A stretch of DNA of 64,000 nucleotides from Gemmatimonadaceae bacterium (GTDB lineage Bacteria; Gemmatimonadota; Gemmatimonadetes; Gemmatimonadales; Gemmatimonadaceae), in NCBI GenBank assembly GCA_035606695.1, contig DATNEW010000015.1, positions 186,001 to 250,000 on the forward strand, written 5' to 3'. The translations under genes were made by a program, and so were the position numbers. This document shows positions 1-64,000 of this stretch, one piece after another (position 1 is the stretch's first letter; each line of letters starts with the position of its first letter). The notes beneath the pieces were generated by a model. It was not told where the DNA came from and did no database searches. It saw nothing but the letters and a program-made list of their open reading frames with translations.

Positions 1-471
1 GGCCGCGACGATCTCGTGCGGCACGCGCAGTTGCAACGGCGGTTGGCGACGCCCATCTGTCTTGATGAATCGATCACCGACGTCGATCGCGCCGAGGACA
101 TGATTGCGTTGCAGGCAGGGCGCATCGTGAACATCAAGCCCGGGCGAGTCGGTGGCTTCGCGGTGTCCAAGGGCATTCACGACGTCTGTCAGCGTAGCGC
201 CGTTCCGGTCTGGTGCGGCGGCATGCTCGAGAGCGGCATTGGTCGCGCGCACAACGTGGCGCTGGCCTCGCTGCCGAACTTCAGCCTGCCCGGCGACCTT
301 TCGCCGAGCTCGCGCTATTGGGCGCGCGACATCGTGACGCCCGAGTGGACCATGGACGCCGACGGGATGGTGCACGTCCCACTCGACCGGCCTGGTATCG
401 GCGTCACGGTGAACCTCGACCGCGTCGATGACATCACGGTGCGGCGTGAAGTCCTCGAGCGTCGCCAGTGA
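1..471 (+). CDS. o-succinylbenzoate synthase / N-succinylamino acid racemase, C-terminal part (5' truncated by window edge)
   Basis: This is an enolase-superfamily enzyme whose reading frame is open from the first base of the window, so the N-terminal cap and first catalytic lysine lie outside. Visible family marks are CLDESI (metal-binding Glu), NIKPGRVGG (second catalytic Lys) and GGMLESGIGRAHN near the C-terminus. These are typical of the OSBS/NSAR branch. Its stop codon overlaps the GTG start of an M20 amidohydrolase (GTGA), so the two are probably co-translated. An NSAR beside an M20 hydrolase fits D-to-L conversion of N-acylated amino acids better than menaquinone synthesis. That assignment is inferred from context; the family itself does not separate the two activities. 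Confidence 0.85.
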   Translation, partial: GRDDLVRHAQLQRRLATPICLDESITDVDRAEDMIALQAGRIVNIKPGRVGGFAVSKGIHDVCQRSAVPVWCGGMLESGIGRAHNVALASLPNFSLPGDLSPSSRYWARDIVTPEWTMDADGMVHVPLDRPGIGVTVNLDRVDDITVRREVLERRQ

Positions 472-1634
472 TCGCCGAGGCACTGTCCCGGACGCTCGTG
501 TCGCTGCGCCGCGCCCTTCACGAGCATCCGGAGCTCGCGCTCGAGGAAGTGAAGACCGCCGAGACGCTGGAGCGAACGCTCCGCGACCTCGGCATCTCGG
601 ACATTCAGAGAATTGGAAAGACCGGAATCGTCGCGCGCGTGCGCGGGCGACGCTCGAGCGCCCCGCTCGTCGCCGTGCGCGGCGACATCGACGCGCTTCC
701 AATTCAGGAAGCCACCGGCTTGCCGTTTGCCTCGCGCGTGGCCGGTGTGATGCACGCTTGCGGACACGACGTGCACGCCGCGTGGGCGGTCGGCGCCGCC
801 GCCCTGTTGGTCGAGCAGCCGGCGGCCGGTGACGTGCTCGTGGTGCTTCAGCCGGCGGAAGAGACGGGAAAGGGTGCGCTCTCGATCATCGAGAGTGGCG
901 CGCTCGATGGTGTGCGAGCCATCTTCGGCGCGCACGTCGATCGGCGATTTCCTGTCGGCCAGGTCGTTGCCGACGAAGGCCCGCTGGCCGCGTCAGCCGA
1001 CATGTTCGAGATCGAGATTGTCGGCGCCGGCGCACACGCCGCGCGGCCGCACGAAGCGCGAGATCCGATCGTGGCCGCCGCGGCCGTCATCACCGCGCTG
1101 CAGTCGATCGTCGCACGGCGGCTGAATCCCGCGACACCCGGTGTGGTCACTGTAGCTACGATCCACGCCGGCACGGCGAACAACGTGATTCCGGATCGTG
1201 CCGTGATGGCCGGAACCGTCCGCGCCGTCGATCGGCAGTCGCGTTCGTTGATGCTCGACGAGCTGCGTCGCCTCACGATGTCGGTTGCATCCGGGTTTGG
1301 TGTCGAGGCGCGCGTCACGATCGACGAAGGGACGCCGCCGATCGTCAATCCGGCCGAGACAACGCGATGGGCCCGTGCCGCCGCGTCCGCTGTCGTCGGC
1401 AGCGCGAACGTGGTCCCGCTTGGATTCCTCAACATGGCCGCCGAGGACTTCGCGCATTACATGGAGCGCATTCCGGGCTGCTTTCTGCGGGTCGGCGCAC
1501 GCGAGCCCGGCGGCGACGTGATCGCGGCGCATTCGCCGCGCTTCTATGCGGCCGAGGAGAGCATCGGCGTGGGGGCCGCGGTGCTCGCGGAATGCGCGCG
1601 GACGGCCTCGCGCGAATTGGAATCAAACCCATGA
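468..1634 (+). CDS. M20D family amidohydrolase (hippurate hydrolase / N-acyl-amino acid deacylase type)
   Basis: This is a 388-aa cytoplasmic zinc or manganese amidohydrolase with no signal peptide. The N-terminus (LRRALHEHPELALEEVKTA) and the MHACGHDVHAAWAVGA metal-binding segment, about residues 100-115, are classical M20D features. Length matches the family. The GTG start overlaps the stop of the upstream racemase by four bases, which indicates translational coupling. The likely role is removing an acyl or succinyl group from L-amino acids produced by that racemase. The substrate is inferred only; related enzymes also act on hippurate, IAA conjugates or p-aminobenzoyl-glutamate. Confidence 0.85.
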   Translation: MIAEALSRTLVSLRRALHEHPELALEEVKTAETLERTLRDLGISDIQRIGKTGIVARVRGRRSSAPLVAVRGDIDALPIQEATGLPFASRVAGVMHACGHDVHAAWAVGAAALLVEQPAAGDVLVVLQPAEETGKGALSIIESGALDGVRAIFGAHVDRRFPVGQVVADEGPLAASADMFEIEIVGAGAHAARPHEARDPIVAAAAVITALQSIVARRLNPATPGVVTVATIHAGTANNVIPDRAVMAGTVRAVDRQSRSLMLDELRRLTMSVASGFGVEARVTIDEGTPPIVNPAETTRWARAAASAVVGSANVVPLGFLNMAAEDFAHYMERIPGCFLRVGAREPGGDVIAAHSPRFYAAEESIGVGAAVLAECARTASRELESNP

Positions 1635-1751
1635 CATTATTATCGTTGCCCGATCGGGGCGGGAACGTCCTTCAGGTGTCGATAATTACTACGGAACACA
1701 CCTAGTTTTCGGGGTAAGGCATTGGTCCTTCCTCCGCTCCAAACCCCGCCG

Positions 1752-4037
1752 ATGTCTCCTCGCTTGACCCTTCGCCAGTATGCGCTGGTGCTCACCACGC
1801 TCGCGCTTGCCGCGTGCGGCGGTACTGAGCCTGTTGCGCCGTCGAATGCGCCGCCCGCGCGCTTGAACGCTGTTACCGATCTGAGCCGCACCGCGGCCGT
1901 CGGCACGGTGATTCCCAACGCGATTGTCGTTACGGTGACGGATTCATCGGGGCGTGCGGTGCAGGGCGTCGCCGTCGCGTTCGCCGTAACGGCGGGGAAC
2001 GGCTCGACGAGCCCGCGCATCGCGACGACCGACGTACACGGCCAGGCGACTGCCAGCTGGACACTCGGCACAATCGTCGGCGCGAACGAAGTGACTGCGT
2101 CCGTTACAGGGGTTGCCTCGCCAATCAAGTTCACGGCGACCGGCACCGCCGGACCCGTGACCACGATCTCGTTGTCGACTCAGAACGCTCGCTTGCTCGC
2201 GAATGTCGACACGCTTCGGCTGTCCGCGAAAGCGCTCGATGCATTCGGCAACGTCACGTCGCCTGCGCCGACGTTCACCGTGCGCGACGTGTCGCTCGTG
2301 TCGATCGATGCGGGTGGTCTGGTGCACGCGCTCAAGCGCGGCTCGGGTACCTACATCGTCGCGACGGCGGGCAACAAATCGGACAGCACGCTCGTGACCG
2401 TGCTCGCGCCGGGACAGTCGGCGTGTACCGCGGCCGCCACGCCCGTTTCCATGGCCGTTGGCCAGGTGCTGACCGACGTCTCGCCCAGCGGCGTCTGCGT
2501 TCACGCAGATAGTCCGAACGCCGAGTATGCGTTGGTGCCGTTCTTCGATGCCGCGCAGCCGAGCAGCGTGACCACGGTCGAAGTGCATCCATTTGGAATT
2601 GCGCCGCTGCCCGTGAGCGCGGCGGCGCTGCGTCGCCCCGTCGCGCCAAGCGCGACATCCGACTGGCCGCAGCCGGACGAACAGTTCGAGGCGGCTCTTC
2701 GCGAGCGCGAGCGTGTTGAATCAGCCAAGCGGCCGTTCGTCGCACGACGCGCGATGTCCGCGAATCGGAACCTCGTTGGCGCTTCGGCGCCGACCACGGT
2801 GCCCGCGGTCGGCGACATCATGAAGCTCAACGCGAACGCGGTCGATTTCTGCACCAATCCCGACTTCCGGATCGGTCGCGTGATGGCCGTGACCAACAAG
2901 GCGATCATCGTCGCGGACACGGCGAATCCGCCCGGTGGCTTCACGGTCGATGAGTTCAAGTCGATCGGCGCCACGTTCGATTCGCAGATCAATCCAATCG
3001 ATAGTGCGGCGTTCGGCAACGTGACCGACATCGACAACAACGGCCACGTGATTCTGTTCTTCACACGCGCCGTGAACGAGCTCACGCCGCAAGGCTCGCC
3101 GAGCGGTGTGTTCCTGGGTTTCTACTATCGCCGCGATCTGTATCCCAGGACCGGATCGGCCGATGGCGACTGCCCCGGCAGCAACCAGGCTGAGATGTTC
3201 TATCTCATCGTGCCGGATACCGGCGCCCTGATCAACGGGAATCGCCGCACGAAACAGCAGGTCGTCGTGTGGACGAACGGCACGGTCGCGCACGAGTATC
3301 AGCATCTCATCAACGCCGCGGGCCGCATGTATGGTCCGAACCCGAACGGCGTCTTCGAGGAGAAGTGGCTCGATGAAGGGCTGGCGCACATCGCCGAAGA
3401 CCTGAACTTCTGGGCCGCCTCGGGGATGAAGCCGCGCACGAACGCGGACGTGAGCCTGTTCAACGATCCTCACATCTCCGACGCGTACGGCACGTACGCG
3501 AACAACAACATGCTGCGCTACGCGAGGTATCTCGCGAACACGGCCACGCAGGCGCCGCTCGGTAGCGACGCGAACGACGACGACCTGCAGACGCGTGGCG
3601 CGATCTGGAGCCTGCTGCGCTACCTCGCCGATCAGAAGTTCGGGGCGTCGGAGAACACGTTGTGGAACGCGCTCGCGAATTCGCGCACCGCCGGGATGGC
3701 GAATCTAGCCGCCGCACTCGGCACGGCGCCCAATTCGATGATTCGCGACTGGGCGATCTCCGTCTTGATGGACGACAATGCGCCGGGCGTCGATCCGCGC
3801 TTCACGCAGCCCAGTTGGAATTCACGAAGCATCATCTCGGCTGGTGGTCTTGCGTATCCGCTCGTGACGCGCACGCTCAGCGACGGCGTCACGGGAACGA
3901 TGACCCTGGACGGCGACGGCGTTACGTACCTGCGCTTCTCCGTGCCCAATGGGCAGGACGCATTGTTCACGGTGACGTCGTCCAACGGCCAGCCGTTAGC
4001 GGCAGGCGTCAGGCTGGCGGTCGTGCGTACCAAGTAG
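1752..4037 (+). CDS. lipoprotein with Ig-like (Big-1) domains and a gluzincin-type metallopeptidase domain
   Basis: This is a 761-aa exported protein. The ATG chosen here gives a short basic N-terminus and a lipobox (TLALAACGG) at about residues 12-20; the upstream in-frame codons add nothing recognisable. Residues of about 40-200 resemble invasin/Big-1 Ig repeats (VPVAVAFAVTAGNGS-like strands, 'GQATASWTLGT'). The C-terminal half holds HEYQH at about residues 514-518, followed about 30 residues later by EKWLDEGLAHIAED, the arrangement of M30/hyicolysin-like zinc peptidases. It is probably a surface-anchored protease. The exact substrate is not predictable. No operon partner is evident, although an FKBP lipoprotein follows 63 bases downstream. 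Confidence 0.75.
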   Translation: MSPRLTLRQYALVLTTLALAACGGTEPVAPSNAPPARLNAVTDLSRTAAVGTVIPNAIVVTVTDSSGRAVQGVAVAFAVTAGNGSTSPRIATTDVHGQATASWTLGTIVGANEVTASVTGVASPIKFTATGTAGPVTTISLSTQNARLLANVDTLRLSAKALDAFGNVTSPAPTFTVRDVSLVSIDAGGLVHALKRGSGTYIVATAGNKSDSTLVTVLAPGQSACTAAATPVSMAVGQVLTDVSPSGVCVHADSPNAEYALVPFFDAAQPSSVTTVEVHPFGIAPLPVSAAALRRPVAPSATSDWPQPDEQFEAALRERERVESAKRPFVARRAMSANRNLVGASAPTTVPAVGDIMKLNANAVDFCTNPDFRIGRVMAVTNKAIIVADTANPPGGFTVDEFKSIGATFDSQINPIDSAAFGNVTDIDNNGHVILFFTRAVNELTPQGSPSGVFLGFYYRRDLYPRTGSADGDCPGSNQAEMFYLIVPDTGALINGNRRTKQQVVVWTNGTVAHEYQHLINAAGRMYGPNPNGVFEEKWLDEGLAHIAEDLNFWAASGMKPRTNADVSLFNDPHISDAYGTYANNNMLRYARYLANTATQAPLGSDANDDDLQTRGAIWSLLRYLADQKFGASENTLWNALANSRTAGMANLAAALGTAPNSMIRDWAISVLMDDNAPGVDPRFTQPSWNSRSIISAGGLAYPLVTRTLSDGVTGTMTLDGDGVTYLRFSVPNGQDALFTVTSSNGQPLAAGVRLAVVRTK

Positions 4038-4100
4038 GTGGCCGCGGACGGTTGGGTGTCGTAAATTCAACCGCGCCATTCACCATCCTTGCCATAGGTC

Positions 4101-4565
4101 ATGAGAAAATTCCTGCTTCTGCTCGGGTGTGTTTCCCTCGCCGGCTGCCTCGGCGGCGACACCACCGGTGTGAACGGCACGCCGAGCGATCCGACGACGG
4201 AGTCGTTCGCGCCCGCATTGGGCGTGAACATCTCGCAGATGACGAAGGTGGCGGTCGGCAGTGAGTTCGTGTACTACAAGGATTTGGCGGTGGGCACTGG
4301 CACGTTGCTGTCCTCTCCGGTGACCGTCGTGATCACCTACGCCGGCTACCTGACGAACGGCGCCCTCTTCGACGGCGCGCAAGGCGTCGCGATTCCGCTT
4401 GCCGGTTCCGTCCCGGGCTTTCAAACGGGCATGCTCGGTATGAAAGAGGGCGGTGAGCGGTTGATCGTGATTCCGTCGGACCTTGGATACGGCAGCACGC
4501 AGGTTTCACGCATCCCGCCCAACTCCACGCTCGTGTTCGACGTGAGGCTGGAGCAGATACCGTAA
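4101..4565 (+). CDS. FKBP-type peptidyl-prolyl cis-trans isomerase, lipoprotein
   Basis: This is a 154-aa protein with a lipobox (VSLAGCLGG) at about residues 12-20, so it is likely tethered in the periplasm. One FKBP domain fills residues of about 55-154. The strand-loop motifs [44 protein letters not shown] and [16 protein letters not shown] are those of small FkpA-like isomerases. It probably assists folding of exported proteins such as the metallopeptidase just upstream; that link is inferred from position only. Confidence 0.9.
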
Positions 4566-4714
4566 CGACCGCGCTCTGGCAACCGACCGCCGCGCAGATC
4601 GAGCGCGCGAACCTCACGCGCTTCATCGCGCACGTTCGCGCGCGCGGCGGCGAGCGCACGGCGCACATCGCAGACTACGACGCGCTCTACGAGTGGTCGA
4701 TCAGGGATCTCGAA

Positions 4715-6598
4715 TTGTTCTGGTCCGAGGTGCGCCGCTTCTGTGGGGTCGTGCAAGGACCAGCTGACCCGGGCGTCGCGTGCGAGCGCGTGCTCATCGG
4801 CCGCGATCGCGTCGCGCCGCCGGACCCGGTGCTCGGCCCCACTTGGTTCGTGGGATCACGTCTCAACTTCGCCGAGAACCTCCTTCGCTTCGATGACGAC
4901 CGCGAAGCGATCGTATTCTGGAACGAGCGTGGAGCGCAGCGACGCCTGACGTATCGCGAGTTGCGCGGCGAAGTAGAGCGTGTCGCCGCGGCGCTTCGCG
5001 CGATGGGCGTCACCGTCGGCGATCGCGTTGCGGGCTTCATGCCCAATCTTCCCGAGACGGTCATCGCGATGCTCGCGACGACCAGCATCGGCGCCATCTG
5101 GTCGTCATGCTCGCCGGATTTCGGCGTCAGCGGCGTGTTGGACCGCTTCGGTCAGATCCAACCGCGCGTGCTGTTCTGCGCCGACGGATATCTCTACGGC
5201 GGCCGTGAGATCGACTGTCTTTCGCGCGTGCGTGAGATCGCCGAGCGAATCCCCGAGATCGAGCGCGTCGTCGTCGTTCCGTACATGAATCCATCGCCCG
5301 GGGTCTCGCCGATTCGCGCCGCGCAGTCCTGGAATGATTTCGCACCAATCGCCCATCGCCCAACGCCCATCGCCCAGCGCGACACGCCCATCGCCCAGCG
5401 CTTCGAACACCTCCCGTTCAACCACCCGATCTACATCATGTACTCGTCCGGCACGACGGGGCTTCCGAAGTGCATGGTCCACGGCGCCGGCGGTACGCTG
5501 TTGCAACATCTCAAAGAGCTCGTGCTGCACACGGATCTCACGCGCGACGATCGCATTTTCTACTTCACGACGTGCGGTTGGATGATGTGGAACTGGCTCG
5601 TGTCGAGCCTCGCTGTCGGCGCGGCGGTGATCCTGTACGACGGCGCTCCGCTGCTTCGGCACAGGCCCATTCTGTGGGACATGGCGGAAGCGGAACGCAT
5701 CACCGTCTTCGGAACGAGCGCCAAGTGGATTGCCCTGGCCGAGAAGGAAGGCTTGCGCCCTGTCGAGTCGCATGACTTGAGCGCGTTGAAAGCGATCCTG
5801 TCGACGGGCAGCCCGCTCGCCGCGCACAGCTTTGATTACGTGTACGAGCACGTGAAACCGGACGTGCGGCTGAGCAGCATCAGCGGCGGCACCGACATCG
5901 TCTCGTGCTTCGCACTCGGCAATCCGATCGCGCCGGTATATCGCGGCGAATTGCAGACGCGCGGACTCGGCATGAAGGTCGAAGTGTTCGACGAACGTGG
6001 AAATTCAGTCGTTGGCCGGCAAGGCGAGCTCGTTTGCACGGCGCCGTTTCCCAGTATGCCGATCGCGTTCTGGAACGATCCGGATGGCGCCAAGTATCGC
6101 GCCGCGTACTTCGAACAATATCCGAATACGTGGCGTCACGGCGACTGGGCAGAGGTGACCGCGCGCGGCGGGATGATCATCTACGGTCGCAGCGACGCGA
6201 CGCTCAATCCGGGCGGCGTGCGCATCGGGACCGCCGAGATCTATCGGCAGGTCGAGCAACTGCCCGAGATCGTCGAGAGTCTCGTGATCGGACAGGATGT
6301 CGCCGGCGCGAGCGGCACTGACGTTCGCATCGTGTTGTTCGTGCGACTCGTCGATGGCGCCGTGCTCGACGACGCGCTCAAGGAACGCATTCGTGTGCGC
6401 ATTCGCGCGAACGCGAGCCCGCATCACGTACCGAAGAAGATCATCCAGGTCGCCGACATCCCGCGCACGATCAGCGGGAAGATCACGGAGCTCGCGGTGC
6501 GCGACGTCGTGCATGGGCGATCGGTGAAGAACGCCGACGCGCTCGCGAATCCTCAGGCGTTGGAATTGTTTCGGAATCTTCCCGAGCTGGCAACCTGA
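4715..6598 (+). CDS. acetoacetyl-CoA synthetase (acetoacetate-CoA ligase)
   Basis: This ANL-superfamily enzyme joins acetoacetate to CoA using ATP. The motifs [18 protein letters not shown] (P-loop), the HGDWAEV segment, [20 protein letters not shown] and [16 protein letters not shown] (C-terminal catalytic Lys) match AacS. The first standard start codon in frame is a TTG at 4715, but family-like sequence ([15 protein letters not shown] onward) continues upstream in the same frame to about 4568 with no ATG, GTG or TTG. The real N-terminus is therefore probably about 49 residues longer. Residues of about 208-228 ([19 protein letters not shown]) are an in-frame tandem-repeat insertion not expected in the family. 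It could activate acetoacetate released by the neighbouring homogentisate pathway. Confidence 0.88.
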
Positions 6599-6607
6599 CG
6601 ACTCGGA

Positions 6608-8311
6608 TCAGATTCGCGGGAACTGCTTCGGGCGCGCGACGTCGATCGATTCGCGCACCTGTTCGGCGAGTCGCTCGGCAAGCCGTCGGAGCTTCTCTTC
6701 GCGATTCCCTTTGTGTGAGCGAAAGATGAGCCGGCTGCCGACATAGCCGGTGAGGGCCGTGGCTGCCCACCCGAAGACGAACAGCGGTGTGCCGTTGTGC
6801 GCGGCGACTCCAATCCACACCGGCATCGACGCGCCCCCGACGCCGCCCGCCACACCGCCGAAAATGCCGCTCGCTGCAGCGACGAGACTTTCGCTAATCC
6901 GAATGCGTGTCTTCCCGTTGCGCGGGACAACGGAAACGTTCGTCGTGCCTTTTCGCGGGTTGCTTTGCCACGACAACGACCGCCCGACGATCGTCAATTC
7001 ACCAGCTTCGCCCGCGGCACTGCGCACGATCTCGACCAGCAAGTCGAAATCGTCGATCGGCACTTCGCCCTCGACGACCATCTCGATGTCGATACGCGTC
7101 GGCGACCCGAGGAACGCGCCGGCGGGCGGTGAATTGTCGACGAGTTTTCCGGCCGTGCCAGGAGCGGCGGCGCCAATCCCATGCTCGAGCAACGCTCGAT
7201 CGACGTACTTCGCCGGAATGCCCGCTTCTACCGCCGCGTCGCGAAGGTCCGCCGGCTTGTGGCCCGACGTGCGCGACAGATCGAGCTCTGAGGAACGCAT
7301 TCGGATGGGCGTCGACTCGCGCGGCACCATGCCCGTCACTGCCTGAAGATCGGCGGCGCGCGCGAGAATGTCGTGCGCCTGCGTGTCCGACAGCAGTGGC
7401 GTGGCAGTCGCCGGCGCCGACGCGTCGACTTCGCTCATGACGCGCTGCACTTCGGCGTTCGCGCCCGTGAGTGCGGCGCTGAGCTCGGCGCAGGTCTGAA
7501 AGCGCCACGCTGGATCTTTCGCGAGACATTGATCGACGATGTCGGCGAGCGCACGCGGCGTTCGTGGCGCGACCACGTGGACAGGCGGCGCCGATTTGTT
7601 GACGTGCGCGATCAGGACGGCCGACGCCAGCGGTGCCTCGAATGGAAAGCGCCCCGTCAACGCGAAGAAGCCGACGACGCCGAGCGAATAGATGTCGCTT
7701 CGCGCGTCGATCGCGTCGCCCGAGACTTGCTCGGGGCTCAAGTAGTAGACGGTGCCGAGGATCTGGCCGGTCGCGGTGAGCGGCGCCGCCTCGGCCAGCC
7801 GTGCGATGCCGAAATCCGTCACGAGTGCGCGCCCGCTCACGCGATCGATCAGAATGTTCTCGGCCTTCACGTCGCGATGGATCACGCTGTGCTCGTGCGC
7901 GTACGACAGCGCATCGGCGACGTCGCGCAATGTGCGCACCGCGTCGCGTGGATCGAGCGGACCGCGATCGCGCACGCGCTGCGCGAGCGATTCACCTTCG
8001 ACGTAGCCCATCACGAAGAAGACCTGGCCGTCGATCTCGTCCGCGCGATGGATGGGAACGATGTTCGGATGCGAGAGCGACGCCGCGGTGCGCGCCTCGC
8101 GAAGAAAACGCTCGCGCACCACCGAGTCGCTGGCGAGATGCATCGGCAGCGTTTTGATCGCGACGCGCCGATCGAGCCGCAAGTCGCGCGCGAGATACAC
8201 GATGCCCATGCCGCCGCGCCCGATCTCACACTCGAGCTCGTATTGGCCGGCGAGCGTCGTCGCGAAGCGGCGAAACTCCGCGGTCTGTTCGGCGGGAAGC
8301 GATGAACTCAC
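6608..8311 (-). CDS. membrane-anchored serine/threonine protein kinase
   Basis: A PknB-like kinase domain occupies residues of about 15-280. It has a glycine loop (IGRGGMGIVYLARD), VAIKTL with the ATP-binding Lys, HRDVKAENILI with the catalytic Asp, DFGIARL, and GTVYYLSPEQ with DARSDIYSLGVV. A long linker follows, then two hydrophobic segments near residues 490-550 (FGGVAGGVGGASMPVWIG; FVFGWAATALTGYVGS), so the kinase may be held in the membrane. The GTG start used here follows a GGGAGG. An upstream in-frame ATG at 8380 would add 23 residues without homology. It is convergent with the acetoacetyl-CoA synthetase gene and divergent from hppD. Its targets are unknown. Confidence 0.9.
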   Translation of the reverse strand: MSSSLPAEQTAEFRRFATTLAGQYELECEIGRGGMGIVYLARDLRLDRRVAIKTLPMHLASDSVVRERFLREARTAASLSHPNIVPIHRADEIDGQVFFVMGYVEGESLAQRVRDRGPLDPRDAVRTLRDVADALSYAHEHSVIHRDVKAENILIDRVSGRALVTDFGIARLAEAAPLTATGQILGTVYYLSPEQVSGDAIDARSDIYSLGVVGFFALTGRFPFEAPLASAVLIAHVNKSAPPVHVVAPRTPRALADIVDQCLAKDPAWRFQTCAELSAALTGANAEVQRVMSEVDASAPATATPLLSDTQAHDILARAADLQAVTGMVPRESTPIRMRSSELDLSRTSGHKPADLRDAAVEAGIPAKYVDRALLEHGIGAAAPGTAGKLVDNSPPAGAFLGSPTRIDIEMVVEGEVPIDDFDLLVEIVRSAAGEAGELTIVGRSLSWQSNPRKGTTNVSVVPRNGKTRIRISESLVAAASGIFGGVAGGVGGASMPVWIGVAAHNGTPLFVFGWAATALTGYVGSRLIFRSHKGNREEKLRRLAERLAEQVRESIDVARPKQFPRI

Positions 8312-8428
8312 GCAGTATACATTATCCTCCCGACGGCCTTCGCGGAGCCCCTTCACCTGACCTTGCTCCGTCCCTACCATTTCGAGAGGGAATCACCGCC
8401 TATCAGCGTTATCAGCCGGGAGTGCACG

Positions 8429-9553
8429 ATGGCCACGCAGACCATGCCCGTTAACGCGGAAGCGCACGACGTCTTTCCGATCAACGGCACCGATTACGTG
8501 GAGTTCTGGGTGGGCAACGCGAAACAGGCGGCCCACTTCTACCAGAGCGCCTTCGGCTTTCAACTCGTCGGCTATCGTGGACCGGAAACCGGCTCTCGCG
8601 ATCGCGCGAGCTACGTGCTGGTGCAGAACAAGATCCGTCTGGTCGTCACGACGGCGTTGGCCCCGCAGGGGGTCGTCGCCGAGCATGTGGCGAAGCATGG
8701 TGACGGCGTGCGCGACATCGCCATGTGGGTGGACGACGCGCGCGACGCCTACGCGAAAGCCGTCGAGCGCGGCGCCGAATCGGTGCACGAGCCCAAGGTA
8801 TTGCGCGACGACAACGGCGAGATCGTGATTGCCGCGATCAAGACGTATGGCGACACGATCCATTCGCTCGTCGAACGCCGGAACTATCACGGCTTCTTCC
8901 TGCCCGGCTTCGTCAAACGCGAGACGCACCACCAATCAGAGCCCGTGGGTCTCAAGTGGGTCGACCACATCGTCGGCAACGTCGAGCTCGGAAAGATGAA
9001 CTCGTGGGTCGAGTTCTATTCGCGCGTGATGGGCTTCCGCAATCTGATCACGTTCGACGACAACGACATCAACACCGAGTACAGCTCGCTGATGTCGAAG
9101 GTGATGTCCAACGGCAACGAACGCATCAAGTTTCCGATCAACGAGCCCGCGGTCGGGAAGAAGAAGTCGCAGATCGAGGAATACCTGGACTATTACGGCG
9201 GCCCGGGCGTGCAGCATCTCGCGCTCGAGACGGACGACATCGTGCACACGGTCAAGACGCTGCGCGATCGCGGTGTCGAGTTCATGAAGGCGCCGACCAC
9301 GTATTACCAGGATTTGCAGGAACGAGTCGGCAAGATCGACGAGGACATTCACGAGCTCGAATCGCTCGGCATTCTCGTTGATCGCGATCCCGACGGCTAC
9401 CTGCTGCAGATCTTCACGCGCAACGTGCAGGATCGGCCGACGGTGTTCTTCGAGATCATTCAGCGCAAGGGTGCGCGCGGCTTCGGCAAGGGCAACTTCA
9501 AGGCGTTGTTCGAGGCGATCGAGCGGGAGCAGGAACTGCGGGGGAACCTGTGA
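8429..9553 (+). CDS. hppD: 4-hydroxyphenylpyruvate dioxygenase
   Basis: This 374-aa Fe(II) enzyme converts 4-hydroxyphenylpyruvate to homogentisate in tyrosine catabolism. Two vicinal-oxygen-chelate repeats are visible. The iron ligands are likely His in KWVDHIVGN, His in GPGVQHLALETDD and Glu in VFFEIIQRKGARGFGKGNF, the last being the classic C-terminal signature. The ATG is preceded by GGGAG. The next gene, hmgA, acts on its product. The 140-base gap between them holds a family-1 inverted repeat, so the two may still be co-transcribed. Confidence 0.96.
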   Translation: MATQTMPVNAEAHDVFPINGTDYVEFWVGNAKQAAHFYQSAFGFQLVGYRGPETGSRDRASYVLVQNKIRLVVTTALAPQGVVAEHVAKHGDGVRDIAMWVDDARDAYAKAVERGAESVHEPKVLRDDNGEIVIAAIKTYGDTIHSLVERRNYHGFFLPGFVKRETHHQSEPVGLKWVDHIVGNVELGKMNSWVEFYSRVMGFRNLITFDDNDINTEYSSLMSKVMSNGNERIKFPINEPAVGKKKSQIEEYLDYYGGPGVQHLALETDDIVHTVKTLRDRGVEFMKAPTTYYQDLQERVGKIDEDIHELESLGILVDRDPDGYLLQIFTRNVQDRPTVFFEIIQRKGARGFGKGNFKALFEAIEREQELRGNL

Positions 9554-9558
9554 GCGCC

Positions 9559-9687
9559 GTCATCCTCGCGAGCGACGAGTCCCCCGTCATCCTCGCGAGC
9601 CGCGAAGCGGCGAGTCGAGGATCTGCTTCTTACAACGCCGTTCCCACAAGCAGACCCTCGACTCGCTGCGCTCGCGAGGGTGACGAC
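9559..9687. repeat. family-1 inverted repeat between hppD and hmgA
   Basis: A left arm starting GTCATCCTCGCGAGC and running to GAGGATCTGCTT (9586-9628) is mirrored by a right arm from AAGCAGACCCTCGACTCGC to CGCGAGGGTGAC (9648-9684). They are separated by about 20 bases. A partial extra left arm precedes at 9559. The right arm ends a few bases before the hmgA ATG, so it forms the leader of that gene and its GAGGG may act as a distant ribosome-binding site. Confidence 0.8.
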
Positions 9688-9693
9688 AACTAA

Positions 9694-10878
9694 ATGCCCA
9701 TCTACCACACCCTGGGAGAAATCCCGAAGAAGCGCCACACGGCGTTCCGCAAACCCAACGGCGGCATCTACGCCGAGGAGTTGATGGGACATGAGGGCTT
9801 CACCGGTACGTCGGCGCTGTTGTATCACGTGCATCCGCCAACGACCGTGAAGTCGGTGCGCCGCGTGAAGGAGACCACGTTCGAAGCTGATCCCGATCAG
9901 ACGCTCAAGCATCGCCACTTTCTGACGTCGCACGCGAAGAAGGGCGGCAGCCCGACGCTCGATCGCATTCCGCTGCTGTTCAATCAGGACGTGGCGATGT
10001 CGTACGTCGAGCCTGACGTCGAGGATGAGCATTTCTATCGCAACGCACAGGCCGACGAGCTGGTGTACGTGGCGAAAGGGAAAGGCACGCTCGAGTCAGT
10101 GTTCGGCGACCTGCCGTTTCACGAGGGCGACTATCTCGTGATTCATCGCGGCATTCTCCACCGCTACACATTCGAGCAGCCGGCCAAGCTGCTCATCATG
10201 GAAAGCCGCGGCCACGTTCGCTGGCCCAAGCGCTACCGCAACGAGTTCGGCCAGCTGAAAGAAGGTGCGCCATACTCCGAGCGCGATATTCGTCGCCCTT
10301 TGATACTAAATACCCACGACGAGATGGGCGACTTCAAGCTCATCGTCAAACAATACGATGGGCTGAACGAGCTGATTCTCGATCACCATCCATTCGACGT
10401 CGTCGGCTGGGATGGCTACTTCTATCCCTGGGCGTTCAACATCAACGACTTCGAGCCCATCGTCGGACGCATCCATCAGCCGCCGCCGGTGCATCAGACG
10501 TTCGAGGGCGATGGCTTCGTCGTCTGCTCGTTCTGCCCTCGGCCGTACGACTTCGATCCGAACGCCGTCCCCGCACCATATAACCACAGCAATGTCGATT
10601 CAGATGAGGTGCTCTATTACGCCTCGTCCGAATTCATGAGCCGCAAGGGCATCGAGTTCGGGAGCATCACGCATCACCCGGACGGCATTCCACACGGGCC
10701 GCATCCAGGTCGCGCCGAGGCGTCGATTGGTGCGAAGGCAACCAATGAGCTCGCCGTGATGATGGACAGCTTCCGGCCGCTCAAGGTCGCGAAGCAGGCG
10801 CTGTCCATCGAAGACCCGAATTATCACAAGAGTTGGATCGACGCGCAGCACGCCGGGTTCAATCCGCCCACGACGTAG
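9694..10878 (+). CDS. hmgA: homogentisate 1,2-dioxygenase
   Basis: This 394-aa cupin-type Fe(II) dioxygenase opens the homogentisate ring to maleylacetoacetate. The GITHHPDGIPHGPHPG-like segment (ITHHPDGIPHGPHPGRAEAS, about residues 325-345), the ADELVYVAKGKGTLESVFG cupin strand and the C-terminal FRPLKVAKQALSIEDPNYH match bacterial HmgA-like proteins. It lies just downstream of hppD, which makes its substrate. No maleylacetoacetate isomerase or fumarylacetoacetase is present in the window, so the pathway must be completed elsewhere. Confidence 0.93.
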   Translation: MPIYHTLGEIPKKRHTAFRKPNGGIYAEELMGHEGFTGTSALLYHVHPPTTVKSVRRVKETTFEADPDQTLKHRHFLTSHAKKGGSPTLDRIPLLFNQDVAMSYVEPDVEDEHFYRNAQADELVYVAKGKGTLESVFGDLPFHEGDYLVIHRGILHRYTFEQPAKLLIMESRGHVRWPKRYRNEFGQLKEGAPYSERDIRRPLILNTHDEMGDFKLIVKQYDGLNELILDHHPFDVVGWDGYFYPWAFNINDFEPIVGRIHQPPPVHQTFEGDGFVVCSFCPRPYDFDPNAVPAPYNHSNVDSDEVLYYASSEFMSRKGIEFGSITHHPDGIPHGPHPGRAEASIGAKATNELAVMMDSFRPLKVAKQALSIEDPNYHKSWIDAQHAGFNPPTT

Positions 10879-10911
10879 CGCTGGGCGGTTGGCGGTGGGC
10901 GCCGGGCGTCG

Positions 10912-11712
10912 TCAGCTCTTGAAGGCGGCGATCGCTTTTCGTGTGTAGTCTGACAACACCAGAGAGCCGCTCATCGCCGCACGCTCTTCCAATAGCTGCG
11001 GCCAATGCTGCGTCTCTTCCCACGTGATGCGCTTGATGCGCGCCACCGCCTCTGGATTCGAGGCCGCCAGTTTTTTTGCGAACGTATCGACTTCGCGATC
11101 CAGCGATTCGACATCCGGCACCACGCGCGCGTACAGACCGTGCCGCTCACCCCACGCCGCGTCGCGCCAATCCGCATCGATGGCCATCGCCGCGAACGCG
11201 CCCGCGCCGACCTTGTGCTCGATCGCCGGCCCTACCACGAACGGGCCGATTCCGACCGCCAGCTCGCTCAAACGCAGCGATGCCTTTTCCGTCGCGATCG
11301 CGTAATCGGACGCCGCGACGACGCCGACACCACCGCCCACCGCCTTGCCATGTACGCGCGTCACGATCGCACGCGGGCAGCGCGTCATCGCCAGAATGAC
11401 GCGCGCGAACCCCATGAAAAATTCCTTGCCGGCCGCGGGCGAATCGATCGCCACCAACTCGTCGAATGACGCGCCGGCGCAGAATGCGCCCGCGCCATAG
11501 CTGCGCAACACGATCACCCGCACGTCCGCGCGCTGACCCAGCGCCGTGATCTCATCAGCGAGCGCGCGGAGCACTGACGCGGGCAGGGAATTGCTCTTCG
11601 GATGGCCAAACGCGACGTCGGCGACGCCATCGATCACGAACGACGAAACGTCGCCACTCGCGGCGAGTGGTGGATGTGATGGGTGCGACGAAAGCGTTCC
11701 CGCCGATGTCAC
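10912..11712 (-). CDS. enoyl-CoA hydratase/isomerase family protein
   Basis: This 266-aa crotonase-fold protein has FGHPKSNSLPASVL (substrate CoA pocket), GAGAFCAGASFDEL and RVHGKAVGGGVGVVAASDYAIA (oxyanion-hole segments). The GTG start overlaps the stop of the upstream outer-membrane gene as GTGA; longer in-frame extensions lack homology. It lies beside paaABCD on the opposite strand and may take part in phenylacetate or fatty-acid beta-oxidation. The usual first catalytic Glu is not obvious, so hydratase versus isomerase activity is uncertain. Confidence 0.85.
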   Translation of the reverse strand: MTSAGTLSSHPSHPPLAASGDVSSFVIDGVADVAFGHPKSNSLPASVLRALADEITALGQRADVRVIVLRSYGAGAFCAGASFDELVAIDSPAAGKEFFMGFARVILAMTRCPRAIVTRVHGKAVGGGVGVVAASDYAIATEKASLRLSELAVGIGPFVVGPAIEHKVGAGAFAAMAIDADWRDAAWGERHGLYARVVPDVESLDREVDTFAKKLAASNPEAVARIKRITWEETQHWPQLLEERAAMSGSLVLSDYTRKAIAAFKS

Positions 11713-12464
11713 CGGCCCACTCTCACGCGAAGCCCGCCGCGCACCGAGCCGATGCTCGTGTTCTTGAGAATGTCGCACCCGTTCGAGCTGCACGTGCTGT
11801 TCGGCGTCGCGAACCCGTTGCCGAAGCTCGTGAACCCGTACGACCACATTGCTTCGCCGAAGATCGCGTAGCGGTCGATGATGTTCTTGTCGAGCCCACC
11901 ACCAATCGAAAACTCGGCGCCCGAGCGATGCTGCTGTTTCGCGTTCCCGGTGGTCGTCGCCGTCGTGTAGTGGATTTCACCGGGCGCCCAATTCATATAG
12001 CCAAAGGCGATGTTCACCGTTGGCATGATGAAGGGTGCGGGAATGCGAATGCGCACCATGCTGGTGATCTCGAGAATGCTCGCCTTGTCCGCCGTCGCGC
12101 TCACGATCGGGCCGCCCGTCGGCGGTGAGAAGTCGGCGACGAGTTGCGATTCTTTCAACGGCAGCTGACTATACCCGACGCCCAAGCCGAATCCGACGCG
12201 ACTCATGCCACCCGAACCTGGCTGCCAATTCTCCCAGAAAAGATTCGCGCCGACGCCGCTGTTCCAATCGCGCAAGCTGCCCTGGGCGTTGACGGGCGCG
12301 GCGATTCCAGCGCTCAAGCGCAGGTAGTCGCCGGGAATGAGCCCTTCGGACGTCTGATCGGGCGATTGCGCGTGCGCGATGCATGGCGTCGCGAGCAATC
12401 CGGCGAGCAATCCGGCGAGCGCCGCGGCGACGATGGTGTATGACCGTAAGAACCGGAGGGGCAT
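11709..12464 (-). CDS. outer-membrane beta-barrel protein of unknown function
   Basis: This 251-aa protein has a signal peptide (about residues 1-32, hydrophobic [12 protein letters not shown], cleavage after AHAQ). Alternating polar and hydrophobic strands follow ([46 protein letters not shown]), ending in a strand GGLRVRVGR. This looks like a small 8-stranded barrel. It is coupled by a 4-base overlap to an enoyl-CoA hydratase and divergent from paaA. A role in uptake of an aromatic substrate is conceivable, but this rests on position alone. Confidence 0.7.
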
Positions 12465-12590
12465 GCTGTTCGACCTTGGTTGGGCGACCCGCGCAATCTA
12501 CCCGGTTCACTTGGCCGGGCACTAGATTTCAGGGTAGCCAGGAATGTTCTAACACGCGAATTGACTGGAAGTTGTCTGGAGCCGTCTCAC

Positions 12591-13574
12591 ATGCCCGAAC
12601 AACCGTCCGCCGTGCACAAGACACCGACCCCGCCCGAGGACCCGGCTCGTCAGGCGGAATTCGAGGCGCGCATCGCCCGCGGTGAAAGCATCGAGCCCAA
12701 GGACTGGATGCCCGAGCGCTACCGCAAACAGCTCGTTCGGATGATGTCGCAGCACGCGCACTCCGAGGTCGTCGGGATGCTGCCGGAAGGGAACTGGATC
12801 ACGCGCGCGCCGAGCTTGCGGCGGAAGATGGCCCTCCTGGCGAAGGTCCAGGACGAAGCCGGCCACGGCCTCTACATCTACTGCGGCACCGAGACGCTCG
12901 GCGTCGATCGCCATGAGCTGATTCAGCAGTTGCTCAACGGCACCGCGAAGTATTCGAGCATCTTCAACTATCCGACGCTGACGTGGGCCGATATCGGCTG
13001 CATCGGCTGGTTCGTGGACGGCGCGGCGATCGTGAACCAGACCATGCTCGCGCACGCGAGCTACGGTCCGTACGCGCGCGCGATGGTGCGCATCTGCAAG
13101 GAAGAGAATTTTCACAAGAAGCAGGGCTACGAGATCGTCGCCACGCTCGCGAACGGCACGCCGGAACAGAAGGCGATGGCGCAGGACGCGGTGAATCGCT
13201 GGTGGTGGCCGTCGTTGATGATGTTCGGACCCAGCGACAAGGATTCGGCCAACTCCGAAGAGCTCATGCGCTGGGGTGTGAAGAAAAAGAGCAACGACGA
13301 GCTGCGCCAGCGTTTCGTGAATCTCACCGTCGCGCAGGCGAAGGCGATCGGCCTCGAGCTGCCCGACCCCGCGCTCACGCTCAATGAGGAAACTCAAAAC
13401 TGGGATTTCGGCCCGATCGACTGGGACGAATTCTGGCGTGTCGTGAAGGGCGACGGCCCGTGCAACCGCGAGCGGCTCGCCGCGCGCAACGCGGCGCACG
13501 ACGACGGGGCATGGGTGCGCGCCGCGGCGACGGCCTACGCCGCCAAGCAAGCGCTTGCGACTGAGGCCGCATGA
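12591..13574 (+). CDS. paaA: 1,2-phenylacetyl-CoA epoxidase, catalytic subunit PaaA
   Basis: This 327-aa di-iron oxygenase subunit epoxidises the ring of phenylacetyl-CoA. Diagnostic stretches are [38 protein letters not shown] (iron-binding DExxH) and [17 protein letters not shown] (second ExxH). Length and order match PaaA. The chosen ATG follows a TGGAG; upstream in-frame codons have no homology. Its stop overlaps the paaB start (ATGA). It is the first gene of a tight paaABCD run. Confidence 0.97.
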
Positions 13575-13879
13575 CCGAGCAAGCGCATGGGACCGAAGAC
13601 TCCCAATGGCCGTTGTGGGAGGTGTTCGCGCAGCCCCCGAAGGGCGAGGCGCACGAACACGTCGGCAGTGTCCACGCGGCCACGGCCGAGCAGGCGTTGC
13701 AGAACGCGCGCGACGTGTACACGCGCCGCGGCGAAGCCGTGAGCCTGTGGGTGGTGCCGAGTGCGTCGATCGTCGCGTCGACACCGGAAGACATGGGGCC
13801 GTTCTTCGATCCCGGCAACGACAAGCCGTACCGGCATCCACAGTTCTATAAAGTGCCACGTGGCGTGCGGGTGTTTTGA
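13571..13879 (+). CDS. paaB: 1,2-phenylacetyl-CoA epoxidase subunit PaaB
   Basis: This small 102-aa subunit is required for epoxidase assembly. The pattern [24 protein letters not shown] and the C-terminal [11 protein letters not shown] is typical of PaaB. It overlaps paaA by four bases. A family-1 repeat lies between it and paaC. Confidence 0.95.
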
Positions 13880-13900
13880 TGTCGTTCCGTGCCCTCAGTC

Positions 13901-13993
13901 TGTCATTTCGAGCGCAGCGAGGAATCTACCCTCCCGGCGGCTTGGCTAGTCTCTCTCTCAGGACGCAGGATTCCTCGCGTTGCTCGGAATGAC
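13901..13993. repeat. family-1 inverted repeat overlapping the paaC start
   Basis: The left arm TGTCATTTCGAGCGCAGCGA continues to GGAATCT (13901-13927). The right arm GGATTCCTCGCG continues to GCTCGGAATGAC (13968-13993). They are imperfect inverse copies about 40 bases apart. The ATG within GGAATGAC of the right arm is the paaC start codon. Confidence 0.85.
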
Positions 13994-14741
13994 GACGTCC
14001 ACGTTCGAGTACTTGCTCCGCCTCGCCGACGACCGGCTCGTGCTCGGCCACCGGAATTCCGAGTGGTGCGGCCACGGTCCGATTCTCGAGGAAGACATCG
14101 CGCTGGCGAACATCGCGCTCGATCTCATCGGCGAAGCGACGCTGTTCTACAAGCTCGCCGGCGAGGCTGAAGGGAACGGTCGCACCGAGGACGCGCTGGC
14201 CTATTTCCGCGACGCGATCGACTTCCGGAACGTGCTCATGGTCGAGCTGCCGAAGGGTGACTTCGGCGTCACCATCGTGCGCCAGTTCCTGTTTAGTGTT
14301 TTCTCATCGCTGCAGATGGACGCGCTGCGGAAGAGCGCGAACGCCGAGCTCGCCGGTGTCGCGACGAAGGCGCTCAAGGAATCGACCTATCACGTGCGCC
14401 ACGCCGCGCAGTGGGTCGTCACACTCGGCAACGGGACCGACGAAAGCCGCGAGCGCGCGCAGCACGCCGTGAACGAGCTGTGGCGTTACACGGGTGAGTT
14501 GTTTCTGGCCGACGACGTCGATCGCGCCGCGGCGCGGGACGGGTCGGGCGTCGATCCCAGTGCGCTCGAGGAGGCATGGCGCGCGCAGGTTGATGACATT
14601 CTCGCGCGCGCCACGCTCACGGTTCCGAACGTCGGGTACATGCAGCGCGGCGGCCGGCTCGGCCGCCACAGCGAACACCTGGGGCATATGCTGAGCGAGA
14701 TGCAGATCGTCGCGCGTTCGCATCCCGGAGCGTCCTGGTGA
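13989..14741 (+). CDS. paaC: 1,2-phenylacetyl-CoA epoxidase structural subunit PaaC
   Basis: This is the 250-aa structural partner of PaaA in the epoxidase. EYLLRLADDRLVLGHRNSEWCGHGP, LEEDIALANIALDLIGEA and the C-terminal GRLGRHSEHLGHMLSEMQ are PaaC signatures. The ATG chosen is the first with homology after it; a TTG nine bases earlier is also in frame. Both lie inside a family-1 repeat arm, so the repeat has replaced whatever start region was there. Its stop overlaps the paaD ATG by one base. Confidence 0.95.
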   Translation: MTTSTFEYLLRLADDRLVLGHRNSEWCGHGPILEEDIALANIALDLIGEATLFYKLAGEAEGNGRTEDALAYFRDAIDFRNVLMVELPKGDFGVTIVRQFLFSVFSSLQMDALRKSANAELAGVATKALKESTYHVRHAAQWVVTLGNGTDESRERAQHAVNELWRYTGELFLADDVDRAAARDGSGVDPSALEEAWRAQVDDILARATLTVPNVGYMQRGGRLGRHSEHLGHMLSEMQIVARSHPGASW

Positions 14742-15256
14742 TGCGCGACGCGCGACAGGGGGCGGCCCTTCCTTCGCGCGAGGAGCTGTTCGAGATCCTG
14801 GACGACGTGAAGGATCCCGAGGTGCCCGTGCTCAGCGTCGTCGAGCTGGGCATCGTGCGCGACGCCGTCGCGACCCAGGACGGCGTGACGATCACGATCA
14901 CGCCGACCTACTCCGGCTGTCCCGCGATGCACGAGATCGAGGCGGCGATCCGCGGCGCGTTCGAGGAGCGGGGATTGGGCCCGGTCCATGTTCGCACGAC
15001 CTACGCGCCGGCGTGGACGACCGATTGGATTGGTCCCGCGGCGCGCGCCAAGCTCGAGGCGTACGGCATCGCGCCGCCCGGCCCCGCGCAACATGACGAT
15101 GTGATTCAACTCCATCGCCGCGCGCCCGCGGTGCGGTGCCCGTTCTGCGCGTCATCGAACACGGAACGGAAGAGCGAATTTGGTTCGACCGCGTGCAAGT
15201 CGATCTGGTTTTGCCGCGAGTGCCGGCAGCCGTTCGAGGAGTTCAAGGCGATCTGA
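14741..15256 (+). CDS. paaD: phenylacetate degradation protein PaaD (Fe-S assembly-type, with zinc ribbon)
   Basis: This 171-aa protein needed for maturation of the PaaABC epoxidase has two parts. The N-terminal DUF59/MIP18-like domain contains DVKDPEVPVLSVVELGIVRD and TPTYSGCPAMHEIE. The C-terminal zinc ribbon has the cysteine pairs CPFC and CREC (about residues 130-165). It ends the first paa gene run. The reductase gene paaE, which often follows, is absent and replaced by a long non-coding region. Confidence 0.95.
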   Translation: MRDARQGAALPSREELFEILDDVKDPEVPVLSVVELGIVRDAVATQDGVTITITPTYSGCPAMHEIEAAIRGAFEERGLGPVHVRTTYAPAWTTDWIGPAARAKLEAYGIAPPGPAQHDDVIQLHRRAPAVRCPFCASSNTERKSEFGSTACKSIWFCRECRQPFEEFKAI

Positions 15257-15421
15257 CGCCCGCGGTTCCGGAAATCACAAATACGATTTCCCGGCGCGAA
15301 TCCGATCGGTTATTCCCTTCGGGAAACTTTCTCGATTGCGCCGTTTTCGCTCCGCTGACAGAATAGTCTCGCGCTTGCGGACACGGTCTAACCCGCAGGT
15401 GACAAAGTTCTGGCGCGACGG

Positions 15422-15601
15422 CGCTGGGGCAATGTGAGACGGCGGTTCGACGTTGCTCTCACCGGTCACGAGGTCGCTGGACGTGACTGTCGCTTTGAAG
15501 ATATCCAGAGCACCGAGTGGGACCGATACCATTCGGAAAAGGGAAGTCGATCGGGTTACGCACGCCGTAACGTCGAACCGATTGATCGAATCCCGCCAGC
15601 G
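15422..15601 (+). ncRNA. candidate multibranched structured RNA downstream of paaD
   Basis: The 545 bases between paaD and the lrp gene contain no convincing gene but dense complementary segments. A closing stem CGCTGG/CCAGCG (15422-15427 with 15596-15601) encloses four hairpins. These are 15434-15444 with 15451-15462 (11 pairs, one bulge), 15464-15470 with 15482-15488, 15523-15526 with 15533-15536, and a two-part hairpin 15547-15560 with 15566-15585. An intrinsic terminator follows nine bases later. No family was recognised, and it does not show the core motifs of tmRNA, RNase P or SRP RNA. The stretch 15257-15421 upstream holds only a weak promoter-like pair (TTGCGC, 17 bases, CAGAAT, near 15335-15365). 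The fold was drawn by eye. Confidence 0.4.
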
Positions 15602-15609
15602 AGGATGAG

Positions 15610-15648
15610 CCCCTCAGGCAGCGGCGTGCTGCTCCTGAGGGGTTTGTC
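15610..15648 (+). terminator. intrinsic terminator
   Basis: Stem CCCCTCAGG (15610-15618) pairs with CCTGAGGGG (15634-15642), extended inside by CAGC/GCTG. It is followed by TTTGTCATTT. It lies directly after the candidate structured RNA and could also end the paaABCD transcript. Confidence 0.8.
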
Positions 15649-15652
15649 ATTT

Positions 15653-15813
15653 GGGGCGTCGAGGCGTATGGGCGTCGGGGCGTATGGGCGAAACTACGAA
15701 CGGCGACGGAATGCTTCCGCCGCCCTTCGCCTTATCGCCTGTTGTCTTTCCCGCCCCGACGCCCCGACGCCCCGACGCCCCGACGCCTATACGCCCCGAC
15801 GCCTATACGCCCG
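15653..15813. repeat. family-2 octamer tracts, inverted pair
   Basis: A GGCGT-rich tract (15653-15692) ending in GGGCGTATGGGCGAAAC is followed about 60 bases later by its inverse, tandem CGACGCCC units (15750-15813). The spacer contains a hairpin (CGGAATGCTTCCG). The right tract runs into the 3' end of the lrp gene. The same layout with the same inner boundary words occurs at 47698-47871. Confidence 0.8.
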
Positions 15814-16255
15814 TCGGCAGCGCCGTCGTCTCCTTGACCGTCGTCAACGCGATCGACGTCCGCGCGCGCGCCACCCCTAGCCGATCCTTGAGCGTCGCCG
15901 TGAGAAACCGCTCGAGATCCGCGGTGTTCTTGCAGCGCACCTTCAACAGATAATCGTCGTCGCCGGCGATGTGGTGGCACTCCACCACCTGCTCGTGGCG
16001 CGCGATCGCCTTGAGAAACGTCGGCCGCTCCTTGGCGCCGCCGAGCGTCACATGCACGAACGCGAGCAGCGGCAGCCCGAGCGCCTCGGGGTTCGCGATG
16101 GCGCGGTAGCCGAGAATCACCGAATGCTCCTCGAGCTTGCGGACCCGCTCGGCGGCAGCGGGCGGGGAGAGCTCGAGCACCTGGCCGATCTCGGTCCATG
16201 GGGCGCGCCCGCGTTCCATCAGCAAGGCCAGCGCCTTGTAATCCAAATCATCCAC
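15803..16255 (-). CDS. Lrp/AsnC family transcriptional regulator
   Basis: This is a 150-aa regulator. An N-terminal winged helix (YKALALLMERGRAPWTEIGQVLELSPPAAAERVRKLEEHSVI, helix-turn-helix about residues 20-40) precedes an RAM ligand-binding domain (LAFVHVTLGG, VVECHHIAGDDDYLLKV). It is divergent from a small gene with a strong promoter, which it may control. It sits within the phenylacetate island, so sensing phenylalanine or a related compound is plausible but unproven. The last codons overlap an octamer-repeat tract. Confidence 0.92.
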   Translation of the reverse strand: MDDLDYKALALLMERGRAPWTEIGQVLELSPPAAAERVRKLEEHSVILGYRAIANPEALGLPLLAFVHVTLGGAKERPTFLKAIARHEQVVECHHIAGDDDYLLKVRCKNTADLERFLTATLKDRLGVARARTSIALTTVKETTALPTGV

Positions 16256-16282
16256 GACGTTTCACCTTAGCAAACACGGCTA

Positions 16283-16311
16283 TTGACGATCGTTCCAATA
16301 GATAGTAAACT
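16283..16311 (+). promoter_or_regulatory. sigma-70-like promoter for the 81-aa gene
   Basis: The -35 box TTGACG (16283-16288) and the -10 box TAAACT (16306-16311) are 17 bases apart in an AT-richer island. The short palindrome CTGCGT-caaa-ACGCAG (16314-16329) follows at the expected start site and could be an operator. The leader to the 81-aa gene is about 150 bases. The divergent lrp start is 28 bases away on the other side. Confidence 0.6.
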
Positions 16312-16466
16312 CTCTGCGTCAAAACGCAGCAGATTAGTAAGTCGTTTGGATGCGGGACGCAGGAAACGAAGGCAGCACACGGCCCACGCCGTCGAATGCG
16401 CTGTGCGGCGTTCGCTCGAACGTCTCCATCACCCACCCGTAGGTCGTCTCTCGAACGGAGGAGTCT

Positions 16467-16712
16467 GTGTCAGCTGCGGAGCGCCTGCTGGATTCGCTGC
16501 GCGATCTGCTGTTTGCCTGGACACATCGATTCAAGCCGCGGCAGTCGGCGTCGGCATCGGGCTCGCCCCAGGTGCCACGCATCGATCTGCACGAGTTGAT
16601 CGAGCGGCACGAAGCTCGACTCACCCCCACCACGACGCCGCCGCGCGTCGAGCGCGTCACGATGCACGACCACGCGGTGTCGATGATCTACGACGATCGA
16701 CGAGAGAAATGA
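16467..16712 (+). CDS. small hypothetical protein (81 aa)
   Basis: The GTG start is preceded by a near-perfect ribosome-binding site (ACGGAGGAGTCT). The gene has its own promoter-like sequence upstream and a strong terminator ten bases after its stop, all of which support a real gene. The protein is soluble and basic: an amphipathic N-terminal helix (AERLLDSLRDLLFAWTHRF), a linker, a helix IDLHELIERHEARL, and a C-terminal strand pair (VERVTMHDHAVSMIYDD). No family was recognised. Confidence 0.65.
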   Translation: MSAAERLLDSLRDLLFAWTHRFKPRQSASASGSPQVPRIDLHELIERHEARLTPTTTPPRVERVTMHDHAVSMIYDDRREK

Positions 16713-16722
16713 CGCCCCATGC

Positions 16723-16754
16723 AAAACGCCCGCGCAGGGATGCGCGGGCGTTTT
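16723..16754. terminator. strong bidirectional intrinsic terminator
   Basis: A 13-base perfect stem, AAAACGCCCGCGC with GCGCGGGCGTTTT, has a six-base loop. The A and T runs sit at both ends, so it can terminate the 81-aa gene on + and the E1 gene on -. Confidence 0.93.
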
Positions 16755-16778
16755 GTGTAAGCGTCTCAGGGAGTCGCG

Positions 16779-18932
16779 TTACGTCGCGAGAAGCCGCTCG
16801 ATCGCTTGCGTAATTCGCTCGGTCGTCGGCAGCACCGCGTCGAGCAGCACGGGGTGATACGGCATCGGCACATCCTCCACCGCCACGCGTTCCACCGGCG
16901 CGTCGAGGCGCCAGAACGCGTCCTGCGCGACGGTCGCCGCGACTTCGGCGCCGAATCCCGCGGTGAGATTGTCTTCATGCACGATGAGACAGCGACCCGT
17001 CTTCTCGACGGACGCGAGCACCGCGTCGCGATCCCACGGCGCGATCGTGCGAAGATCGAGCACTTCCACGCGATCGCCGAACGCGCTCGCCGCCTCGACG
17101 CAGCGGTGCACGAGCGCGCTCCACGTCACGAGCGTCAGTTCCGAGCCGTCCTGCAACACCGCGGCTTTCCCGAACGGGATCACGAACTCATCGCCCGGAT
17201 AGCGCGCGCTGCCGTCGCTCGTCATCAACAACGAGCGATGCTCGAAGAAGATCGTCGGATTCGCGCTGCGCATTGCTGAACGAAGCAGTCCGACGGCATC
17301 GGCGGCATTCGACGGAATTGCCACCTGCCAGCCGTACGCGTGCGCGAACCGCACTTCGTCGCTCAGGCTGTGCCACGGGTCGCCCACGTCCTTGCCAAAG
17401 CCGCCGGGCATGCGCACCACGATCGGCGCCGCAAATCGATTGGCCGTGCGCCAACGCATGGTGCCGCAGTTGTTGAGCTGTTCCGTCGCGGGATCGGCGT
17501 ATTTCCGGAATTGAATCTCGGCGACGGGCATGAGCCCCGAGATCGCCATGCCGACCGATCGGCCGATGATTCCTTCTTCGGACAGACTCGTGTCGAACAC
17601 GCGCTCGTTGCCGAATTGCTTCTGCAACCCTTCGGTCACGAGGTGCACGCCGCCTTTGCGCCCCACATCTTCACCGAAGACGAGCACTTTAGAGTTTACT
17701 GATAGCTCGTGACGCAGCGTCCGGCGAACCGCTTCCGCGAAACGAACGACGTCGCCGCTTGGCGATGGCCGCTCATTCGACGACAGCGCCGCGCGCTCGG
17801 CCCGTGAGAGTCCGCCGAGGGCTTCGGGCGAGCCTTCGGAGTCGTCGGCGTAGACCCACCGTTTGACCGTCGACGGATCGGGATTGGGCCGCGCGCGGGC
17901 CGCGGTCAGCGCGGTGTCGACATCGCGGGCGACGGCGGCCTCGAGCTCGGTCCACTCGGCATCCGACATGAACGCCGGCACGAGGTGCGACTTGAGCCGC
18001 GGCAGCGGGTCGCGCGCCGCGTCCTCGGCGATCTCGGCGTCGGTGCGATAGCCCTTCTGATTGTCCGGACCCGAGTGACTGCACAGGCGCGGCACCGTGA
18101 GTCGCACGAGCGCCGGCCCGCTGCCGCCGCGCACGTGATCGATACACTCGGCGAGAAGCGCCGCCGTGTCGCCGGGGTTCGTGCCGTCGCCTTCGCGAAT
18201 GAACAGGTTGTCGAACGCGGAAAGATTTTTCGCGATGTCGCCGCCCGGCGTCTGCATGTCGCCGCGCACCGAGATGCCGAGCCCGTTGTCCTCGATGTAG
18301 AACAGCATCGGCAGCGAGAGGGTCGTCGCCATCGTGAGCGCCGACCAGAAGCCGTTCGTCGCCACCGATGCTTCGCCGCCGAGCACCACGCCGATCGAGC
18401 CGTCCCAGTCTTTTTCGCCGAGCACGTCGGCGTGATAGCGCACCGCTTGCGCCCAACCCGCGCACGGCGTGTACTGCGAGCCGACGTCGCCTGACATCGG
18501 CAACACGATCGGTGCATTCTCGTTCGGCAGGTTGCAGACGACGCCGATGTCACGCCCGTCGCTGAACCCGCCGGCGCGGCCGAGTGGACTCGCCAGCGCG
18601 TCTTCGATGCTGAGGCCAAGCGCCAGCAGCAGCGGACGCGAGCGATAGTACGCGCTCGCCGCGTCTCTTGGATGATCGATCAGCGAGCCGAGAATCACCT
18701 GCGCGACGTCGTGACCGCGCGCCGAGAACTGGTAGAGCACCAAGTGCTCGCGCGGGACGGTCGCCTTGTTCTTGTTCGTGGTCTCCTCGACGTCGTCGAG
18801 GGCGCGCGAGACGAGTGCGTGGTATGCGATGCGTCGCCAGTCGAAGCGGGCGTCGGGCGCCGCACCCTTGCGGGTCCTGGTGCTCCGCGCGCGCGAGGGC
18901 GCCGTCGGTCCGGATGCGGGAAGGCTGGTCAC
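16779..18932 (-). CDS. 2-oxoacid dehydrogenase E1 component, fused alpha and beta subunits
   Basis: This 717-aa thiamine-diphosphate enzyme decarboxylates a 2-oxoacid and passes the acyl group to an E2 lipoyl protein. The alpha part (about residues 35-370) has YYRSRPLLLALGL, VVLGGEASVATNGFW and MLFYIEDNGLGISV (thiamine-binding segments) and KGYRTDAEI. The beta part (about 395-717) has VLVFGEDVGRKGGVHLVTEGL, FDTSLSEEGIIG, AEIQFRKYADPATEQL and a VEDVPMPYHPVLLDAVLP end. The alpha-beta fusion is seen in several phyla. E2 and E3 genes are not in the window. Its place inside the paa island suggests a branched-chain or aryl-2-oxoacid substrate, which is inference. Confidence 0.9.
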   Translation of the reverse strand: MTSLPASGPTAPSRARSTRTRKGAAPDARFDWRRIAYHALVSRALDDVEETTNKNKATVPREHLVLYQFSARGHDVAQVILGSLIDHPRDAASAYYRSRPLLLALGLSIEDALASPLGRAGGFSDGRDIGVVCNLPNENAPIVLPMSGDVGSQYTPCAGWAQAVRYHADVLGEKDWDGSIGVVLGGEASVATNGFWSALTMATTLSLPMLFYIEDNGLGISVRGDMQTPGGDIAKNLSAFDNLFIREGDGTNPGDTAALLAECIDHVRGGSGPALVRLTVPRLCSHSGPDNQKGYRTDAEIAEDAARDPLPRLKSHLVPAFMSDAEWTELEAAVARDVDTALTAARARPNPDPSTVKRWVYADDSEGSPEALGGLSRAERAALSSNERPSPSGDVVRFAEAVRRTLRHELSVNSKVLVFGEDVGRKGGVHLVTEGLQKQFGNERVFDTSLSEEGIIGRSVGMAISGLMPVAEIQFRKYADPATEQLNNCGTMRWRTANRFAAPIVVRMPGGFGKDVGDPWHSLSDEVRFAHAYGWQVAIPSNAADAVGLLRSAMRSANPTIFFEHRSLLMTSDGSARYPGDEFVIPFGKAAVLQDGSELTLVTWSALVHRCVEAASAFGDRVEVLDLRTIAPWDRDAVLASVEKTGRCLIVHEDNLTAGFGAEVAATVAQDAFWRLDAPVERVAVEDVPMPYHPVLLDAVLPTTERITQAIERLLAT

Positions 18933-19014
18933 GTCCTGAAATTTGTCCGAAGGGGCACGGCGAAGCCAGCGGCGACCCTCACAACGAATGCGGCGAACGG
19001 GCTATCTTCCGCGC

Positions 19015-19803
19015 ATGACTGACATCCGCTTCGAGGCGAACGCGACGGACGGGGTGGCAACGATCACGCTCAACCGGCCGGAGGTGCTCAACAGCTTCCG
19101 GCGGCCGATGGCGCGCGAGCTCGTCGAAGCACTGGGTCGCGTACGAGACGATGAACGTCTTCGCGCGGTCGTGCTCACCGGTGCGGGGCGAGGATTTTGC
19201 GCCGGACAGGACCTGTCGGAGGCGATTCCGCGAGACGGCGCGATGCCTGACCTGGGCGACATCGTTCGCGAGAGCTACAACCCGGTCATTCGCGCGATTC
19301 GCACGCTCGAGAAGCCGGTGATCTGCGCGGTCAACGGCGTCGCCGCGGGCGCGGGGGCGAATCTGGCGTTCGCCTGCGACATCCTGTTCGCGGCCGCCGG
19401 CGCGACGTTCGTCCAATCGTTCGCGAAGATCGGCGTGATACCGGACAGCGGGGGCACGTTCATTTTGCCGCGGATCGTGGGCCTGCATCGGGCGACGGTC
19501 ATGACGATGTTGGCGGAGAAGATGTCTGCCGAGCAGGCGCGCGAGTGGGGGCTGGTGTACATGGTCGTCGAGCCGGAGGCGTTGCTCGAGACCGCGACCG
19601 GCACGGCGCGCCAGCTCGCCACACAGCCGACGCGTGCGCTCGGTCTCATCAAGCGCGGCTTCAACAAGTCGCTGGGTGTGGATCTCGATGCGCAGCTCGA
19701 CTTTGAAGAAGTATTACAGCGCGAAGCGGGAAGCAGCGAGGACTACGTGGAAGGCGTGAACGCGTTTCTCGAGAAGCGGAAGCCAGCGTTCAAGGGGCGC
19801 TAG
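19015..19803 (+). CDS. paaG: enoyl-CoA hydratase/isomerase, probably 2-(1,2-epoxy-1,2-dihydrophenyl)acetyl-CoA isomerase
   Basis: This 262-aa crotonase has GAGRGFCAGQDLSEAI and AVNGVAAGAGANLAFACDI (oxyanion-hole segments) and the C-terminal FLEKRKPAFKGR common in PaaG. It would convert the ring epoxide made by PaaABC to an oxepin-CoA. The ATG chosen begins the conserved MTDIRFEANATDGVATITLNRPE-type N-terminus; upstream in-frame codons do not align. It is divergent from the E1 gene. Its stop codon directly abuts a family-1 repeat. Confidence 0.88.
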   Translation: MTDIRFEANATDGVATITLNRPEVLNSFRRPMARELVEALGRVRDDERLRAVVLTGAGRGFCAGQDLSEAIPRDGAMPDLGDIVRESYNPVIRAIRTLEKPVICAVNGVAAGAGANLAFACDILFAAAGATFVQSFAKIGVIPDSGGTFILPRIVGLHRATVMTMLAEKMSAEQAREWGLVYMVVEPEALLETATGTARQLATQPTRALGLIKRGFNKSLGVDLDAQLDFEEVLQREAGSSEDYVEGVNAFLEKRKPAFKGR

Positions 19804-20282
19804 TCATCCCGAACCCGAGCGAAGCCACGATCGTCATCCCGAACCCGAGCGAAGCGAGGGTGAGGGATCTAACGTCCCGATAGAGGGCCAGCATCAGTCG
19901 GAAGACCAATGTCAGCCGAGCGATCGAGCCAGTCAGGATTGTGTTGTTCGATGAGATCGATCTTTTTCGATCGGCGCCACGCCTTGAGTTCCTTTTCACG
20001 AGAAATTGCGCTGTAGGCATCGGAGTAGATCTCGAAATGCACGAGTCGCGTGATACGATAGCGTTGGGCGAACGCCGATCCATGACCGTTCCGGTGTTGC
20101 CACAACCGACGGATGAGATCGTTCGTAACCCCGACGTAGGTCGTGCGACTCTCGCTCGACAGGATATACACGTAGAACTGCTTCATGATGAGATATCCCT
20201 CTAACCGATACGCAAGATTCCTCGCTGCGCTCGGAATGACGGCAGCAGATCAGCCAGCATTCCTCGCTGCGCTCGGAATGAC
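19803..20282. mobile_element. candidate mobile element: GIY-YIG nuclease gene between family-1 inverted arms
   Basis: Left arms start at 19803 and 19833 (GTCATCCCGAACCCGAGCGA, then GAGGGTGAGGGATCTAACG). Right arms end at 20240 and 20282 (AGATTCCTCGCTGCGCTCGG then AATGAC). The arms are imperfect inverse copies. They enclose only the GIY-YIG gene, whose stop codon lies in the left arm. The doubled arms at each side may record repeated insertion. No target-site duplication could be seen with confidence. Mobility is inferred. Confidence 0.5.
19869..20186 (-). CDS. stand-alone GIY-YIG family endonuclease
   Basis: This 105-aa single-domain nuclease starts MKQFYVYILSSESRTTYVGV, in which YVY and YVG form the GIY-YIG signature. 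NDLIRRLWQH carries the catalytic Arg, and SREKELKAWRRSKKIDLIE carries the likely metal-binding Glu. This is the UvrC-like/UPF0213 type found as a short isolated gene. It lies between paaG and paaH on the opposite strand and is bracketed by dispersed repeats, which suggests it arrived as a unit and is unrelated to phenylacetate metabolism. Confidence 0.92.
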   Translation of the reverse strand: MKQFYVYILSSESRTTYVGVTNDLIRRLWQHRNGHGSAFAQRYRITRLVHFEIYSDAYSAISREKELKAWRRSKKIDLIEQHNPDWLDRSADIGLPTDAGPLSGR

Positions 20283-20324
20283 AGGCTCGGCGCACCGCGT
20301 GGCATCATCAAACGACTGCAGCCC

Positions 20325-21515
20325 ATGCCATTGAGTCCCGACACCACCATCGGCGTCGTCGGCGCGGGCGCCATGGGCGCGGGAATCGCGCAGGTCGCGG
20401 CTGCCGCCGGGCACCGCGTCGTGCTCGCCGACGCCATGCAAGGCGCGACCGAAAAGGCGCGCGGCAATCTCGGGCTCGTGCTCGAGAAGCAGGTCCAGAA
20501 AGGCAAAATCGACCGCAACGAAGCCGATCGCTTGATCGGACGCATCGACTACGTCTGGGATCCGCTCGGCGCCGACTCCTCGATGTACGGACGCTGCGGT
20601 CTGGTCATCGAGGCGATCGTCGAGGATCTCGAGGCAAAGCGCGACGTGTTCCGTCGTCTCGAGTCGACGGTCGCACGTGACGCCATTCTCGCCACGAATA
20701 CGTCGTCGCTCTCGGTCGCGTCGTTGGCCTCGATGTGCCAGGCGCCCGAGCGCGTCGTGGGATTACACTTCTTTAATCCCGCGCCGGTCATGCCGCTCGT
20801 CGAGGTCGTGCCGTGGCTGGGCGGCGATCCGATCGTCGCGTCGTCGTCGTTCGCGCTCATGCGCGCGTGGAACAAGGCGCCCGTGCTCGCCTCGGACACG
20901 CCGGGCTTCATCGTGAATCGCATCGCGCGACCGTACTATGGCGAAGCGATCCGCATCCTCGAGGAAGGCGTCGCCGACGTCGCGACGATCGACTGGGCGA
21001 TGACCGAGTTCGGGAAATTCCGCATGGGTCCGTTCGAGCTCATGGATTTCATCGGCAATGACGTGAACTACGCGGTGACGCGGTCCGTGTTCGAGAGCAT
21101 GTTCTACGATCCGCGCTACCGGCCTTCATTGACGCAGAAGCGGATGGTCGAGGCGGGCTTTCTCGGACGCAAGAGCGGCCGCGGCTACTACGATCACCGC
21201 GCCGGCGTCGTGCGGCCCGAGGCGAACAAGGACGCTGCGATCGGCTTGCTCGTCTTCGAGCGCATTTTGGCAATGCTGATCAACGAGGCGGTGGACGCCG
21301 TGCTCATGCGCGTCGCGTCGCCCGAAGACATCGATCTCGCGATGACCAAAGGGGTAAATTACCCGAAGGGCCTGCTCGCGTGGGCGAATGAGCTCGGACT
21401 CGCCCGCGTGCTGGGCTGGCTCGAGCGACTGTACGCGGAGTACGGCGAGGATCGATATCGTCCGAGTCCGTTGCTGCGCCGAATGGTGCGTGACGAGCGC
21501 CGCTTCTTCGCGTGA
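20325..21515 (+). CDS. paaH: 3-hydroxyacyl-CoA dehydrogenase PaaH
   Basis: This 396-aa NAD-dependent dehydrogenase oxidises 3-hydroxyadipyl-CoA in the lower phenylacetate pathway. The N-terminus has the Rossmann motif GAGAMGAGIAQVAAAAGH. The catalytic region GLHFFNPAPVMPLVEVV and DTPGFIVNRIARPYYGEA follow, then a duplicated C-terminal domain (GRKSGRGYYDHR). It has one dehydrogenase unit plus both C-terminal domains, shorter than the usual PaaH of about 500 residues. It lies just after the right arm of the GIY-YIG element. Confidence 0.9.
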   Translation: MPLSPDTTIGVVGAGAMGAGIAQVAAAAGHRVVLADAMQGATEKARGNLGLVLEKQVQKGKIDRNEADRLIGRIDYVWDPLGADSSMYGRCGLVIEAIVEDLEAKRDVFRRLESTVARDAILATNTSSLSVASLASMCQAPERVVGLHFFNPAPVMPLVEVVPWLGGDPIVASSSFALMRAWNKAPVLASDTPGFIVNRIARPYYGEAIRILEEGVADVATIDWAMTEFGKFRMGPFELMDFIGNDVNYAVTRSVFESMFYDPRYRPSLTQKRMVEAGFLGRKSGRGYYDHRAGVVRPEANKDAAIGLLVFERILAMLINEAVDAVLMRVASPEDIDLAMTKGVNYPKGLLAWANELGLARVLGWLERLYAEYGEDRYRPSPLLRRMVRDERRFFA

Positions 21516-21522
21516 GCCGGGC

Positions 21523-21960
21523 ATGAGCGGGCGCGAGGAGCAAGCGCTGGCCGAGCGTGTGGTGTCGGCGATGATGGCGAAGGACACCTTCAGCCGCTGG
21601 TTGGGGATCGACGTGGTGGAAGTGCTGCCACACGCGGCGACGGTGCGGCTGACCGTGCGCGACGACATGCTGAATGGGTTCGGCGTCTGTCACGGCGGCG
21701 TGCCGTTTTCGCTTGCCGACAGTGCGCTGGCGTTCGCATCGAACACGCACGGAACGATCACGGTGAGTATCGAGAACACGATCACGTATCCGCGAAAGGT
21801 CGTGGGCGGCGACGTGCTGGTCGCGGCCGCGGTGCAGGAGAGCGCGACGAATCGTCTGGGCTTCTACCGCGTGACGGTGCGGCGCGGCGACGAAGTCGTC
21901 GCGCTGTTCCGCGGAACGGTCTACAAGACCGAGAAACCGTTGTTTCCAGATGTTGAATGA
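21523..21960 (+). CDS. paaI: hydroxyphenylacetyl-CoA thioesterase PaaI
   Basis: This 145-aa hot-dog thioesterase carries the PaaI signature MLNGFGVCHGGVPFSLADSALAFASN-like segment (HGGVPFSLADSALAFA). The acidic residue in ADSA is the likely catalytic Asp. The ATG lies seven bases after the paaH stop. It is thought to release CoA from dead-end thioesters of the pathway. Confidence 0.93.
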   Translation: MSGREEQALAERVVSAMMAKDTFSRWLGIDVVEVLPHAATVRLTVRDDMLNGFGVCHGGVPFSLADSALAFASNTHGTITVSIENTITYPRKVVGGDVLVAAAVQESATNRLGFYRVTVRRGDEVVALFRGTVYKTEKPLFPDVE

Positions 21961-21984
21961 TTAATATTAAATGAGTATTATAGA

Positions 21985-23193
<1,209 letters not shown>

Positions 23194-23245
23194 TGTCGCG
23201 CAAACGTCCACACGACCATGCGTCCATACGCCCATGCGCCCGTAA

Positions 23246-23851
23246 ATGATCTACGAATTCGACGGCTTTCGCCCGGTCATTCACGAATCGGCATTCATTC
23301 ACCCGCAAGCGGCGGTGACCGGCAACGTGGTCATCGGGCGTGATGTGTATGTCGGCCCGGGCGCGGCCATTCGCGGCGACTGGGGCGGCATCGTGATCGA
23401 GGATGGCTGCAACGTGCAGGAGAACTGCACCGTGCACATGTTCCCGGGCGTGACCGTCGTGCTCGAGGCGAGCGCGCACGTTGGTCACGGCGCCATCGTG
23501 CACGGGGCGCGCATCGGCCGGAATGCGCTCATCGGGATGAATGCCGTCATCATGGACAACGCCGTCGTCGGCGCCGAGTGTATCGTCGGCGCGCTCACCT
23601 TCGTGCCGGCCGACATGCAGATTCCCGCACGAAAGGTCGTCGTCGGCAACCCGGCGAAGGTCGTGAAGGACGTGAGCGACGACATGATCGCGTGGAAGAC
23701 CGAGGGGACGCGGTTGTATCAAGCGCTGCCGGCGCGGCTCTATGACACGCTCAGGCCGTGCGAGCCGCTGCGATCGGTCCCGCAGGATCGAGCGGCTCAA
23801 CAATCGAGCTATCGCACGTGGCATCAGACGAGAGAGTCGGAACAATCATGA
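23246..23851 (+). CDS. paaY: gamma-carbonic-anhydrase-like hexapeptide protein PaaY
   Basis: This 201-aa left-handed beta-helix protein has hexapeptide repeats (IHPQAAVTGNVVIGRDVYVG, AHVGHGAIVHGARIGRNALIG). It keeps the GHGAIVHG metal-site His residues, and AIRGDWGG is the usual Arg/Asp segment. In phenylacetate clusters PaaY acts as a thioesterase for 2-hydroxycycloheptatrienyl-CoA. Its stop overlaps the paaZ start (ATGA). The 50-base gap upstream is a GCG/CAT-rich stretch resembling a short octamer tract. Confidence 0.92.
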   Translation: MIYEFDGFRPVIHESAFIHPQAAVTGNVVIGRDVYVGPGAAIRGDWGGIVIEDGCNVQENCTVHMFPGVTVVLEASAHVGHGAIVHGARIGRNALIGMNAVIMDNAVVGAECIVGALTFVPADMQIPARKVVVGNPAKVVKDVSDDMIAWKTEGTRLYQALPARLYDTLRPCEPLRSVPQDRAAQQSSYRTWHQTRESEQS

Positions 23852-26022
23852 CGACGACATCCGAGACGATTCGTCCCATCGGCCACGCCGGCAGCGAACC
23901 GCGCCGGCTTGGTAATTTCGTGCAAGGCGAGTGGGTGACCGGGAACGGCAAAGCGGCCGATCTGTTTCACGCGGTGACCGGCGAGAAGATCGCCGAGGCG
24001 ACCACGAGCGGCATCGACTTCGCGGCGATGGTGAGCTACGCGAAGCGCGTTGGCGGTCCCGCGCTGCGGACGCTGACGTTTCACGAGCGCGCGCTCATGC
24101 TCAAGGCCATGGCGCAATATCTCATGGCGCGGAAGGATGAGTTCTATCTCGTCTCGGCGGCGACAGGCGCGACGAAGTCCGACTCGTGGGTGGATATCGA
24201 AGGAGGCATCGGGACGTTCTTCGCGTATGCCTCGCGCGGCCGGCGTGACATGCCCAACGAGCGCTTTTATGTCGACGGGCCGACCGAGGCGCTGTCGAAG
24301 GGCGGCAGCTTCGTCGGACGTCACATCTGCGTGCCGCTCGAGGGCGTCGCAGTGCACATCAACGCGTTCAACTTCCCCGTCTGGGGGATGCTCGAGAAGC
24401 TCGCGCCGACGCTGCTCGCCGGGATGCCGGCGATCGTGAAGCCGGCGACGGTAACATCGTACCTCACCGAAGCCGTATTCCGCGCGATGATCGACGCGAA
24501 CATTTTCCCGGCCGGGGCAATCCAGCTGCTCTGCGGCAGCACCGGCGACCTGCTCGACCATCTGGACTGTCAGAGCGCCGTCGCCTTCACGGGTTCGGCG
24601 TCGACGGGCAAAATGCTCAAGACGTCGCGGTCGATCATCGAGAACAACGTTCGCTTCAACATGGAAGCGGACTCGCTCAACTACTCGATGCTCGGACCCG
24701 ATGCGATGCCCAGCACGCCCGAGTTCGATCTGTTCATCAAGGAAGTCGTCCGGGAGATGACGACGAAGGCGGGCCAGAAGTGCACGGCCATTCGCCGCAC
24801 GCTCGTGCCGGAGCCGCTCGTCGAAGACGTGATGCGTGCGCTCAAGAAGCGGCTCGACGGCGTGACGATTGGTGACCCCGGCGTCGACGGCGTTCGGATG
24901 GGGCCATTGGCCGGACGCGGCCAGGTGGGCGAGGTCCGCAAGAGCGTCGATGCGATCGCGCGCGCCACGGAGCTCGTCTACGGCAATCTCGATGACTACA
25001 ACGTCGTGGGCGCCGACCGCCAGCGGGGGGCGTTTTTCCCGCCGCTGCTTTTCTACGCGAAGGATCCGTTCGGAACGAGCGAGCCGCATGACATCGAAGC
25101 CTTCGGACCCGTGAACACGGTGATGCCGTACACTCGCGTCGACGACGCCATCGAGCTCGCGAAGAAGGGGAAGGGGAGTCTCGTCGGCTCGCTGTTCACG
25201 GCCGACGACGACATTGCGCGCGATGTCGTGCTGGGCACGGCGGCTTATCACGGGCGGCTCTTGGTCGTGAATCGGGAGAGCGCCAAGGAATCGACCGGGC
25301 ACGGGTCGCCGCTGCCGCACTTGGTCCACGGTGGCCCCGGCCGGGCAGGTGGTGGGGAGGAAATGGGCGGAGTGCGTGGCGTGCTGCACTACATGCAGCG
25401 CACGGCCGTTCAGGGCTCGCCGACGACCCTCATGCACGTCACGAACGAGTTCACGGCCGGGGCCGCGCGGCGGTTCGATCGCGTGCATCCATTCCGGAAG
25501 ACCTTCGAGGAGCTCCACGTCGGCGACGCCCTCACCACCGCTCGGCGCACGGTCACGGAGGCGGACATCGTGAACTTCGCCGGCGTCAGCGGCGACTTCT
25601 TCTATGCCCACATGGACGACATCGCGGCGCGCGACTCGATCTTCGAGCAGCGGGTGGCGCACGGGTACTTCGTGCTGTCGGCAGCGGCAGGGTTGTTCGT
25701 GGATCCCGCGCCGGGACCGGTGCTGGCGAACTACGGACTCGACACGCTGCGCTTCGTGAAGCCGGTCTATCCGGGTGATACGATCCAAGCCACTTTGACA
25801 GTGAAGCAGAAGACGGCGAAGGAGAAGAAACCGGATCAGGTGTCGCAGGGCGTGGTGGCGTGGGACCTCGAGGTGAAGAACCAGCACGACGAACTGGTGG
25901 CGATCTACACGATTCTCACGTTGGTTCGCCGCGACGAATCGCCCGCGATCACGGCGGATCCGGAAACGATCGCGACTTATACCCCCGGAAAACGGGCTGA
26001 TACCGACGGACGGCCGGGGTAG
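23848..26022 (+). CDS. paaZ: oxepin-CoA hydrolase / 3-oxo-5,6-dehydrosuberyl-CoA semialdehyde dehydrogenase, bifunctional PaaZ
   Basis: This 724-aa fusion has an aldehyde dehydrogenase domain (about residues 15-520) with TTKAGQKCTAIRRTL (catalytic Cys), NMEADSLN (Glu) and ITGSAS-like AFTGSASTGKML. A MaoC-like (R)-hydratase domain follows (about 545-690) with DIVNFAGVSGDFFYAHMDD. Together they open the oxepin ring and oxidise the semialdehyde. The upstream in-frame ATG gives a run with no homology, and the overlapping ATG is preferred. It ends the paaH-I-J-Y-Z run, 205 bases before a TetR gene. Confidence 0.95.
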   Translation: MTTTSETIRPIGHAGSEPRRLGNFVQGEWVTGNGKAADLFHAVTGEKIAEATTSGIDFAAMVSYAKRVGGPALRTLTFHERALMLKAMAQYLMARKDEFYLVSAATGATKSDSWVDIEGGIGTFFAYASRGRRDMPNERFYVDGPTEALSKGGSFVGRHICVPLEGVAVHINAFNFPVWGMLEKLAPTLLAGMPAIVKPATVTSYLTEAVFRAMIDANIFPAGAIQLLCGSTGDLLDHLDCQSAVAFTGSASTGKMLKTSRSIIENNVRFNMEADSLNYSMLGPDAMPSTPEFDLFIKEVVREMTTKAGQKCTAIRRTLVPEPLVEDVMRALKKRLDGVTIGDPGVDGVRMGPLAGRGQVGEVRKSVDAIARATELVYGNLDDYNVVGADRQRGAFFPPLLFYAKDPFGTSEPHDIEAFGPVNTVMPYTRVDDAIELAKKGKGSLVGSLFTADDDIARDVVLGTAAYHGRLLVVNRESAKESTGHGSPLPHLVHGGPGRAGGGEEMGGVRGVLHYMQRTAVQGSPTTLMHVTNEFTAGAARRFDRVHPFRKTFEELHVGDALTTARRTVTEADIVNFAGVSGDFFYAHMDDIAARDSIFEQRVAHGYFVLSAAAGLFVDPAPGPVLANYGLDTLRFVKPVYPGDTIQATLTVKQKTAKEKKPDQVSQGVVAWDLEVKNQHDELVAIYTILTLVRRDESPAITADPETIATYTPGKRADTDGRPG

Positions 26023-26194
26023 GGACGCCGACCAACGCGGGCACGTCGCGGGCGGACGCTGATGACTTCATTTTCACTTTGGCTCCGCGGTCGGCGGGAA
26101 TATCAATCGCGGTTGACATTCCGTTCTCGAGTTCGTTCAGATCTCACATCACGTGTCTTCTCAATTCTTATAGTGTTGGAGAACCGCGACATAC

Positions 26195-26220
26195 AATATA
26201 AATGAATAAGCATTTATATT
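26195..26220. promoter_or_regulatory. operator-like perfect inverted repeat upstream of the TetR gene
   Basis: AATATAAATG and CATTTATATT form a perfect 10-base inverted repeat with a six-base spacer. It ends seven bases before the TetR start codon and is strikingly AT-rich for this genome. The position fits autoregulation by the TetR protein. Upstream in the same gap are TTGACA (26113-26118) and TATAGT (26169-26174), which are not at a clean distance from one another. Confidence 0.65.
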
Positions 26221-26227
26221 ATCCGTT

Positions 26228-26830
26228 ATGAGTCCGAGACCGCGCACGGTTTCTGACGAAGACATCATCGCGGCGGCCGAACGCATCGTCGGACGAGCGG
26301 GGTTTGCGGCCCTTACGCTAGCCGACGTCGGCGCCGAGGCGAGGTTGTCGCCCGCGACGATCGTTCAGCGATTCGGGTCGAAGCGCGGTTTGCTGTTGGC
26401 GCTCACCGGCGCGTCTGCGCAGCGAGTCGAGGCCGCGTTCGCACAGGCGCGAGCGGAGTTCGATTCGCCCGTCGCAGCCCTGATCGCGGCCGCGAGCGCC
26501 GTCGCGCACATCGTCGGCGCCCCCAGCGAGCTCGCGAGTCAACTGACATTCTTGCAGGCGGACCCCGACGACGAAGAGTTTCGGAGTCACGGAGTCGAGC
26601 ACGCGACGCGAGCGCGCGCCGGCTACCGGAAGCTCGTGGAAGAGGCGCTGCACGACGGCGAGCTGGCGGGCGTTGGGGCGGATGAGTTGGCGGGTGCGAT
26701 CGAGTCGATTGCCACCGGTGCGCTTTTATCGTGGGCGATCCACCGCGAGGGCGATGCCGCGACCGCGGTGCAGCGCAACGTGACGACCCTGCTCCGCGGC
26801 TATGGGCGGGGAGCCTGGGCGCGGCCGTAA
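26228..26830 (+). CDS. TetR family transcriptional regulator, probable PaaR
   Basis: This 200-aa regulator has an N-terminal helix-turn-helix (IIAAAERIVGRAGFAALTLADVGAEARLSPATIVQRFGSKRGLLLAL, about residues 13-60) and a variable ligand-binding half. It follows the paaZ gene and has a perfect inverted repeat just before its ATG. TetR-type PaaR proteins repress paa genes and respond to phenylacetyl-CoA in other bacteria, so the same role is likely here but inferred. Confidence 0.85.
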   Translation: MSPRPRTVSDEDIIAAAERIVGRAGFAALTLADVGAEARLSPATIVQRFGSKRGLLLALTGASAQRVEAAFAQARAEFDSPVAALIAAASAVAHIVGAPSELASQLTFLQADPDDEEFRSHGVEHATRARAGYRKLVEEALHDGELAGVGADELAGAIESIATGALLSWAIHREGDAATAVQRNVTTLLRGYGRGAWARP

Positions 26831-26948
26831 CAGGGTGCGACAGGAGTCGAGTCTACAGCAGGCGCTCAACAAGTCGCGGGTGATTGCGTATCGTTCATGG
26901 GTGCCCACGAGCCGGGCACCTCTTTTCTATCCCTACCTCTCGAGAGTC

Positions 26949-29900
26949 ATGTCATTCTCAACGTTGACGCGCGGCGCTCTCGTCGCGCTCTTGATTCCCG
27001 CGTTCCTGAGCGCCCAGGGTCGACGCGGCGGCCGCGGTGCCGGTGCAGGTTCTGGCGCGGACACCGCCAACTCCGGCGACGTTTCCTGGCGCAACATCGG
27101 ACCCGACGCCTCCGGCCGCATGGTTGCCGTTGCCGGCTCCGACGCTCGGCCCAACGAGTACTATTTCGGCACCACGGGCGGCGGCGTCTGGAAGACTACC
27201 GACGGCGGCAAGTCGGCCGTGCCGGTAACCGACAAGTATTTCGGCGGCACGATCGGCGCGATCGCCGTCGATCAGAAGAATCCGGACGTCGTCTGGGTCG
27301 GCGGCGGCGAGTATCCCATTCGCGGCAACGTCTCGTACGGTGAAGGTGTCTGGAAGACCACCGACGGCGGGAAGACCTGGGCCTCGCTCGGCCTCAAGGA
27401 AACGCAGCAGATCTCGCGCATTCGGATCGATCCGCGAAATCCCGACGTCGCGTACGTCGCGGCGCTCGGCCACGTCTGGGGACCGAATGCCGAGCGCGGC
27501 GTCTTCAAGACGACGGACGGCGGCAAGAGCTGGCGGAAGGTGCTGTTCCGCAACGATTCGACTGGCGCGATCGAGCTGCAGATGGACCCGTCGAATCCCG
27601 ATGTGCTCTATGCGGCGCTGTGGCAGGCCGGGCGCAAGCCGTGGCTCTTGATCAGCGGCGGGACCGGCGGCGGCATCTTCAAGTCGACCGATGCCGGCGA
27701 GCACTGGACGGAGATCACGCACAACACCGGTTTGCCGAGCGGGTTGATCGGCAACGTGGGAATGGCGATCTCGCCGGCGAAGCCGAACCGCATCTGGGCG
27801 CTGATCGAGAACGAGCCGGGCGGCGGTGTGTATCGCTCGGATGATGCGGGTACGACGTGGACGCTCTTGAATCAGAGCCGCGACATTCGGCAGCGCGCCT
27901 GGTATTTCGGGCGCGTGTTCGCGGACCCCAAGGATACGAACGTCGTCTACAGCCTGAACGTGGGCACGTTCATCTCGCGGGACGGCGGCAAGACGTTCGT
28001 GCAGGCGCCCGTGCGCGGCGGCAGCGACAATCACGATTTGTGGATTGCGCCGAACGATCCGAAGCGTATGGCGATCGTGTACGATCAGGGTGCATCGACG
28101 ACGACGGACGGCGGCGCGAACATGACGCGCGTCAATACACCGACCGGCCAGTTCTATCATGTGCATCTGCTCAACAAGGTGCCGTTCGACGTCTGTGGCG
28201 CGAAGCAGGACGCGGGGTCGCAGTGCGGCCCAATTCGTCAGCCCGCCGGGTTCGGGCGCGGCGGCGGTGGTGGCGGCGGTGGTGGACGCGGTGGTGCGCC
28301 GGCCGCTCCGGCGTCGCCCTACTCGGAGTTCTATCCCGCGGCGGGCGGTGAGTCGGGCTACATGGCGTCCGACCCGACCGATCCGAACGTCACGTTCGGC
28401 GGCAACTACAGCGGCGTGATCGACATGCAGAACCGCGCGACGGGCGAGCGCGGCCGTCTCGATCCGTGGCCGCTCAATCCGATGGGCCACGACGCGAAGG
28501 ACTCGAAGTATCGCTTCCAGTGGACGTTCCCGATCATGAACTCGCCGCACGATCCGAACGTGCTGTACGTCGGGTCGAACGTGGTATTCAAGTCCTCTGA
28601 CAAGGGCAAGACCTGGCAGATCATCTCGCCCGATCTGACGAAGCACGATCCGGCGACGCTGGGACCCTCGGGCGGTCCGATCAGCAAGGACCAGACGTCG
28701 ATCGAGTACTACGCCACGGTCTTCGCGCTGCAGGAGTCGCCGATCACCGCGGGGCTGATCTGGGCGGGCTCGGACGACGGGCTCATTCACATCACGCGCG
28801 ACGGCGGCAAGACATGGAAGAACGTGACGCCCAAGGGACTGGCGCCGTGGACGCGCATCTCGATCATCGATCCGTCGCCGCACAACCCGGGCACGGCATG
28901 GGTCGCGGCGAACCGGTATCAGCTCGACGACTACGCGCCCTATCTGTACAAGACGACGGATTACGGCGCGACGTGGACGCGCATCAATGACGGCATTCCG
29001 AACGGCGAATACACCCGGTCGATTCGTGAGGACCTGGTGAAGCCGGGCCTCCTGTACGCGGCGACCGAGCGCGGGATGTGGATGTCGCGCGACGCCGGAG
29101 CGCATTGGGAGAGTCTCAAGAAGAATCTGCCGCCGGTGCCCGTGCACGACATCGCGCTGCGCGACGACGACATGGCGATCGCCACGCACGGACGCGCTTT
29201 CTGGGTCATGGAGAACCTGGCATTGTTGCGCCAGGCGCCCGAGGCCGAGGCCGCGGAGCGCGCCGGGAAGGATTTCCTGTATACGCCCGCGCCCGCCTAC
29301 CGCGCGACCGGCGCGTCGATTCAGTATCGTCTCGCGCACGACAACGCGCCGGTGACGATCGAGCTGTTCGATCCGGCCGGCAAGCTTATTAGAAAATACT
29401 CATCAACGGATACCGTGGCCGCGCAGGGTGGGCGGGGCGGCGGCCGGGGCGGCTTCGGCGGCCAGCAGCGCGTCACGACGCGCACCGGGCTCAATCGGTA
29501 TACCTGGAATCTGCAGTATCCCGACGCGACCACGTTCCAGAACATGATTCTGTGGCAGGGTTCGACGTCGGGCCCGTTCGCCGCGCCGGGCACGTACACG
29601 GTGCACGTGATCGTGGGAAACAACGCCCCGCTCAGCGAGAAGCTGGTCGTGCGCAAGGATCCGCAGACCAAGGCGACGAATGCCGATCTCGCCGAGCAAT
29701 TGCGGTTCGGCCTGCAGGTGCGTGACAGCGTGAGCGCGGCGAACGAAGCCATTCGCGTCATTCGCAACGTGAAGCGCCAGCTCGAGGACCGCGCGCAGAA
29801 GATGTCGGGCACGCCCAGCTTCGGCGCGATGGCGAAGTCGTTCGAGGATCAACTCTCGAACGTCGAGGACTCGATCTACCAGACGCGCAACCAGAGCGGG

Positions 29901-30167
29901 GAAGATCCACTCAACTTCCCGATCCGCATCAACAATCAGCTCGCGGCGCTGCTGGGCTTCGTCACGGCAGGCGAGCGTCGGCCGCCGCCGCAGTCCTACG
30001 ACGTGTTCAAGGTGCTGGCGCCGAAGTTCCAGACCGAGGATGCGCGCTACAAGCGCATCATGCTCGACCTGATGAAGCTCAATGCGGCGCTCAAGGCGGC
30101 GGGGCAGCCGGAGATCGTGCCGAGTGATGTCGAAGCGCCGGCGCCAAGGCGAGAAGGGATTAGCTAA
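26949..30167 (+). CDS. exported sortilin/VPS10-like Asp-box (BNR) repeat protein
   Basis: This 1072-aa protein has a signal peptide (MSFSTLTRGALVALLIPAFL, cleavage after LSAQ). Many Asp-box motifs follow (GVWKTTDGGKSAVP, VFKTTDGGKSWRKV, IFKSTDAGEHWTEI, FKSSDKGKTWQII, HITRDGGKTWKNV), indicating beta-propellers over residues of about 45-800. The C-terminal region is alpha/beta with coiled-coil-like helices. Glycine/arginine-rich tracts interrupt it after the signal peptide, near residue 440 and near residue 825. Such proteins are common in Gemmatimonadota and Bacteroidota; glycosidase activity is often annotated but unproven. The chosen ATG gives a clean signal peptide. Confidence 0.85.
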   Translation: MSFSTLTRGALVALLIPAFLSAQGRRGGRGAGAGSGADTANSGDVSWRNIGPDASGRMVAVAGSDARPNEYYFGTTGGGVWKTTDGGKSAVPVTDKYFGGTIGAIAVDQKNPDVVWVGGGEYPIRGNVSYGEGVWKTTDGGKTWASLGLKETQQISRIRIDPRNPDVAYVAALGHVWGPNAERGVFKTTDGGKSWRKVLFRNDSTGAIELQMDPSNPDVLYAALWQAGRKPWLLISGGTGGGIFKSTDAGEHWTEITHNTGLPSGLIGNVGMAISPAKPNRIWALIENEPGGGVYRSDDAGTTWTLLNQSRDIRQRAWYFGRVFADPKDTNVVYSLNVGTFISRDGGKTFVQAPVRGGSDNHDLWIAPNDPKRMAIVYDQGASTTTDGGANMTRVNTPTGQFYHVHLLNKVPFDVCGAKQDAGSQCGPIRQPAGFGRGGGGGGGGGRGGAPAAPASPYSEFYPAAGGESGYMASDPTDPNVTFGGNYSGVIDMQNRATGERGRLDPWPLNPMGHDAKDSKYRFQWTFPIMNSPHDPNVLYVGSNVVFKSSDKGKTWQIISPDLTKHDPATLGPSGGPISKDQTSIEYYATVFALQESPITAGLIWAGSDDGLIHITRDGGKTWKNVTPKGLAPWTRISIIDPSPHNPGTAWVAANRYQLDDYAPYLYKTTDYGATWTRINDGIPNGEYTRSIREDLVKPGLLYAATERGMWMSRDAGAHWESLKKNLPPVPVHDIALRDDDMAIATHGRAFWVMENLALLRQAPEAEAAERAGKDFLYTPAPAYRATGASIQYRLAHDNAPVTIELFDPAGKLIRKYSSTDTVAAQGGRGGGRGGFGGQQRVTTRTGLNRYTWNLQYPDATTFQNMILWQGSTSGPFAAPGTYTVHVIVGNNAPLSEKLVVRKDPQTKATNADLAEQLRFGLQVRDSVSAANEAIRVIRNVKRQLEDRAQKMSGTPSFGAMAKSFEDQLSNVEDSIYQTRNQSGEDPLNFPIRINNQLAALLGFVTAGERRPPPQSYDVFKVLAPKFQTEDARYKRIMLDLMKLNAALKAAGQPEIVPSDVEAPAPRREGIS

Positions 30168-30169
30168 TT

Positions 30170-30260
30170 GTCATCCTGATCTTGAGCGTAGCGAAGGGAA
30201 GGACCCCGGTCGCAGCGGAGCGCTCCGCTGCGACCGGGGTCCTTCGCTGCGCTCAGGATG
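30170..30260. repeat. family-1 inverted repeat with a 42-base perfect palindrome at its centre
   Basis: The left arm GTCATCCTGATCTTGAGCGT is matched by the right arm CCTTCGCTGCGCTCAGGATG. Between them 30201-30242 is perfectly self-complementary, with half-site GGACCCCGGTCGCAGCGGAG plus C. It fills the gap between two convergent genes and could form a very stable hairpin, though no T-run follows. Confidence 0.9.
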
Positions 30261-30264
30261 CCCC

Positions 30265-31434
30265 TCAGCGCTGCAGGACGCCCAGTCCGAGTCCCCACGG
30301 CGACACGATGCCGTAGCGCATCCCGCCGGTTCGCACCTGCTGCACCCACAATCCCGGCGACACCCCACGCCACGTGAGCACACCAGGATAGACGTTCAGC
30401 GTCACGCCGTTCGTGCTGCCGCCCTTCGAGACGAGCGACGCCAGCAGCGACCCTTGACGGTCGACGAAGAAGCCGAAGTTCGGTTGAAGCGTCACCGTCT
30501 TCTTGTTCGTCGCGGGATCGATCACGGGGTTGTCCGAGGGATCGAAGCCCGCCGTCGCCGAAACCCAATAGTCAGCGCCCACGCGGCGCGACGGACCGAA
30601 GAGAAACGCGTTGCCGAACGTGTTGATCGCGCGCCAGTTGGTCGTGCCCGGAAGCTCGGTGCGCGCCATCGCCATCATATAAGCATTCTCTAAATTCGGC
30701 CCGATCATCGTCGGCTGCCCCATCCACGTCTTGAACTCGAGCGCCCGGCCGAACTGCCGCTTCGCCCAATCCTGGTTGAACAGGATGATCGAGCCGAGGT
30801 CGAAGATCGTGAGATCCGTGAGGCTGTCTTCGTTCTCGCAGCAGAAGCCGATGTGCTCCACGGTCTCGGTGAGCAAATGCCACGCGTACATCGTGAATCC
30901 GGACGCGATCTCCGGGTGCGCCACGCCGTGCTGCTCGTACCACTCCACCATCTCGGCGTAGGTGGCGCCGCCGCCGAACAGGTGCAGATGGTAGTTGGGA
31001 TACCACTGCCCGCCGCCGCTGCTCTTGCCGGACAACGGAAAGACCTCGTCGACCAGCCAGTTGCGCACGCCGAAGTGACGGACGACCGCATCGTAATGCA
31101 GCACCGAGTACCACAGGGAATGAAATCCTGGCCCATACGCGAGCCGAAAGATCGGCCGTGTCGGCGAGGTGCGCAGCTGATCGAACCCGCCGTTCACGAC
31201 AAGTGAGAGCGGATTGAACTGCGACTCACTACCGTAGTCGCGATGGCCGTAGAACCGTGTCGTCACCTCGCGCGTCCTCGTCGCGTCGCTCGCGGGGGCG
31301 GACGGCGGCGCGTGTGTCGAATCCGTGCTCGGCACCGGCGCAGACGACGTTGGGGGCGCCGTATGGCACGCCCCCAACGTGACAATGGTACTCGCTGCGA
31401 TCGACAGTGCTCGAAAAGGTCCTGGCTTCCTCAC
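30265..31434 (-). CDS. lipoprotein of unknown function (389 aa)
   Basis: The GTG start overlaps nothing but lies one base from the stop of the upstream M20 gene, so the pair is an operon. The N-terminus has a hydrophobic stretch and lipobox (STIVTLGACHT, Cys at about residue 22), then a Ser/Thr/Pro-rich linker to about residue 60. The globular part is rich in Tyr, Trp, Phe and Gly (FHSLWYSVLHYDAVVRHFG, NYHLHLFGGGATYAEMVEWY) and ends in strand-like GVLTWRGVSPGLWVQQV, a pattern compatible with an outer-membrane-associated barrel. I do not recognise the family. A start at 31461 is also in frame. Confidence 0.65.
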   Translation of the reverse strand: MRKPGPFRALSIAASTIVTLGACHTAPPTSSAPVPSTDSTHAPPSAPASDATRTREVTTRFYGHRDYGSESQFNPLSLVVNGGFDQLRTSPTRPIFRLAYGPGFHSLWYSVLHYDAVVRHFGVRNWLVDEVFPLSGKSSGGGQWYPNYHLHLFGGGATYAEMVEWYEQHGVAHPEIASGFTMYAWHLLTETVEHIGFCCENEDSLTDLTIFDLGSIILFNQDWAKRQFGRALEFKTWMGQPTMIGPNLENAYMMAMARTELPGTTNWRAINTFGNAFLFGPSRRVGADYWVSATAGFDPSDNPVIDPATNKKTVTLQPNFGFFVDRQGSLLASLVSKGGSTNGVTLNVYPGVLTWRGVSPGLWVQQVRTGGMRYGIVSPWGLGLGVLQR

Positions 31435-31435
31435 C

Positions 31436-33118
31436 TCACGGCACGGCCTTCGTCGTATCACGCACCGTGGGATACTTGATCCCCAGCTGATCGAGATAGG
31501 TCTTGTACTTCGTCGGATCGTAATAGTATTTGCGCATTTCCGGGCGGTACTTGTCCATGATCGATTTGTTGAGCCAGATCGCCGGTTTGTCTTCGGCGCG
31601 CATCAGCGGAAAGTACTTGATGTCCTTCGTCTGCACGTTGCGGAAATAGTCCCACGCCTGCGTGACGACGGACGGTTTGGTCATCAGATCGAGCGTCGTC
31701 AACGCTTGTACTTTCGCGCCGGCCGTCGCGCCCTTGTGCGCGATGGGCGTCGCCATCGAGATCGCATTCGCCCAGTTGTGCCCCGGCAGACCCGGGATGT
31801 TGCCGGGAAACCGCAGCGTAACGGTCGGCACGTTCCACGACACGTCGCCGATGTCGTCGCTGCCGCCGCCGCGCAGATCCTGCTCGCGCGGCGGTGCGTT
31901 GAGCGATTGCTGCACGTTCGACGGCAGCCCGACGGTGCGCTGATGCAACTCGCGCTGAATGCCGCGCGCGAGCGTCTGGTCCTTGTCATCCCACTGCGGC
32001 ATGCCCACGGCCTTGATGTTCTGGAGCATGTCCTCGGCGATCACCTTGTTGAAGTGCCCCGACCATCCCGAGCCGAGGATGTCGACGGACGCAAGGCGCG
32101 TGCTCGTCATCATCGCCGCGGCGCGAGCGATCGTGTCGCCGAGCGCGAAGAGTGCTTCCGTCTTCGGCGAATCGGTTTCGCGGAAGAAATACCACACCGC
32201 GGCGGTCGGCGGCACGACGTTCGGCTGATCGCCGCCGTCGGTGATCACGTAATGCGAGCGCTGGGTGAGCGCGAGATGCTCGCGCCGGAAATTCCACGCG
32301 ACGTCCATGAGCTCCACGGCGTCGAGCGCGCTGCGGCCGGCCCACGGGGCGCCGGCGGCGTGCGCGCTCGATCCCAGAAAGTTGAAGCGCGCGCTGATGA
32401 GCGCGTTCTGGCCCGAGTTGCCGTACGACACGCCCATGTCGCTCGAGATGTGCGCGAACAACACGACGTCGACGTCCTTGAACATGCCGGCGCGCACGAA
32501 GTACGCTTTCGCCGCCATTTGCTCCTCGGCAATGCCCGGCCACAGCTGAATCGTGCCGGGAATGTGCTCGCGCTCCATGATCTTCTTCACCGCGATCGCG
32601 GCGGTGATGTTCATCGGCACGCCGGCGTTGTGGCCTTCGCCGTGTCCCGGTGCGCCGGTGATGAGTGGATCCTTATAGCCGACGCCGGGCTTCTGATTCG
32701 CCTGCGGAATGTCGTCGACGTCGGAGCCGAGCGAGATCATCGGCTTGCCGGAGCCCCATGTGGCCACCCATGCCGTCGGCACCCCGGCGAATCCGTGCTG
32801 CACCTTGAAGCCGTTCTTCTCGAGAATGCCGGTGAGATATTTCGTGGTTTCTTCTTCCTGCATGCCGAGCTCGCCGAAGCTGTACACCATGTCCACCATC
32901 TGCTGCGTGAAGGTGGCCATGCTGTCGACCAGACGCTCGGCGTCCTTCTTCATGGACGCGAGATGCGCGTCGTCGGCGGGAAGGTTGACGGGGAAGGTGA
33001 CTTCAGGGCGGTTGTCCGGCCCGCCGCCTCCGCGCTGGGCGGCGAGAAGCGCGGGAAGGCTGGTCACGGTGAGCGCCGCGGCGAGTGACGCACGAACGAT
33101 GTCGAATCGTGAACGCAT
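31436..33118 (-). CDS. exported M20 family peptidase/amidohydrolase (AbgB-like)
   Basis: This 560-aa protein has a signal peptide (MRSRFDIVRASLAAALTVTS, cleavage after LLAAQ) followed by a short RGGGG tract. GSDVDDIPQANQKPG, GAPGHGEGHNAGVPMNITAA and WPGIAEEQMAAKAYFVRAG supply the metal ligands and catalytic Glu of the M20 AbgB type, and a dimerisation domain follows (SSAHAAGAPWAGRSALDAVEL). It probably hydrolyses an amide or peptide substrate in the periplasm. It is the first gene of a pair with the unknown lipoprotein. The ATG gives the signal peptide; longer starts do not. Confidence 0.85.
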   Translation of the reverse strand: MRSRFDIVRASLAAALTVTSLPALLAAQRGGGGPDNRPEVTFPVNLPADDAHLASMKKDAERLVDSMATFTQQMVDMVYSFGELGMQEEETTKYLTGILEKNGFKVQHGFAGVPTAWVATWGSGKPMISLGSDVDDIPQANQKPGVGYKDPLITGAPGHGEGHNAGVPMNITAAIAVKKIMEREHIPGTIQLWPGIAEEQMAAKAYFVRAGMFKDVDVVLFAHISSDMGVSYGNSGQNALISARFNFLGSSAHAAGAPWAGRSALDAVELMDVAWNFRREHLALTQRSHYVITDGGDQPNVVPPTAAVWYFFRETDSPKTEALFALGDTIARAAAMMTSTRLASVDILGSGWSGHFNKVIAEDMLQNIKAVGMPQWDDKDQTLARGIQRELHQRTVGLPSNVQQSLNAPPREQDLRGGGSDDIGDVSWNVPTVTLRFPGNIPGLPGHNWANAISMATPIAHKGATAGAKVQALTTLDLMTKPSVVTQAWDYFRNVQTKDIKYFPLMRAEDKPAIWLNKSIMDKYRPEMRKYYYDPTKYKTYLDQLGIKYPTVRDTTKAVP

Positions 33119-33215
33119 TGAATTTTTGAATTCCGGGGAAGACGTCGGCGAGGATGGAGCGGCGAGACCTGAGAATTCTTCACGCCATTCGCGGCCGCCG
33201 CAACCACCCGTGCGC

Positions 33216-34511
33216 TCATCCACTCGCGACAGACGCGAGCACGCGTTCGACGGCGTGCACGTCGGGCTCGATCTCGATCGGCCGATTGGCCAGCGCCGGG
33301 ATCGGATCGGTGTGTTGGTGATACCGCACGACCGCTTCCGGATCCTTGAGCACGTGTCCGGTCAACACCGCGACGACGGATGCACCGTCGCCGATCACGC
33401 CTTCGCGCCGCATTGCGACGACGCCGGCGACGCTCGCCGCGCTTGCGGGCTCGCACCCGATTCCGGCGGCATCGATCACGGCTTTCGCTTCGAGAATCTG
33501 CGCATCGCTCACGTCGGTGACGACGCCGTTGGTTTCGCGAATGGTGCGCACCGCGCGATTCCACGACGCCGGCGCGCCGATGCGAATCGCGGTCGCGACC
33601 GTTTCGGGCTCGACGCGCAGCTGCTTGCGGAAGTCGCCGCGAAAGCTCGCCGCGAACGGCGCCGCGCCCGACGCCTGCACGGCGAGCACGCGCGGGACGC
33701 GATCGATCAACCCAATCGCGTGGGCCTCACGAAGCGCTTTGCCGAACGCCGCGGTGTTGCCGAGGTTCCCCGCGGGCAGCGCGATCCAATCGGGCGCGAC
33801 CCAATCGAGCTGCTCCAGCAGCTCGAGCACGATCGTCTTCTGTCCCTCGAGCCGGAATGGATTCACCGAATTGAGCAGTTGAATGCCGAGTACGTGGCTC
33901 GATTCGCGCGCAAGCGCGAGGCAGTCATCGAAGTTGCCGTGCACGATGAGCGTACGCGCGCCGTACGCCATCGTCTGCGCGATCTTGCCCAGCGCGACCT
34001 TGCCCGCGGGCACGAACACCAGCGCGGGAATCCCCGCTTGCGCCGCATAAGCCGCGAGCGACGCCGACGTGTTGCCGGTCGACGCGCATGCGACGGCGCG
34101 CGCGTTGGTGCGCTTCGCCTGCGTCATCGCCACCGCCATTCCGCGATCCTTGAATGATCCGGTGGGATTGTGCCCCTCGTGCTTGATCAGCAGTCCGGTG
34201 ACGCTCGTGAACCGGGCGATGCGCTCGCGTGCGAGGAGCGGTGTGTTCCCCTCGGGATGACTGACGATGTCGGCAGGCCGTACCGACGGCAGCACCAGCT
34301 CGCGATAGCGCCACACGCCGGATCGATCGACGCCCGTCATCGCCGAACGGCGAGATGCGAACGCCGACTTGAGCGTCGACGCGTCGTGGCGCGGCGGATG
34401 TACGAGCTCCAGGAGCCCGTCGCACACCGGACACGACGCGGCCGCATCGTGCTCGCTCAACTCGGCGCCGCATTGTTCGCATCGCTGCAACGATCCCGCG
34501 TGCTTCGGCAT
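33216..34511 (-). CDS. thrC: threonine synthase
   Basis: This 431-aa PLP enzyme makes threonine from phosphohomoserine. The N-terminus has a zinc-ribbon-like CEQCGAELSEHDAAASCPVC found in many class-1 threonine synthases. GHNPTGSFKDRGMAVAM carries the PLP Lys, and ACASTGNTSASLAAYAAQ binds the phosphate. Its ATG overlaps the thrB stop by one base (TAATG). The product would be released to the cytoplasm; no homoserine dehydrogenase gene is present here. Confidence 0.95.
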   Translation of the reverse strand: MPKHAGSLQRCEQCGAELSEHDAAASCPVCDGLLELVHPPRHDASTLKSAFASRRSAMTGVDRSGVWRYRELVLPSVRPADIVSHPEGNTPLLARERIARFTSVTGLLIKHEGHNPTGSFKDRGMAVAMTQAKRTNARAVACASTGNTSASLAAYAAQAGIPALVFVPAGKVALGKIAQTMAYGARTLIVHGNFDDCLALARESSHVLGIQLLNSVNPFRLEGQKTIVLELLEQLDWVAPDWIALPAGNLGNTAAFGKALREAHAIGLIDRVPRVLAVQASGAAPFAASFRGDFRKQLRVEPETVATAIRIGAPASWNRAVRTIRETNGVVTDVSDAQILEAKAVIDAAGIGCEPASAASVAGVVAMRREGVIGDGASVVAVLTGHVLKDPEAVVRYHQHTDPIPALANRPIEIEPDVHAVERVLASVASG

Positions 34512-35464
34512 TACGTCGTCTCCACGATTCTCGTTCCCTCGCGATCGATCTCCGCCACGCGGCCGGTCGCGCGCATGCCGGCCGCGTCATACGCCGCGAT
34601 CATTGCATCGCAGATCCGGCGCGCACTCGCATCGCCGTCGGCGAACGCGAACGCCGACGGACCGCCGCCCGAGATCGAGCAGCCGAGCGCGCCGGCGTCG
34701 AGCGCGGCGTGCTTCGCGTCGATGAATCCGGGCAATAGTCTGGCACGCGCCGGCTCCGCGATGCGATCGTCGATCGTCCCGCGCAGCGCGTCGATGTTGC
34801 CGGAATAGAAGGCCGCGACCATCGCCGCAACCGCGGCCGCCTGCGCGAGCGCGGTTTGGCGATCGATGGTCGCGGGCAATACGGCGCGCGCATCAGCCGT
34901 GCGGAGTTGCATCCGTGGATGGACGAGCACCACGCGCAGTGCATCCGGCACGGGTAACGAAACGAACGACAGCGGCTCGATCGAACGAATGAGCAGCACG
35001 CCGCCGAACAGCGACGGCGCGAGGTTGTCGATATGCCGCCCGGCGACGCGCTCTTCGGCAACGAGCGCCGCCATCAGCAATTCGTCGCGCGAAAGGGGAT
35101 CGTCGAGCAATGCGTTGGTGGCCGCCGCACCGGCGAGTGCCGACGCGGCGCTGCCGCCTTGTCCGCCGGCGAGAGGGAGCCCTTTGGTCACATGTAACAC
35201 GAGACCGACGTCTCGCGCGCCGGCGCGACGCAACACCTCTGATGCGGCGATTGCCGACGCATGCGTGGTGGCGTCGGTCGAGAGATCGGGATGGCCCGCA
35301 TCGGCGACGAGAACGCCGGGCTGGTCGCTGAACGACGCGCGCACGGAGTCGCCCGGTCCAGTGACGGCGCAACCGAGTATGTCTAGTCCCGGCCCGAGGT
35401 TGCCGATGCCGCCGGGAGCGAAGGCGCGCGCCGACGAACGCGCGAACGAGCGTACGGCACTCAC
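34511..35464 (-). CDS. thrB: homoserine kinase
   Basis: This 317-aa GHMP kinase phosphorylates homoserine. The N-terminal RAFAPGGIGNLGPGLDILG, the ATP loop GLPLAGGQGGSAASALAGA and the C-terminal GCSISGGGPSAFAFAD are the three GHMP motifs. The GTG chosen puts the conserved core about 10 residues in. Another GTG 21 bases upstream is possible, and neither has a good ribosome-binding site. It overlaps thrC by one base, giving a thrBC operon. Confidence 0.92.
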   Translation of the reverse strand: MSAVRSFARSSARAFAPGGIGNLGPGLDILGCAVTGPGDSVRASFSDQPGVLVADAGHPDLSTDATTHASAIAASEVLRRAGARDVGLVLHVTKGLPLAGGQGGSAASALAGAAATNALLDDPLSRDELLMAALVAEERVAGRHIDNLAPSLFGGVLLIRSIEPLSFVSLPVPDALRVVLVHPRMQLRTADARAVLPATIDRQTALAQAAAVAAMVAAFYSGNIDALRGTIDDRIAEPARARLLPGFIDAKHAALDAGALGCSISGGGPSAFAFADGDASARRICDAMIAAYDAAGMRATGRVAEIDREGTRIVETT

Positions 35465-35599
35465 GGGGTCGCTTCGGTTGCTCACGATGCGCTGCAATCT
35501 CGCAAGGGACGGAAGAGGCGGTGATGGGGCGACGGGAGCGGCGTCAAACGATGACACGATTTTATCCAATCTTTGCGCTGTCTTTCGCTTACATGCTTC

Positions 35600-35661
35600 T
35601 TGACAATCATCGTGTCGGCGGGATACATCGGCCTTTGCATGTGACGAGAAGGCTGTATACA
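35600..35661 (+). promoter_or_regulatory. promoter-like boxes upstream of the SusC gene
   Basis: The 338-base gap between thrB and the SusC gene has no supported gene. It contains TTGACA (35600-35605) with a weak GATACA 16 bases on, and TTTGCA (35634-35639) with TATACA 16 bases on (35656-35661). Either could drive the SusC/SusD pair from an approximately 130-170-base leader. The boxes fit the general sigma-70 pattern only loosely. Confidence 0.35.
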
Positions 35662-35802
35662 AGGTTGGAGCCGCATACGAGTGTAAGCGACGATGTAAGC
35701 GCTCGGTGTGGACTTGCGGCGTGCCTCAACTCGCCCGGCACTCCGTGATTCACCGATTGAACGCGCCACCGCTTCCCCCACCACTCTCCCGAGGTGTCGA
35801 CC

Positions 35803-38800
35803 GTGCGTCGAACCGTATCCTCCCTCGCTCTCTTGTTCGTGGCCGCGATTGCGCCGGCCGCCAGCGCTCAGGGCAGAACGCTCACGGGTCGCGTCTATGA
35901 TGACGCAACGCAACAGGGCATTCCTGGTGCGCTCGTCAGCGTCGTCAACGGAACCGCGATCGCCCAGGCGGGCGCCGACGGGCGCTATCACATTGCGCTG
36001 CCGTCGTCGTCCGTGAAGCTTCTCTTCCGCGGACTTGGCTACAAGCGGCGGGAGATCGACGTGGACGGCGCGCGCACGACGCTCGACGTCGAGATGACGA
36101 AAGAAGCGCTGCAGCTGAACGAAGTCGTCGTCACCGGCACCGCGACCACGCAGGAACGGCAAAACGTGTCGACGGCCGTGTCGACGGTCGCGGGCGACAA
36201 GCTCGCCGAAGCGCCGTCCGCATCGCTCGAGAATGCGCTGCAGGGCAAAGTCGTCGGCGCAACGATCAACATGAACTCGGGCGCGCCGGGCGGCGGCGGC
36301 CAGATTCAGATTCGCGGCGTCACGTCCATCCTTGGCAACGGGCAGCCGTTGTTCGTGGTCGACGGCGTGATCTTCTCGAACGACGCGTTCTCGGCTGGTA
36401 TCAACGCCGTGACGCGCGCGAGTGGGTCGGGCGCCACGTCGAACCAGGACAACGCGGTCAACCGTCTGGCCGATCTGAATCCGGACGAGATCGAGAACAT
36501 TCAAATTCTCAAGAGCGCCGCGGCGTCGGCGATCTACGGGTCGATGGCGACGAACGGCGTCGTGCTCATCACGACCAAGCGTGGTCACAGCGGCACGACG
36601 CAGTTCCACCTCACCGAGCGCATGGGCACGAACTCGGCCGATCGTCTGCTCGGTTCGCGCCGGTTCCAGTCGCAGGCGGACCTCGCCTCGGTCGTCGGAA
36701 CGGCGGACGCGGCGAAGTACTGCCCGTCCAACCCGTGCCCGTACTTCGATTATCAGGGACAGCTCTACGGCCAGCGCGCGCTCGCGAACGAGACGGCGCT
36801 GGCGCTGAGCGGCGGTACCGACGTGACGAAGTACTTCGTGTCGGCCAACGACAAGAAGGATCCTGGCACGATGATGAACACCGGCGCGCGCCGGCAGGAC
36901 GTTCGTCTGAATCTCGATCAGGCCCTCGGCAGCCGTTGGACGCTGAGCTCCTCGGCTGCGATCTACCGCAGCCAGACGGCGCGCGGCATTTCGAACAACG
37001 ACAACACGTTCACGAGCCCGATCTACGCGTTCGGCTACACGCCGGCCGTCGTCGATCTTCGCCAGCTCGGTCCGAACGGCAAACCGATCGACAACATCCT
37101 GCTGCGGGACGTGCTGAGCACGGGCTCGAATCCGTTCCAGACGATTGCCGCGGTGAAGGACGATGAAGACGTGTGGCGTCAGGTCGGCAGCGGGCAGGCG
37201 CGCTTCAATGCGTGGTCGAACACGACGCAGACGCTGCAGTTCAGCGCCATGGGCGGCTTCGACCGCTACGACTCGAACGGCGAGACGTATTCGCCGAACT
37301 ATCTCCAGTTCGAGCCGGACGATGGTCTGCCGGGTACGGCGGTCGAGGCCGAAGGCCAGGTCCGCATGTATAACAGTTCGTTGAACCTGGTCCACACGTA
37401 CACGCCCACGAACAATCGGTGGCTGCCGGGCCTGACGTCGGCCACGACCTCGGGTGGCTTCCAGTACGAGGATCGCGCGATCAACAGCTTCTCGGTCACG
37501 GCGCGCGGGTTGCTGCCGAGCGTGCAGGAGATCAACCAGGGAACGCCGACGCTCGCGCAGAACAAGTCGGTCATCCGCAACGAAGCGTTTTATCTGAGCG
37601 AAGAATTCCTCGGCCTCAACGATCGCCTGTCGGCGTCGGCGCACGTGCGCTCCGAGCGGTCGAGCGTGAACGGCGATCGCCAGAAGTGGTTCAACTGGCC
37701 GGCGGTGTCGGCGGCGTATCGCTTCGTCAACATTCTGCCGCACGCGGACGAGATCAAGCTCCGCGGCTCGCTCGGCATTTCGGGCAATCAGCCGCTGTAC
37801 GGTCTCCGCGACAACGTGCTCGTGTCGAACGGCATCTACGACGGCCGCAACGCCATCGCCGAGCCGTCGATCATCGGCAACGGCAACATCGAGCCGGAGA
37901 AGATGCGCGAGTCGGAGATCGGCATCGACGGTTCGTTCTTCGAGAACCGCATCGGTCTCGAGACCAGCTACTACACGCGGATCATCAGCGACATGCTGTT
38001 GCAGGCGCCGCTGTCGCCGTCGAGCGGCTTCAGCAACGATTACATCAACGGCGGCACGATGAAGACGGCGGGCGTCGAGCTCGCGATGACGTTGCTGCCC
38101 GTCCGCAACAAGAACTTCACCTGGACGTCGCGCACGCAGTACTACGCCAACCAGTCGCGCATCGTCTCCCTGCCGACGTCGGTTGCCGACTTCGTCGTTC
38201 CGAGCTCGGGCTTCGGCGCGCAGTACGGCCGCGGCCGCATCGCGCGCGGGTATCGCTCCACGCTCATCTGGGGCAACCTCACGCACGCGGACGGCACCGT
38301 CATCGACACCGTGCTCGCCGACGCCAATCCCTACTTCCAGATGGGATTCGGCAACGACTTCAACATTCGCGGCCTGACGATCAACACGCTCCTCGACTGG
38401 AGAAAGGGCGGCTACGTGTCGGACATGACGAACAACCTGTTCGACGAAGGCGGCAATTCGTGGGATTACGACAAGGCCTCGCCCAACACCACGGTCGGCA
38501 AGACGCTGGGCGCGTTCCGCTACAACTCGTGGAACGCCGGGCGCAACGCCGGTGCGTACATCGAGGACGGTTCGTACCTCAAGCTCCGCGAGGTCACGCT
38601 GTCGTATCCATTCCCGTCGCGCTTCACGCAGCGACTGCTGCCAGGTTCGCAGAACGCGCGGCTGTCGTTCAGCGGCCGCAATCTCTACACGTGGACGAAG
38701 TATTGGAGCTTCGATCCGGAAGTGAACAACTTCGGCAACCAGAACGTCGTCCGTTTCGTCGATCTCGCGCCGTTCCCGCCGACGCGCAGCTTCCTGTTCG

Positions 38801-38820
38801 GCATCGACATTGGCTACTGA
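35803..38820 (+). CDS. SusC/RagA family TonB-linked outer-membrane protein
   Basis: This protein of about 1005 aa has a signal peptide (cleavage after ASAQ) and a carboxypeptidase-D-like domain (about residues 25-100). The TonB-box-like LNEVVVTGTA and plug (GQIQIRGVTSILGNGQPLFVVDGVI; LNPDEIENIQILKSAAASAI) follow, then a 22-strand barrel ending in FLFGIDIGY. It pairs with the SusD gene downstream, so the two form a nutrient uptake complex energised by TonB. The second GTG is chosen because GAGG lies eight bases before it; the one at 35794 abuts the GAGG. Substrate is unknown; there are no glycosidase genes adjacent. Confidence 0.93.
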   Translation: MRRTVSSLALLFVAAIAPAASAQGRTLTGRVYDDATQQGIPGALVSVVNGTAIAQAGADGRYHIALPSSSVKLLFRGLGYKRREIDVDGARTTLDVEMTKEALQLNEVVVTGTATTQERQNVSTAVSTVAGDKLAEAPSASLENALQGKVVGATINMNSGAPGGGGQIQIRGVTSILGNGQPLFVVDGVIFSNDAFSAGINAVTRASGSGATSNQDNAVNRLADLNPDEIENIQILKSAAASAIYGSMATNGVVLITTKRGHSGTTQFHLTERMGTNSADRLLGSRRFQSQADLASVVGTADAAKYCPSNPCPYFDYQGQLYGQRALANETALALSGGTDVTKYFVSANDKKDPGTMMNTGARRQDVRLNLDQALGSRWTLSSSAAIYRSQTARGISNNDNTFTSPIYAFGYTPAVVDLRQLGPNGKPIDNILLRDVLSTGSNPFQTIAAVKDDEDVWRQVGSGQARFNAWSNTTQTLQFSAMGGFDRYDSNGETYSPNYLQFEPDDGLPGTAVEAEGQVRMYNSSLNLVHTYTPTNNRWLPGLTSATTSGGFQYEDRAINSFSVTARGLLPSVQEINQGTPTLAQNKSVIRNEAFYLSEEFLGLNDRLSASAHVRSERSSVNGDRQKWFNWPAVSAAYRFVNILPHADEIKLRGSLGISGNQPLYGLRDNVLVSNGIYDGRNAIAEPSIIGNGNIEPEKMRESEIGIDGSFFENRIGLETSYYTRIISDMLLQAPLSPSSGFSNDYINGGTMKTAGVELAMTLLPVRNKNFTWTSRTQYYANQSRIVSLPTSVADFVVPSSGFGAQYGRGRIARGYRSTLIWGNLTHADGTVIDTVLADANPYFQMGFGNDFNIRGLTINTLLDWRKGGYVSDMTNNLFDEGGNSWDYDKASPNTTVGKTLGAFRYNSWNAGRNAGAYIEDGSYLKLREVTLSYPFPSRFTQRLLPGSQNARLSFSGRNLYTWTKYWSFDPEVNNFGNQNVVRFVDLAPFPPTRSFLFGIDIGY

Positions 38821-38917
38821 GCCAGTGCGATCACCGGGAATGAGAATGCGAAATCACTCACACGAACGAACCTCTCCGACTTCTTCGACCTCTTCGACCT
38901 TTTCGAGGACTGAATTC

Positions 38918-40363
38918 ATGAGCCGCATGTTGAGGGCTTCCGTGAAGCCTGGCATGGTCGCGGTCGCCGCGGGCGCTGTGGTACTGGCCGCCTGCGCCGA
39001 TCGTCTGACGGTGCCGAACTTTCAAAGTCCGACCGTTTCATCGATCACCGCCGATCCCGTCGCGGCGATTCCGCTGCTCGCCACCGGCGTGCTGCGCGAC
39101 GACCGCGGCAATATGCCGGGGTACGTGCTCGGCGTCGGCATCCTCGGTCGCGAGGCGTACAACTACACGCCCACCGAAGGCCGCAACACGACGGGGTGGC
39201 TGACGTCCGACGTCAGCAACGGCACGTCCTTCGGCGGCGTCTCGTTGTGGTCAGGTCCCTACTTCACCATGCGCGATGCGTTCAACACGCTGAGCGTGAT
39301 CGAGGCGTCGGGCTCGGTCTTCAGCGACGCGCAGAAGAACGCGCTGCGCGGGCTGATGCACACCGAGATGGCGTTGAGCGTGTTGTACCTGATCAACACC
39401 CGCGACAAGCTGGGCACGCCCGTCGACGTGTACGCCGACCCGAACAAGCTCGCCCCGTTCGTGTCGCGCGACTCGGCGTTCGCGTACGTCGTCGGAACGT
39501 TGAACCAGGCGCAGACGGAGTTGTCGAACGGCGGCGGCTCGTTCCCGTTCACGCTGCCCTCGGGGTTCAGCATCACCGGCAAAGCGGCGGTTCCGGCCGA
39601 CGTGATCAAGTTCAACCGCGCCCTCGCGGCGCGTGTGAACGCGTATCGCGCATCGTTGGGGCTGTCCGGATGCGGCGCGGCGCGCAGCGCAGCGTGCTAC
39701 CAGACGGTGCTCACGAACCTCTCGGCGTCGTTCCTGGATCCCGCCGCGTCGATGAGCCTCGGGTTCTACAACGTCTACTCGGCGGCGGCGGGCGACGTCG
39801 CGAACAGCAACAGCAACGCGGCCACGACGGCGATCGTCGCGCACGCCAAGTCGGACAGCGGTGTGCTCGTCAACGCGGCGGGCGCCAAAGACACGCGATT
39901 CACGACGAAGATCATCACCCTCACCGCGGCGAAGGCGCCGCCGACCAACGTCGCGGGTGTCGCGACGAAGTTCGACTTCGCCCAGCCCGCGCAGCGAACC
40001 GACCCGATCGCGATCATTCGCAACGAGGAGTTGATCCTGCTCCGTGCCGAAGCCCGCTACTACACGGGCGATCAGACGGGCGCGCTCGCCGACATCAACC
40101 TCATTCGCACGAAGTCCGGCGGCCTCGATGCGCGCGGGGCATTCACCAGCGAGTCCGACTTCCTGGACGAGCTGCTGTACAACCGACGCTGGTCGCTGAT
40201 GTTCGAGGGCCATCGGTGGATCGACATGCGCCGCTTCGGTCGGTTGAATCAGCTCACGATCGACGCGCCGACGCACGTCGTCGTCGCCAACCTGCCGATC
40301 CCGCAAGCCGAGTGTCTGCAGCGCGCGAACGCCGACGCGTCGCTCAAAGCGCCCGGGTGCTGA
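38918..40363 (+). CDS. SusD/RagB family nutrient-binding outer-membrane lipoprotein
   Basis: This 481-aa lipoprotein has a lipobox (VVLAACADR, Cys at about residue 26). The helical TPR-like region and C-terminal FLDELLYNRRWSLMFEGHRWIDMRRFGRL are hallmarks of SusD. It binds substrate at the cell surface and closes the SusC channel. The ATG follows GAGGA at a suitable distance; the upstream leader is a low-complexity CTTCGACC run. It is followed 24 bases after its stop by a long palindromic terminator. Confidence 0.93.
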   Translation: MSRMLRASVKPGMVAVAAGAVVLAACADRLTVPNFQSPTVSSITADPVAAIPLLATGVLRDDRGNMPGYVLGVGILGREAYNYTPTEGRNTTGWLTSDVSNGTSFGGVSLWSGPYFTMRDAFNTLSVIEASGSVFSDAQKNALRGLMHTEMALSVLYLINTRDKLGTPVDVYADPNKLAPFVSRDSAFAYVVGTLNQAQTELSNGGGSFPFTLPSGFSITGKAAVPADVIKFNRALAARVNAYRASLGLSGCGAARSAACYQTVLTNLSASFLDPAASMSLGFYNVYSAAAGDVANSNSNAATTAIVAHAKSDSGVLVNAAGAKDTRFTTKIITLTAAKAPPTNVAGVATKFDFAQPAQRTDPIAIIRNEELILLRAEARYYTGDQTGALADINLIRTKSGGLDARGAFTSESDFLDELLYNRRWSLMFEGHRWIDMRRFGRLNQLTIDAPTHVVVANLPIPQAECLQRANADASLKAPGC

Positions 40364-40386
40364 TCGGACTTCCACACGACGAGTGA

Positions 40387-40418
40387 ATGCGCCCGCCCTC
40401 GATCGAGGGCGGGCGCAT
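40387..40418 (+). terminator. palindromic terminator after the SusC/SusD pair
   Basis: This is a 32-base perfect palindrome with half-site ATGCGCCCGCCCTCGA, followed by TTACTTTCT. It ends 14 bases before the start codon of the permease gene, so it separates the two transcripts. Confidence 0.85.
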
Positions 40419-40432
40419 TACTTTCTCCCCCC

Positions 40433-41764
40433 ATGGCACTCCAGGCACGCACCGCGCTCCAGCGCGGCGTCGGAACGCTCTCGCTGGTGTTCATCCTCTT
40501 CTTCTGCACATCGGGAGGACCGTACACCACCGAGACGTTGATTCATTCCGTGGGGCCGGGTCTTGGCCTCTTGATTCTGCTGCTCGTGCCGATCGTGTGG
40601 TCGGTGCCGGAAGTGCTCATCGTCGGCGAGCTCGCGAGCATGCTGCCGGAGGAGGGGGGCTACTATCGCTGGGTCGATCGCGCGTTCGGCCGATTCTGGG
40701 CGTTTCAGAACGGCTGGCTCACGTGGATGTATTCGCTCGTCGACATGGCGCTCTATCCGGAGCTGTTCAATCAGTATCTGCGGTACTTCGTGCCGGGCTT
40801 GAGCGATTCGACGCGCTGGATCGTGTCGCTCGCGGTGATCTGGGGCGCGACGGCAATCAATCTGCGCGGCGCCGTGCGCGTCGGCCGGACGTCGATCGTC
40901 ACCGGTGTGTTCATCGTCGCCGGGTTCCTTGCCATGGCGCTCGGCGCGCTGCCGCACGCGACGCATGTGCCGTGGCATCCGTTCGCGTCCGGCGAAGCGC
41001 ATGGATTTGGCGGCGTCGCTGTAGGATTGTCGATCGCGTTGTGGAACTACATCGGCTGGGACAACGCGTCGACGGTGCAGGGCGAAGTGCGGGACGCGTC
41101 ACGCGCGTATCCGCGCGCGCTGGCGTTCGCGCTGCCGCTCGTGACGATCGGCTATTTCGTCGCGCTTCTGCCGGCGCTGTCGGCGACGGATTGGACGACG
41201 TGGAGCGACGGGGACTGGCCGGACATCGCGCGGGCCGCGGTCACCGGAATGCCTGGCCGCGTCATCGCGGGATGGCTCGCACTCGCCGGCATGGTGAGCG
41301 CGCTGTCGTTGTTCAACGCACTGCTGTTGTCCTACTCGCGTATTCCGCTCGTGCTCGCGCAGGATCGTTTGCTGCCCGCGCCGCTCGCGCGCGTCGACGA
41401 GCGAGGCACGCCGCGGAACGCGGTGCTCGTGTCGGCGGTATGCTACTCGATCTTCGTGCTCGTGCCGTTCGGCAAGCTCGTCGTGGCGGACGTGCTGCTG
41501 TATTCGTTCGCGTTGTTTCTCGAGTTCGGAGCGCTCGTGCGGCTGCGACGCACCGAACCGGAGCTGCGCGGCGCGTTTCGCATTCCGATTGGACGCGGCG
41601 GTGTCGCGTTGCTCGCGGCGCTGCCCATGGTCGTCCTCCTCGGCGTGATCGCGATTTCGTTTAGAGATGGCGAATACGGCGTGCCGGCGGTGATTGGGAC
41701 GGCGGTCGCGATGGCTCTCGGACCGATCGTCTATCGACTGGCTCAACGGCCGTCGTCATCCTGA
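40433..41764 (+). CDS. APC superfamily amino-acid permease
   Basis: This 443-aa protein has about 12 hydrophobic segments. The first (FCTSGGPYTTETLIHSVGPGLGLLILLLVPIVW) resembles the APC substrate-binding TM1, and ELASMLPEEGGYYRWVDRAF matches the conserved TM2 region. IGWDNASTVQGEVRDASRAYPRAL is the TM6-7 loop. It probably exchanges or imports an amino acid or amine across the inner membrane. Its stop codon lies in the first bases of a family-1 repeat (GTCATCCTGAGC). Confidence 0.88.
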   Translation: MALQARTALQRGVGTLSLVFILFFCTSGGPYTTETLIHSVGPGLGLLILLLVPIVWSVPEVLIVGELASMLPEEGGYYRWVDRAFGRFWAFQNGWLTWMYSLVDMALYPELFNQYLRYFVPGLSDSTRWIVSLAVIWGATAINLRGAVRVGRTSIVTGVFIVAGFLAMALGALPHATHVPWHPFASGEAHGFGGVAVGLSIALWNYIGWDNASTVQGEVRDASRAYPRALAFALPLVTIGYFVALLPALSATDWTTWSDGDWPDIARAAVTGMPGRVIAGWLALAGMVSALSLFNALLLSYSRIPLVLAQDRLLPAPLARVDERGTPRNAVLVSAVCYSIFVLVPFGKLVVADVLLYSFALFLEFGALVRLRRTEPELRGAFRIPIGRGGVALLAALPMVVLLGVIAISFRDGEYGVPAVIGTAVAMALGPIVYRLAQRPSSS

Positions 41765-41851
41765 GCTCGTTCGTCGTCATCCCGAGCGAGCGAAGCGCGG
41801 CGAGAAGGGGGTCCCTCGACTCCGGGGCTCCGCGCCTTCGCTCGGGATGAC
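41755..41851. repeat. family-1 inverted repeat between convergent genes
   Basis: A partial left arm (GTCATCCTGAGC, 41755-41766) overlaps the permease stop. A full left arm follows (GTCATCCCGAGCGAGCGAAG, from 41776) and its inverse (GCGCCTTCGCTCGGGATGAC, 41832-41851). The internal part holds GGGGTCCC and GGGGCTCC. The repeat fills the gap before the convergent amidohydrolase gene. Confidence 0.85.
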
Positions 41852-41861
41852 GTCCGTTTGG

Positions 41862-43112
41862 TCACGGCTTCTTGTACACCACCCCCGCCTTCATCACGAA
41901 CGGCACCGTACTGATCGCCATGATGTCCTTCGTCGGATCGCCCTGCACCGCGATCAGATCGGCGAGATACCCCGTCTTCACGGCGCCGAGCCGCTCGCCC
42001 ATGCCGAGCATCTTGGCATCGTTCACGGTGGCGGCGCGCAACGCCTGAAGCGGCGTCAGGCCGTTCTCAACGAGGCCTTCGACTTCCTTCGCATTGTCGC
42101 CGTGCGCGAGCGGGCCGGAGTCCGCGCCGCTGCAGATCGTCACGCCGGCATCCATGGCGTACTTGAGCTTTTGCTTGCTCGTATTGCGATTGCCGACCGA
42201 CACCGTGGGCACGAAACACGCGCCGTGTTCCGCCATGAGCTTGAACACCTCCGGCGTACCGTTGTCGCCGTGCTCGATCGTCTTCGCGCCGGCGAGAATG
42301 GCGCGACGCATTCCTTCCGCCGTGGTCGCGTGCGACGCGACGTGTCGTCCACTGCTCTCGGCCACGCGTACCGCGGCGTCGAACTCTTCCTGCGTCGGGC
42401 CCGGCATTGCTTCGCCGTTCGGCCCCCAGCGATAGTCCGCGTAGATCTTGATCCAATCGGCGCCGTGCTTGATCTGATCGCGCACGACGCGTGTGAAGCC
42501 TTCGACGCCATTCGCTTCCTCGGCGCCCTGTGGAATGACGTCCGCGTACTCGGGCGTGAAGCCTTTGGGCGCATACTCGCCGGTGACGACGATGGCGCGC
42601 GTCACGACCCACATGCGCGGACCGGGGACGATGCCCTGATTGATCGCGTCGCGCAGGCCGACGTCGGCGTACCCGGCGCCCTCGGTGCCGAGGTCGCGTT
42701 CGCTCGTGAAGCCGGCCATGAGCTGCGCTTTCGCATGGTTGACGGCGCGCGCGACGCGCAACGCGAGCGGCTCGTGCAGCACCTGATCGTTCCACGACGT
42801 CTCGTTGTACGGGTGCAAGAGCAGATGGCCGTGCCCCTCGATCAAACCGGGCAGGAGCGTGGTGCCCGGCAGAGCGATCGTCGTGGCGTCCGGCGGCACG
42901 GTGATCTGCGCGCGCGGCCCCACGGCCTCGATCTTGTCGCCGCGCACGAGCACCGCCCAGCCGTCGTGCGGCGCATCGGCGACGGCGTCCCAGACACGGT
43001 CGGGCACGAGCAGCGTCGGCGGACCAACCGGCGCGGCGGGACGGCCGCCGCGGCCCTGCGCGGCGAGCACGGCGGGAACGGCCAGAAGCGGGATGATGAA
43101 ACGAGTATACAT
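41862..43112 (-). CDS. exported amidohydrolase (imidazolonepropionase-like)
   Basis: This 416-aa metal-dependent hydrolase has a signal peptide (cleavage after VLAAQ) and an immediate GRGGRP tract. GLIEGHGHLLLHP supplies the first metal His pair, and HATTAEGMRRAILAGAKTIEHGD the later His residues. CSGADSGPLAHGDN holds the catalytic Asp, and a C-terminal strand pair follows. It probably acts on a cyclic amide or dipeptide in the periplasm. It is divided from the upstream MBL gene by nine AT-rich bases, so co-transcription is likely. Substrate unknown. Confidence 0.85.
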   Translation of the reverse strand: MYTRFIIPLLAVPAVLAAQGRGGRPAAPVGPPTLLVPDRVWDAVADAPHDGWAVLVRGDKIEAVGPRAQITVPPDATTIALPGTTLLPGLIEGHGHLLLHPYNETSWNDQVLHEPLALRVARAVNHAKAQLMAGFTSERDLGTEGAGYADVGLRDAINQGIVPGPRMWVVTRAIVVTGEYAPKGFTPEYADVIPQGAEEANGVEGFTRVVRDQIKHGADWIKIYADYRWGPNGEAMPGPTQEEFDAAVRVAESSGRHVASHATTAEGMRRAILAGAKTIEHGDNGTPEVFKLMAEHGACFVPTVSVGNRNTSKQKLKYAMDAGVTICSGADSGPLAHGDNAKEVEGLVENGLTPLQALRAATVNDAKMLGMGERLGAVKTGYLADLIAVQGDPTKDIMAISTVPFVMKAGVVYKKP

Positions 43113-43121
43113 ATTATTTAA

Positions 43122-44558
43122 TTAGTTTGTTGGTATATCAGAATGCTCATCGACGACCGGCAGCCCGGCACGTTGCCAGGCCCGGAAGCCGCCCGTCACG
43201 TTGGCGACCTGCGTAAAACCTTTCGCCTGAAGCACACTCGCCGCAATCGCCGAGCGCGTGCCGCCCTGGCAATGCAGCGCGATCGGCGTGTCGCGCGGCA
43301 CCTGGTCCAGCGACGCCGCCAGCTCGCCGAGATAATGATGCTCGGCCTGCGGCAAGTGTCCGGCATCCCATTCGGGCGTACCGCGAACGTCGACGACGAG
43401 CCGGTGGTGCGCCGCCGCAAGGCCAACGACGTCGATCTGTTCGACACGCTGCAATGGGCCGACCTCGCTCGCCCAGGCGTCGCGGACGTCTCGGCCCGCG
43501 ACGGCGACGACGCGATCGTGCCCGACCTGCGCCAACATCGTGCGCGCGCGCCGCACGCGGTCATCGTCGTCGGCCAACAGCACGATGTCCCGATCGTACG
43601 ACAGCAGTGATCCCGCCCACGTTGGAAAGGACGTCCCGACCGGAATGTTGAGCGTGCCCGGAATGTGGCCGGCGGCGAAGTCGGCGGTCGATCGCACGTC
43701 GACGATCGACGCGCCTTCGCCGATCGCGCGCCGCAACCCGGCGAGATCCATCGCCGGCAGCCGCTGCGACACATCCGCGGCGCGCGGTGGTCCGTCGCGA
43801 TTCACCGCCTTCATGCGCGCGAAATAACCCGGCGCCTCGGGCTGGCCGGACAAGACCTCGCGGACGAACGCGTCCTCATCGCTCGTCTGAAAGGCCCAAT
43901 TCGCCAGGCGCTCGTAGCCCATCGTCGTCGACGGAACGGCGCCGAGTGATTTACCGCATGCCGAGCCCGCGCCGTGGCCGGGCCAGAGCTGCAGGTAGTC
44001 GGGCAGATCGCGCGTTGATGCGATCGAATGAAAGAGCGACCGCGCGAGCACGTCCATCGTTCCGGTTTGATGTGCCGCGCGCTCGAGCAGATCCGGCCGC
44101 CCGACATCGCCGGCGAAAATGAAATCGCCCGTCAGCATGCCGACGGGCCGGTCGCTCATCGCGGTGTCCGTGATGACGAAGCAGAGGTGTTCCGGCGTGT
44201 GGCCGGGCGTGTGGCGCACGGTGAGCCGCACTTCGCCGACGTCGATCGTGTCGCCGTCACGCAGCAGCCGAGCATGGTCGGTTGCCGCGAAGCCATAGTG
44301 CCACTCGTCGCCGCCACCGCTCGACAACAGCAGTTTCGCGCCCGTTCGCGACGCGAGCTCGCGCGCGCCGGACACGAAGTCCGCGTGAATGTGCGTTTCG
44401 GTCACCATGACGATGCGCAGCTTCGCGTGCGAGGCCGCCACCATGTACCGGGGGATATCGCGATTGGGATCGACCACGATCGCCGCCCCGGTCGCCTGGC
44501 AGCCGATGAGGTAGCTCGCCTGGGCCAGCGCGTCGTCGTAGAGGCGTTCGAGGAGCAT
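43122..44558 (-). CDS. MBL-fold metallohydrolase fused to two rhodanese domains (persulfide dioxygenase-like)
   Basis: This 478-aa cytoplasmic protein has an ETHE1-type metallo-beta-lactamase domain first (about residues 1-235): TETHIHADFVSG, HTPGHTPEHLCF and GDFIFAGDVGRPDLL. Two rhodanese domains follow (about 265-365 and 380-470). The second has HCQGGTRSA with the active Cys. In the first the active loop reads LLADDDDR and lacks the Cys, so it is probably structural. The enzyme would oxidise glutathione-like persulfide and move sulfur. The ATG chosen begins the conserved MLLERLYDDALAQASYLI; an upstream in-frame start adds 14 residues. Confidence 0.88.
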   Translation of the reverse strand: MLLERLYDDALAQASYLIGCQATGAAIVVDPNRDIPRYMVAASHAKLRIVMVTETHIHADFVSGARELASRTGAKLLLSSGGGDEWHYGFAATDHARLLRDGDTIDVGEVRLTVRHTPGHTPEHLCFVITDTAMSDRPVGMLTGDFIFAGDVGRPDLLERAAHQTGTMDVLARSLFHSIASTRDLPDYLQLWPGHGAGSACGKSLGAVPSTTMGYERLANWAFQTSDEDAFVREVLSGQPEAPGYFARMKAVNRDGPPRAADVSQRLPAMDLAGLRRAIGEGASIVDVRSTADFAAGHIPGTLNIPVGTSFPTWAGSLLSYDRDIVLLADDDDRVRRARTMLAQVGHDRVVAVAGRDVRDAWASEVGPLQRVEQIDVVGLAAAHHRLVVDVRGTPEWDAGHLPQAEHHYLGELAASLDQVPRDTPIALHCQGGTRSAIAASVLQAKGFTQVANVTGGFRAWQRAGLPVVDEHSDIPTN

Positions 44559-44715
44559 GGCAGGAGAATGGGCGGTCGCGGCTGGGTTTGCAACGAGCAT
44601 ACAGCGTCACCAACGCCGGTGCAGAACACGGCGTAACACTACATACGGTCGTCCGTCCCGCTCCCACGGGTGCTCAGTGCCCTCACGGCGGCCGCATCCT
44701 GCCTTCAACCCACCG

Positions 44716-47697
44716 ATGTCCATGCACATGAAACGGGTCGTTGTTGTGTTGCTCACTCTCCCCTCCGTCGCCGCGTTCGCCCAAGCGCCCAAGAAGGCGC
44801 TGACTCAGGCCGACTGGGACAAGTGGAAGTCGATCAATGCGCCCGCGCTGTCGAACGACGGCAAGTGGGCCGTTTACACGCTGCTCCCGCAGGTCGGCGA
44901 CGGCGAGCTGGTGATTCGCTCGACGACCGGCAACACGGAGTATCGCGTGCCGCGCGGATACCTTTCGCGCCCGAACAACATCCCCGGCGGACTTCGCGGT
45001 CCGGCCGGTGGTACGGGCGAAGAAGCGCCGACCGGTCCGACCGCGCCACCGGCGTTGATCTCCGCTGACAGCAGGTTCGTCATCGTCAGCGTTGAGCCGT
45101 CCGAGGCCGAAGTCGAAAAGATGGGCCGCAATCCCGGCGCCGCGGCGAACCGCCAGTCGTTGGTCATCGTGAATCTCGCCGACGGCAAAACCACGACGAT
45201 CTCCGGTGCGCGCAACGCGCGGGTCGCGAAGGACAACGGCACTTGGGTCGCCTACACCGAATCCGATAGCGTCACGGGCAACGCCGGTAACGCCGGGGGC
45301 GCTGCGCCGACGGCGAACGGTGGTGGTCGCGGCGGACGTGGTGGGCGTGGCGGTGGCGGAGGCGCTGCTGGTGGCCGGCGTCAGTTCGGCTCGCTGCTCG
45401 TACTCCGCAACCTCGCTACGGGCACCGAGGAGAAGCTCGGCGACGTTCTTGGCTACGCCTTCGACGATAGCGCCAAGGTGCTCGCCTACAGCGTCGTGTC
45501 GCGCGACTCCACCAAGGACGGCGAGTTCATTCGCAACATGGCGAACGGCTCGACGCAGACGCTGCTCTCGGGCAACGGCGACTATCGCACGCCGGTGTTC
45601 GATCACGCGCAGCACGACATCATCTTCCTCTCGAACAAGGACGAATTCGGCCGCCGCGGCGCGCGCTTCTCGCTGTACGAAGCGCCCGTTACTGGCGGCG
45701 CGGCGCAGTTGCTCGTGGCGCCGTCGCAGGTGCCGACCGGCTTGCACATCGCGGACGCGGGTCCGCTCGCCTTCACGCGTAGCGGCACGGCAATCACGTT
45801 CAACGTCGCGCCGCCGCCGATCGACTCGGTGCCGGCTGATTCGCTCGTCGGCAAAGCGGTGTTCGATCTCTGGCACTATAAGGACAAGACGCTCCAGCCG
45901 ACGCAGAAGTTGAACGCACAGCGCGATCGCAATCCATCATACGCGGCGATCTACTATCCGGCGACGAAGAAGCTGGTGCAGCTCGCCGACGAATCGATTC
46001 CGCAGGTGACCGTGTCCGACGACGGCCGCGTCGGTCTCGCGAACTCGCGCGAGCGCTACATGATCGAGCAAATGTGGGGCGACGGCGGCATGGACGTCTA
46101 CGTGATCGATCCGTCGACGAACACCCGCAAGCTCATCGCCGAGAAGATCAACGGGCAGGCGACGCTCTCGCCGGACGCGAAGTACGTCGTCTACTACAAC
46201 AAGAAGAGCTGGTACTCGTACAACATCGCGAGCGCCAAGGCCGTGAACCTCACCAAGGGGATGAACGTCCACTTCGACAACGAGACCGACGATCATCCGG
46301 CTGAACCGCCCGCGTGGGGCCTGGCCGGCTGGACGAAGGGCGACGGCGCGGTCCTGATCTACGATCGCTACGACGTGTGGCAGTTCGATCCGAGCGGCGC
46401 GACGAAAGCGGTCGTCGTCACCGATTCGGTCGGCCGCAAGAGCCACATTCAGTTCCGTCTTGCGGAAGCGGGCGGCGGCCGCGGTGGTCGCGGTGGCGGT
46501 GGTCGCGGCGGCGCCGGCGCGGGCAGCGCCGAAGATCGCGCGCTGGATGCGAATCAGGTGATCGACCTCCGCGCCGTCGACCAGGAGACCATGGCGAGCG
46601 GCTACTACCGCGATCAGCTCGGCGTGAAGAAAGCGCCGGAGAAAGTCGTGATGGCGAACGTGGCGTATGGCCCGGTGATCAAGGCCGCCAACGCGGACGT
46701 CTACATGACGACGAAGAGCACCTTCGTCGAGTTCCCGAATCTGTGGGTCGGTCCGTCGCTCACGAACCTGTCACAGATCTCTGATGCGAACCCGCAGCAG
46801 AAGGATTACAAGTGGGGCACCGCGGAGCTCGTGCGTTGGACGAGCGCCGACGGCAAGCCGCTCAAGGGCATTCTTTACAAGCCTGACGGTTTCGATCCGT
46901 CGAAGAAGTACCCGATGATCTCGTACTACTACGAGATCCTCTCGAACGGGTTGTACAGTTACGTGCCGCCGAACGGCCGCAACGTCATCAACCCGACGCA
47001 CTACGTGTCGAACGGGTACGTCGTATTCGAGCCGGACATCGTGTATTCGAACGGACATCCGGGCATGAGCGCGTACAACTCGATCGTGCCGGGCGTGAAG
47101 GCCGTCATCGCCAGGGGCGGCATCGATGAGAAGCATCTGGGCCTGCAAGGACAGTCGTGGGGCGGCTACCAGACGGCGTTCGTGATCACGAAGACGCACA
47201 TGTTCGCCGCCGCCATGGCGGGCGCGCCGGTCGCGAACATGACGAGCGCCTACGGCGGCATTCGCTGGGGCACGGGTATCTCGCGCGCCGGCCAGTACGA
47301 GTCGGGCCAGAGCCGCATCGGCAAGCCGCTGGTCGACGCGCCCGAGCTCTACCTCGAGAACTCGCCGCTCTTCCACCTGCGCAACGTCACGACGCCGCTG
47401 TTCATCATGAACAACGACGCCGACGACGCGGTACCCTGGTACCAGGGGATCGAATTCTTCGTCGGCATGCGCCGGCTTGGCAAAGAAGTGTATTTCATCG
47501 ATTACAACAACGACGTCCACAATCCGGCGAGCCGCGCGAACCAGAAGGACATCGCGATGCGCATGCAGCAGTTCTTCGACAACAAGCTCATGGGCGCGCC
47601 GGCGCCGGATTGGATGGTGCACGGCATTCCGTACGTCGCGAAGGGGAAGGACCAGCTGGGGCCGGCGCCGGTGCAGGCGGGGGGGATTACGCCCTGA
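44716..47697 (+). CDS. exported S9 family (prolyl oligopeptidase) peptidase
   Basis: This 993-aa serine peptidase has a signal peptide (cleavage after FAQA). A long beta-propeller region is interrupted by two glycine/arginine-rich tracts, near residues 200-220 and near residue 595. A C-terminal alpha/beta hydrolase domain contains LGLQGQSWGGYQTAF (nucleophile Ser about residue 814), NNDADDAVPWYQG (Asp) and DVHNPA (His). It likely trims proline-containing peptides in the periplasm, feeding the uptake systems nearby. A strong terminator follows. Confidence 0.92.
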   Translation: MSMHMKRVVVVLLTLPSVAAFAQAPKKALTQADWDKWKSINAPALSNDGKWAVYTLLPQVGDGELVIRSTTGNTEYRVPRGYLSRPNNIPGGLRGPAGGTGEEAPTGPTAPPALISADSRFVIVSVEPSEAEVEKMGRNPGAAANRQSLVIVNLADGKTTTISGARNARVAKDNGTWVAYTESDSVTGNAGNAGGAAPTANGGGRGGRGGRGGGGGAAGGRRQFGSLLVLRNLATGTEEKLGDVLGYAFDDSAKVLAYSVVSRDSTKDGEFIRNMANGSTQTLLSGNGDYRTPVFDHAQHDIIFLSNKDEFGRRGARFSLYEAPVTGGAAQLLVAPSQVPTGLHIADAGPLAFTRSGTAITFNVAPPPIDSVPADSLVGKAVFDLWHYKDKTLQPTQKLNAQRDRNPSYAAIYYPATKKLVQLADESIPQVTVSDDGRVGLANSRERYMIEQMWGDGGMDVYVIDPSTNTRKLIAEKINGQATLSPDAKYVVYYNKKSWYSYNIASAKAVNLTKGMNVHFDNETDDHPAEPPAWGLAGWTKGDGAVLIYDRYDVWQFDPSGATKAVVVTDSVGRKSHIQFRLAEAGGGRGGRGGGGRGGAGAGSAEDRALDANQVIDLRAVDQETMASGYYRDQLGVKKAPEKVVMANVAYGPVIKAANADVYMTTKSTFVEFPNLWVGPSLTNLSQISDANPQQKDYKWGTAELVRWTSADGKPLKGILYKPDGFDPSKKYPMISYYYEILSNGLYSYVPPNGRNVINPTHYVSNGYVVFEPDIVYSNGHPGMSAYNSIVPGVKAVIARGGIDEKHLGLQGQSWGGYQTAFVITKTHMFAAAMAGAPVANMTSAYGGIRWGTGISRAGQYESGQSRIGKPLVDAPELYLENSPLFHLRNVTTPLFIMNNDADDAVPWYQGIEFFVGMRRLGKEVYFIDYNNDVHNPASRANQKDIAMRMQQFFDNKLMGAPAPDWMVHGIPYVAKGKDQLGPAPVQAGGITP

Positions 47698-47871
47698 CGG
47701 GGCGTATGGGCGTCGAGGCGTCGGGGCGTATGGGCGAAACGACGTAAGGGCATAACTGCGAAGACACTGGACATCTTCGGATGTTCGGTGTCTTTTGCTT
47801 TCCATACGCCCCGACGCCCCGACGCCCCGACGCCCCGACGCCCCGACGCCCCGACGCCCCGACGCCCCGAC
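47698..47871. repeat. family-2 octamer tracts, inverted pair
   Basis: The left tract (GGCGTATGGGCGTCGAGGCG up to GGGCGAAAC) is at 47698-47740. The right tract, at least seven tandem CGACGCCC units, is at 47804-47871. The spacer holds a strong terminator. The right tract ends four bases before the start codon of the next gene, which therefore has no ordinary ribosome-binding site. Confidence 0.88.
47762..47796 (+). terminator. intrinsic terminator with UUCG tetraloop after the S9 peptidase gene
   Basis: A 14-base stem (AGACACTGGACATC with GATGTTCGGTGTCT, two G-U pairs) closes a TTCG loop. TTTTG follows. It sits in the spacer between the two octamer tracts. Confidence 0.88.
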
Positions 47872-47874
47872 ACA

Positions 47875-48675
47875 ATGGCTGACCAAATCGACTACCGTCT
47901 CATCGGCGACGACCTCCAGGCCGTCATCATCACACTCGACCCCGGCGAGATGGTTCAGGCCGAAGCCGGATCGATGATGTACATGCAGGACGGCATCGTG
48001 ATGAACACGACGCTCGATCCGAACCAGCAAGGCGGCGGCATGCTCGGCAAGCTGTTTCAGGGCGCCAAGCGCGCGCTGTCGGGGGACACGTTCTTCGTCA
48101 CGACGTTCGCCAACGCCGGCAATCGCCGCCAGGACGTTGCGTTTTCGTCGCACTTTCCCGGCAAGATCATGCCGGTGGATCTCCGCGACTGGAACGGGAC
48201 GATCATCGCGCAGAAGGATTCGTTTCTCTGCGCGGCGCGCGGCGCGAACGTGACGATCGCGTTCACGCGACGCATCGGCGCCGGCTTCTTCGGCGGCGAA
48301 GGATTCATCCTGCAGCGCATCGAGGGCGACGGGCTGGCGTTCCTTCACGCATCCGGCACCATCCACGAGATCGATCTCGCCGCCGGTGAATCGCTGCGCG
48401 TGGATACCGGCTGCCTGGTCGCGATGGAAGCGCAAGTCGATTACGACATTCAAATGGTGCCGGGGATCAAGACCGCGCTATTCGGCGGAGAAGGGCTCTT
48501 CTTCGCGGCGCTGCGCGGGCCCGGCCGCGTCCTGCTTCAAACGATGCCGTTCTCGCGCCTGGCCGATCGCATTCTCGCCGCGGCGCCCGGCCGCCACGAT
48601 CATCGCGCCGAGCGGTTGGGAGCGGCGGGCATCATCGGCGGCGTGCTCGGATCGATGATCGACGGCGATCGCTGA
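47875..48675 (+). CDS. AIM24/TIGR00266 family protein
   Basis: This 266-aa all-beta protein contains VIITLDPGEMVQAEAGSMMYM and GFILQRIEGDGLAFLHASGTI, which are characteristic of the AIM24-like family. It is cytoplasmic by sequence, with no signal peptide or membrane segment apart from a C-terminal Gly-rich stretch. The start is the first ATG after the octamer tract; in-frame codons further upstream encode only TPRRPDAP-type repeats from the tract. Function of the family is unknown. Confidence 0.88.
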   Translation: MADQIDYRLIGDDLQAVIITLDPGEMVQAEAGSMMYMQDGIVMNTTLDPNQQGGGMLGKLFQGAKRALSGDTFFVTTFANAGNRRQDVAFSSHFPGKIMPVDLRDWNGTIIAQKDSFLCAARGANVTIAFTRRIGAGFFGGEGFILQRIEGDGLAFLHASGTIHEIDLAAGESLRVDTGCLVAMEAQVDYDIQMVPGIKTALFGGEGLFFAALRGPGRVLLQTMPFSRLADRILAAAPGRHDHRAERLGAAGIIGGVLGSMIDGDR

Positions 48676-48679
48676 TCGA

Positions 48680-49408
48680 TCATCGACGGTGCAGTAGCGG
48701 ATTGAACGTCGGACGTCCGCGTACGCCCAAGTAGGTGAGGAACATGCGCGTGAGCTCGTCGCCGAGGTCGGCCTCGGCGATGCCGAACGGGCGAAGCGAC
48801 GACTCGCTGGCTTGCGTCACCGCACGCATCGACGCGGCGACCATGAAGAGGCCAAAGCTCACGGCGCGCTCCGGATCGGGATGATGGATCTGCGCGCGTC
48901 GTTGGAGCAGCAGCGATGCGACGTTTCGCAGGCTGTGCGCGTTGAGATCGTCCACACGCTTCCGGAATTCGGCGTCCGCGGTCTGCGTGTACGTCGTGAG
49001 CGCGCGCAGAAGCTGCCGGTGATGCCGATGCTGCGCCACGATCGAATTCACGACCGTGCGCGCCGTGTCGGGGAGGGAGATGCCCTCCCACCACTGCGGA
49101 TCGCCAGCATGTGCGCCGGTCGCGCGCGCTCGCTCGAAGTAGCGCTCGTAGACCGCGCGCAGTAATGCGTCCTTGTCAGGGAAGCGGCGATAGACGACGC
49201 CGACGGACAGGCCGGCTCGAGCGGCGATCGCCGGCACGGTCGCCTGCTCCAGGCCGCCCTCGGCGAGCACGGCCTCCGCGGCGTCGAGCAGCTTCGTCAT
49301 CGTTTCCTTGCTGCGCGACTGCTTGGTGGGCAGCGATTCGGCCGCGGCGTCGGGCGGGCGGGGCGCGGCGCGTCGCGAACGCTTGACGGCGGGGGAATGT
49401 GAATCCAT
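48680..49408 (-). CDS. TetR family transcriptional regulator
   Basis: This 242-aa protein has a basic low-complexity N-terminus of about 30 residues. A helix-turn-helix follows (LLDAAEAVLAEGGLEQATVPAIAARAGLSVGVVYRRFPDKDALL, about residues 40-85), then a C-terminal ligand domain. It is divergent from the ABC exporter genes. A perfect inverted repeat lies between the two, plus a half-site over its own start codon, so it probably represses both. The convergent AIM24-like gene ends four bases away. Confidence 0.9.
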   Translation of the reverse strand: MDSHSPAVKRSRRAAPRPPDAAAESLPTKQSRSKETMTKLLDAAEAVLAEGGLEQATVPAIAARAGLSVGVVYRRFPDKDALLRAVYERYFERARATGAHAGDPQWWEGISLPDTARTVVNSIVAQHRHHRQLLRALTTYTQTADAEFRKRVDDLNAHSLRNVASLLLQRRAQIHHPDPERAVSFGLFMVAASMRAVTQASESSLRPFGIAEADLGDELTRMFLTYLGVRGRPTFNPLLHRR

Positions 49409-49422
49409 ATTCGCGTTTGGAA

Positions 49423-49446
49423 AAATGTGAACCTCGATTCACATTT
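49423..49446. promoter_or_regulatory. operator-like inverted repeat between TetR and ABC exporter genes
   Basis: AAATGTGAA and TTCACATTT form a perfect 9-base inverted repeat with a six-base spacer. A matching half-site, GAATGTGAATCC, lies 15-25 bases away over the TetR start codon. This is the expected place for a TetR operator controlling the divergent pair. Confidence 0.72.
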
Positions 49447-49525
49447 GCACGATCGCGCCGAAATTGCAAGGGCGGCCGTGCATCCGTCCTTTCTCTTTTC
49501 TTCTCACCGCGAGACCCACGAGCCG

Positions 49526-50578
49526 ATGGCCGCCATCGAAACGCACGCGTTGCGGAAGGTGTATCCGGGCGCGCCCGCCACGAAGCGGCGCGGCGGCCCG
49601 TCACGGCGGACGCCATCGGGCGCGCCGGGCATGCCGGGTATGCCGGGCATGCCGGGCATGCCACCTGGAATTCGTCCGCCTGGCGGCGACGTCATCGCGC
49701 TGCAGGGACTCGATCTGGAGGTGCGCGAAGGGGAGTTCTTCGGCCTCCTGGGCCCCAACGGCGCGGGCAAGACGACGACGATCGGCATTCTCACGACACG
49801 TGTGAAGCCGACGTCCGGCACGGCGCTCATCGCCGGCCACAACGTCGCATCGGATCCGGTCGGGGTGCGGCAACGCATCGGCGTCGTCCCGCAGCGGCCC
49901 AATCCCGATCGCAGTCTCAACGTGCTCGAGAATCTCGTGTTTCACGCGGCGTACTTCGGCATTCCGTCGTCCGTCGCGACGCCGCGCGCCAATGCGCTGC
50001 TGGCGCAGCTCGACATCGCTGAGAAGGCGAACGCCAAAGTCGACGAGATGTCAGGCGGTCAGCAGCAGCGCCTCATGATCGCACGCGCGCTCATTCACGA
50101 GCCGCGCGTGATCTTTCTCGACGAGCCCACCGTCGGTCTCGATCCGCAGACGCGTCTCTCGCTCTGGGACATTCTGCGCGGGCTGCATGCGGAAGGCCGT
50201 ACGATCGTGATGACGACGCACTACATGGAAGAGGCGGACAAGCTGTGCGATCGCATCGCGATCGTCGACCGCGGAGAACTGCTGGAGCTCGACACGCCCG
50301 AGGCGCTCAAGGAACGCGCGCCGGGCGGCACGCTTGTCGAGGTGAGCCTCTCCGGTCCAGCGGACAACGTGCTCGAGGCGACGCGAACGCTCGACGGCGT
50401 GCTGCGCGCCGAATCGCACGGCGATGTGCTCCGCGTCTACAGCGATCGCGGCGGCCGCGTGATCTCCCCCGTCATTCAAGTCGCCGAAGAGGGCGGCTTG
50501 AACGTCACCAACGTCAGTCTCACCGAACCCAGCCTCGAGACGTTGTTCGTGGCGAGAACCGGGAGGAAACTCGATTGA
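49526..50578 (+). CDS. ABC transporter ATP-binding protein (drug-export type)
   Basis: This 350-aa ATPase has Walker A GPNGAGKTTTIG, LSGG-like DEMSGGQQQRLMIARAL, Walker B RVIFLDEPTVGLDPQ and MTTHYMEEADKLCDRI (H-loop). A C-terminal extension is typical of the daunorubicin-resistance group. Between the first strand (about residue 12) and the next (about residue 56) there is an extra Pro/Gly/Arg-rich loop containing four Gly-Met-Pro repeats (PGMPGMPGMPGMPP), unusual for the family. The ATG chosen begins the strand; a longer ATG at 49427 overlaps the operator. The permease gene overlaps its stop. Confidence 0.92.
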   Translation: MAAIETHALRKVYPGAPATKRRGGPSRRTPSGAPGMPGMPGMPGMPPGIRPPGGDVIALQGLDLEVREGEFFGLLGPNGAGKTTTIGILTTRVKPTSGTALIAGHNVASDPVGVRQRIGVVPQRPNPDRSLNVLENLVFHAAYFGIPSSVATPRANALLAQLDIAEKANAKVDEMSGGQQQRLMIARALIHEPRVIFLDEPTVGLDPQTRLSLWDILRGLHAEGRTIVMTTHYMEEADKLCDRIAIVDRGELLELDTPEALKERAPGGTLVEVSLSGPADNVLEATRTLDGVLRAESHGDVLRVYSDRGGRVISPVIQVAEEGGLNVTNVSLTEPSLETLFVARTGRKLD

Positions 50579-51345
50579 ACGTCTCCGTCTTCTTCGCGCT
50601 GCTGCGGCGCGACATACGCGTGGCGCGCAAAGAGCTTCTGTTTTTCCTCATCCGGACGACGATGCAGCCGCTGCTCTTCGTCATCGTCTTCGGCTACCTG
50701 TTGCCGAAGATGAACTTTTCGCAACCGGGCTATCAGACCGTCCTGCTGCCCGGCATTCTCGCGGTGAGCCTCAGTCTGTCAGCGATTCAGTCGGTCGCGC
50801 TGCCGATGGTGCAGGATTTCGGCTGGACGAAAGAGATCGAGGATCGCCTGCTCGCGCCGGTGCCGACGCCGCTCATCGCGGCGGAGAAAATTGTGGCCGC
50901 GATGATTCAGGGCACCATCGCCGCGGCCTTCGTGTTGCCGATCGCGCGCCTGGTGATGGGCCCGATCGCGGGACTGACGCTTGCGCACGGCGGCGAAGTG
51001 GCGCTCATCGTGCTGCTCGGATCGTTTGCGTTCTCATCGCTCGGCATGTGGCTGGGTACGGCGATTCCTCCGCAGCAAATCGGGCTGATGTTCAGCGTGA
51101 TCGTCGCGCCGATGCTCTTCTTCGGCTGTGCATACTATCCTTGGCGGGGATTGGACGTCGTGCCGGTGATGAAGTATCTCGTGCTCGTGAATCCCATGGT
51201 CTACGTGGCGGAAGGAATGCGGGGCGCACTGACTCCGAACGTGCCGCACATGCCGCTCGCCGCGGTGGGGCTCGCGCTCGTGATCATCGCCGTGGTGTTT
51301 TGGGTGTTGGGAATGCGCAGCTTCTACAAGAGAGCGATTGGATGA
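50575..51345 (+). CDS. ABC-2 type transporter permease
   Basis: This 256-aa membrane protein has six hydrophobic segments and the ABC-2 pattern PWRGLDVVPVMKYLVLVNPMVYVAEGMRG. The TTG start overlaps the ATPase stop (TTGA), so the two subunits are coupled. Together they would export a drug or lipid, under control of the divergent TetR protein. Substrate unknown. Confidence 0.9.
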   Translation: MNVSVFFALLRRDIRVARKELLFFLIRTTMQPLLFVIVFGYLLPKMNFSQPGYQTVLLPGILAVSLSLSAIQSVALPMVQDFGWTKEIEDRLLAPVPTPLIAAEKIVAAMIQGTIAAAFVLPIARLVMGPIAGLTLAHGGEVALIVLLGSFAFSSLGMWLGTAIPPQQIGLMFSVIVAPMLFFGCAYYPWRGLDVVPVMKYLVLVNPMVYVAEGMRGALTPNVPHMPLAAVGLALVIIAVVFWVLGMRSFYKRAIG

Positions 51346-51941
51346 TGGATGGAATGCCGCGCGATCCGTTCGCGCGCTTCAGCATGCTGCTCGAGGCGGC
51401 GAAAGCGCTGCCGCGCGAAATCCTTCCCGAGCCGACGGCGATGGCCCTCGCCACGGTGGACGAGCGCGCGAGGCCGAGTCTGCGTATCGTGCTGCTCAAG
51501 CACGTGGATGAGCGCGGGTTCGTCTTCTACACGAACTACGAGAGCCGCAAGGGGCGCGAGCTCCTTGCGACGAAACGTGCCGCGCTCTGCTTCCATTGGC
51601 AGCCGCTCGAGGAACAGGTGCGGGTCGAAGGCGTCGCCGAACAGGTTTCGGCGGCGGAGGCCGACGCGTACTTCGCCTCGCGCGCGCGGGGCAGCCAACT
51701 CGGCGCGTGGGCGTCGACGCAGAGCAGCGTGATGGCGGAGGCCGACGAACTCGCTCGGCGGCTGGCCGAGACGGAGCAACGTTTCTCGGGTCGCGAGGTC
51801 CCGCGGCCGCCGTACTGGTCGGGCTTTCGCGTCGTTCCGGAGGTGATCGAGTTCTGGAAGAGCATGCCGAGCCGGCTGCACGTGCGGCATCGGTATACGC
51901 GGCGTGGCGAGGGGTGGGAGATTGGGCGGTTGTATCCGTGA
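51342..51941 (+). CDS. pdxH: pyridoxamine 5'-phosphate oxidase
   Basis: This 199-aa FMN enzyme forms pyridoxal 5'-phosphate. RIVLLKHVDERGFVFYTNYESRKGRELL and the C-terminal PPYWSGFRVVPEVIEFWKS with RLHVRHRY are PdxH signatures. It overlaps the permease stop (ATGATGG), so it is co-transcribed with the exporter although there is no obvious functional link. Two adjacent ATGs are possible. Octamer-repeat tracts begin just after its stop. Confidence 0.94.
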   Translation: MMDGMPRDPFARFSMLLEAAKALPREILPEPTAMALATVDERARPSLRIVLLKHVDERGFVFYTNYESRKGRELLATKRAALCFHWQPLEEQVRVEGVAEQVSAAEADAYFASRARGSQLGAWASTQSSVMAEADELARRLAETEQRFSGREVPRPPYWSGFRVVPEVIEFWKSMPSRLHVRHRYTRRGEGWEIGRLYP

Positions 51942-51942
51942 G

Positions 51943-52508
51943 GCGGGCGTCGGGGCGTCGGGGCGTCGGGGCGTCAGGGCGTCAGGGCGTCAGGGCGTCA
52001 GGAGGAAAGACGCTTGACGAGCGTTGTCAGCATTCGGCTCACGCCATCGAGTTGAGCTACAGCGGTGTGCAGACGTTCGCGAGGCACGAAACCGAGTCGT
52101 ACTGCCAATTCGAGTTCGGTTTCGAGCTCGGCAACTGAGCCGCGGGCGATCGAGACGAACCGGCGATATTCGGCCGTGCCGAACCGCGCTTTTCCTTCGG
52201 CGATGTTCGCCGGAATGGAAACCGCCGCACGACGCAATTGCGATGTCAGGCCGAAGCGCTCGTCCGCGGGAAACATGCTCGTCGCGGCGTAGATCTCGAC
52301 GACCAGCTCCATGGCAAGTCGCCATACCTCGAGCTCGCGATGATTCGTCGGAGCCCGTCGGGATGTTTGCGTTGAGTTCATGCGCCGATCGTAACGCGGC
52401 CCCGTCACGCGCGCGTCATGTACCCCCCGACGCCTCGGCGCCTCGGCGCCTCGACGTCTCGACGTCTCGACGCCCCGACGCCCCGACGCCTCGACGCCCC
52501 GACGCCCA
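51943..52508. mobile_element. candidate element: four-helix-bundle gene between family-2 octamer tracts
   Basis: A tract of GGCGTCGGGGCGTCAGG units (51943-52001) and its inverse, CGACGCCCC/CGGCGCCT units (52427-52508), enclose a single small gene on the minus strand. The gene's stop lies in the left tract. The composite resembles the family-1/GIY-YIG arrangement. Mobility is inferred, and the tracts differ from those elsewhere by mixed TCAG and TCGG units. Confidence 0.4.
51998..52381 (-). CDS. four helix bundle protein (23S rRNA intervening-sequence / TIGR02436 type)
   Basis: This 127-aa all-helical protein has the family segments HRELEVWRLAMELVVEIYAATS and LTSQLRRAAVSIPANIAEGKAR, and ends with a Leu-rich helix (LDGVSRMLTTLVKRL). 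Such proteins are encoded in intervening sequences of 23S rRNA and as scattered single genes, often with repeats. The ATG chosen removes an upstream repeat-encoded stretch. It is on the strand opposite to pdxH and speA. Function is unknown; nucleic-acid binding has been suggested for relatives. Confidence 0.9.
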   Translation of the reverse strand: MNSTQTSRRAPTNHRELEVWRLAMELVVEIYAATSMFPADERFGLTSQLRRAAVSIPANIAEGKARFGTAEYRRFVSIARGSVAELETELELAVRLGFVPRERLHTAVAQLDGVSRMLTTLVKRLSS

Positions 52509-52522
52509 ATTATCTTCCCCAA

Positions 52523-54487
52523 ATGGCCACACGCATCGCTGACAACGTGCCGGCGGATTCAGAGGGCGGATCGACCTGGTCGATCGACGCCGCGCGCACG
52601 TTGTACAACGTCGAAGGGTGGGGTGCGGGTTTCTTCGACGTGAATGAGAAAGGGCACGCCGTCGTGCGGCCCGACAAGGAACGGCCGGAGCTCGAGATCG
52701 ATCTCTACGAGATCACGAATGATCTCGAGGAACAGGGCATCGCGCTGCCGGTGCTGCTGCGATTCTCCGACATTCTGCGGTCGCGCATCGAGTCGCTGAC
52801 CACGCGCTTCGATCAGGCGCGCGAGGAATTCGGGTATACCGGCGGGTATACCACGGTCTACCCGATCAAGGTGAATCAGCAGCGGCACGTGGTCGAGGAG
52901 ATCGTGGAGTTCGGCAAGGCGCACGGCGTCGGCCTCGAGTGCGGAAGCAAGCCGGAGCTGCAAGCGGTGCTCGGTCTCTCCGAGACGACGGACCACGTCA
53001 TCGTCTGCAACGGCTACAAGGACGAGGAGTTCATGCGCCTCGCCCTCATGGGCCAGAAACTCGGGCACAAGGTGTACATCGTCATCGAACAGCTGAGCGA
53101 GATCGACGTGCTGCTCAGCGTCGCCGACGAGCTCGGCGTCGTGCCCACCGCCGGCATTCGCATCAAGCTCGCGTCGCGCGGGTTCGGGCGCTGGAAGGAG
53201 AGTGGCGGCGAGAAGTCGAAGTTCGGGCTGAACGCCGCGCAGCTGATGCAAGCCATCGACAAGCTGCGCGCCGCGGGCCGCCTCGACATCGTCAAGCTCG
53301 TGCACTTTCACCTCGGCTCGCAGATCACGGACATCCGCTTCATCAAGCTTGGCTTGACGGAGCTCACGCGGTTTTATGTCGAGCTGCGCAACATCGGTCT
53401 CGATATTACGCACGTCGACGTCGGCGGCGGACTCGGTGTGGATTACGACGGGACGAACTCGACCTCCGACGCGAGCGTGAACTACTCGCTGCAGGAGTAC
53501 GCGAACGACGTCGTGTACACGCTGGCCGAGGCGTGCCGGGAGCACGAGATCCCGATGCCGCACATCATCAGCGAGTCGGGGCGAGCGCTGACCGCGCATC
53601 ACGCGCTGCTGTTGATCAAGGTCATCGACGTCGAATCCCAGGGCGATCGGCCGCTGCCGGACCTGACCGACGACGACCATCAACTGCTGCACGAGATGAT
53701 GGCGGACTATCGAGACGCATCGCGCAAGAACGTCTCGAAGCGGCGCATTCGCGAGATCTTCCACGATCTGACGTTCGACAAGGAGCGCGCGCAAGAGATG
53801 TTCAACAGCGGCGTGTTTTCGCTGCGCGAGCGCGCCATGGCGGAACAGCTCTACTTTGGCACGGTGAACGTGTTGTCGAAGTTCGTCGAGCGGCACCGCG
53901 ACGATTTCGAGGACATCATCACCGATCTCGATGCGACGCTGGTCGACCGCTACTTCTGCAATTTCTCATTGTTCCAGTCGCTGCCCGACAGTTGGGCGAT
54001 CGACCAGCTCTTTCCGATCATGCCGATTCACCGGCTGGATGAGGAGCCGATGCGCCGCGGCTCGCTGCAGGACGTGACGTGCGACTCCGACGGAAAGATC
54101 GATCGGTTCGTGGGCGAGAAGGGCGGCAACCCGAGCCTCGAGCTGCACGAGTTCCGCGACGGCGAGCCCTACATGCTCGGCGTGTTTCTCACCGGCGCGT
54201 ACCAGGAGATCCTGGGCGACCTGCACAATCTCTTCGGGGATACGAACGCGGTGCACATTCGGCTAGGGCCGAACGGCAGCTATGAGGTGACGGATCTCGT
54301 GCACGGCGATACCGTGACTGAAGTGCTCAATTACGTTCAGTTCCGCGCGACCGATCTCTTGCAGACGTTTCGGCGCAAGGTGGCGAGCGCGAAGCACATC
54401 AGCCGGCAAGAAGCGAATACGTTCATCGCGGATTACGTGGCCGGGCTCGAGGGCTATACCTACCTCGAGGGTGAGGCGGCGCAGTAG
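52523..54487 (+). CDS. speA: biosynthetic arginine decarboxylase
   Basis: This 654-aa PLP enzyme makes agmatine from arginine, the first step of a polyamine route. TTVYPIKVNQQRHVVEEIVE carries the PLP Lys (about residue 115). GLECGSKPELQAVL, VHFHLGSQITDIRFIK, HVDVGGGLGVDYDG and a large C-terminal domain with FLTGAYQEILGDLHNLFGD complete the fold. The ATG chosen lies 14 bases after the octamer tract; codons further upstream only encode tract repeats. No agmatinase is seen downstream. Confidence 0.96.
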   Translation: MATRIADNVPADSEGGSTWSIDAARTLYNVEGWGAGFFDVNEKGHAVVRPDKERPELEIDLYEITNDLEEQGIALPVLLRFSDILRSRIESLTTRFDQAREEFGYTGGYTTVYPIKVNQQRHVVEEIVEFGKAHGVGLECGSKPELQAVLGLSETTDHVIVCNGYKDEEFMRLALMGQKLGHKVYIVIEQLSEIDVLLSVADELGVVPTAGIRIKLASRGFGRWKESGGEKSKFGLNAAQLMQAIDKLRAAGRLDIVKLVHFHLGSQITDIRFIKLGLTELTRFYVELRNIGLDITHVDVGGGLGVDYDGTNSTSDASVNYSLQEYANDVVYTLAEACREHEIPMPHIISESGRALTAHHALLLIKVIDVESQGDRPLPDLTDDDHQLLHEMMADYRDASRKNVSKRRIREIFHDLTFDKERAQEMFNSGVFSLRERAMAEQLYFGTVNVLSKFVERHRDDFEDIITDLDATLVDRYFCNFSLFQSLPDSWAIDQLFPIMPIHRLDEEPMRRGSLQDVTCDSDGKIDRFVGEKGGNPSLELHEFRDGEPYMLGVFLTGAYQEILGDLHNLFGDTNAVHIRLGPNGSYEVTDLVHGDTVTEVLNYVQFRATDLLQTFRRKVASAKHISRQEANTFIADYVAGLEGYTYLEGEAAQ

Positions 54488-54581
54488 AGAGCTCTCACAC
54501 AGCAACAAAGAAAGACGACAAAGTCTGATCAGATCTGGTCGGTCGTTGTCATTGTTCGCTGTTGTTCGCCGGTAGTGGCCT

Positions 54582-54622
54582 AAAAAACTCTCGCCCGCCG
54601 AGAAACTTTCTCAGCGGGCGAG
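54582..54622 (-). terminator. intrinsic terminator for the small lipoprotein gene
   Basis: A long hairpin, CTCGCCCGC with GCGGGCGAG and an inner GAGAAA/TTTCTC stem, is followed on the minus strand by six T residues (the A run at 54582-54587). It could also reduce read-through from speA, but there is no T-run on that side. The rest of the 160-base gap after speA shows nothing else. Confidence 0.85.
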
Positions 54623-54648
54623 ACGCGTCCAGGTCCGATCTGGTCTTG

Positions 54649-55068
54649 CTACGGCACCGACGGATGAATCGACGCGCGCGCTCTCTCGCCGTTCGGTGAC
54701 ACGACGATGTCGACCGTCTGATTCTTGTGCACGTTGAAGGGTCCGAGGGTGCGAATGATGTTGTGATTCGCGTCCTGCACCTCGAACGACACGTCCTGCG
54801 CCGGGAACTGATTCGGATCGAGCACCCAGCTCCGAACTTGTCCCGACATCGACTTGGCGATGTAGTTCGGCTTCATGTGCGGCATCAGCATGTAGACGCG
54901 GACTTCTTGCCCCGACGAGTTGTCGACGCGCACGATGGCGGTCCGCGTTGCGCTCAGCGAATCGACGGCGACGTCGCCGCCCGAGACACTCTCCACTCCA
55001 CGGTGCATGCAGCCGGCGAGCATCGCCACGGCGCCCCCGGCGACTACCAGTTTGTGAAACGACTTCAT
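54649..55068 (-). CDS. small lipoprotein of unknown function
   Basis: This 139-aa protein has a perfect ribosome-binding site (AAGGAGGATTTG before ATG) and a lipobox (VAMLAGCMHR, Cys at about residue 20). The mature part is beta-rich (AIVRVDNSSGQEVRVYML, VSFEVQDANHNIIRTLG, TVDIVVSPNG), resembling a single Ig-like or C2-like sandwich. No family was recognised. It ends at a strong terminator and is divergent from an exported amidohydrolase gene. Confidence 0.85.
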   Translation of the reverse strand: MKSFHKLVVAGGAVAMLAGCMHRGVESVSGGDVAVDSLSATRTAIVRVDNSSGQEVRVYMLMPHMKPNYIAKSMSGQVRSWVLDPNQFPAQDVSFEVQDANHNIIRTLGPFNVHKNQTVDIVVSPNGERARASIHPSVP

Positions 55069-55206
55069 CAAATCCTCCTTCAGGTTACACGGCCGCGCGC
55101 TCACGCGGCGCCACAAGTGGCCTTTCGGGCAGGTTCGATGCCGACGGCAGAGCTTCCAATCGGGTTTTGGTGGTGCGAGGTTGTGCAATCTCTTCCGGAT
55201 CATCTC

Positions 55207-56451
55207 ATGAGACCGATTCGTTTTCGTGCAACCTCGGCCGCGGTGCTCGCCGTCGCGTTCGGCGCGTCGCGCGTCTCCGCGCAATTCTACACGTCACTGC
55301 GCACGCCGAGTGATTCGGCGATCACGATTCATGCGGCCCGCGTGATCGACGGGCGGGGCCGGATCGAGGGCGACATGCTCGTGACCGTGCGCGCCGGGCG
55401 CATCGAGCGTGTCGAGAAATACTCGCCCGCGCGGCGCGCGACATACGAGCTCGGCGACGCGACGCTCTTGCCCGGTCTCATCGACGCACACGTGCATCCG
55501 GGCTGGTACTTCACGCGCACCGTCAGCCTCAACAATCGCGATCGCAGCGACACTCCCGTGCAGTCTGCTCTCGCGCGCGCGGGAAATCTTTATGCAACCT
55601 TAATGGCCGGCTTCACGACGATTCAAAGCGTCGGCGGACCGGAGGACCTCGATCTGCGCGACGCGGTGAATCGATGGCAGATTCCCGGACCGCGCATTCT
55701 GACGTCGATCACGCAGCTCACTGACACGGCGCTCTCACCTGATTCACTGCGCGCACGGGTGCGCTCGCTCAAGGCGCGCGGCGCCGATCTGATCAAGTTG
55801 TTCGCGTCGTCGGGACTCGGGGCGGGTGGTCAGCAATTGTTGTCTGACGCGCAGATCGAAGCGATCTGCAGCGAAGCCAAAGCACAGGGGCTACGCACGG
55901 TGGTGCACGCGATCAGCGCGCAGAGTGTGCGTGCCGCGACGCTCGCCGGCTGCACCGAGATCGAGCACGGCACGTTCGCGACTGACGCGGAGCTCGAGCT
56001 CATGGCCAAGCATGGAACGATCTTCGATCCGCAGGTGTGCCTCGTCTTTCAGAACTACATCGACCATCGCGACGCATATGCGCGCAATGGGTTCACCGAC
56101 GCATCGTTCAAAGCGTTGGCCGACGCGATTCCGACCGCGACGGCGATGTTCAAGCGCGCGATCGCGACGCCGGGGCTCAAGGTGATCTTTGGTACCGATG
56201 CCGTCGCGCTGGCGCACGGGCGCAACGCGGAGGAGTTGTTCTGCCGCGTGAAGGCCGGTCAGTCGCCGATGGACGCGATCACCTCGGCGACGTCGGCGAC
56301 CGCGAACGCGCTGGGCCTGGGTGAGCGCCTTGGCGTCGTCGCCGCGGGATTCGACGCGGATCTCATCGCGACACGCGGCAATCCCGCAAACGACATCGCC
56401 GCGCTCACGAACGTGGTATTCGTGATGCGCGGCGGGGTCGTGTTCAAATGA
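55207..56451 (+). CDS. exported amidohydrolase
   Basis: This 414-aa protein has a signal peptide (cleavage after SRVSAQ) and the amidohydrolase pattern GLIDAHVHPGW (first metal His pair). LIKLFASSGLGAGG is the carbamylated-Lys region, VVHAISAQSVRAATLAGCTEIEHGT the later His residues, and FGTDAVALAHGRN the Asp. It is closely similar in plan to the amidohydrolase at 41.9-43.1 kb but has no RGG tract. The substrate is unknown, with cyclic imides and dipeptides the usual suggestions. Confidence 0.85.
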   Translation: MRPIRFRATSAAVLAVAFGASRVSAQFYTSLRTPSDSAITIHAARVIDGRGRIEGDMLVTVRAGRIERVEKYSPARRATYELGDATLLPGLIDAHVHPGWYFTRTVSLNNRDRSDTPVQSALARAGNLYATLMAGFTTIQSVGGPEDLDLRDAVNRWQIPGPRILTSITQLTDTALSPDSLRARVRSLKARGADLIKLFASSGLGAGGQQLLSDAQIEAICSEAKAQGLRTVVHAISAQSVRAATLAGCTEIEHGTFATDAELELMAKHGTIFDPQVCLVFQNYIDHRDAYARNGFTDASFKALADAIPTATAMFKRAIATPGLKVIFGTDAVALAHGRNAEELFCRVKAGQSPMDAITSATSATANALGLGERLGVVAAGFDADLIATRGNPANDIAALTNVVFVMRGGVVFK

Positions 56452-56460
56452 CAGCGTGCG

Positions 56461-57063
56461 CTAGGCGCCGAAGCGCTGGCCGACCTTTTCCCAGTTCACC
56501 ACGTTCCACCACGCGGTGATGTAGTCCGGCCGCTTGTTCTGATACTTCAAATAATACGCATGCTCCCAGACGTCGAGCCCGAGGATGGCCGTCTTGCCCT
56601 CCATCAGCGGGTTGTCCTGATTCGGCGTGCTGGTGATCGACAGCTTGCCGCCGTCGTTGACGAGCCAGGCCCAGCCTGAGCCGAAGCGGCCGGCACCGGC
56701 GGCAGCGAACTGTTCCTTGAACTTGCTGAAGTCGCCGAACGCGCTCTTGATCGCGTCGCCGAGCTTGCCGCTGGGCTCGCCGCCCTTGCCGGGGCCCATG
56801 ATCTCCCAGAACATCGAGTGATTCCAGTGGCCGCCGCCGTTGTTGCGAACGGCGGTGCGCACCGATTCCGGGACCGAGTTGATCCCCTTCATCAACTCAT
56901 CGAGCGATTTGCCCTGAAGCTCCGGCGCCTTCTCGATCGCCGCGTTCAGATTGTTCACATACGCCTGATGATGCTTGGTGTGGTGAATCTCCATCGTCTT
57001 GGCGTCGATGTGCGGCTCGAGCGCGTCGTACGCATACGGGAGATTGGGAAGTGTGAACGCCAT
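56461..57063 (-). CDS. superoxide dismutase (Mn/Fe)
   Basis: This 200-aa enzyme converts superoxide to hydrogen peroxide and oxygen. Metal ligands are His in [13 protein letters not shown] (about residue 26), His in [14 protein letters not shown] (about 75), and Asp and His in [19 protein letters not shown] (about 160-164). The start has a good AGAGGAAATGAC ribosome-binding site. No signal peptide is present, so it acts in the cytoplasm. Mn versus Fe cannot be decided by eye. Confidence 0.96.
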
Positions 57064-57092
57064 GTCATTTCCTCTGGAGCGAAAGTTCCGTC

Positions 57093-57734
57093 CTAGGACC
57101 GCGTGCTTCCGGCCGGGGCGCGTCTGGATCTCAACCAGCCGATGACGCCTGGCAGGAATGAGATCAGGATCACGAGAATGATCACCGACTCGATGTGCTG
57201 GTCGACGTTGTGAATGTAGCGACCCAGGAAATAGCCGATGAACAGCATGCTCCAGATCCACCCGACACCGCCGACAATGTTGTAGATCGTGTACCGGCGG
57301 TACTCCATTTGCCCCATACCGGCTACGACGGGTACGAACGTCCGCACGATGGGCATGAATCGGGCAATGATGACGGTCTTGCCGCCGTGGCGGTCGTAGA
57401 ACTCTCGGGCGCGGATCAGATGCTTCTTGTTGAAGAGCAGCGAATCTTCTCGCGAAAACAGGTGTGGACCGGCCGCGCGGCCGATCGCGTAGCCGGAGGT
57501 GTTGCCAAGAATCGACGCGACCGTGAGCAGCAGCCCGAGCCACCACACGTTGAGCGCGCCCGTGGTCGCGGCCAGCAATCCCGCGGTGACCAGCAGCGAA
57601 TCGCCCGGCAAAAAGAATCCGATCAACAGACCCGTTTCCGCGAAGATGATCGCGGTGAGTCCGATGTATCCGCCCCACGCGATGAGGGCGCGGACGTCGC
57701 GAATCTTGTGCAGGAAGTCGAGCAGCGAATGCAT
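57093..57734 (-). CDS. DedA family membrane protein
   Basis: This 213-aa integral membrane protein has the DedA core [21 protein letters not shown] and [25 protein letters not shown] (conserved Arg residues), and a C-terminal membrane pair. DedA proteins move or flip phospholipids such as undecaprenyl phosphate and support membrane homeostasis. The ATG chosen begins the conserved segment; longer in-frame starts lack homology. It lies 29 bases upstream of the sod gene on the same strand, so the two may share a transcript. Confidence 0.93.
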
Positions 57735-57772
57735 TGCGTGACGGTCGGTGTTGGACTGGGGCAGTGCACTGT

Positions 57773-58984
57773 ATGAGCAGCACGAGCAGGGGAAACTCAA
57801 CGGGCCAGGGCCCGGAAGCAACCGCGCGCCGCGAGCACGATCACTGGCCGGAGCTGTTCGACGCGGCGGTACGCGTGCCGAATGCACGCCGGCGCGGCGT
57901 TGGTACGCGCGGCGAGCGGCTCCTCGACGTCGGCGCGGCGATCGTGGTCATGACGCTGGTGATCGGCTGGGTGTGGTCGTTGGCCAACGCGCGATCGCTC
58001 TACGCGGCGTCGGCGGAACGGCCACTTCCGGTGGTCGCGAGTGTCGCGGCGTCGCTCACCCGATCCGACGCGCCGTCGACAGCGTACCTCACCGATGCGG
58101 CGCTCAACGCGCTCACCAATCACATTCTCGACAAGGACCGCGGCGCGAGCGGAAAGTTGCGCGCGGCGATCGAGCCGACGCCCGCTCCCATCGTGGCGGA
58201 TTCACTGCCGCCGGGCGGCTCACTGCAATACTCGCAGGGTGGACAGGTTGCGGCGGCGCCCAAGGGCGCGGGCATCTGGAGCGTATTGCTGACGGTCGGC
58301 AACGCGATCCGCCCCGTCACGAACTTCAACGTCATCACGATGCTGCCGTTCAGCGCGAAGCAGAACGGTCGCATCGGCACGTACTTCGTCGGCAGCTGGC
58401 CGGGCGAGCACGGCGCATCGGGGCCGTCGAAGGCGCCGTCGGGTGCGTACGCAAATCCGGCCGGTTTCATCGAGGTGACGCAGGCGAACGCCGACACGCC
58501 CGTGTCCGAGCATTTCAAGCTGCGCGATTTCCTCACCCACGATCAACCCAACGTTTGGCCGAAGTACATGGTGCTGCAGTCGAAGGAGATCGACAAGCTC
58601 GAGCTCGTCTTGGCCGACCTGCAGGCGCACGGCTTCGACGTGCACGGCGTGCACATCATGAGCGGCTTCCGCAGTCCGCAATACAACTATACGGGCGGAA
58701 ACACCGCCGGCCGTGCCAACCTCAGCCGTCACATGTTCGGCGATGCGTCCGACATCTACATCGACGACGACGGCGACGGCCAGATGGACGACCTCAACCA
58801 TGACGGCAAGATCTCGATCGACGACGCGCGCGTGATTCAACAGGCCGTAGACCGCGTCGAGGCTGCTCATCCCGAGCTCGTCGGTGGTGCGGGCGTGTAT
58901 ACGGCCGCGCCCGGGCACGGACCTTTCATTCATATCGACGCGCGCGGCTATCGCGCGCGCTGGTCGGGGACCTCAGGAGGCTGA
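57773..58984 (+). CDS. membrane-anchored M15A-type peptidase with an EF-hand-like insertion
   Basis: This 403-aa protein has a basic N-terminus and one hydrophobic anchor ([20 protein letters not shown], about residues 48-67), so it is tethered with the rest outside. The C-terminal domain has [28 protein letters not shown] and [13 protein letters not shown], which are the zinc-binding His/Asp/His of M15A/YcbK-like carboxypeptidases acting on peptidoglycan. Between these, residues of about 330-350 read [20 protein letters not shown]. These are two calcium-loop-like DxDGDG/DxNHDG turns not normal for the family. A second membrane gene follows after one base. Confidence 0.82.
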
Positions 58985-58985
58985 C

Positions 58986-59513
58986 GTGGCGGATCTACGG
59001 AGAACGAGCGATGGGACGGTGGTGGAAGAGGACGGCGAGGCGACGGACGTGAAAACCGAAGCTCGCGACGCGAAAGCGGACAAGGATCGTGAGATCAAGG
59101 AAGTGCGCTCCACCGACCTCGAGCCGTACACGGGCCTGAGGTATCTGTCAAAGCTGTTTCGCTTCATGGCGGTGATTCTCGTGCTGCTGCTCGTGGCCGA
59201 GGTCGCCACCGGCGTCTACACGCAAGGATCAGCGTCGATTCCAACGCTGCTCGGCGAAGCCAGCCGGTTGATCGTGCTGGCGGGCGTGCTGTGGGGCACG
59301 GGTGATCTGGCGCACCTGCTGATCGACGTCGGACACGACGTGCGGGCCGCGCGCATTCTGGTGGCGCGCGTTGCTCACACCTCGCGCACGGCGCCCATCT
59401 CGGCAACGCGTCCGGCCGTCGCCGCACCGCGCACCGATGACGTGTCATTGATGCCGCGGCGCAATTTGGTGGATCACTTCGATGATGGCGACGACGGACC
59501 GCCGATTCCGTGA
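58986..59513 (+). CDS. membrane protein of unknown function
   Basis: This 175-aa protein has a GTG start with a strong ribosome-binding site (AGGAGG, six bases before it). Its charged N-terminal 50 residues are rich in Asp, Glu and Lys. Two hydrophobic helices follow (LFRFMAVILVLLLVAEVATGV; LLGEASRLIVLAGVLWGTGDLAHLLI), then a soluble tail. No family was recognised. It starts one base after the M15A peptidase stop, so the two are co-translated and may act together at the envelope. Confidence 0.8.
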   Translation: MADLRRTSDGTVVEEDGEATDVKTEARDAKADKDREIKEVRSTDLEPYTGLRYLSKLFRFMAVILVLLLVAEVATGVYTQGSASIPTLLGEASRLIVLAGVLWGTGDLAHLLIDVGHDVRAARILVARVAHTSRTAPISATRPAVAAPRTDDVSLMPRRNLVDHFDDGDDGPPIP

Positions 59514-59594
59514 TGGCTTCTGCCAACGCGGTATGACTGTTGCCTTCCAGCGAGCCGAAGCGCTGACTGAACTTGCACTCGGGAGAAGGGAATC

Positions 59595-59747
59595 ATGCTC
59601 ATCACGCTCGCGGTAGTACTGATCATTCTGTGGGCGCTCGGCTTCCTGGCGTTCCACGTGACCAGCGGTCTGATTCACCTGCTGCTGGTCGTCGCGCTCA
59701 TCGTCATCGTCATTCGGCTGGTGACGGGGCGGCGGCCGGTGGTTTGA
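59595..59747 (+). CDS. lmo0937 family small membrane protein
   Basis: This is a 50-aa protein of two short hydrophobic helices (LITLAVVLIILWALGFLAFH; LIHLLLVVALIVIVIRLV) with a G-rich turn and a basic tail. This is the pattern of the widespread lmo0937/DUF5670-type proteins. GGGAGAAGGG precedes the ATG. It follows the membrane protein gene by 81 bases and ends before a terminator. Confidence 0.85.
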   Translation: MLITLAVVLIILWALGFLAFHVTSGLIHLLLVVALIVIVIRLVTGRRPVV

Positions 59748-59771
59748 ACGAACCGGTAATCGGTAGCTAGA

Positions 59772-59808
59772 CAAAAGCGGGAATGCGCTCACGCGCTTCC
59801 CGCTTTTG
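59772..59808. terminator. bidirectional intrinsic terminator
   Basis: A 12-base perfect stem, CAAAAGCGGGAA with TTCCCGCTTTTG, has a 13-base loop that holds a small inner GCG/CGC pairing. The T run is on the + side, and the A run gives a T run on the minus strand. Confidence 0.9.
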
Positions 59809-59874
59809 CCGTTGTCGGCCATCTTTTTCGCCGTTCCGCGCCGACTACGACTTCCCACTACCTATTCCCGGCTC

Positions 59875-62511
59875 TTGGCCCTCGACGTTCACGTCGTTTC
59901 TCATACGCACTGGGACCGCGAGTGGTACCATCCGCTCGAGCGATTCCGCCAACGACTCGTCGCGCTCGTCGACGAGCTGCTCGACGATCCGCCCGGCTCG
60001 CATGAGAGTTTCCTGCTCGACGGCCAGGCGATCGTGCTCGAGGACTATCTCGCGGTGCGGCCAGATCGTGAAGAGCAGCTCGCGCACTTGCTGCGCACGG
60101 ATCGGCTCGAAGCGGGTCCGTGGCTGGTCCTTGCCGACGAACTGATTCCGAGCGGCGAAGCGCTCGTGCGCAACTTGCTCGCCGGGCGACGGGCGCTGCG
60201 ACGCTTTGCCGCCGAATCGCCGCCGGTCTTGTATTGCCCTGATTCGTTCGGTCATCCCGCCGCGCTGCCCGCGATCGCCGCCGGCTTTGGGCTGCCTCTC
60301 ATCGTGTTGTGGCGCGGCTACGGTGGCGTGCGATGGCCCGCGGGCGACACCGTTCGCTGGGCATCGCCGAGCGGAGACGAGGTGCTCGTCTACCACTTGC
60401 CGCGCGATGGATACGAATTCGGCTCGCATTTGCCGACGACGGAGCAGGGCGCATCGGAGCGCTGGCAACACATGCGCGGCGAGCTCGTCAGCCGCGCGAC
60501 GACCGGTGTCATGCTCGTGACGAACGGCGCGGATCATCACGCGCGCCAGGTTGGGCTGAGCGACGCGCTCGCGGCGCTCGAGCGCGCGGGCGAAGCCGAC
60601 GGCGTGCATCGCAGCGCGCTGCGCTCGTTTGCCGAGCGTCTCGTGGAGCGCAGCGCGAATCAGCGGCTGCCGATCGTGCGCGGCGAGCTTCGCGATTCCT
60701 ACGGCTACACCTGGACGCTGCAGGGTACTTTCGCGACGCGCGCTCACGAGAAGCGAATGAACGCGCGCGCCGAGCGGGTGCTGTTGCGCGAAGCGGAACC
60801 ATGGGCGGCGCTGGCGGCGGTCCATGGCACGTCGCGGCGACCACTGTTGAACGTCGCATGGCACACCCTCCTCGAGGCACATCCGCACGACACGCTGTGC
60901 GGCTGCTCGATCGACGACGTGGCGAGCGCGATGGAGCTCCGCGTGCGATCGGCAACGAATCAGGCGGCCGGCGTGCGCGACGACGCGATCGCCGAATTGG
61001 TCGGCCACGACCCTGTCGCCGCGCGGACGTCGCGCGACGCGTGGATGCCAATTGTCGTCGTGCGCAACGCGGCGCCATACGCGCGCGGCGGTGTTGCCGT
61101 CGTCGACGTCGACGAGTTCATCGCCGATGTCGCGGTGGGTCCGGGATCCGCGCCGGCGGCGCCCGAAGGCGGCGCTGTGACGGCGCGACGCAAGCCCGCG
61201 ATTCCCGCGCTCGGTGCAGTGCAAGTGTTGTCGCGCGGCGTTCGTCATTCACTCACCGAATCGCCTCGCCATTATCCGGACAATGATCTCGTGGAACGCA
61301 CGCAGGTTGCGGTGTGGGTTCCGGAGGCGCCGGCGTACGGAATTTCAAGCTACGCAATCGGTGGCGGCGAAGCACGACGTGGACGACCGGCGGCGCCGGT
61401 GCGCACCGACGCGCGATCGATGGAGAACTCGTTTCTGCGCGTCGACGTCTCCGAGTCCGGCATTGTATCTCTCGCGCACGGCGCACTGGAGCGCGCGATT
61501 CCATCGCTCGTGGAGCTCATCGACGAAGCGGATGTCGGCGATCTCTATACGCCGGCGCCACGCGCGCGCGCGCATCGCGTCGAGTTTCGTGGGGTTCGCC
61601 GGGTGCATCGCGGTCCATTGCGGGGCGAGCTCGCGTTGCGATACGCGGTGCTCGACGGAGAAGAGGGCCGCCGCGTGGATGCCGAACTGACGATCCATCT
61701 CATTCTCGACGCCGATGCGCCGTTCGTGCGGCTTCGCGTTCGCGGCGAGAATCGTCGCGAGAATCACCGGCTGCGATTGCGGGTGAACGGAGACGTTCCG
61801 GCCGACGTCGTCTGGGCGGACGCCGCGTTCGGTCCGGTGCGTCGCGAGCCGCTCGTCGTCGGCGAGTCGGACAGTGCGATGGAACGCCCGCCGCGCACGG
61901 CGCCGTTGCATCGCTACGTGTCGTTGTTCAACGAGGCGGCCGGGTTCACGCTGTTCAGCGACGGCCTGGCCGAATACGAGGCGACGCCGGACGGAGCGAT
62001 CGCGGTCACCCTCGTGCGCGCCGTCGGTGAGCTCTCGCGCAACGATCTGCCCGAGCGGCCAGGCCACGCCGGTTGGCCGGTGCCGACACCTGGCGCTCAG
62101 TGCATCGGTCCGTTCGAAGCCGAGCTCGGGGTCATGCTGCACGGATCGCGACTCGCGACGACGATCGACGCGATCGAGCGCGCCGCCAACGAGGTGCTCT
62201 TGCCGCTCGTCGGCACCACTCTCCGGTCGGCGCTCGCTGTTCCGGAGCCGGTCCGCGGTGTCGAGCTCGTCGGTCCGGGACTGGCATGCTCGACGGTCAA
62301 GGAAAGCGAGGACGGCGGCTGGCTCGTGCTGCGCTGCGTGAATCTGCGAGACGACGAAGTCGCCGGAGCCTGGCGTCTACCGTTCGCGGCGAGCGAAGCG
62401 CGGCGGGCGCGGCTGGACGAAACAATAATGAGTGAATTGGTATTAGAAAATACTGATTCACTGGCGTTCGTGGCGGGTCCGCGTGAGATCGTGACCATCG
62501 CGGTGCGGTGA
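59875..62511 (+). CDS. glycoside hydrolase family 38 alpha-mannosidase-like protein
   Basis: This protein of about 878 aa has GH38 landmarks near the N-terminus: HVVSHTHWDREWYHPLERFR (metal His/Asp) and YCPDSFGHPAALP (catalytic nucleophile Asp about residue 123). Later HPHDTLCGCSIDDV supplies another metal His. No signal peptide is evident. There is no ATG near the conserved start. The TTG used gives MALDVHVVSHTHWD; an earlier TTG overlaps the terminator and is unlikely. It is convergent with the permease genes across a family-1 repeat. Natural substrate is not known. Confidence 0.85.
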   Translation: MALDVHVVSHTHWDREWYHPLERFRQRLVALVDELLDDPPGSHESFLLDGQAIVLEDYLAVRPDREEQLAHLLRTDRLEAGPWLVLADELIPSGEALVRNLLAGRRALRRFAAESPPVLYCPDSFGHPAALPAIAAGFGLPLIVLWRGYGGVRWPAGDTVRWASPSGDEVLVYHLPRDGYEFGSHLPTTEQGASERWQHMRGELVSRATTGVMLVTNGADHHARQVGLSDALAALERAGEADGVHRSALRSFAERLVERSANQRLPIVRGELRDSYGYTWTLQGTFATRAHEKRMNARAERVLLREAEPWAALAAVHGTSRRPLLNVAWHTLLEAHPHDTLCGCSIDDVASAMELRVRSATNQAAGVRDDAIAELVGHDPVAARTSRDAWMPIVVVRNAAPYARGGVAVVDVDEFIADVAVGPGSAPAAPEGGAVTARRKPAIPALGAVQVLSRGVRHSLTESPRHYPDNDLVERTQVAVWVPEAPAYGISSYAIGGGEARRGRPAAPVRTDARSMENSFLRVDVSESGIVSLAHGALERAIPSLVELIDEADVGDLYTPAPRARAHRVEFRGVRRVHRGPLRGELALRYAVLDGEEGRRVDAELTIHLILDADAPFVRLRVRGENRRENHRLRLRVNGDVPADVVWADAAFGPVRREPLVVGESDSAMERPPRTAPLHRYVSLFNEAAGFTLFSDGLAEYEATPDGAIAVTLVRAVGELSRNDLPERPGHAGWPVPTPGAQCIGPFEAELGVMLHGSRLATTIDAIERAANEVLLPLVGTTLRSALAVPEPVRGVELVGPGLACSTVKESEDGGWLVLRCVNLRDDEVAGAWRLPFAASEARRARLDETIMSELVLENTDSLAFVAGPREIVTIAVR

Positions 62512-62519
62512 CTCTCGTT

Positions 62520-62640
62520 GTCATCCCGAGCGAGGCGCGTAGCGCCGGAGTCGAGCGACCCCCGTCCCGACGGAGGAGTCAAACACAGCGCATCCCTGAG
62601 CAAGCGATCCTTCGCTGCGCTGCGCTTCGCTCAGGATGAC
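62520..62640. repeat. family-1 inverted repeat between convergent genes
   Basis: The left arm starts GTCATCCCGAGCGAGGCGCG, and the right arm ends GCGCTTCGCTCAGGATGAC. The arms are separated by about 85 bases that contain an extra CCTTCGCTGCGC. It fills the gap between the alpha-mannosidase and permease genes. Confidence 0.8.
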
Positions 62641-62649
62641 AACGCTTCG

Positions 62650-63507
62650 CTACACCCGGTCGCGCAGCGTCGCCGCCGTATCCCCCGCCAACCGATCGCG
62701 CAGGTCATCGCCAATGAGCGTACACGCGAGCACCGTCGCCACGAGCGCGAGCCCCGGCGCGATCGCGACCCACGGCGCCGCGACAATGAGATCGCGCCCA
62801 CCCGCGATCATATTCCCCCAACTCGGCTGCGGCGGCTGAATCCCGAGCCCGAGAAACGACAAGCCGCTCTCGAGAAGAATCGCGTTGCCGACGCCCAGCG
62901 TTGTCGCGACAATCGCGGGTCCAAGCGAATTCGGCAGCGCGTGCCGCAGGAGCACGCGCATGCTCGGCGCGCCGAGCGCGGTCGCCGATTCCACGAACGG
63001 CCGCTGCACGACGCCAAGCAACTCGGCGCGAATCATTCGCGCGACACCCATCCATCCCGTCGCCACGAGCACGACAACCACGGTGCCGAGTCCCGGCTGC
63101 CATAACGCCGCGCAAACGAGCAACAGCACGAGCCGCGGCAGTGCAAGCAGGGCATCAGCGAGCGCCATGAGCGCCCAATCGACCGCGCCCCCCGTCCATG
63201 CGGCCAGTGCGCCGACGGCGGTGCCGAGCGCGCCGGCGAGGAGCGAGCCGATGACGCCGACGGCCAGAGAGATTCGCCCGGCGAGCATCATGCGCACGAA
63301 GAGATCGCGGCCGAAGCGATCCGTGCCGAGGAGATGAAACGCGCCATGCGCATCGCGCGACAGCGGCGGAACGAGTTTGAGCGCCAGCACGTCGCCGATC
63401 GCGAGTGGATCCTGATGCGACGCCAGCGGCACGAGCACGACGAACAGCGCGAGGGCAACGAGCAACCCGCTCGCCCATCCGCCAGGCAATCGCCCTCGCC
63501 CGCTCAT
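62650..63507 (-). CDS. ABC transporter permease (oligopeptide/dipeptide type, DppC-like)
   Basis: This 285-aa inner-membrane protein has HLLGTDRFGRDLFVRMMLAGRISLAVG (the DppC/OppC N-terminal signature) and six hydrophobic segments. The coupling-helix region VESATALGAPSMRVLLRHALPN and the end GNMIAGGRDLIVAAPWVAIAPGLAL are typical. The ATG overlaps the stop of the DppB-like gene (ATGA). It would form the membrane channel for peptide uptake with that protein. Confidence 0.93.
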   Translation of the reverse strand: MSGRGRLPGGWASGLLVALALFVVLVPLASHQDPLAIGDVLALKLVPPLSRDAHGAFHLLGTDRFGRDLFVRMMLAGRISLAVGVIGSLLAGALGTAVGALAAWTGGAVDWALMALADALLALPRLVLLLVCAALWQPGLGTVVVVLVATGWMGVARMIRAELLGVVQRPFVESATALGAPSMRVLLRHALPNSLGPAIVATTLGVGNAILLESGLSFLGLGIQPPQPSWGNMIAGGRDLIVAAPWVAIAPGLALVATVLACTLIGDDLRDRLAGDTAATLRDRV

Positions 63508-64000
63508 GCGCGCCGCCGTGGATCGACGAGCGGCAGCGCGAGATCGCCCGCGAGATTCGCCGCGAGCACCAGCACCGCATAGATCGCCGCGGCGCCCATG
63601 ACCAGCGGGTAGTCGCGCGCGACAATCGCGTTCACCATCAGCCGACCCATGCCCGGCCACGCGAAGACCGACTCGACGAAGATCGATCCCGCGACCAACC
63701 CCGGCAGCGACAGCGCGAAAAGGACGACGAGCGCGGGCAACACCGTCGCCAGGACGTGGCGAAAGTAGACGCGGCGCGGCGTCGCACCTTTCGCACGCGC
63801 GGTCCGCACGAAATCCTGCGATAGCACGTCGCTCACACTCGACCGGGCATAGCGTGCGATACCGGCCGCGCCGACCGAGGTGAGAATGAACACCGGCAGC
63901 AAGGCATGTCGCACGAGATCGACAAACGACGCGACGCCGTGCAACTCGACGCCCGGGGCGTGAATTCCGAACGCCGGCAATCGCAGGCGCGGCGGCAGAC
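63504..64000 (-). CDS. ABC transporter permease (oligopeptide/dipeptide type, DppB-like), N-terminal part beyond the window
   Basis: The frame is open to the window edge, so about 160 C-terminal residues are visible. VRHALLPVFILTSVGAAGIARYARSS, the EAA-loop VRTARAKGATPRRVYFRHV, and SIFVESVFAWPGMGRLMVNAIVARDYPLVMGA are DppB/GsiC signatures. It is upstream of and overlaps the DppC-like gene. Substrate-binding and ATPase genes are expected outside. Confidence 0.92.
   Translation of the reverse strand, partial: LPPRLRLPAFGIHAPGVELHGVASFVDLVRHALLPVFILTSVGAAGIARYARSSVSDVLSQDFVRTARAKGATPRRVYFRHVLATVLPALVVLFALSLPGLVAGSIFVESVFAWPGMGRLMVNAIVARDYPLVMGAAAIYAVLVLAANLAGDLALPLVDPRRRA

Follow-up and report, generated by a model that had tools for sequence, protein, structure and literature searches.

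IVP/S23 genes associated with inverted arrays of short tandem repeats: a candidate minimal mobile element between pdxH and speA in a Gemmatimonadaceae genome

Genes of the IVP/S23 family, which encode four-helix-bundle proteins, are evidently associated, genome by genome, with short inverted repeat arrays located between other bacterial genes, the origin of these arrays being so far unexplained. The example described here lies in a stretch of 64,000 nt ('the window') on contig 15 of the 5.9 Mb genome of a Gemmatimonadaceae bacterium (G000), where a single IVP gene is enclosed by inverted arrays of an octamer (Table 1). This locus is considered, with reasonable though far from complete confidence, to be a minimal mobile element comprised of arm, IVP gene and arm, with derivatives lacking the open reading frame (ORF), in which the IVP protein is read as the element's own mobility factor.

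Table 1. Coordinates of the features discussed, numbered from the first letter of the window
Feature	Position	Strand	Remarks
ORF-less octamer element	15653..15805		inverted arms, short hairpin-rich spacer; bounds approximate
ORF-less octamer element	47696..47871		inverted arms, terminator-like hairpin inside; bounds approximate
pdxH (pyridoxamine 5'-phosphate oxidase), left host gene	51348..51941	+	PF01243/PF10590
Entire insertion: arm, IVP gene plus leader, arm	51942..52508		~565 bp; bounds judged via relatives' empty sites
Left arm, octamer array GGGGCGTC then GGGCGTCA	51945..52002		holds IVP stop codon; 8-nt self-match scan
IVP/S23 family four-helix-bundle gene, 127 aa	51998..52381	-	PF05635, TIGR02436
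Leader, right arm to start codon	52382..52430	-	ATGACG/AATGATGA-like words over-represented here across the family
Right arm, octamer array CGCCTCGG/CGACGTCT/CGACGCCC	52431..52507		upstream of IVP gene, G-rich on its sense strand
speA (biosynthetic arginine decarboxylase), right host gene	52523..54487	+	PF02784/PF17810/PF17944

The element directly abuts the pdxH stop codon (TGA, 51939-51941). Its IVP gene, the only one enclosed by the arms, has PF05635 (23S-rRNA-IVP/S23) as its sole family match, scoring 122.5 bits (E 1.1e-35) against a curated cut-off of 33.8, and the encoded protein also exceeds the cut-off of the TIGR02436 profile (118.4 bits against 24), making it a member of both. With start codons selected by rule, the gene runs on the minus strand from an ATG at 52381 to a TGA at 52000-51998, the stop codon being read out of the octamer array (CTGACGCC). 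The preliminary description of this DNA had recognised a four-helix-bundle gene, of a family known from rRNA intervening sequences (IVS), between inverted octamer tracts with its stop inside one of them, and was accurate in each respect; the ORF then listed, of 174 aa (51998-52522), extends into the right array; translation probably starts at a codon inside the arms.

The left arm is the reverse complement of the right, which a scan for 8-nt self-matches found to be built of GACGCCCC-type units inverted relative to the left array. The best inverted match between the 200-nt flanks of the gene scores 37, whereas scores of at least 30 were obtained at 6 of 2,000 random placements in the window. 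The arms are two of only four such octamer tracts in the window. Folding predicts a single long stem for the element, whichever strand is taken as RNA. No part of the window matches Rfam at gathering scores, and identity with a known RNA family was rejected accordingly.

The other five genomes of the genus all have pdxH directly next to speA, and the gap of some tens of bases between the two contains neither octamers nor a gene. The comparison with empty loci advocated by the preliminary description therefore finds arms and gene jointly absent from relatives and jointly present here, and the locus is, on this comparative evidence, an insertion of ~565 bp. Filled and empty sites in close relatives, as expected of a transposable element, are found not only among these congeners but also among plasmids. 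In cyanobacterial plasmids, IVP genes occupy the stop-start junctions of operons, for example cas6/cas4, cas10/cmr3 and nrdB/nrdA, and the corresponding junction is empty in Nostoc-type plasmids that are up to 98% identical. Plasmids pC052_D and pNsp_c share a protein, WP_104899637, which in one of them has an element bearing TCAGGAG arms on one side and in the second an element bearing GGGAAAA arms on the opposite side, each plasmid being without the other's insertion. Dispersed copies homologous exactly between their termini, likewise characteristic of transposable elements, are exemplified by two paralogues at unrelated sites in genome G034 (L085 and L344), which share 90% identity along 526 nt, beginning at the left arm and finishing at the right; BLAST reported no match beyond the arms. 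In Nostoc N6, an IVP gene is itself interrupted by an ORF-less element with the same arms, and truncated and ORF-less forms also occur (L262, L271 and L272). Insertion of arm, gene and arm as one unit is thus evident from these comparisons. Target-site duplications appear inconsistent, with ~5 bp (GTAAT) at one plasmid site, possible duplications of 4-5 bp at two and none visible for the G034 paralogues, which would count against the mobile-element reading.

Within the Gemmatimonadaceae, inverted arms were found at 58 of 64 IVP loci, their tandem arrays mostly having 7-nt units that differ from locus to locus; in G000 itself, three of the four IVP genes are located between inverted short tandem arrays, with units of 8 nt (the window), 7 nt (L010) and 13 nt (L011). 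Where 16 kb of surrounding sequence was used, inverted matches of at least 18 between the two flanks were found for 16 of 20 IVP genes and for 2 of 219 other ORFs (p = 2e-19); matches in direct orientation were not enriched, and left and right flanks drawn from different loci matched in 2.4% of cases. Across many phyla, a flank match of at least 16 was found for 39 of 73 IVP genes against 34 of 517 control ORFs (p = 4e-21), the 73 usable loci being drawn from the best 80 of at least 581 matches, leaning to one part of the family, and the controls coming from a simple ORF caller and including operon genes, so that the contrast partly reflects intergenic position. The cross-locus test, in which only 3.7% of flanks paired, is free of that weakness. 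About half of the IVP genes in the many-phyla set are without strong arms under this strict test.

Two exceptions to the usual arrangement may be described individually. The fourth IVP gene of G000 (L012, on G000:C9) has no array arms and is accompanied on one side by a large inverted repeat with nested hairpins. Two congeners carry an armless IVP gene in the same place, just upstream of an apparent rplU encoding ribosomal protein L21 (L072 and L073), which is possibly a fixed or domesticated copy.

When the arms of 75 elements were pooled, self-match reached 0.65, 0.64 and 0.62 at lags of 7, 14 and 21, respectively, compared with ~0.25-0.35 at lags other than multiples of seven. Of these 75 elements, 69 have an upstream arm rich in G on the coding strand (p = 1e-14), a fixed polarity between gene and arms that argues for a single unit rather than a gene fallen between repeats by chance. 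Arm units are shared only by pairs of IVP genes above ~70% identity, ruling out prediction of the arm unit from the IVP sequence at long range. In one pair of congeners, apparently the same site holds IVP genes with different arm units and moderately similar proteins (L075 in G014 and L081 in G095), reflecting either fast arm co-evolution or repeated insertion. In the spacers that separate the upstream arm from the gene, examined in 56 elements of the family, ATGACG and AATGATGA-like words are over-represented, the former occurring in 11 spacers where 1.1 were expected; these words may constitute a promoter or recognition motif.

Arrays without an IVP gene use the units of the genomes in which they occur. 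An exact 22-mer of the octamer has 34 copies in G000 and is found in 0 of 98 other genomes of the family, excluding the octamer as a general mark of IVP genes. Similarly, GAGCGTG is present in 196 copies in G016, which has an IVP gene with that arm, in two copies in G014 and in none of 12 others, while GACTAGT has 134 copies in G006 and none in 13 other genomes. In regions sampled from 20 genomes of the family, of varying completeness, 26 arrays of period 7 or 8 were found in 706 kb of IVP-rich genomes against one in 741 kb of IVP-free genomes (p = 1e-7), along with nine inverted array pairs against none; arrays of other periods showed no difference between the two groups. For 29 of 43 ORF-less arrays in 13 genomes, the best-matching IVP arm came from the same genome (3.3 expected), the p value being optimistic as arrays within one genome are non-independent. 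This pattern was seen in G000, G005, G006, G016, G019, G020 and G034. For some orphan arrays, such as ACTGCGA in G034, no matching IVP arm was seen, and the ORF-less arrays of G016 occur in both polarities. The relation between IVP genes and ORF-less arrays is, as far as their units reveal it, clearly a cognate one.

The proposal that this protein family may be linked to the spread of the octamer repeats is consequently strengthened in one part and has to be recast in another. A link between the IVP family and repeats is strongly supported, since most IVP genes have arms on both sides, ORF-less arrays have a unit in common with an IVP gene of their own genome, and genomes lacking IVP genes contain almost no arrays; the survey of homologues' flanks recommended at the time found inverted arrays near most of them, but not octamer tracts. 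The octamer is instead the local unit of a general phenomenon, each IVP lineage having its own, and most octamer sites in G000 (~20) are without an IVP gene and linked to it through the shared unit. The IVP protein may have a causal role in this spread.

The protein encoded in the window has a pI of 10.3, and IVP proteins are mostly basic, with a median pI of 9.2. They match no known catalytic family, and the families that they do match contain no nuclease or recombinase domain; their relatives in the PDB, 2gsc (XCC0516) and 2rld, are both uncharacterised proteins. In most related pairs, including the G034 paralogues at unrelated sites, dN/dS is ~0.05-0.15, with a value of 0.86 in one pair too similar to be informative, and the protein is evidently under strong purifying selection. 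A phage origin was rejected, as 50,697 phage records yielded no IVP match, and so was a role as a defence system, for which PADLOC gave no match.

If the locus is a mobile element, arm, gene and arm would insert together, mostly at gene boundaries, and the arm unit would belong to the element lineage. The inverted arrays of a short tandem unit would pair within one strand to give a long stem, and ORF-less pairs would be non-autonomous derivatives, given that they share their unit with the IVP gene of the same genome. The basic IVP protein would be the element's own mobility factor, a role in movement being suggested by its status as the only gene in the element, by selection across unrelated sites and by the cognate units. 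It might bind the G-rich heptad or octad arms, recognising them as hairpin DNA (or RNA), and would presumably work with host enzymes, as the families it matches have neither nuclease nor recombinase domains; these enzymes would supply the strand-transfer chemistry, cutting and joining, perhaps by way of a hairpin intermediate suggested by the long inverted arms. A common origin with rRNA IVS may also be envisaged. Besides the inconsistent target-site duplications, points against the mobile-element reading are the lack of a catalytic family match, the IVP genes without arms, the orphan arrays, the two polarities in G016 and the reliance of the genome-level correlation on sampled regions.

An element of this kind could instead be moved in trans by another enzyme of the host or of a transposon, with the IVP protein acting on its RNA to protect or regulate it, for example through binding of the transcript stem, and rendering insertion into operons tolerable. 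The absence of a match between IVP and any catalytic family would fit such an arrangement, as would the frequent sense-oriented position of elements within operons, including those of cas genes and of plasmids, and the rRNA form found in Coxiella, which is excised by RNase III and the protein of which may not be made (PMC4990558). It is nevertheless rather improbable, given that array families track both the presence and the unit of IVP genes and that no single companion gene was found: reverse transcriptase (PF00078, RVT_1) has no match in nine of the ten IVP-rich genomes searched, G020 being the exception, which also makes movement driven by a reverse transcriptase with an Avd-like partner unlikely. 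G000 has a single RVT_1 match, located on contig 14 and not with the window on contig 15.

Two further readings are much less credible. Were inverted intergenic arrays to be made by slippage and recombination, and IVP genes to settle among them secondarily, the many arrays without a gene would be expected, and a polymerase-slippage hypothesis for heptamers is cited in the available text of Rehm et al. (PMC4692102); this is already very unlikely in view of empty sites lacking both arrays and gene, paralogue homology that stops exactly at the arms, the fixed arm polarity and the scarcity of period-7/8 arrays in IVP-free genomes. Marginally less probable still is that the arms are mRNA hairpins, acting as terminators or stability elements and kept for the benefit of the host, with IVP binding them to regulate neighbouring genes. 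The long stem of the folded element, the purifying selection on the protein and the terminator-like hairpins enclosed by ORF-less octamer pairs in G000 would suit a cassette of this sort, but its presence is sporadic even among congeners, the neighbouring genes are functionally unrelated, and the units are specific to lineages and not to sites.

The mobile element preferred here has relatives of several kinds among known systems. In the IVS of helix 45 of Coxiella burnetii rRNA, the terminal stem measures 28 bp and the ORF, of the S23/IVP family, has (GACAGAT) heptamers right in front of its start codon (PMC4990558); mobility of rRNA IVS has long been suspected, having been proposed from older work according to the available text of the same paper. 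The window element, an S23/IVP ORF inside a terminal inverted-repeat stem, resembles these IVS in its protein family, in the stem around a single ORF, in the short repeats, which are heptamers in most of its relatives, and in sporadic presence. By contrast, it lies between the protein genes pdxH and speA in a window without an Rfam match, rather than inside an rRNA gene, and it is distinguished by inverted short-unit arrays, dispersed copies and ORF-less families with the same unit. Heptameric intergenic repeats have been described in Xanthomonas and Nostoc (GGGAATC type), where they form inverted pairs the origin of which was left open (PMC4692102), and as TAACTGA repeats (PMC4679880). These too are genome-specific 7-nt arrays, often in inverted pairs near ORF ends, differing in that the arrays reported here are linked to IVP genes sharing their unit; the available text of both papers does not mention S23 or four-helix genes, and IVP genes with heptamer arms are present in both Xanthomonas and Nostoc (L111, L152, L248 and L251). 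No literature linking rRNA IVS or IVP to heptameric intergenic arrays was found, in a search whose coverage left out most subscription journals and preprints.

In known repeat systems, REPs relate to RAYT genes, and MITEs to insertion sequences, as non-autonomous derivatives. The element is not a member of the REP/RAYT (TnpA-REP) class, but appears to work alike, with one coding copy flanked by inverted repeats and many genome-specific ORF-less copies of the same kind in genomes that have a coding copy. It differs in having no HUH (tyrosine) transposase gene between the arms, where the ORF encodes a four-helix bundle, and in arms that are tandem arrays, not single palindromes. The Avd protein of diversity-generating retroelements is a distant relative of IVP (phrog_3206, E 2e-8; NF033474, 21 bits against a cut-off of 80), from which the present case is set apart by the lack of an equivalog match with an adjacent reverse transcriptase and, in most IVP-rich genomes, of any reverse transcriptase match.

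It is an evenly balanced question whether IVP/S23 proteins at large are the mobility proteins of unrecognised and very widespread minimal elements bounded by inverted heptad or octad arrays, for which rRNA IVS would be one niche and scattered heptameric intergenic repeats largely ORF-less derivatives. If so, the role of S23/IVP proteins, elusive despite solved structures, the origin of rRNA IVS and the excess of 7-nt intergenic repeats would become a single testable story, and an element of ~400-600 bp would join the smallest candidates for self-mobility. Annotators would also be warned that IVP genes within cas, nrd and ribosomal operons are insertions and not parts of those systems.

The resemblance to a GIY-YIG unit noted in the preliminary description is formal only. 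Single-domain GIY-YIG genes (window 19959-20177, which is L188, as well as L186, L190, L192 and L197) have on either side inverted copies of another, REP-like sequence, GTCATCC(C/T)GAGCG...GGATCT, and none was seen inside octamer arms; together, gene and repeat look like a second pair of the same logic. Nested repeat families were observed at two other loci of G000, where ORF-less octamer pairs surround an inverted GTCATCCCGAGCG pair (L041) and a GCGCAAAGCCCGAACA-type tandem (L035). Within the window, a listed ORF at 47788-47871 starts inside an octamer array and reads TPRRPDAPTPRRPDAP, a type of array translation that can mislead gene start calls.
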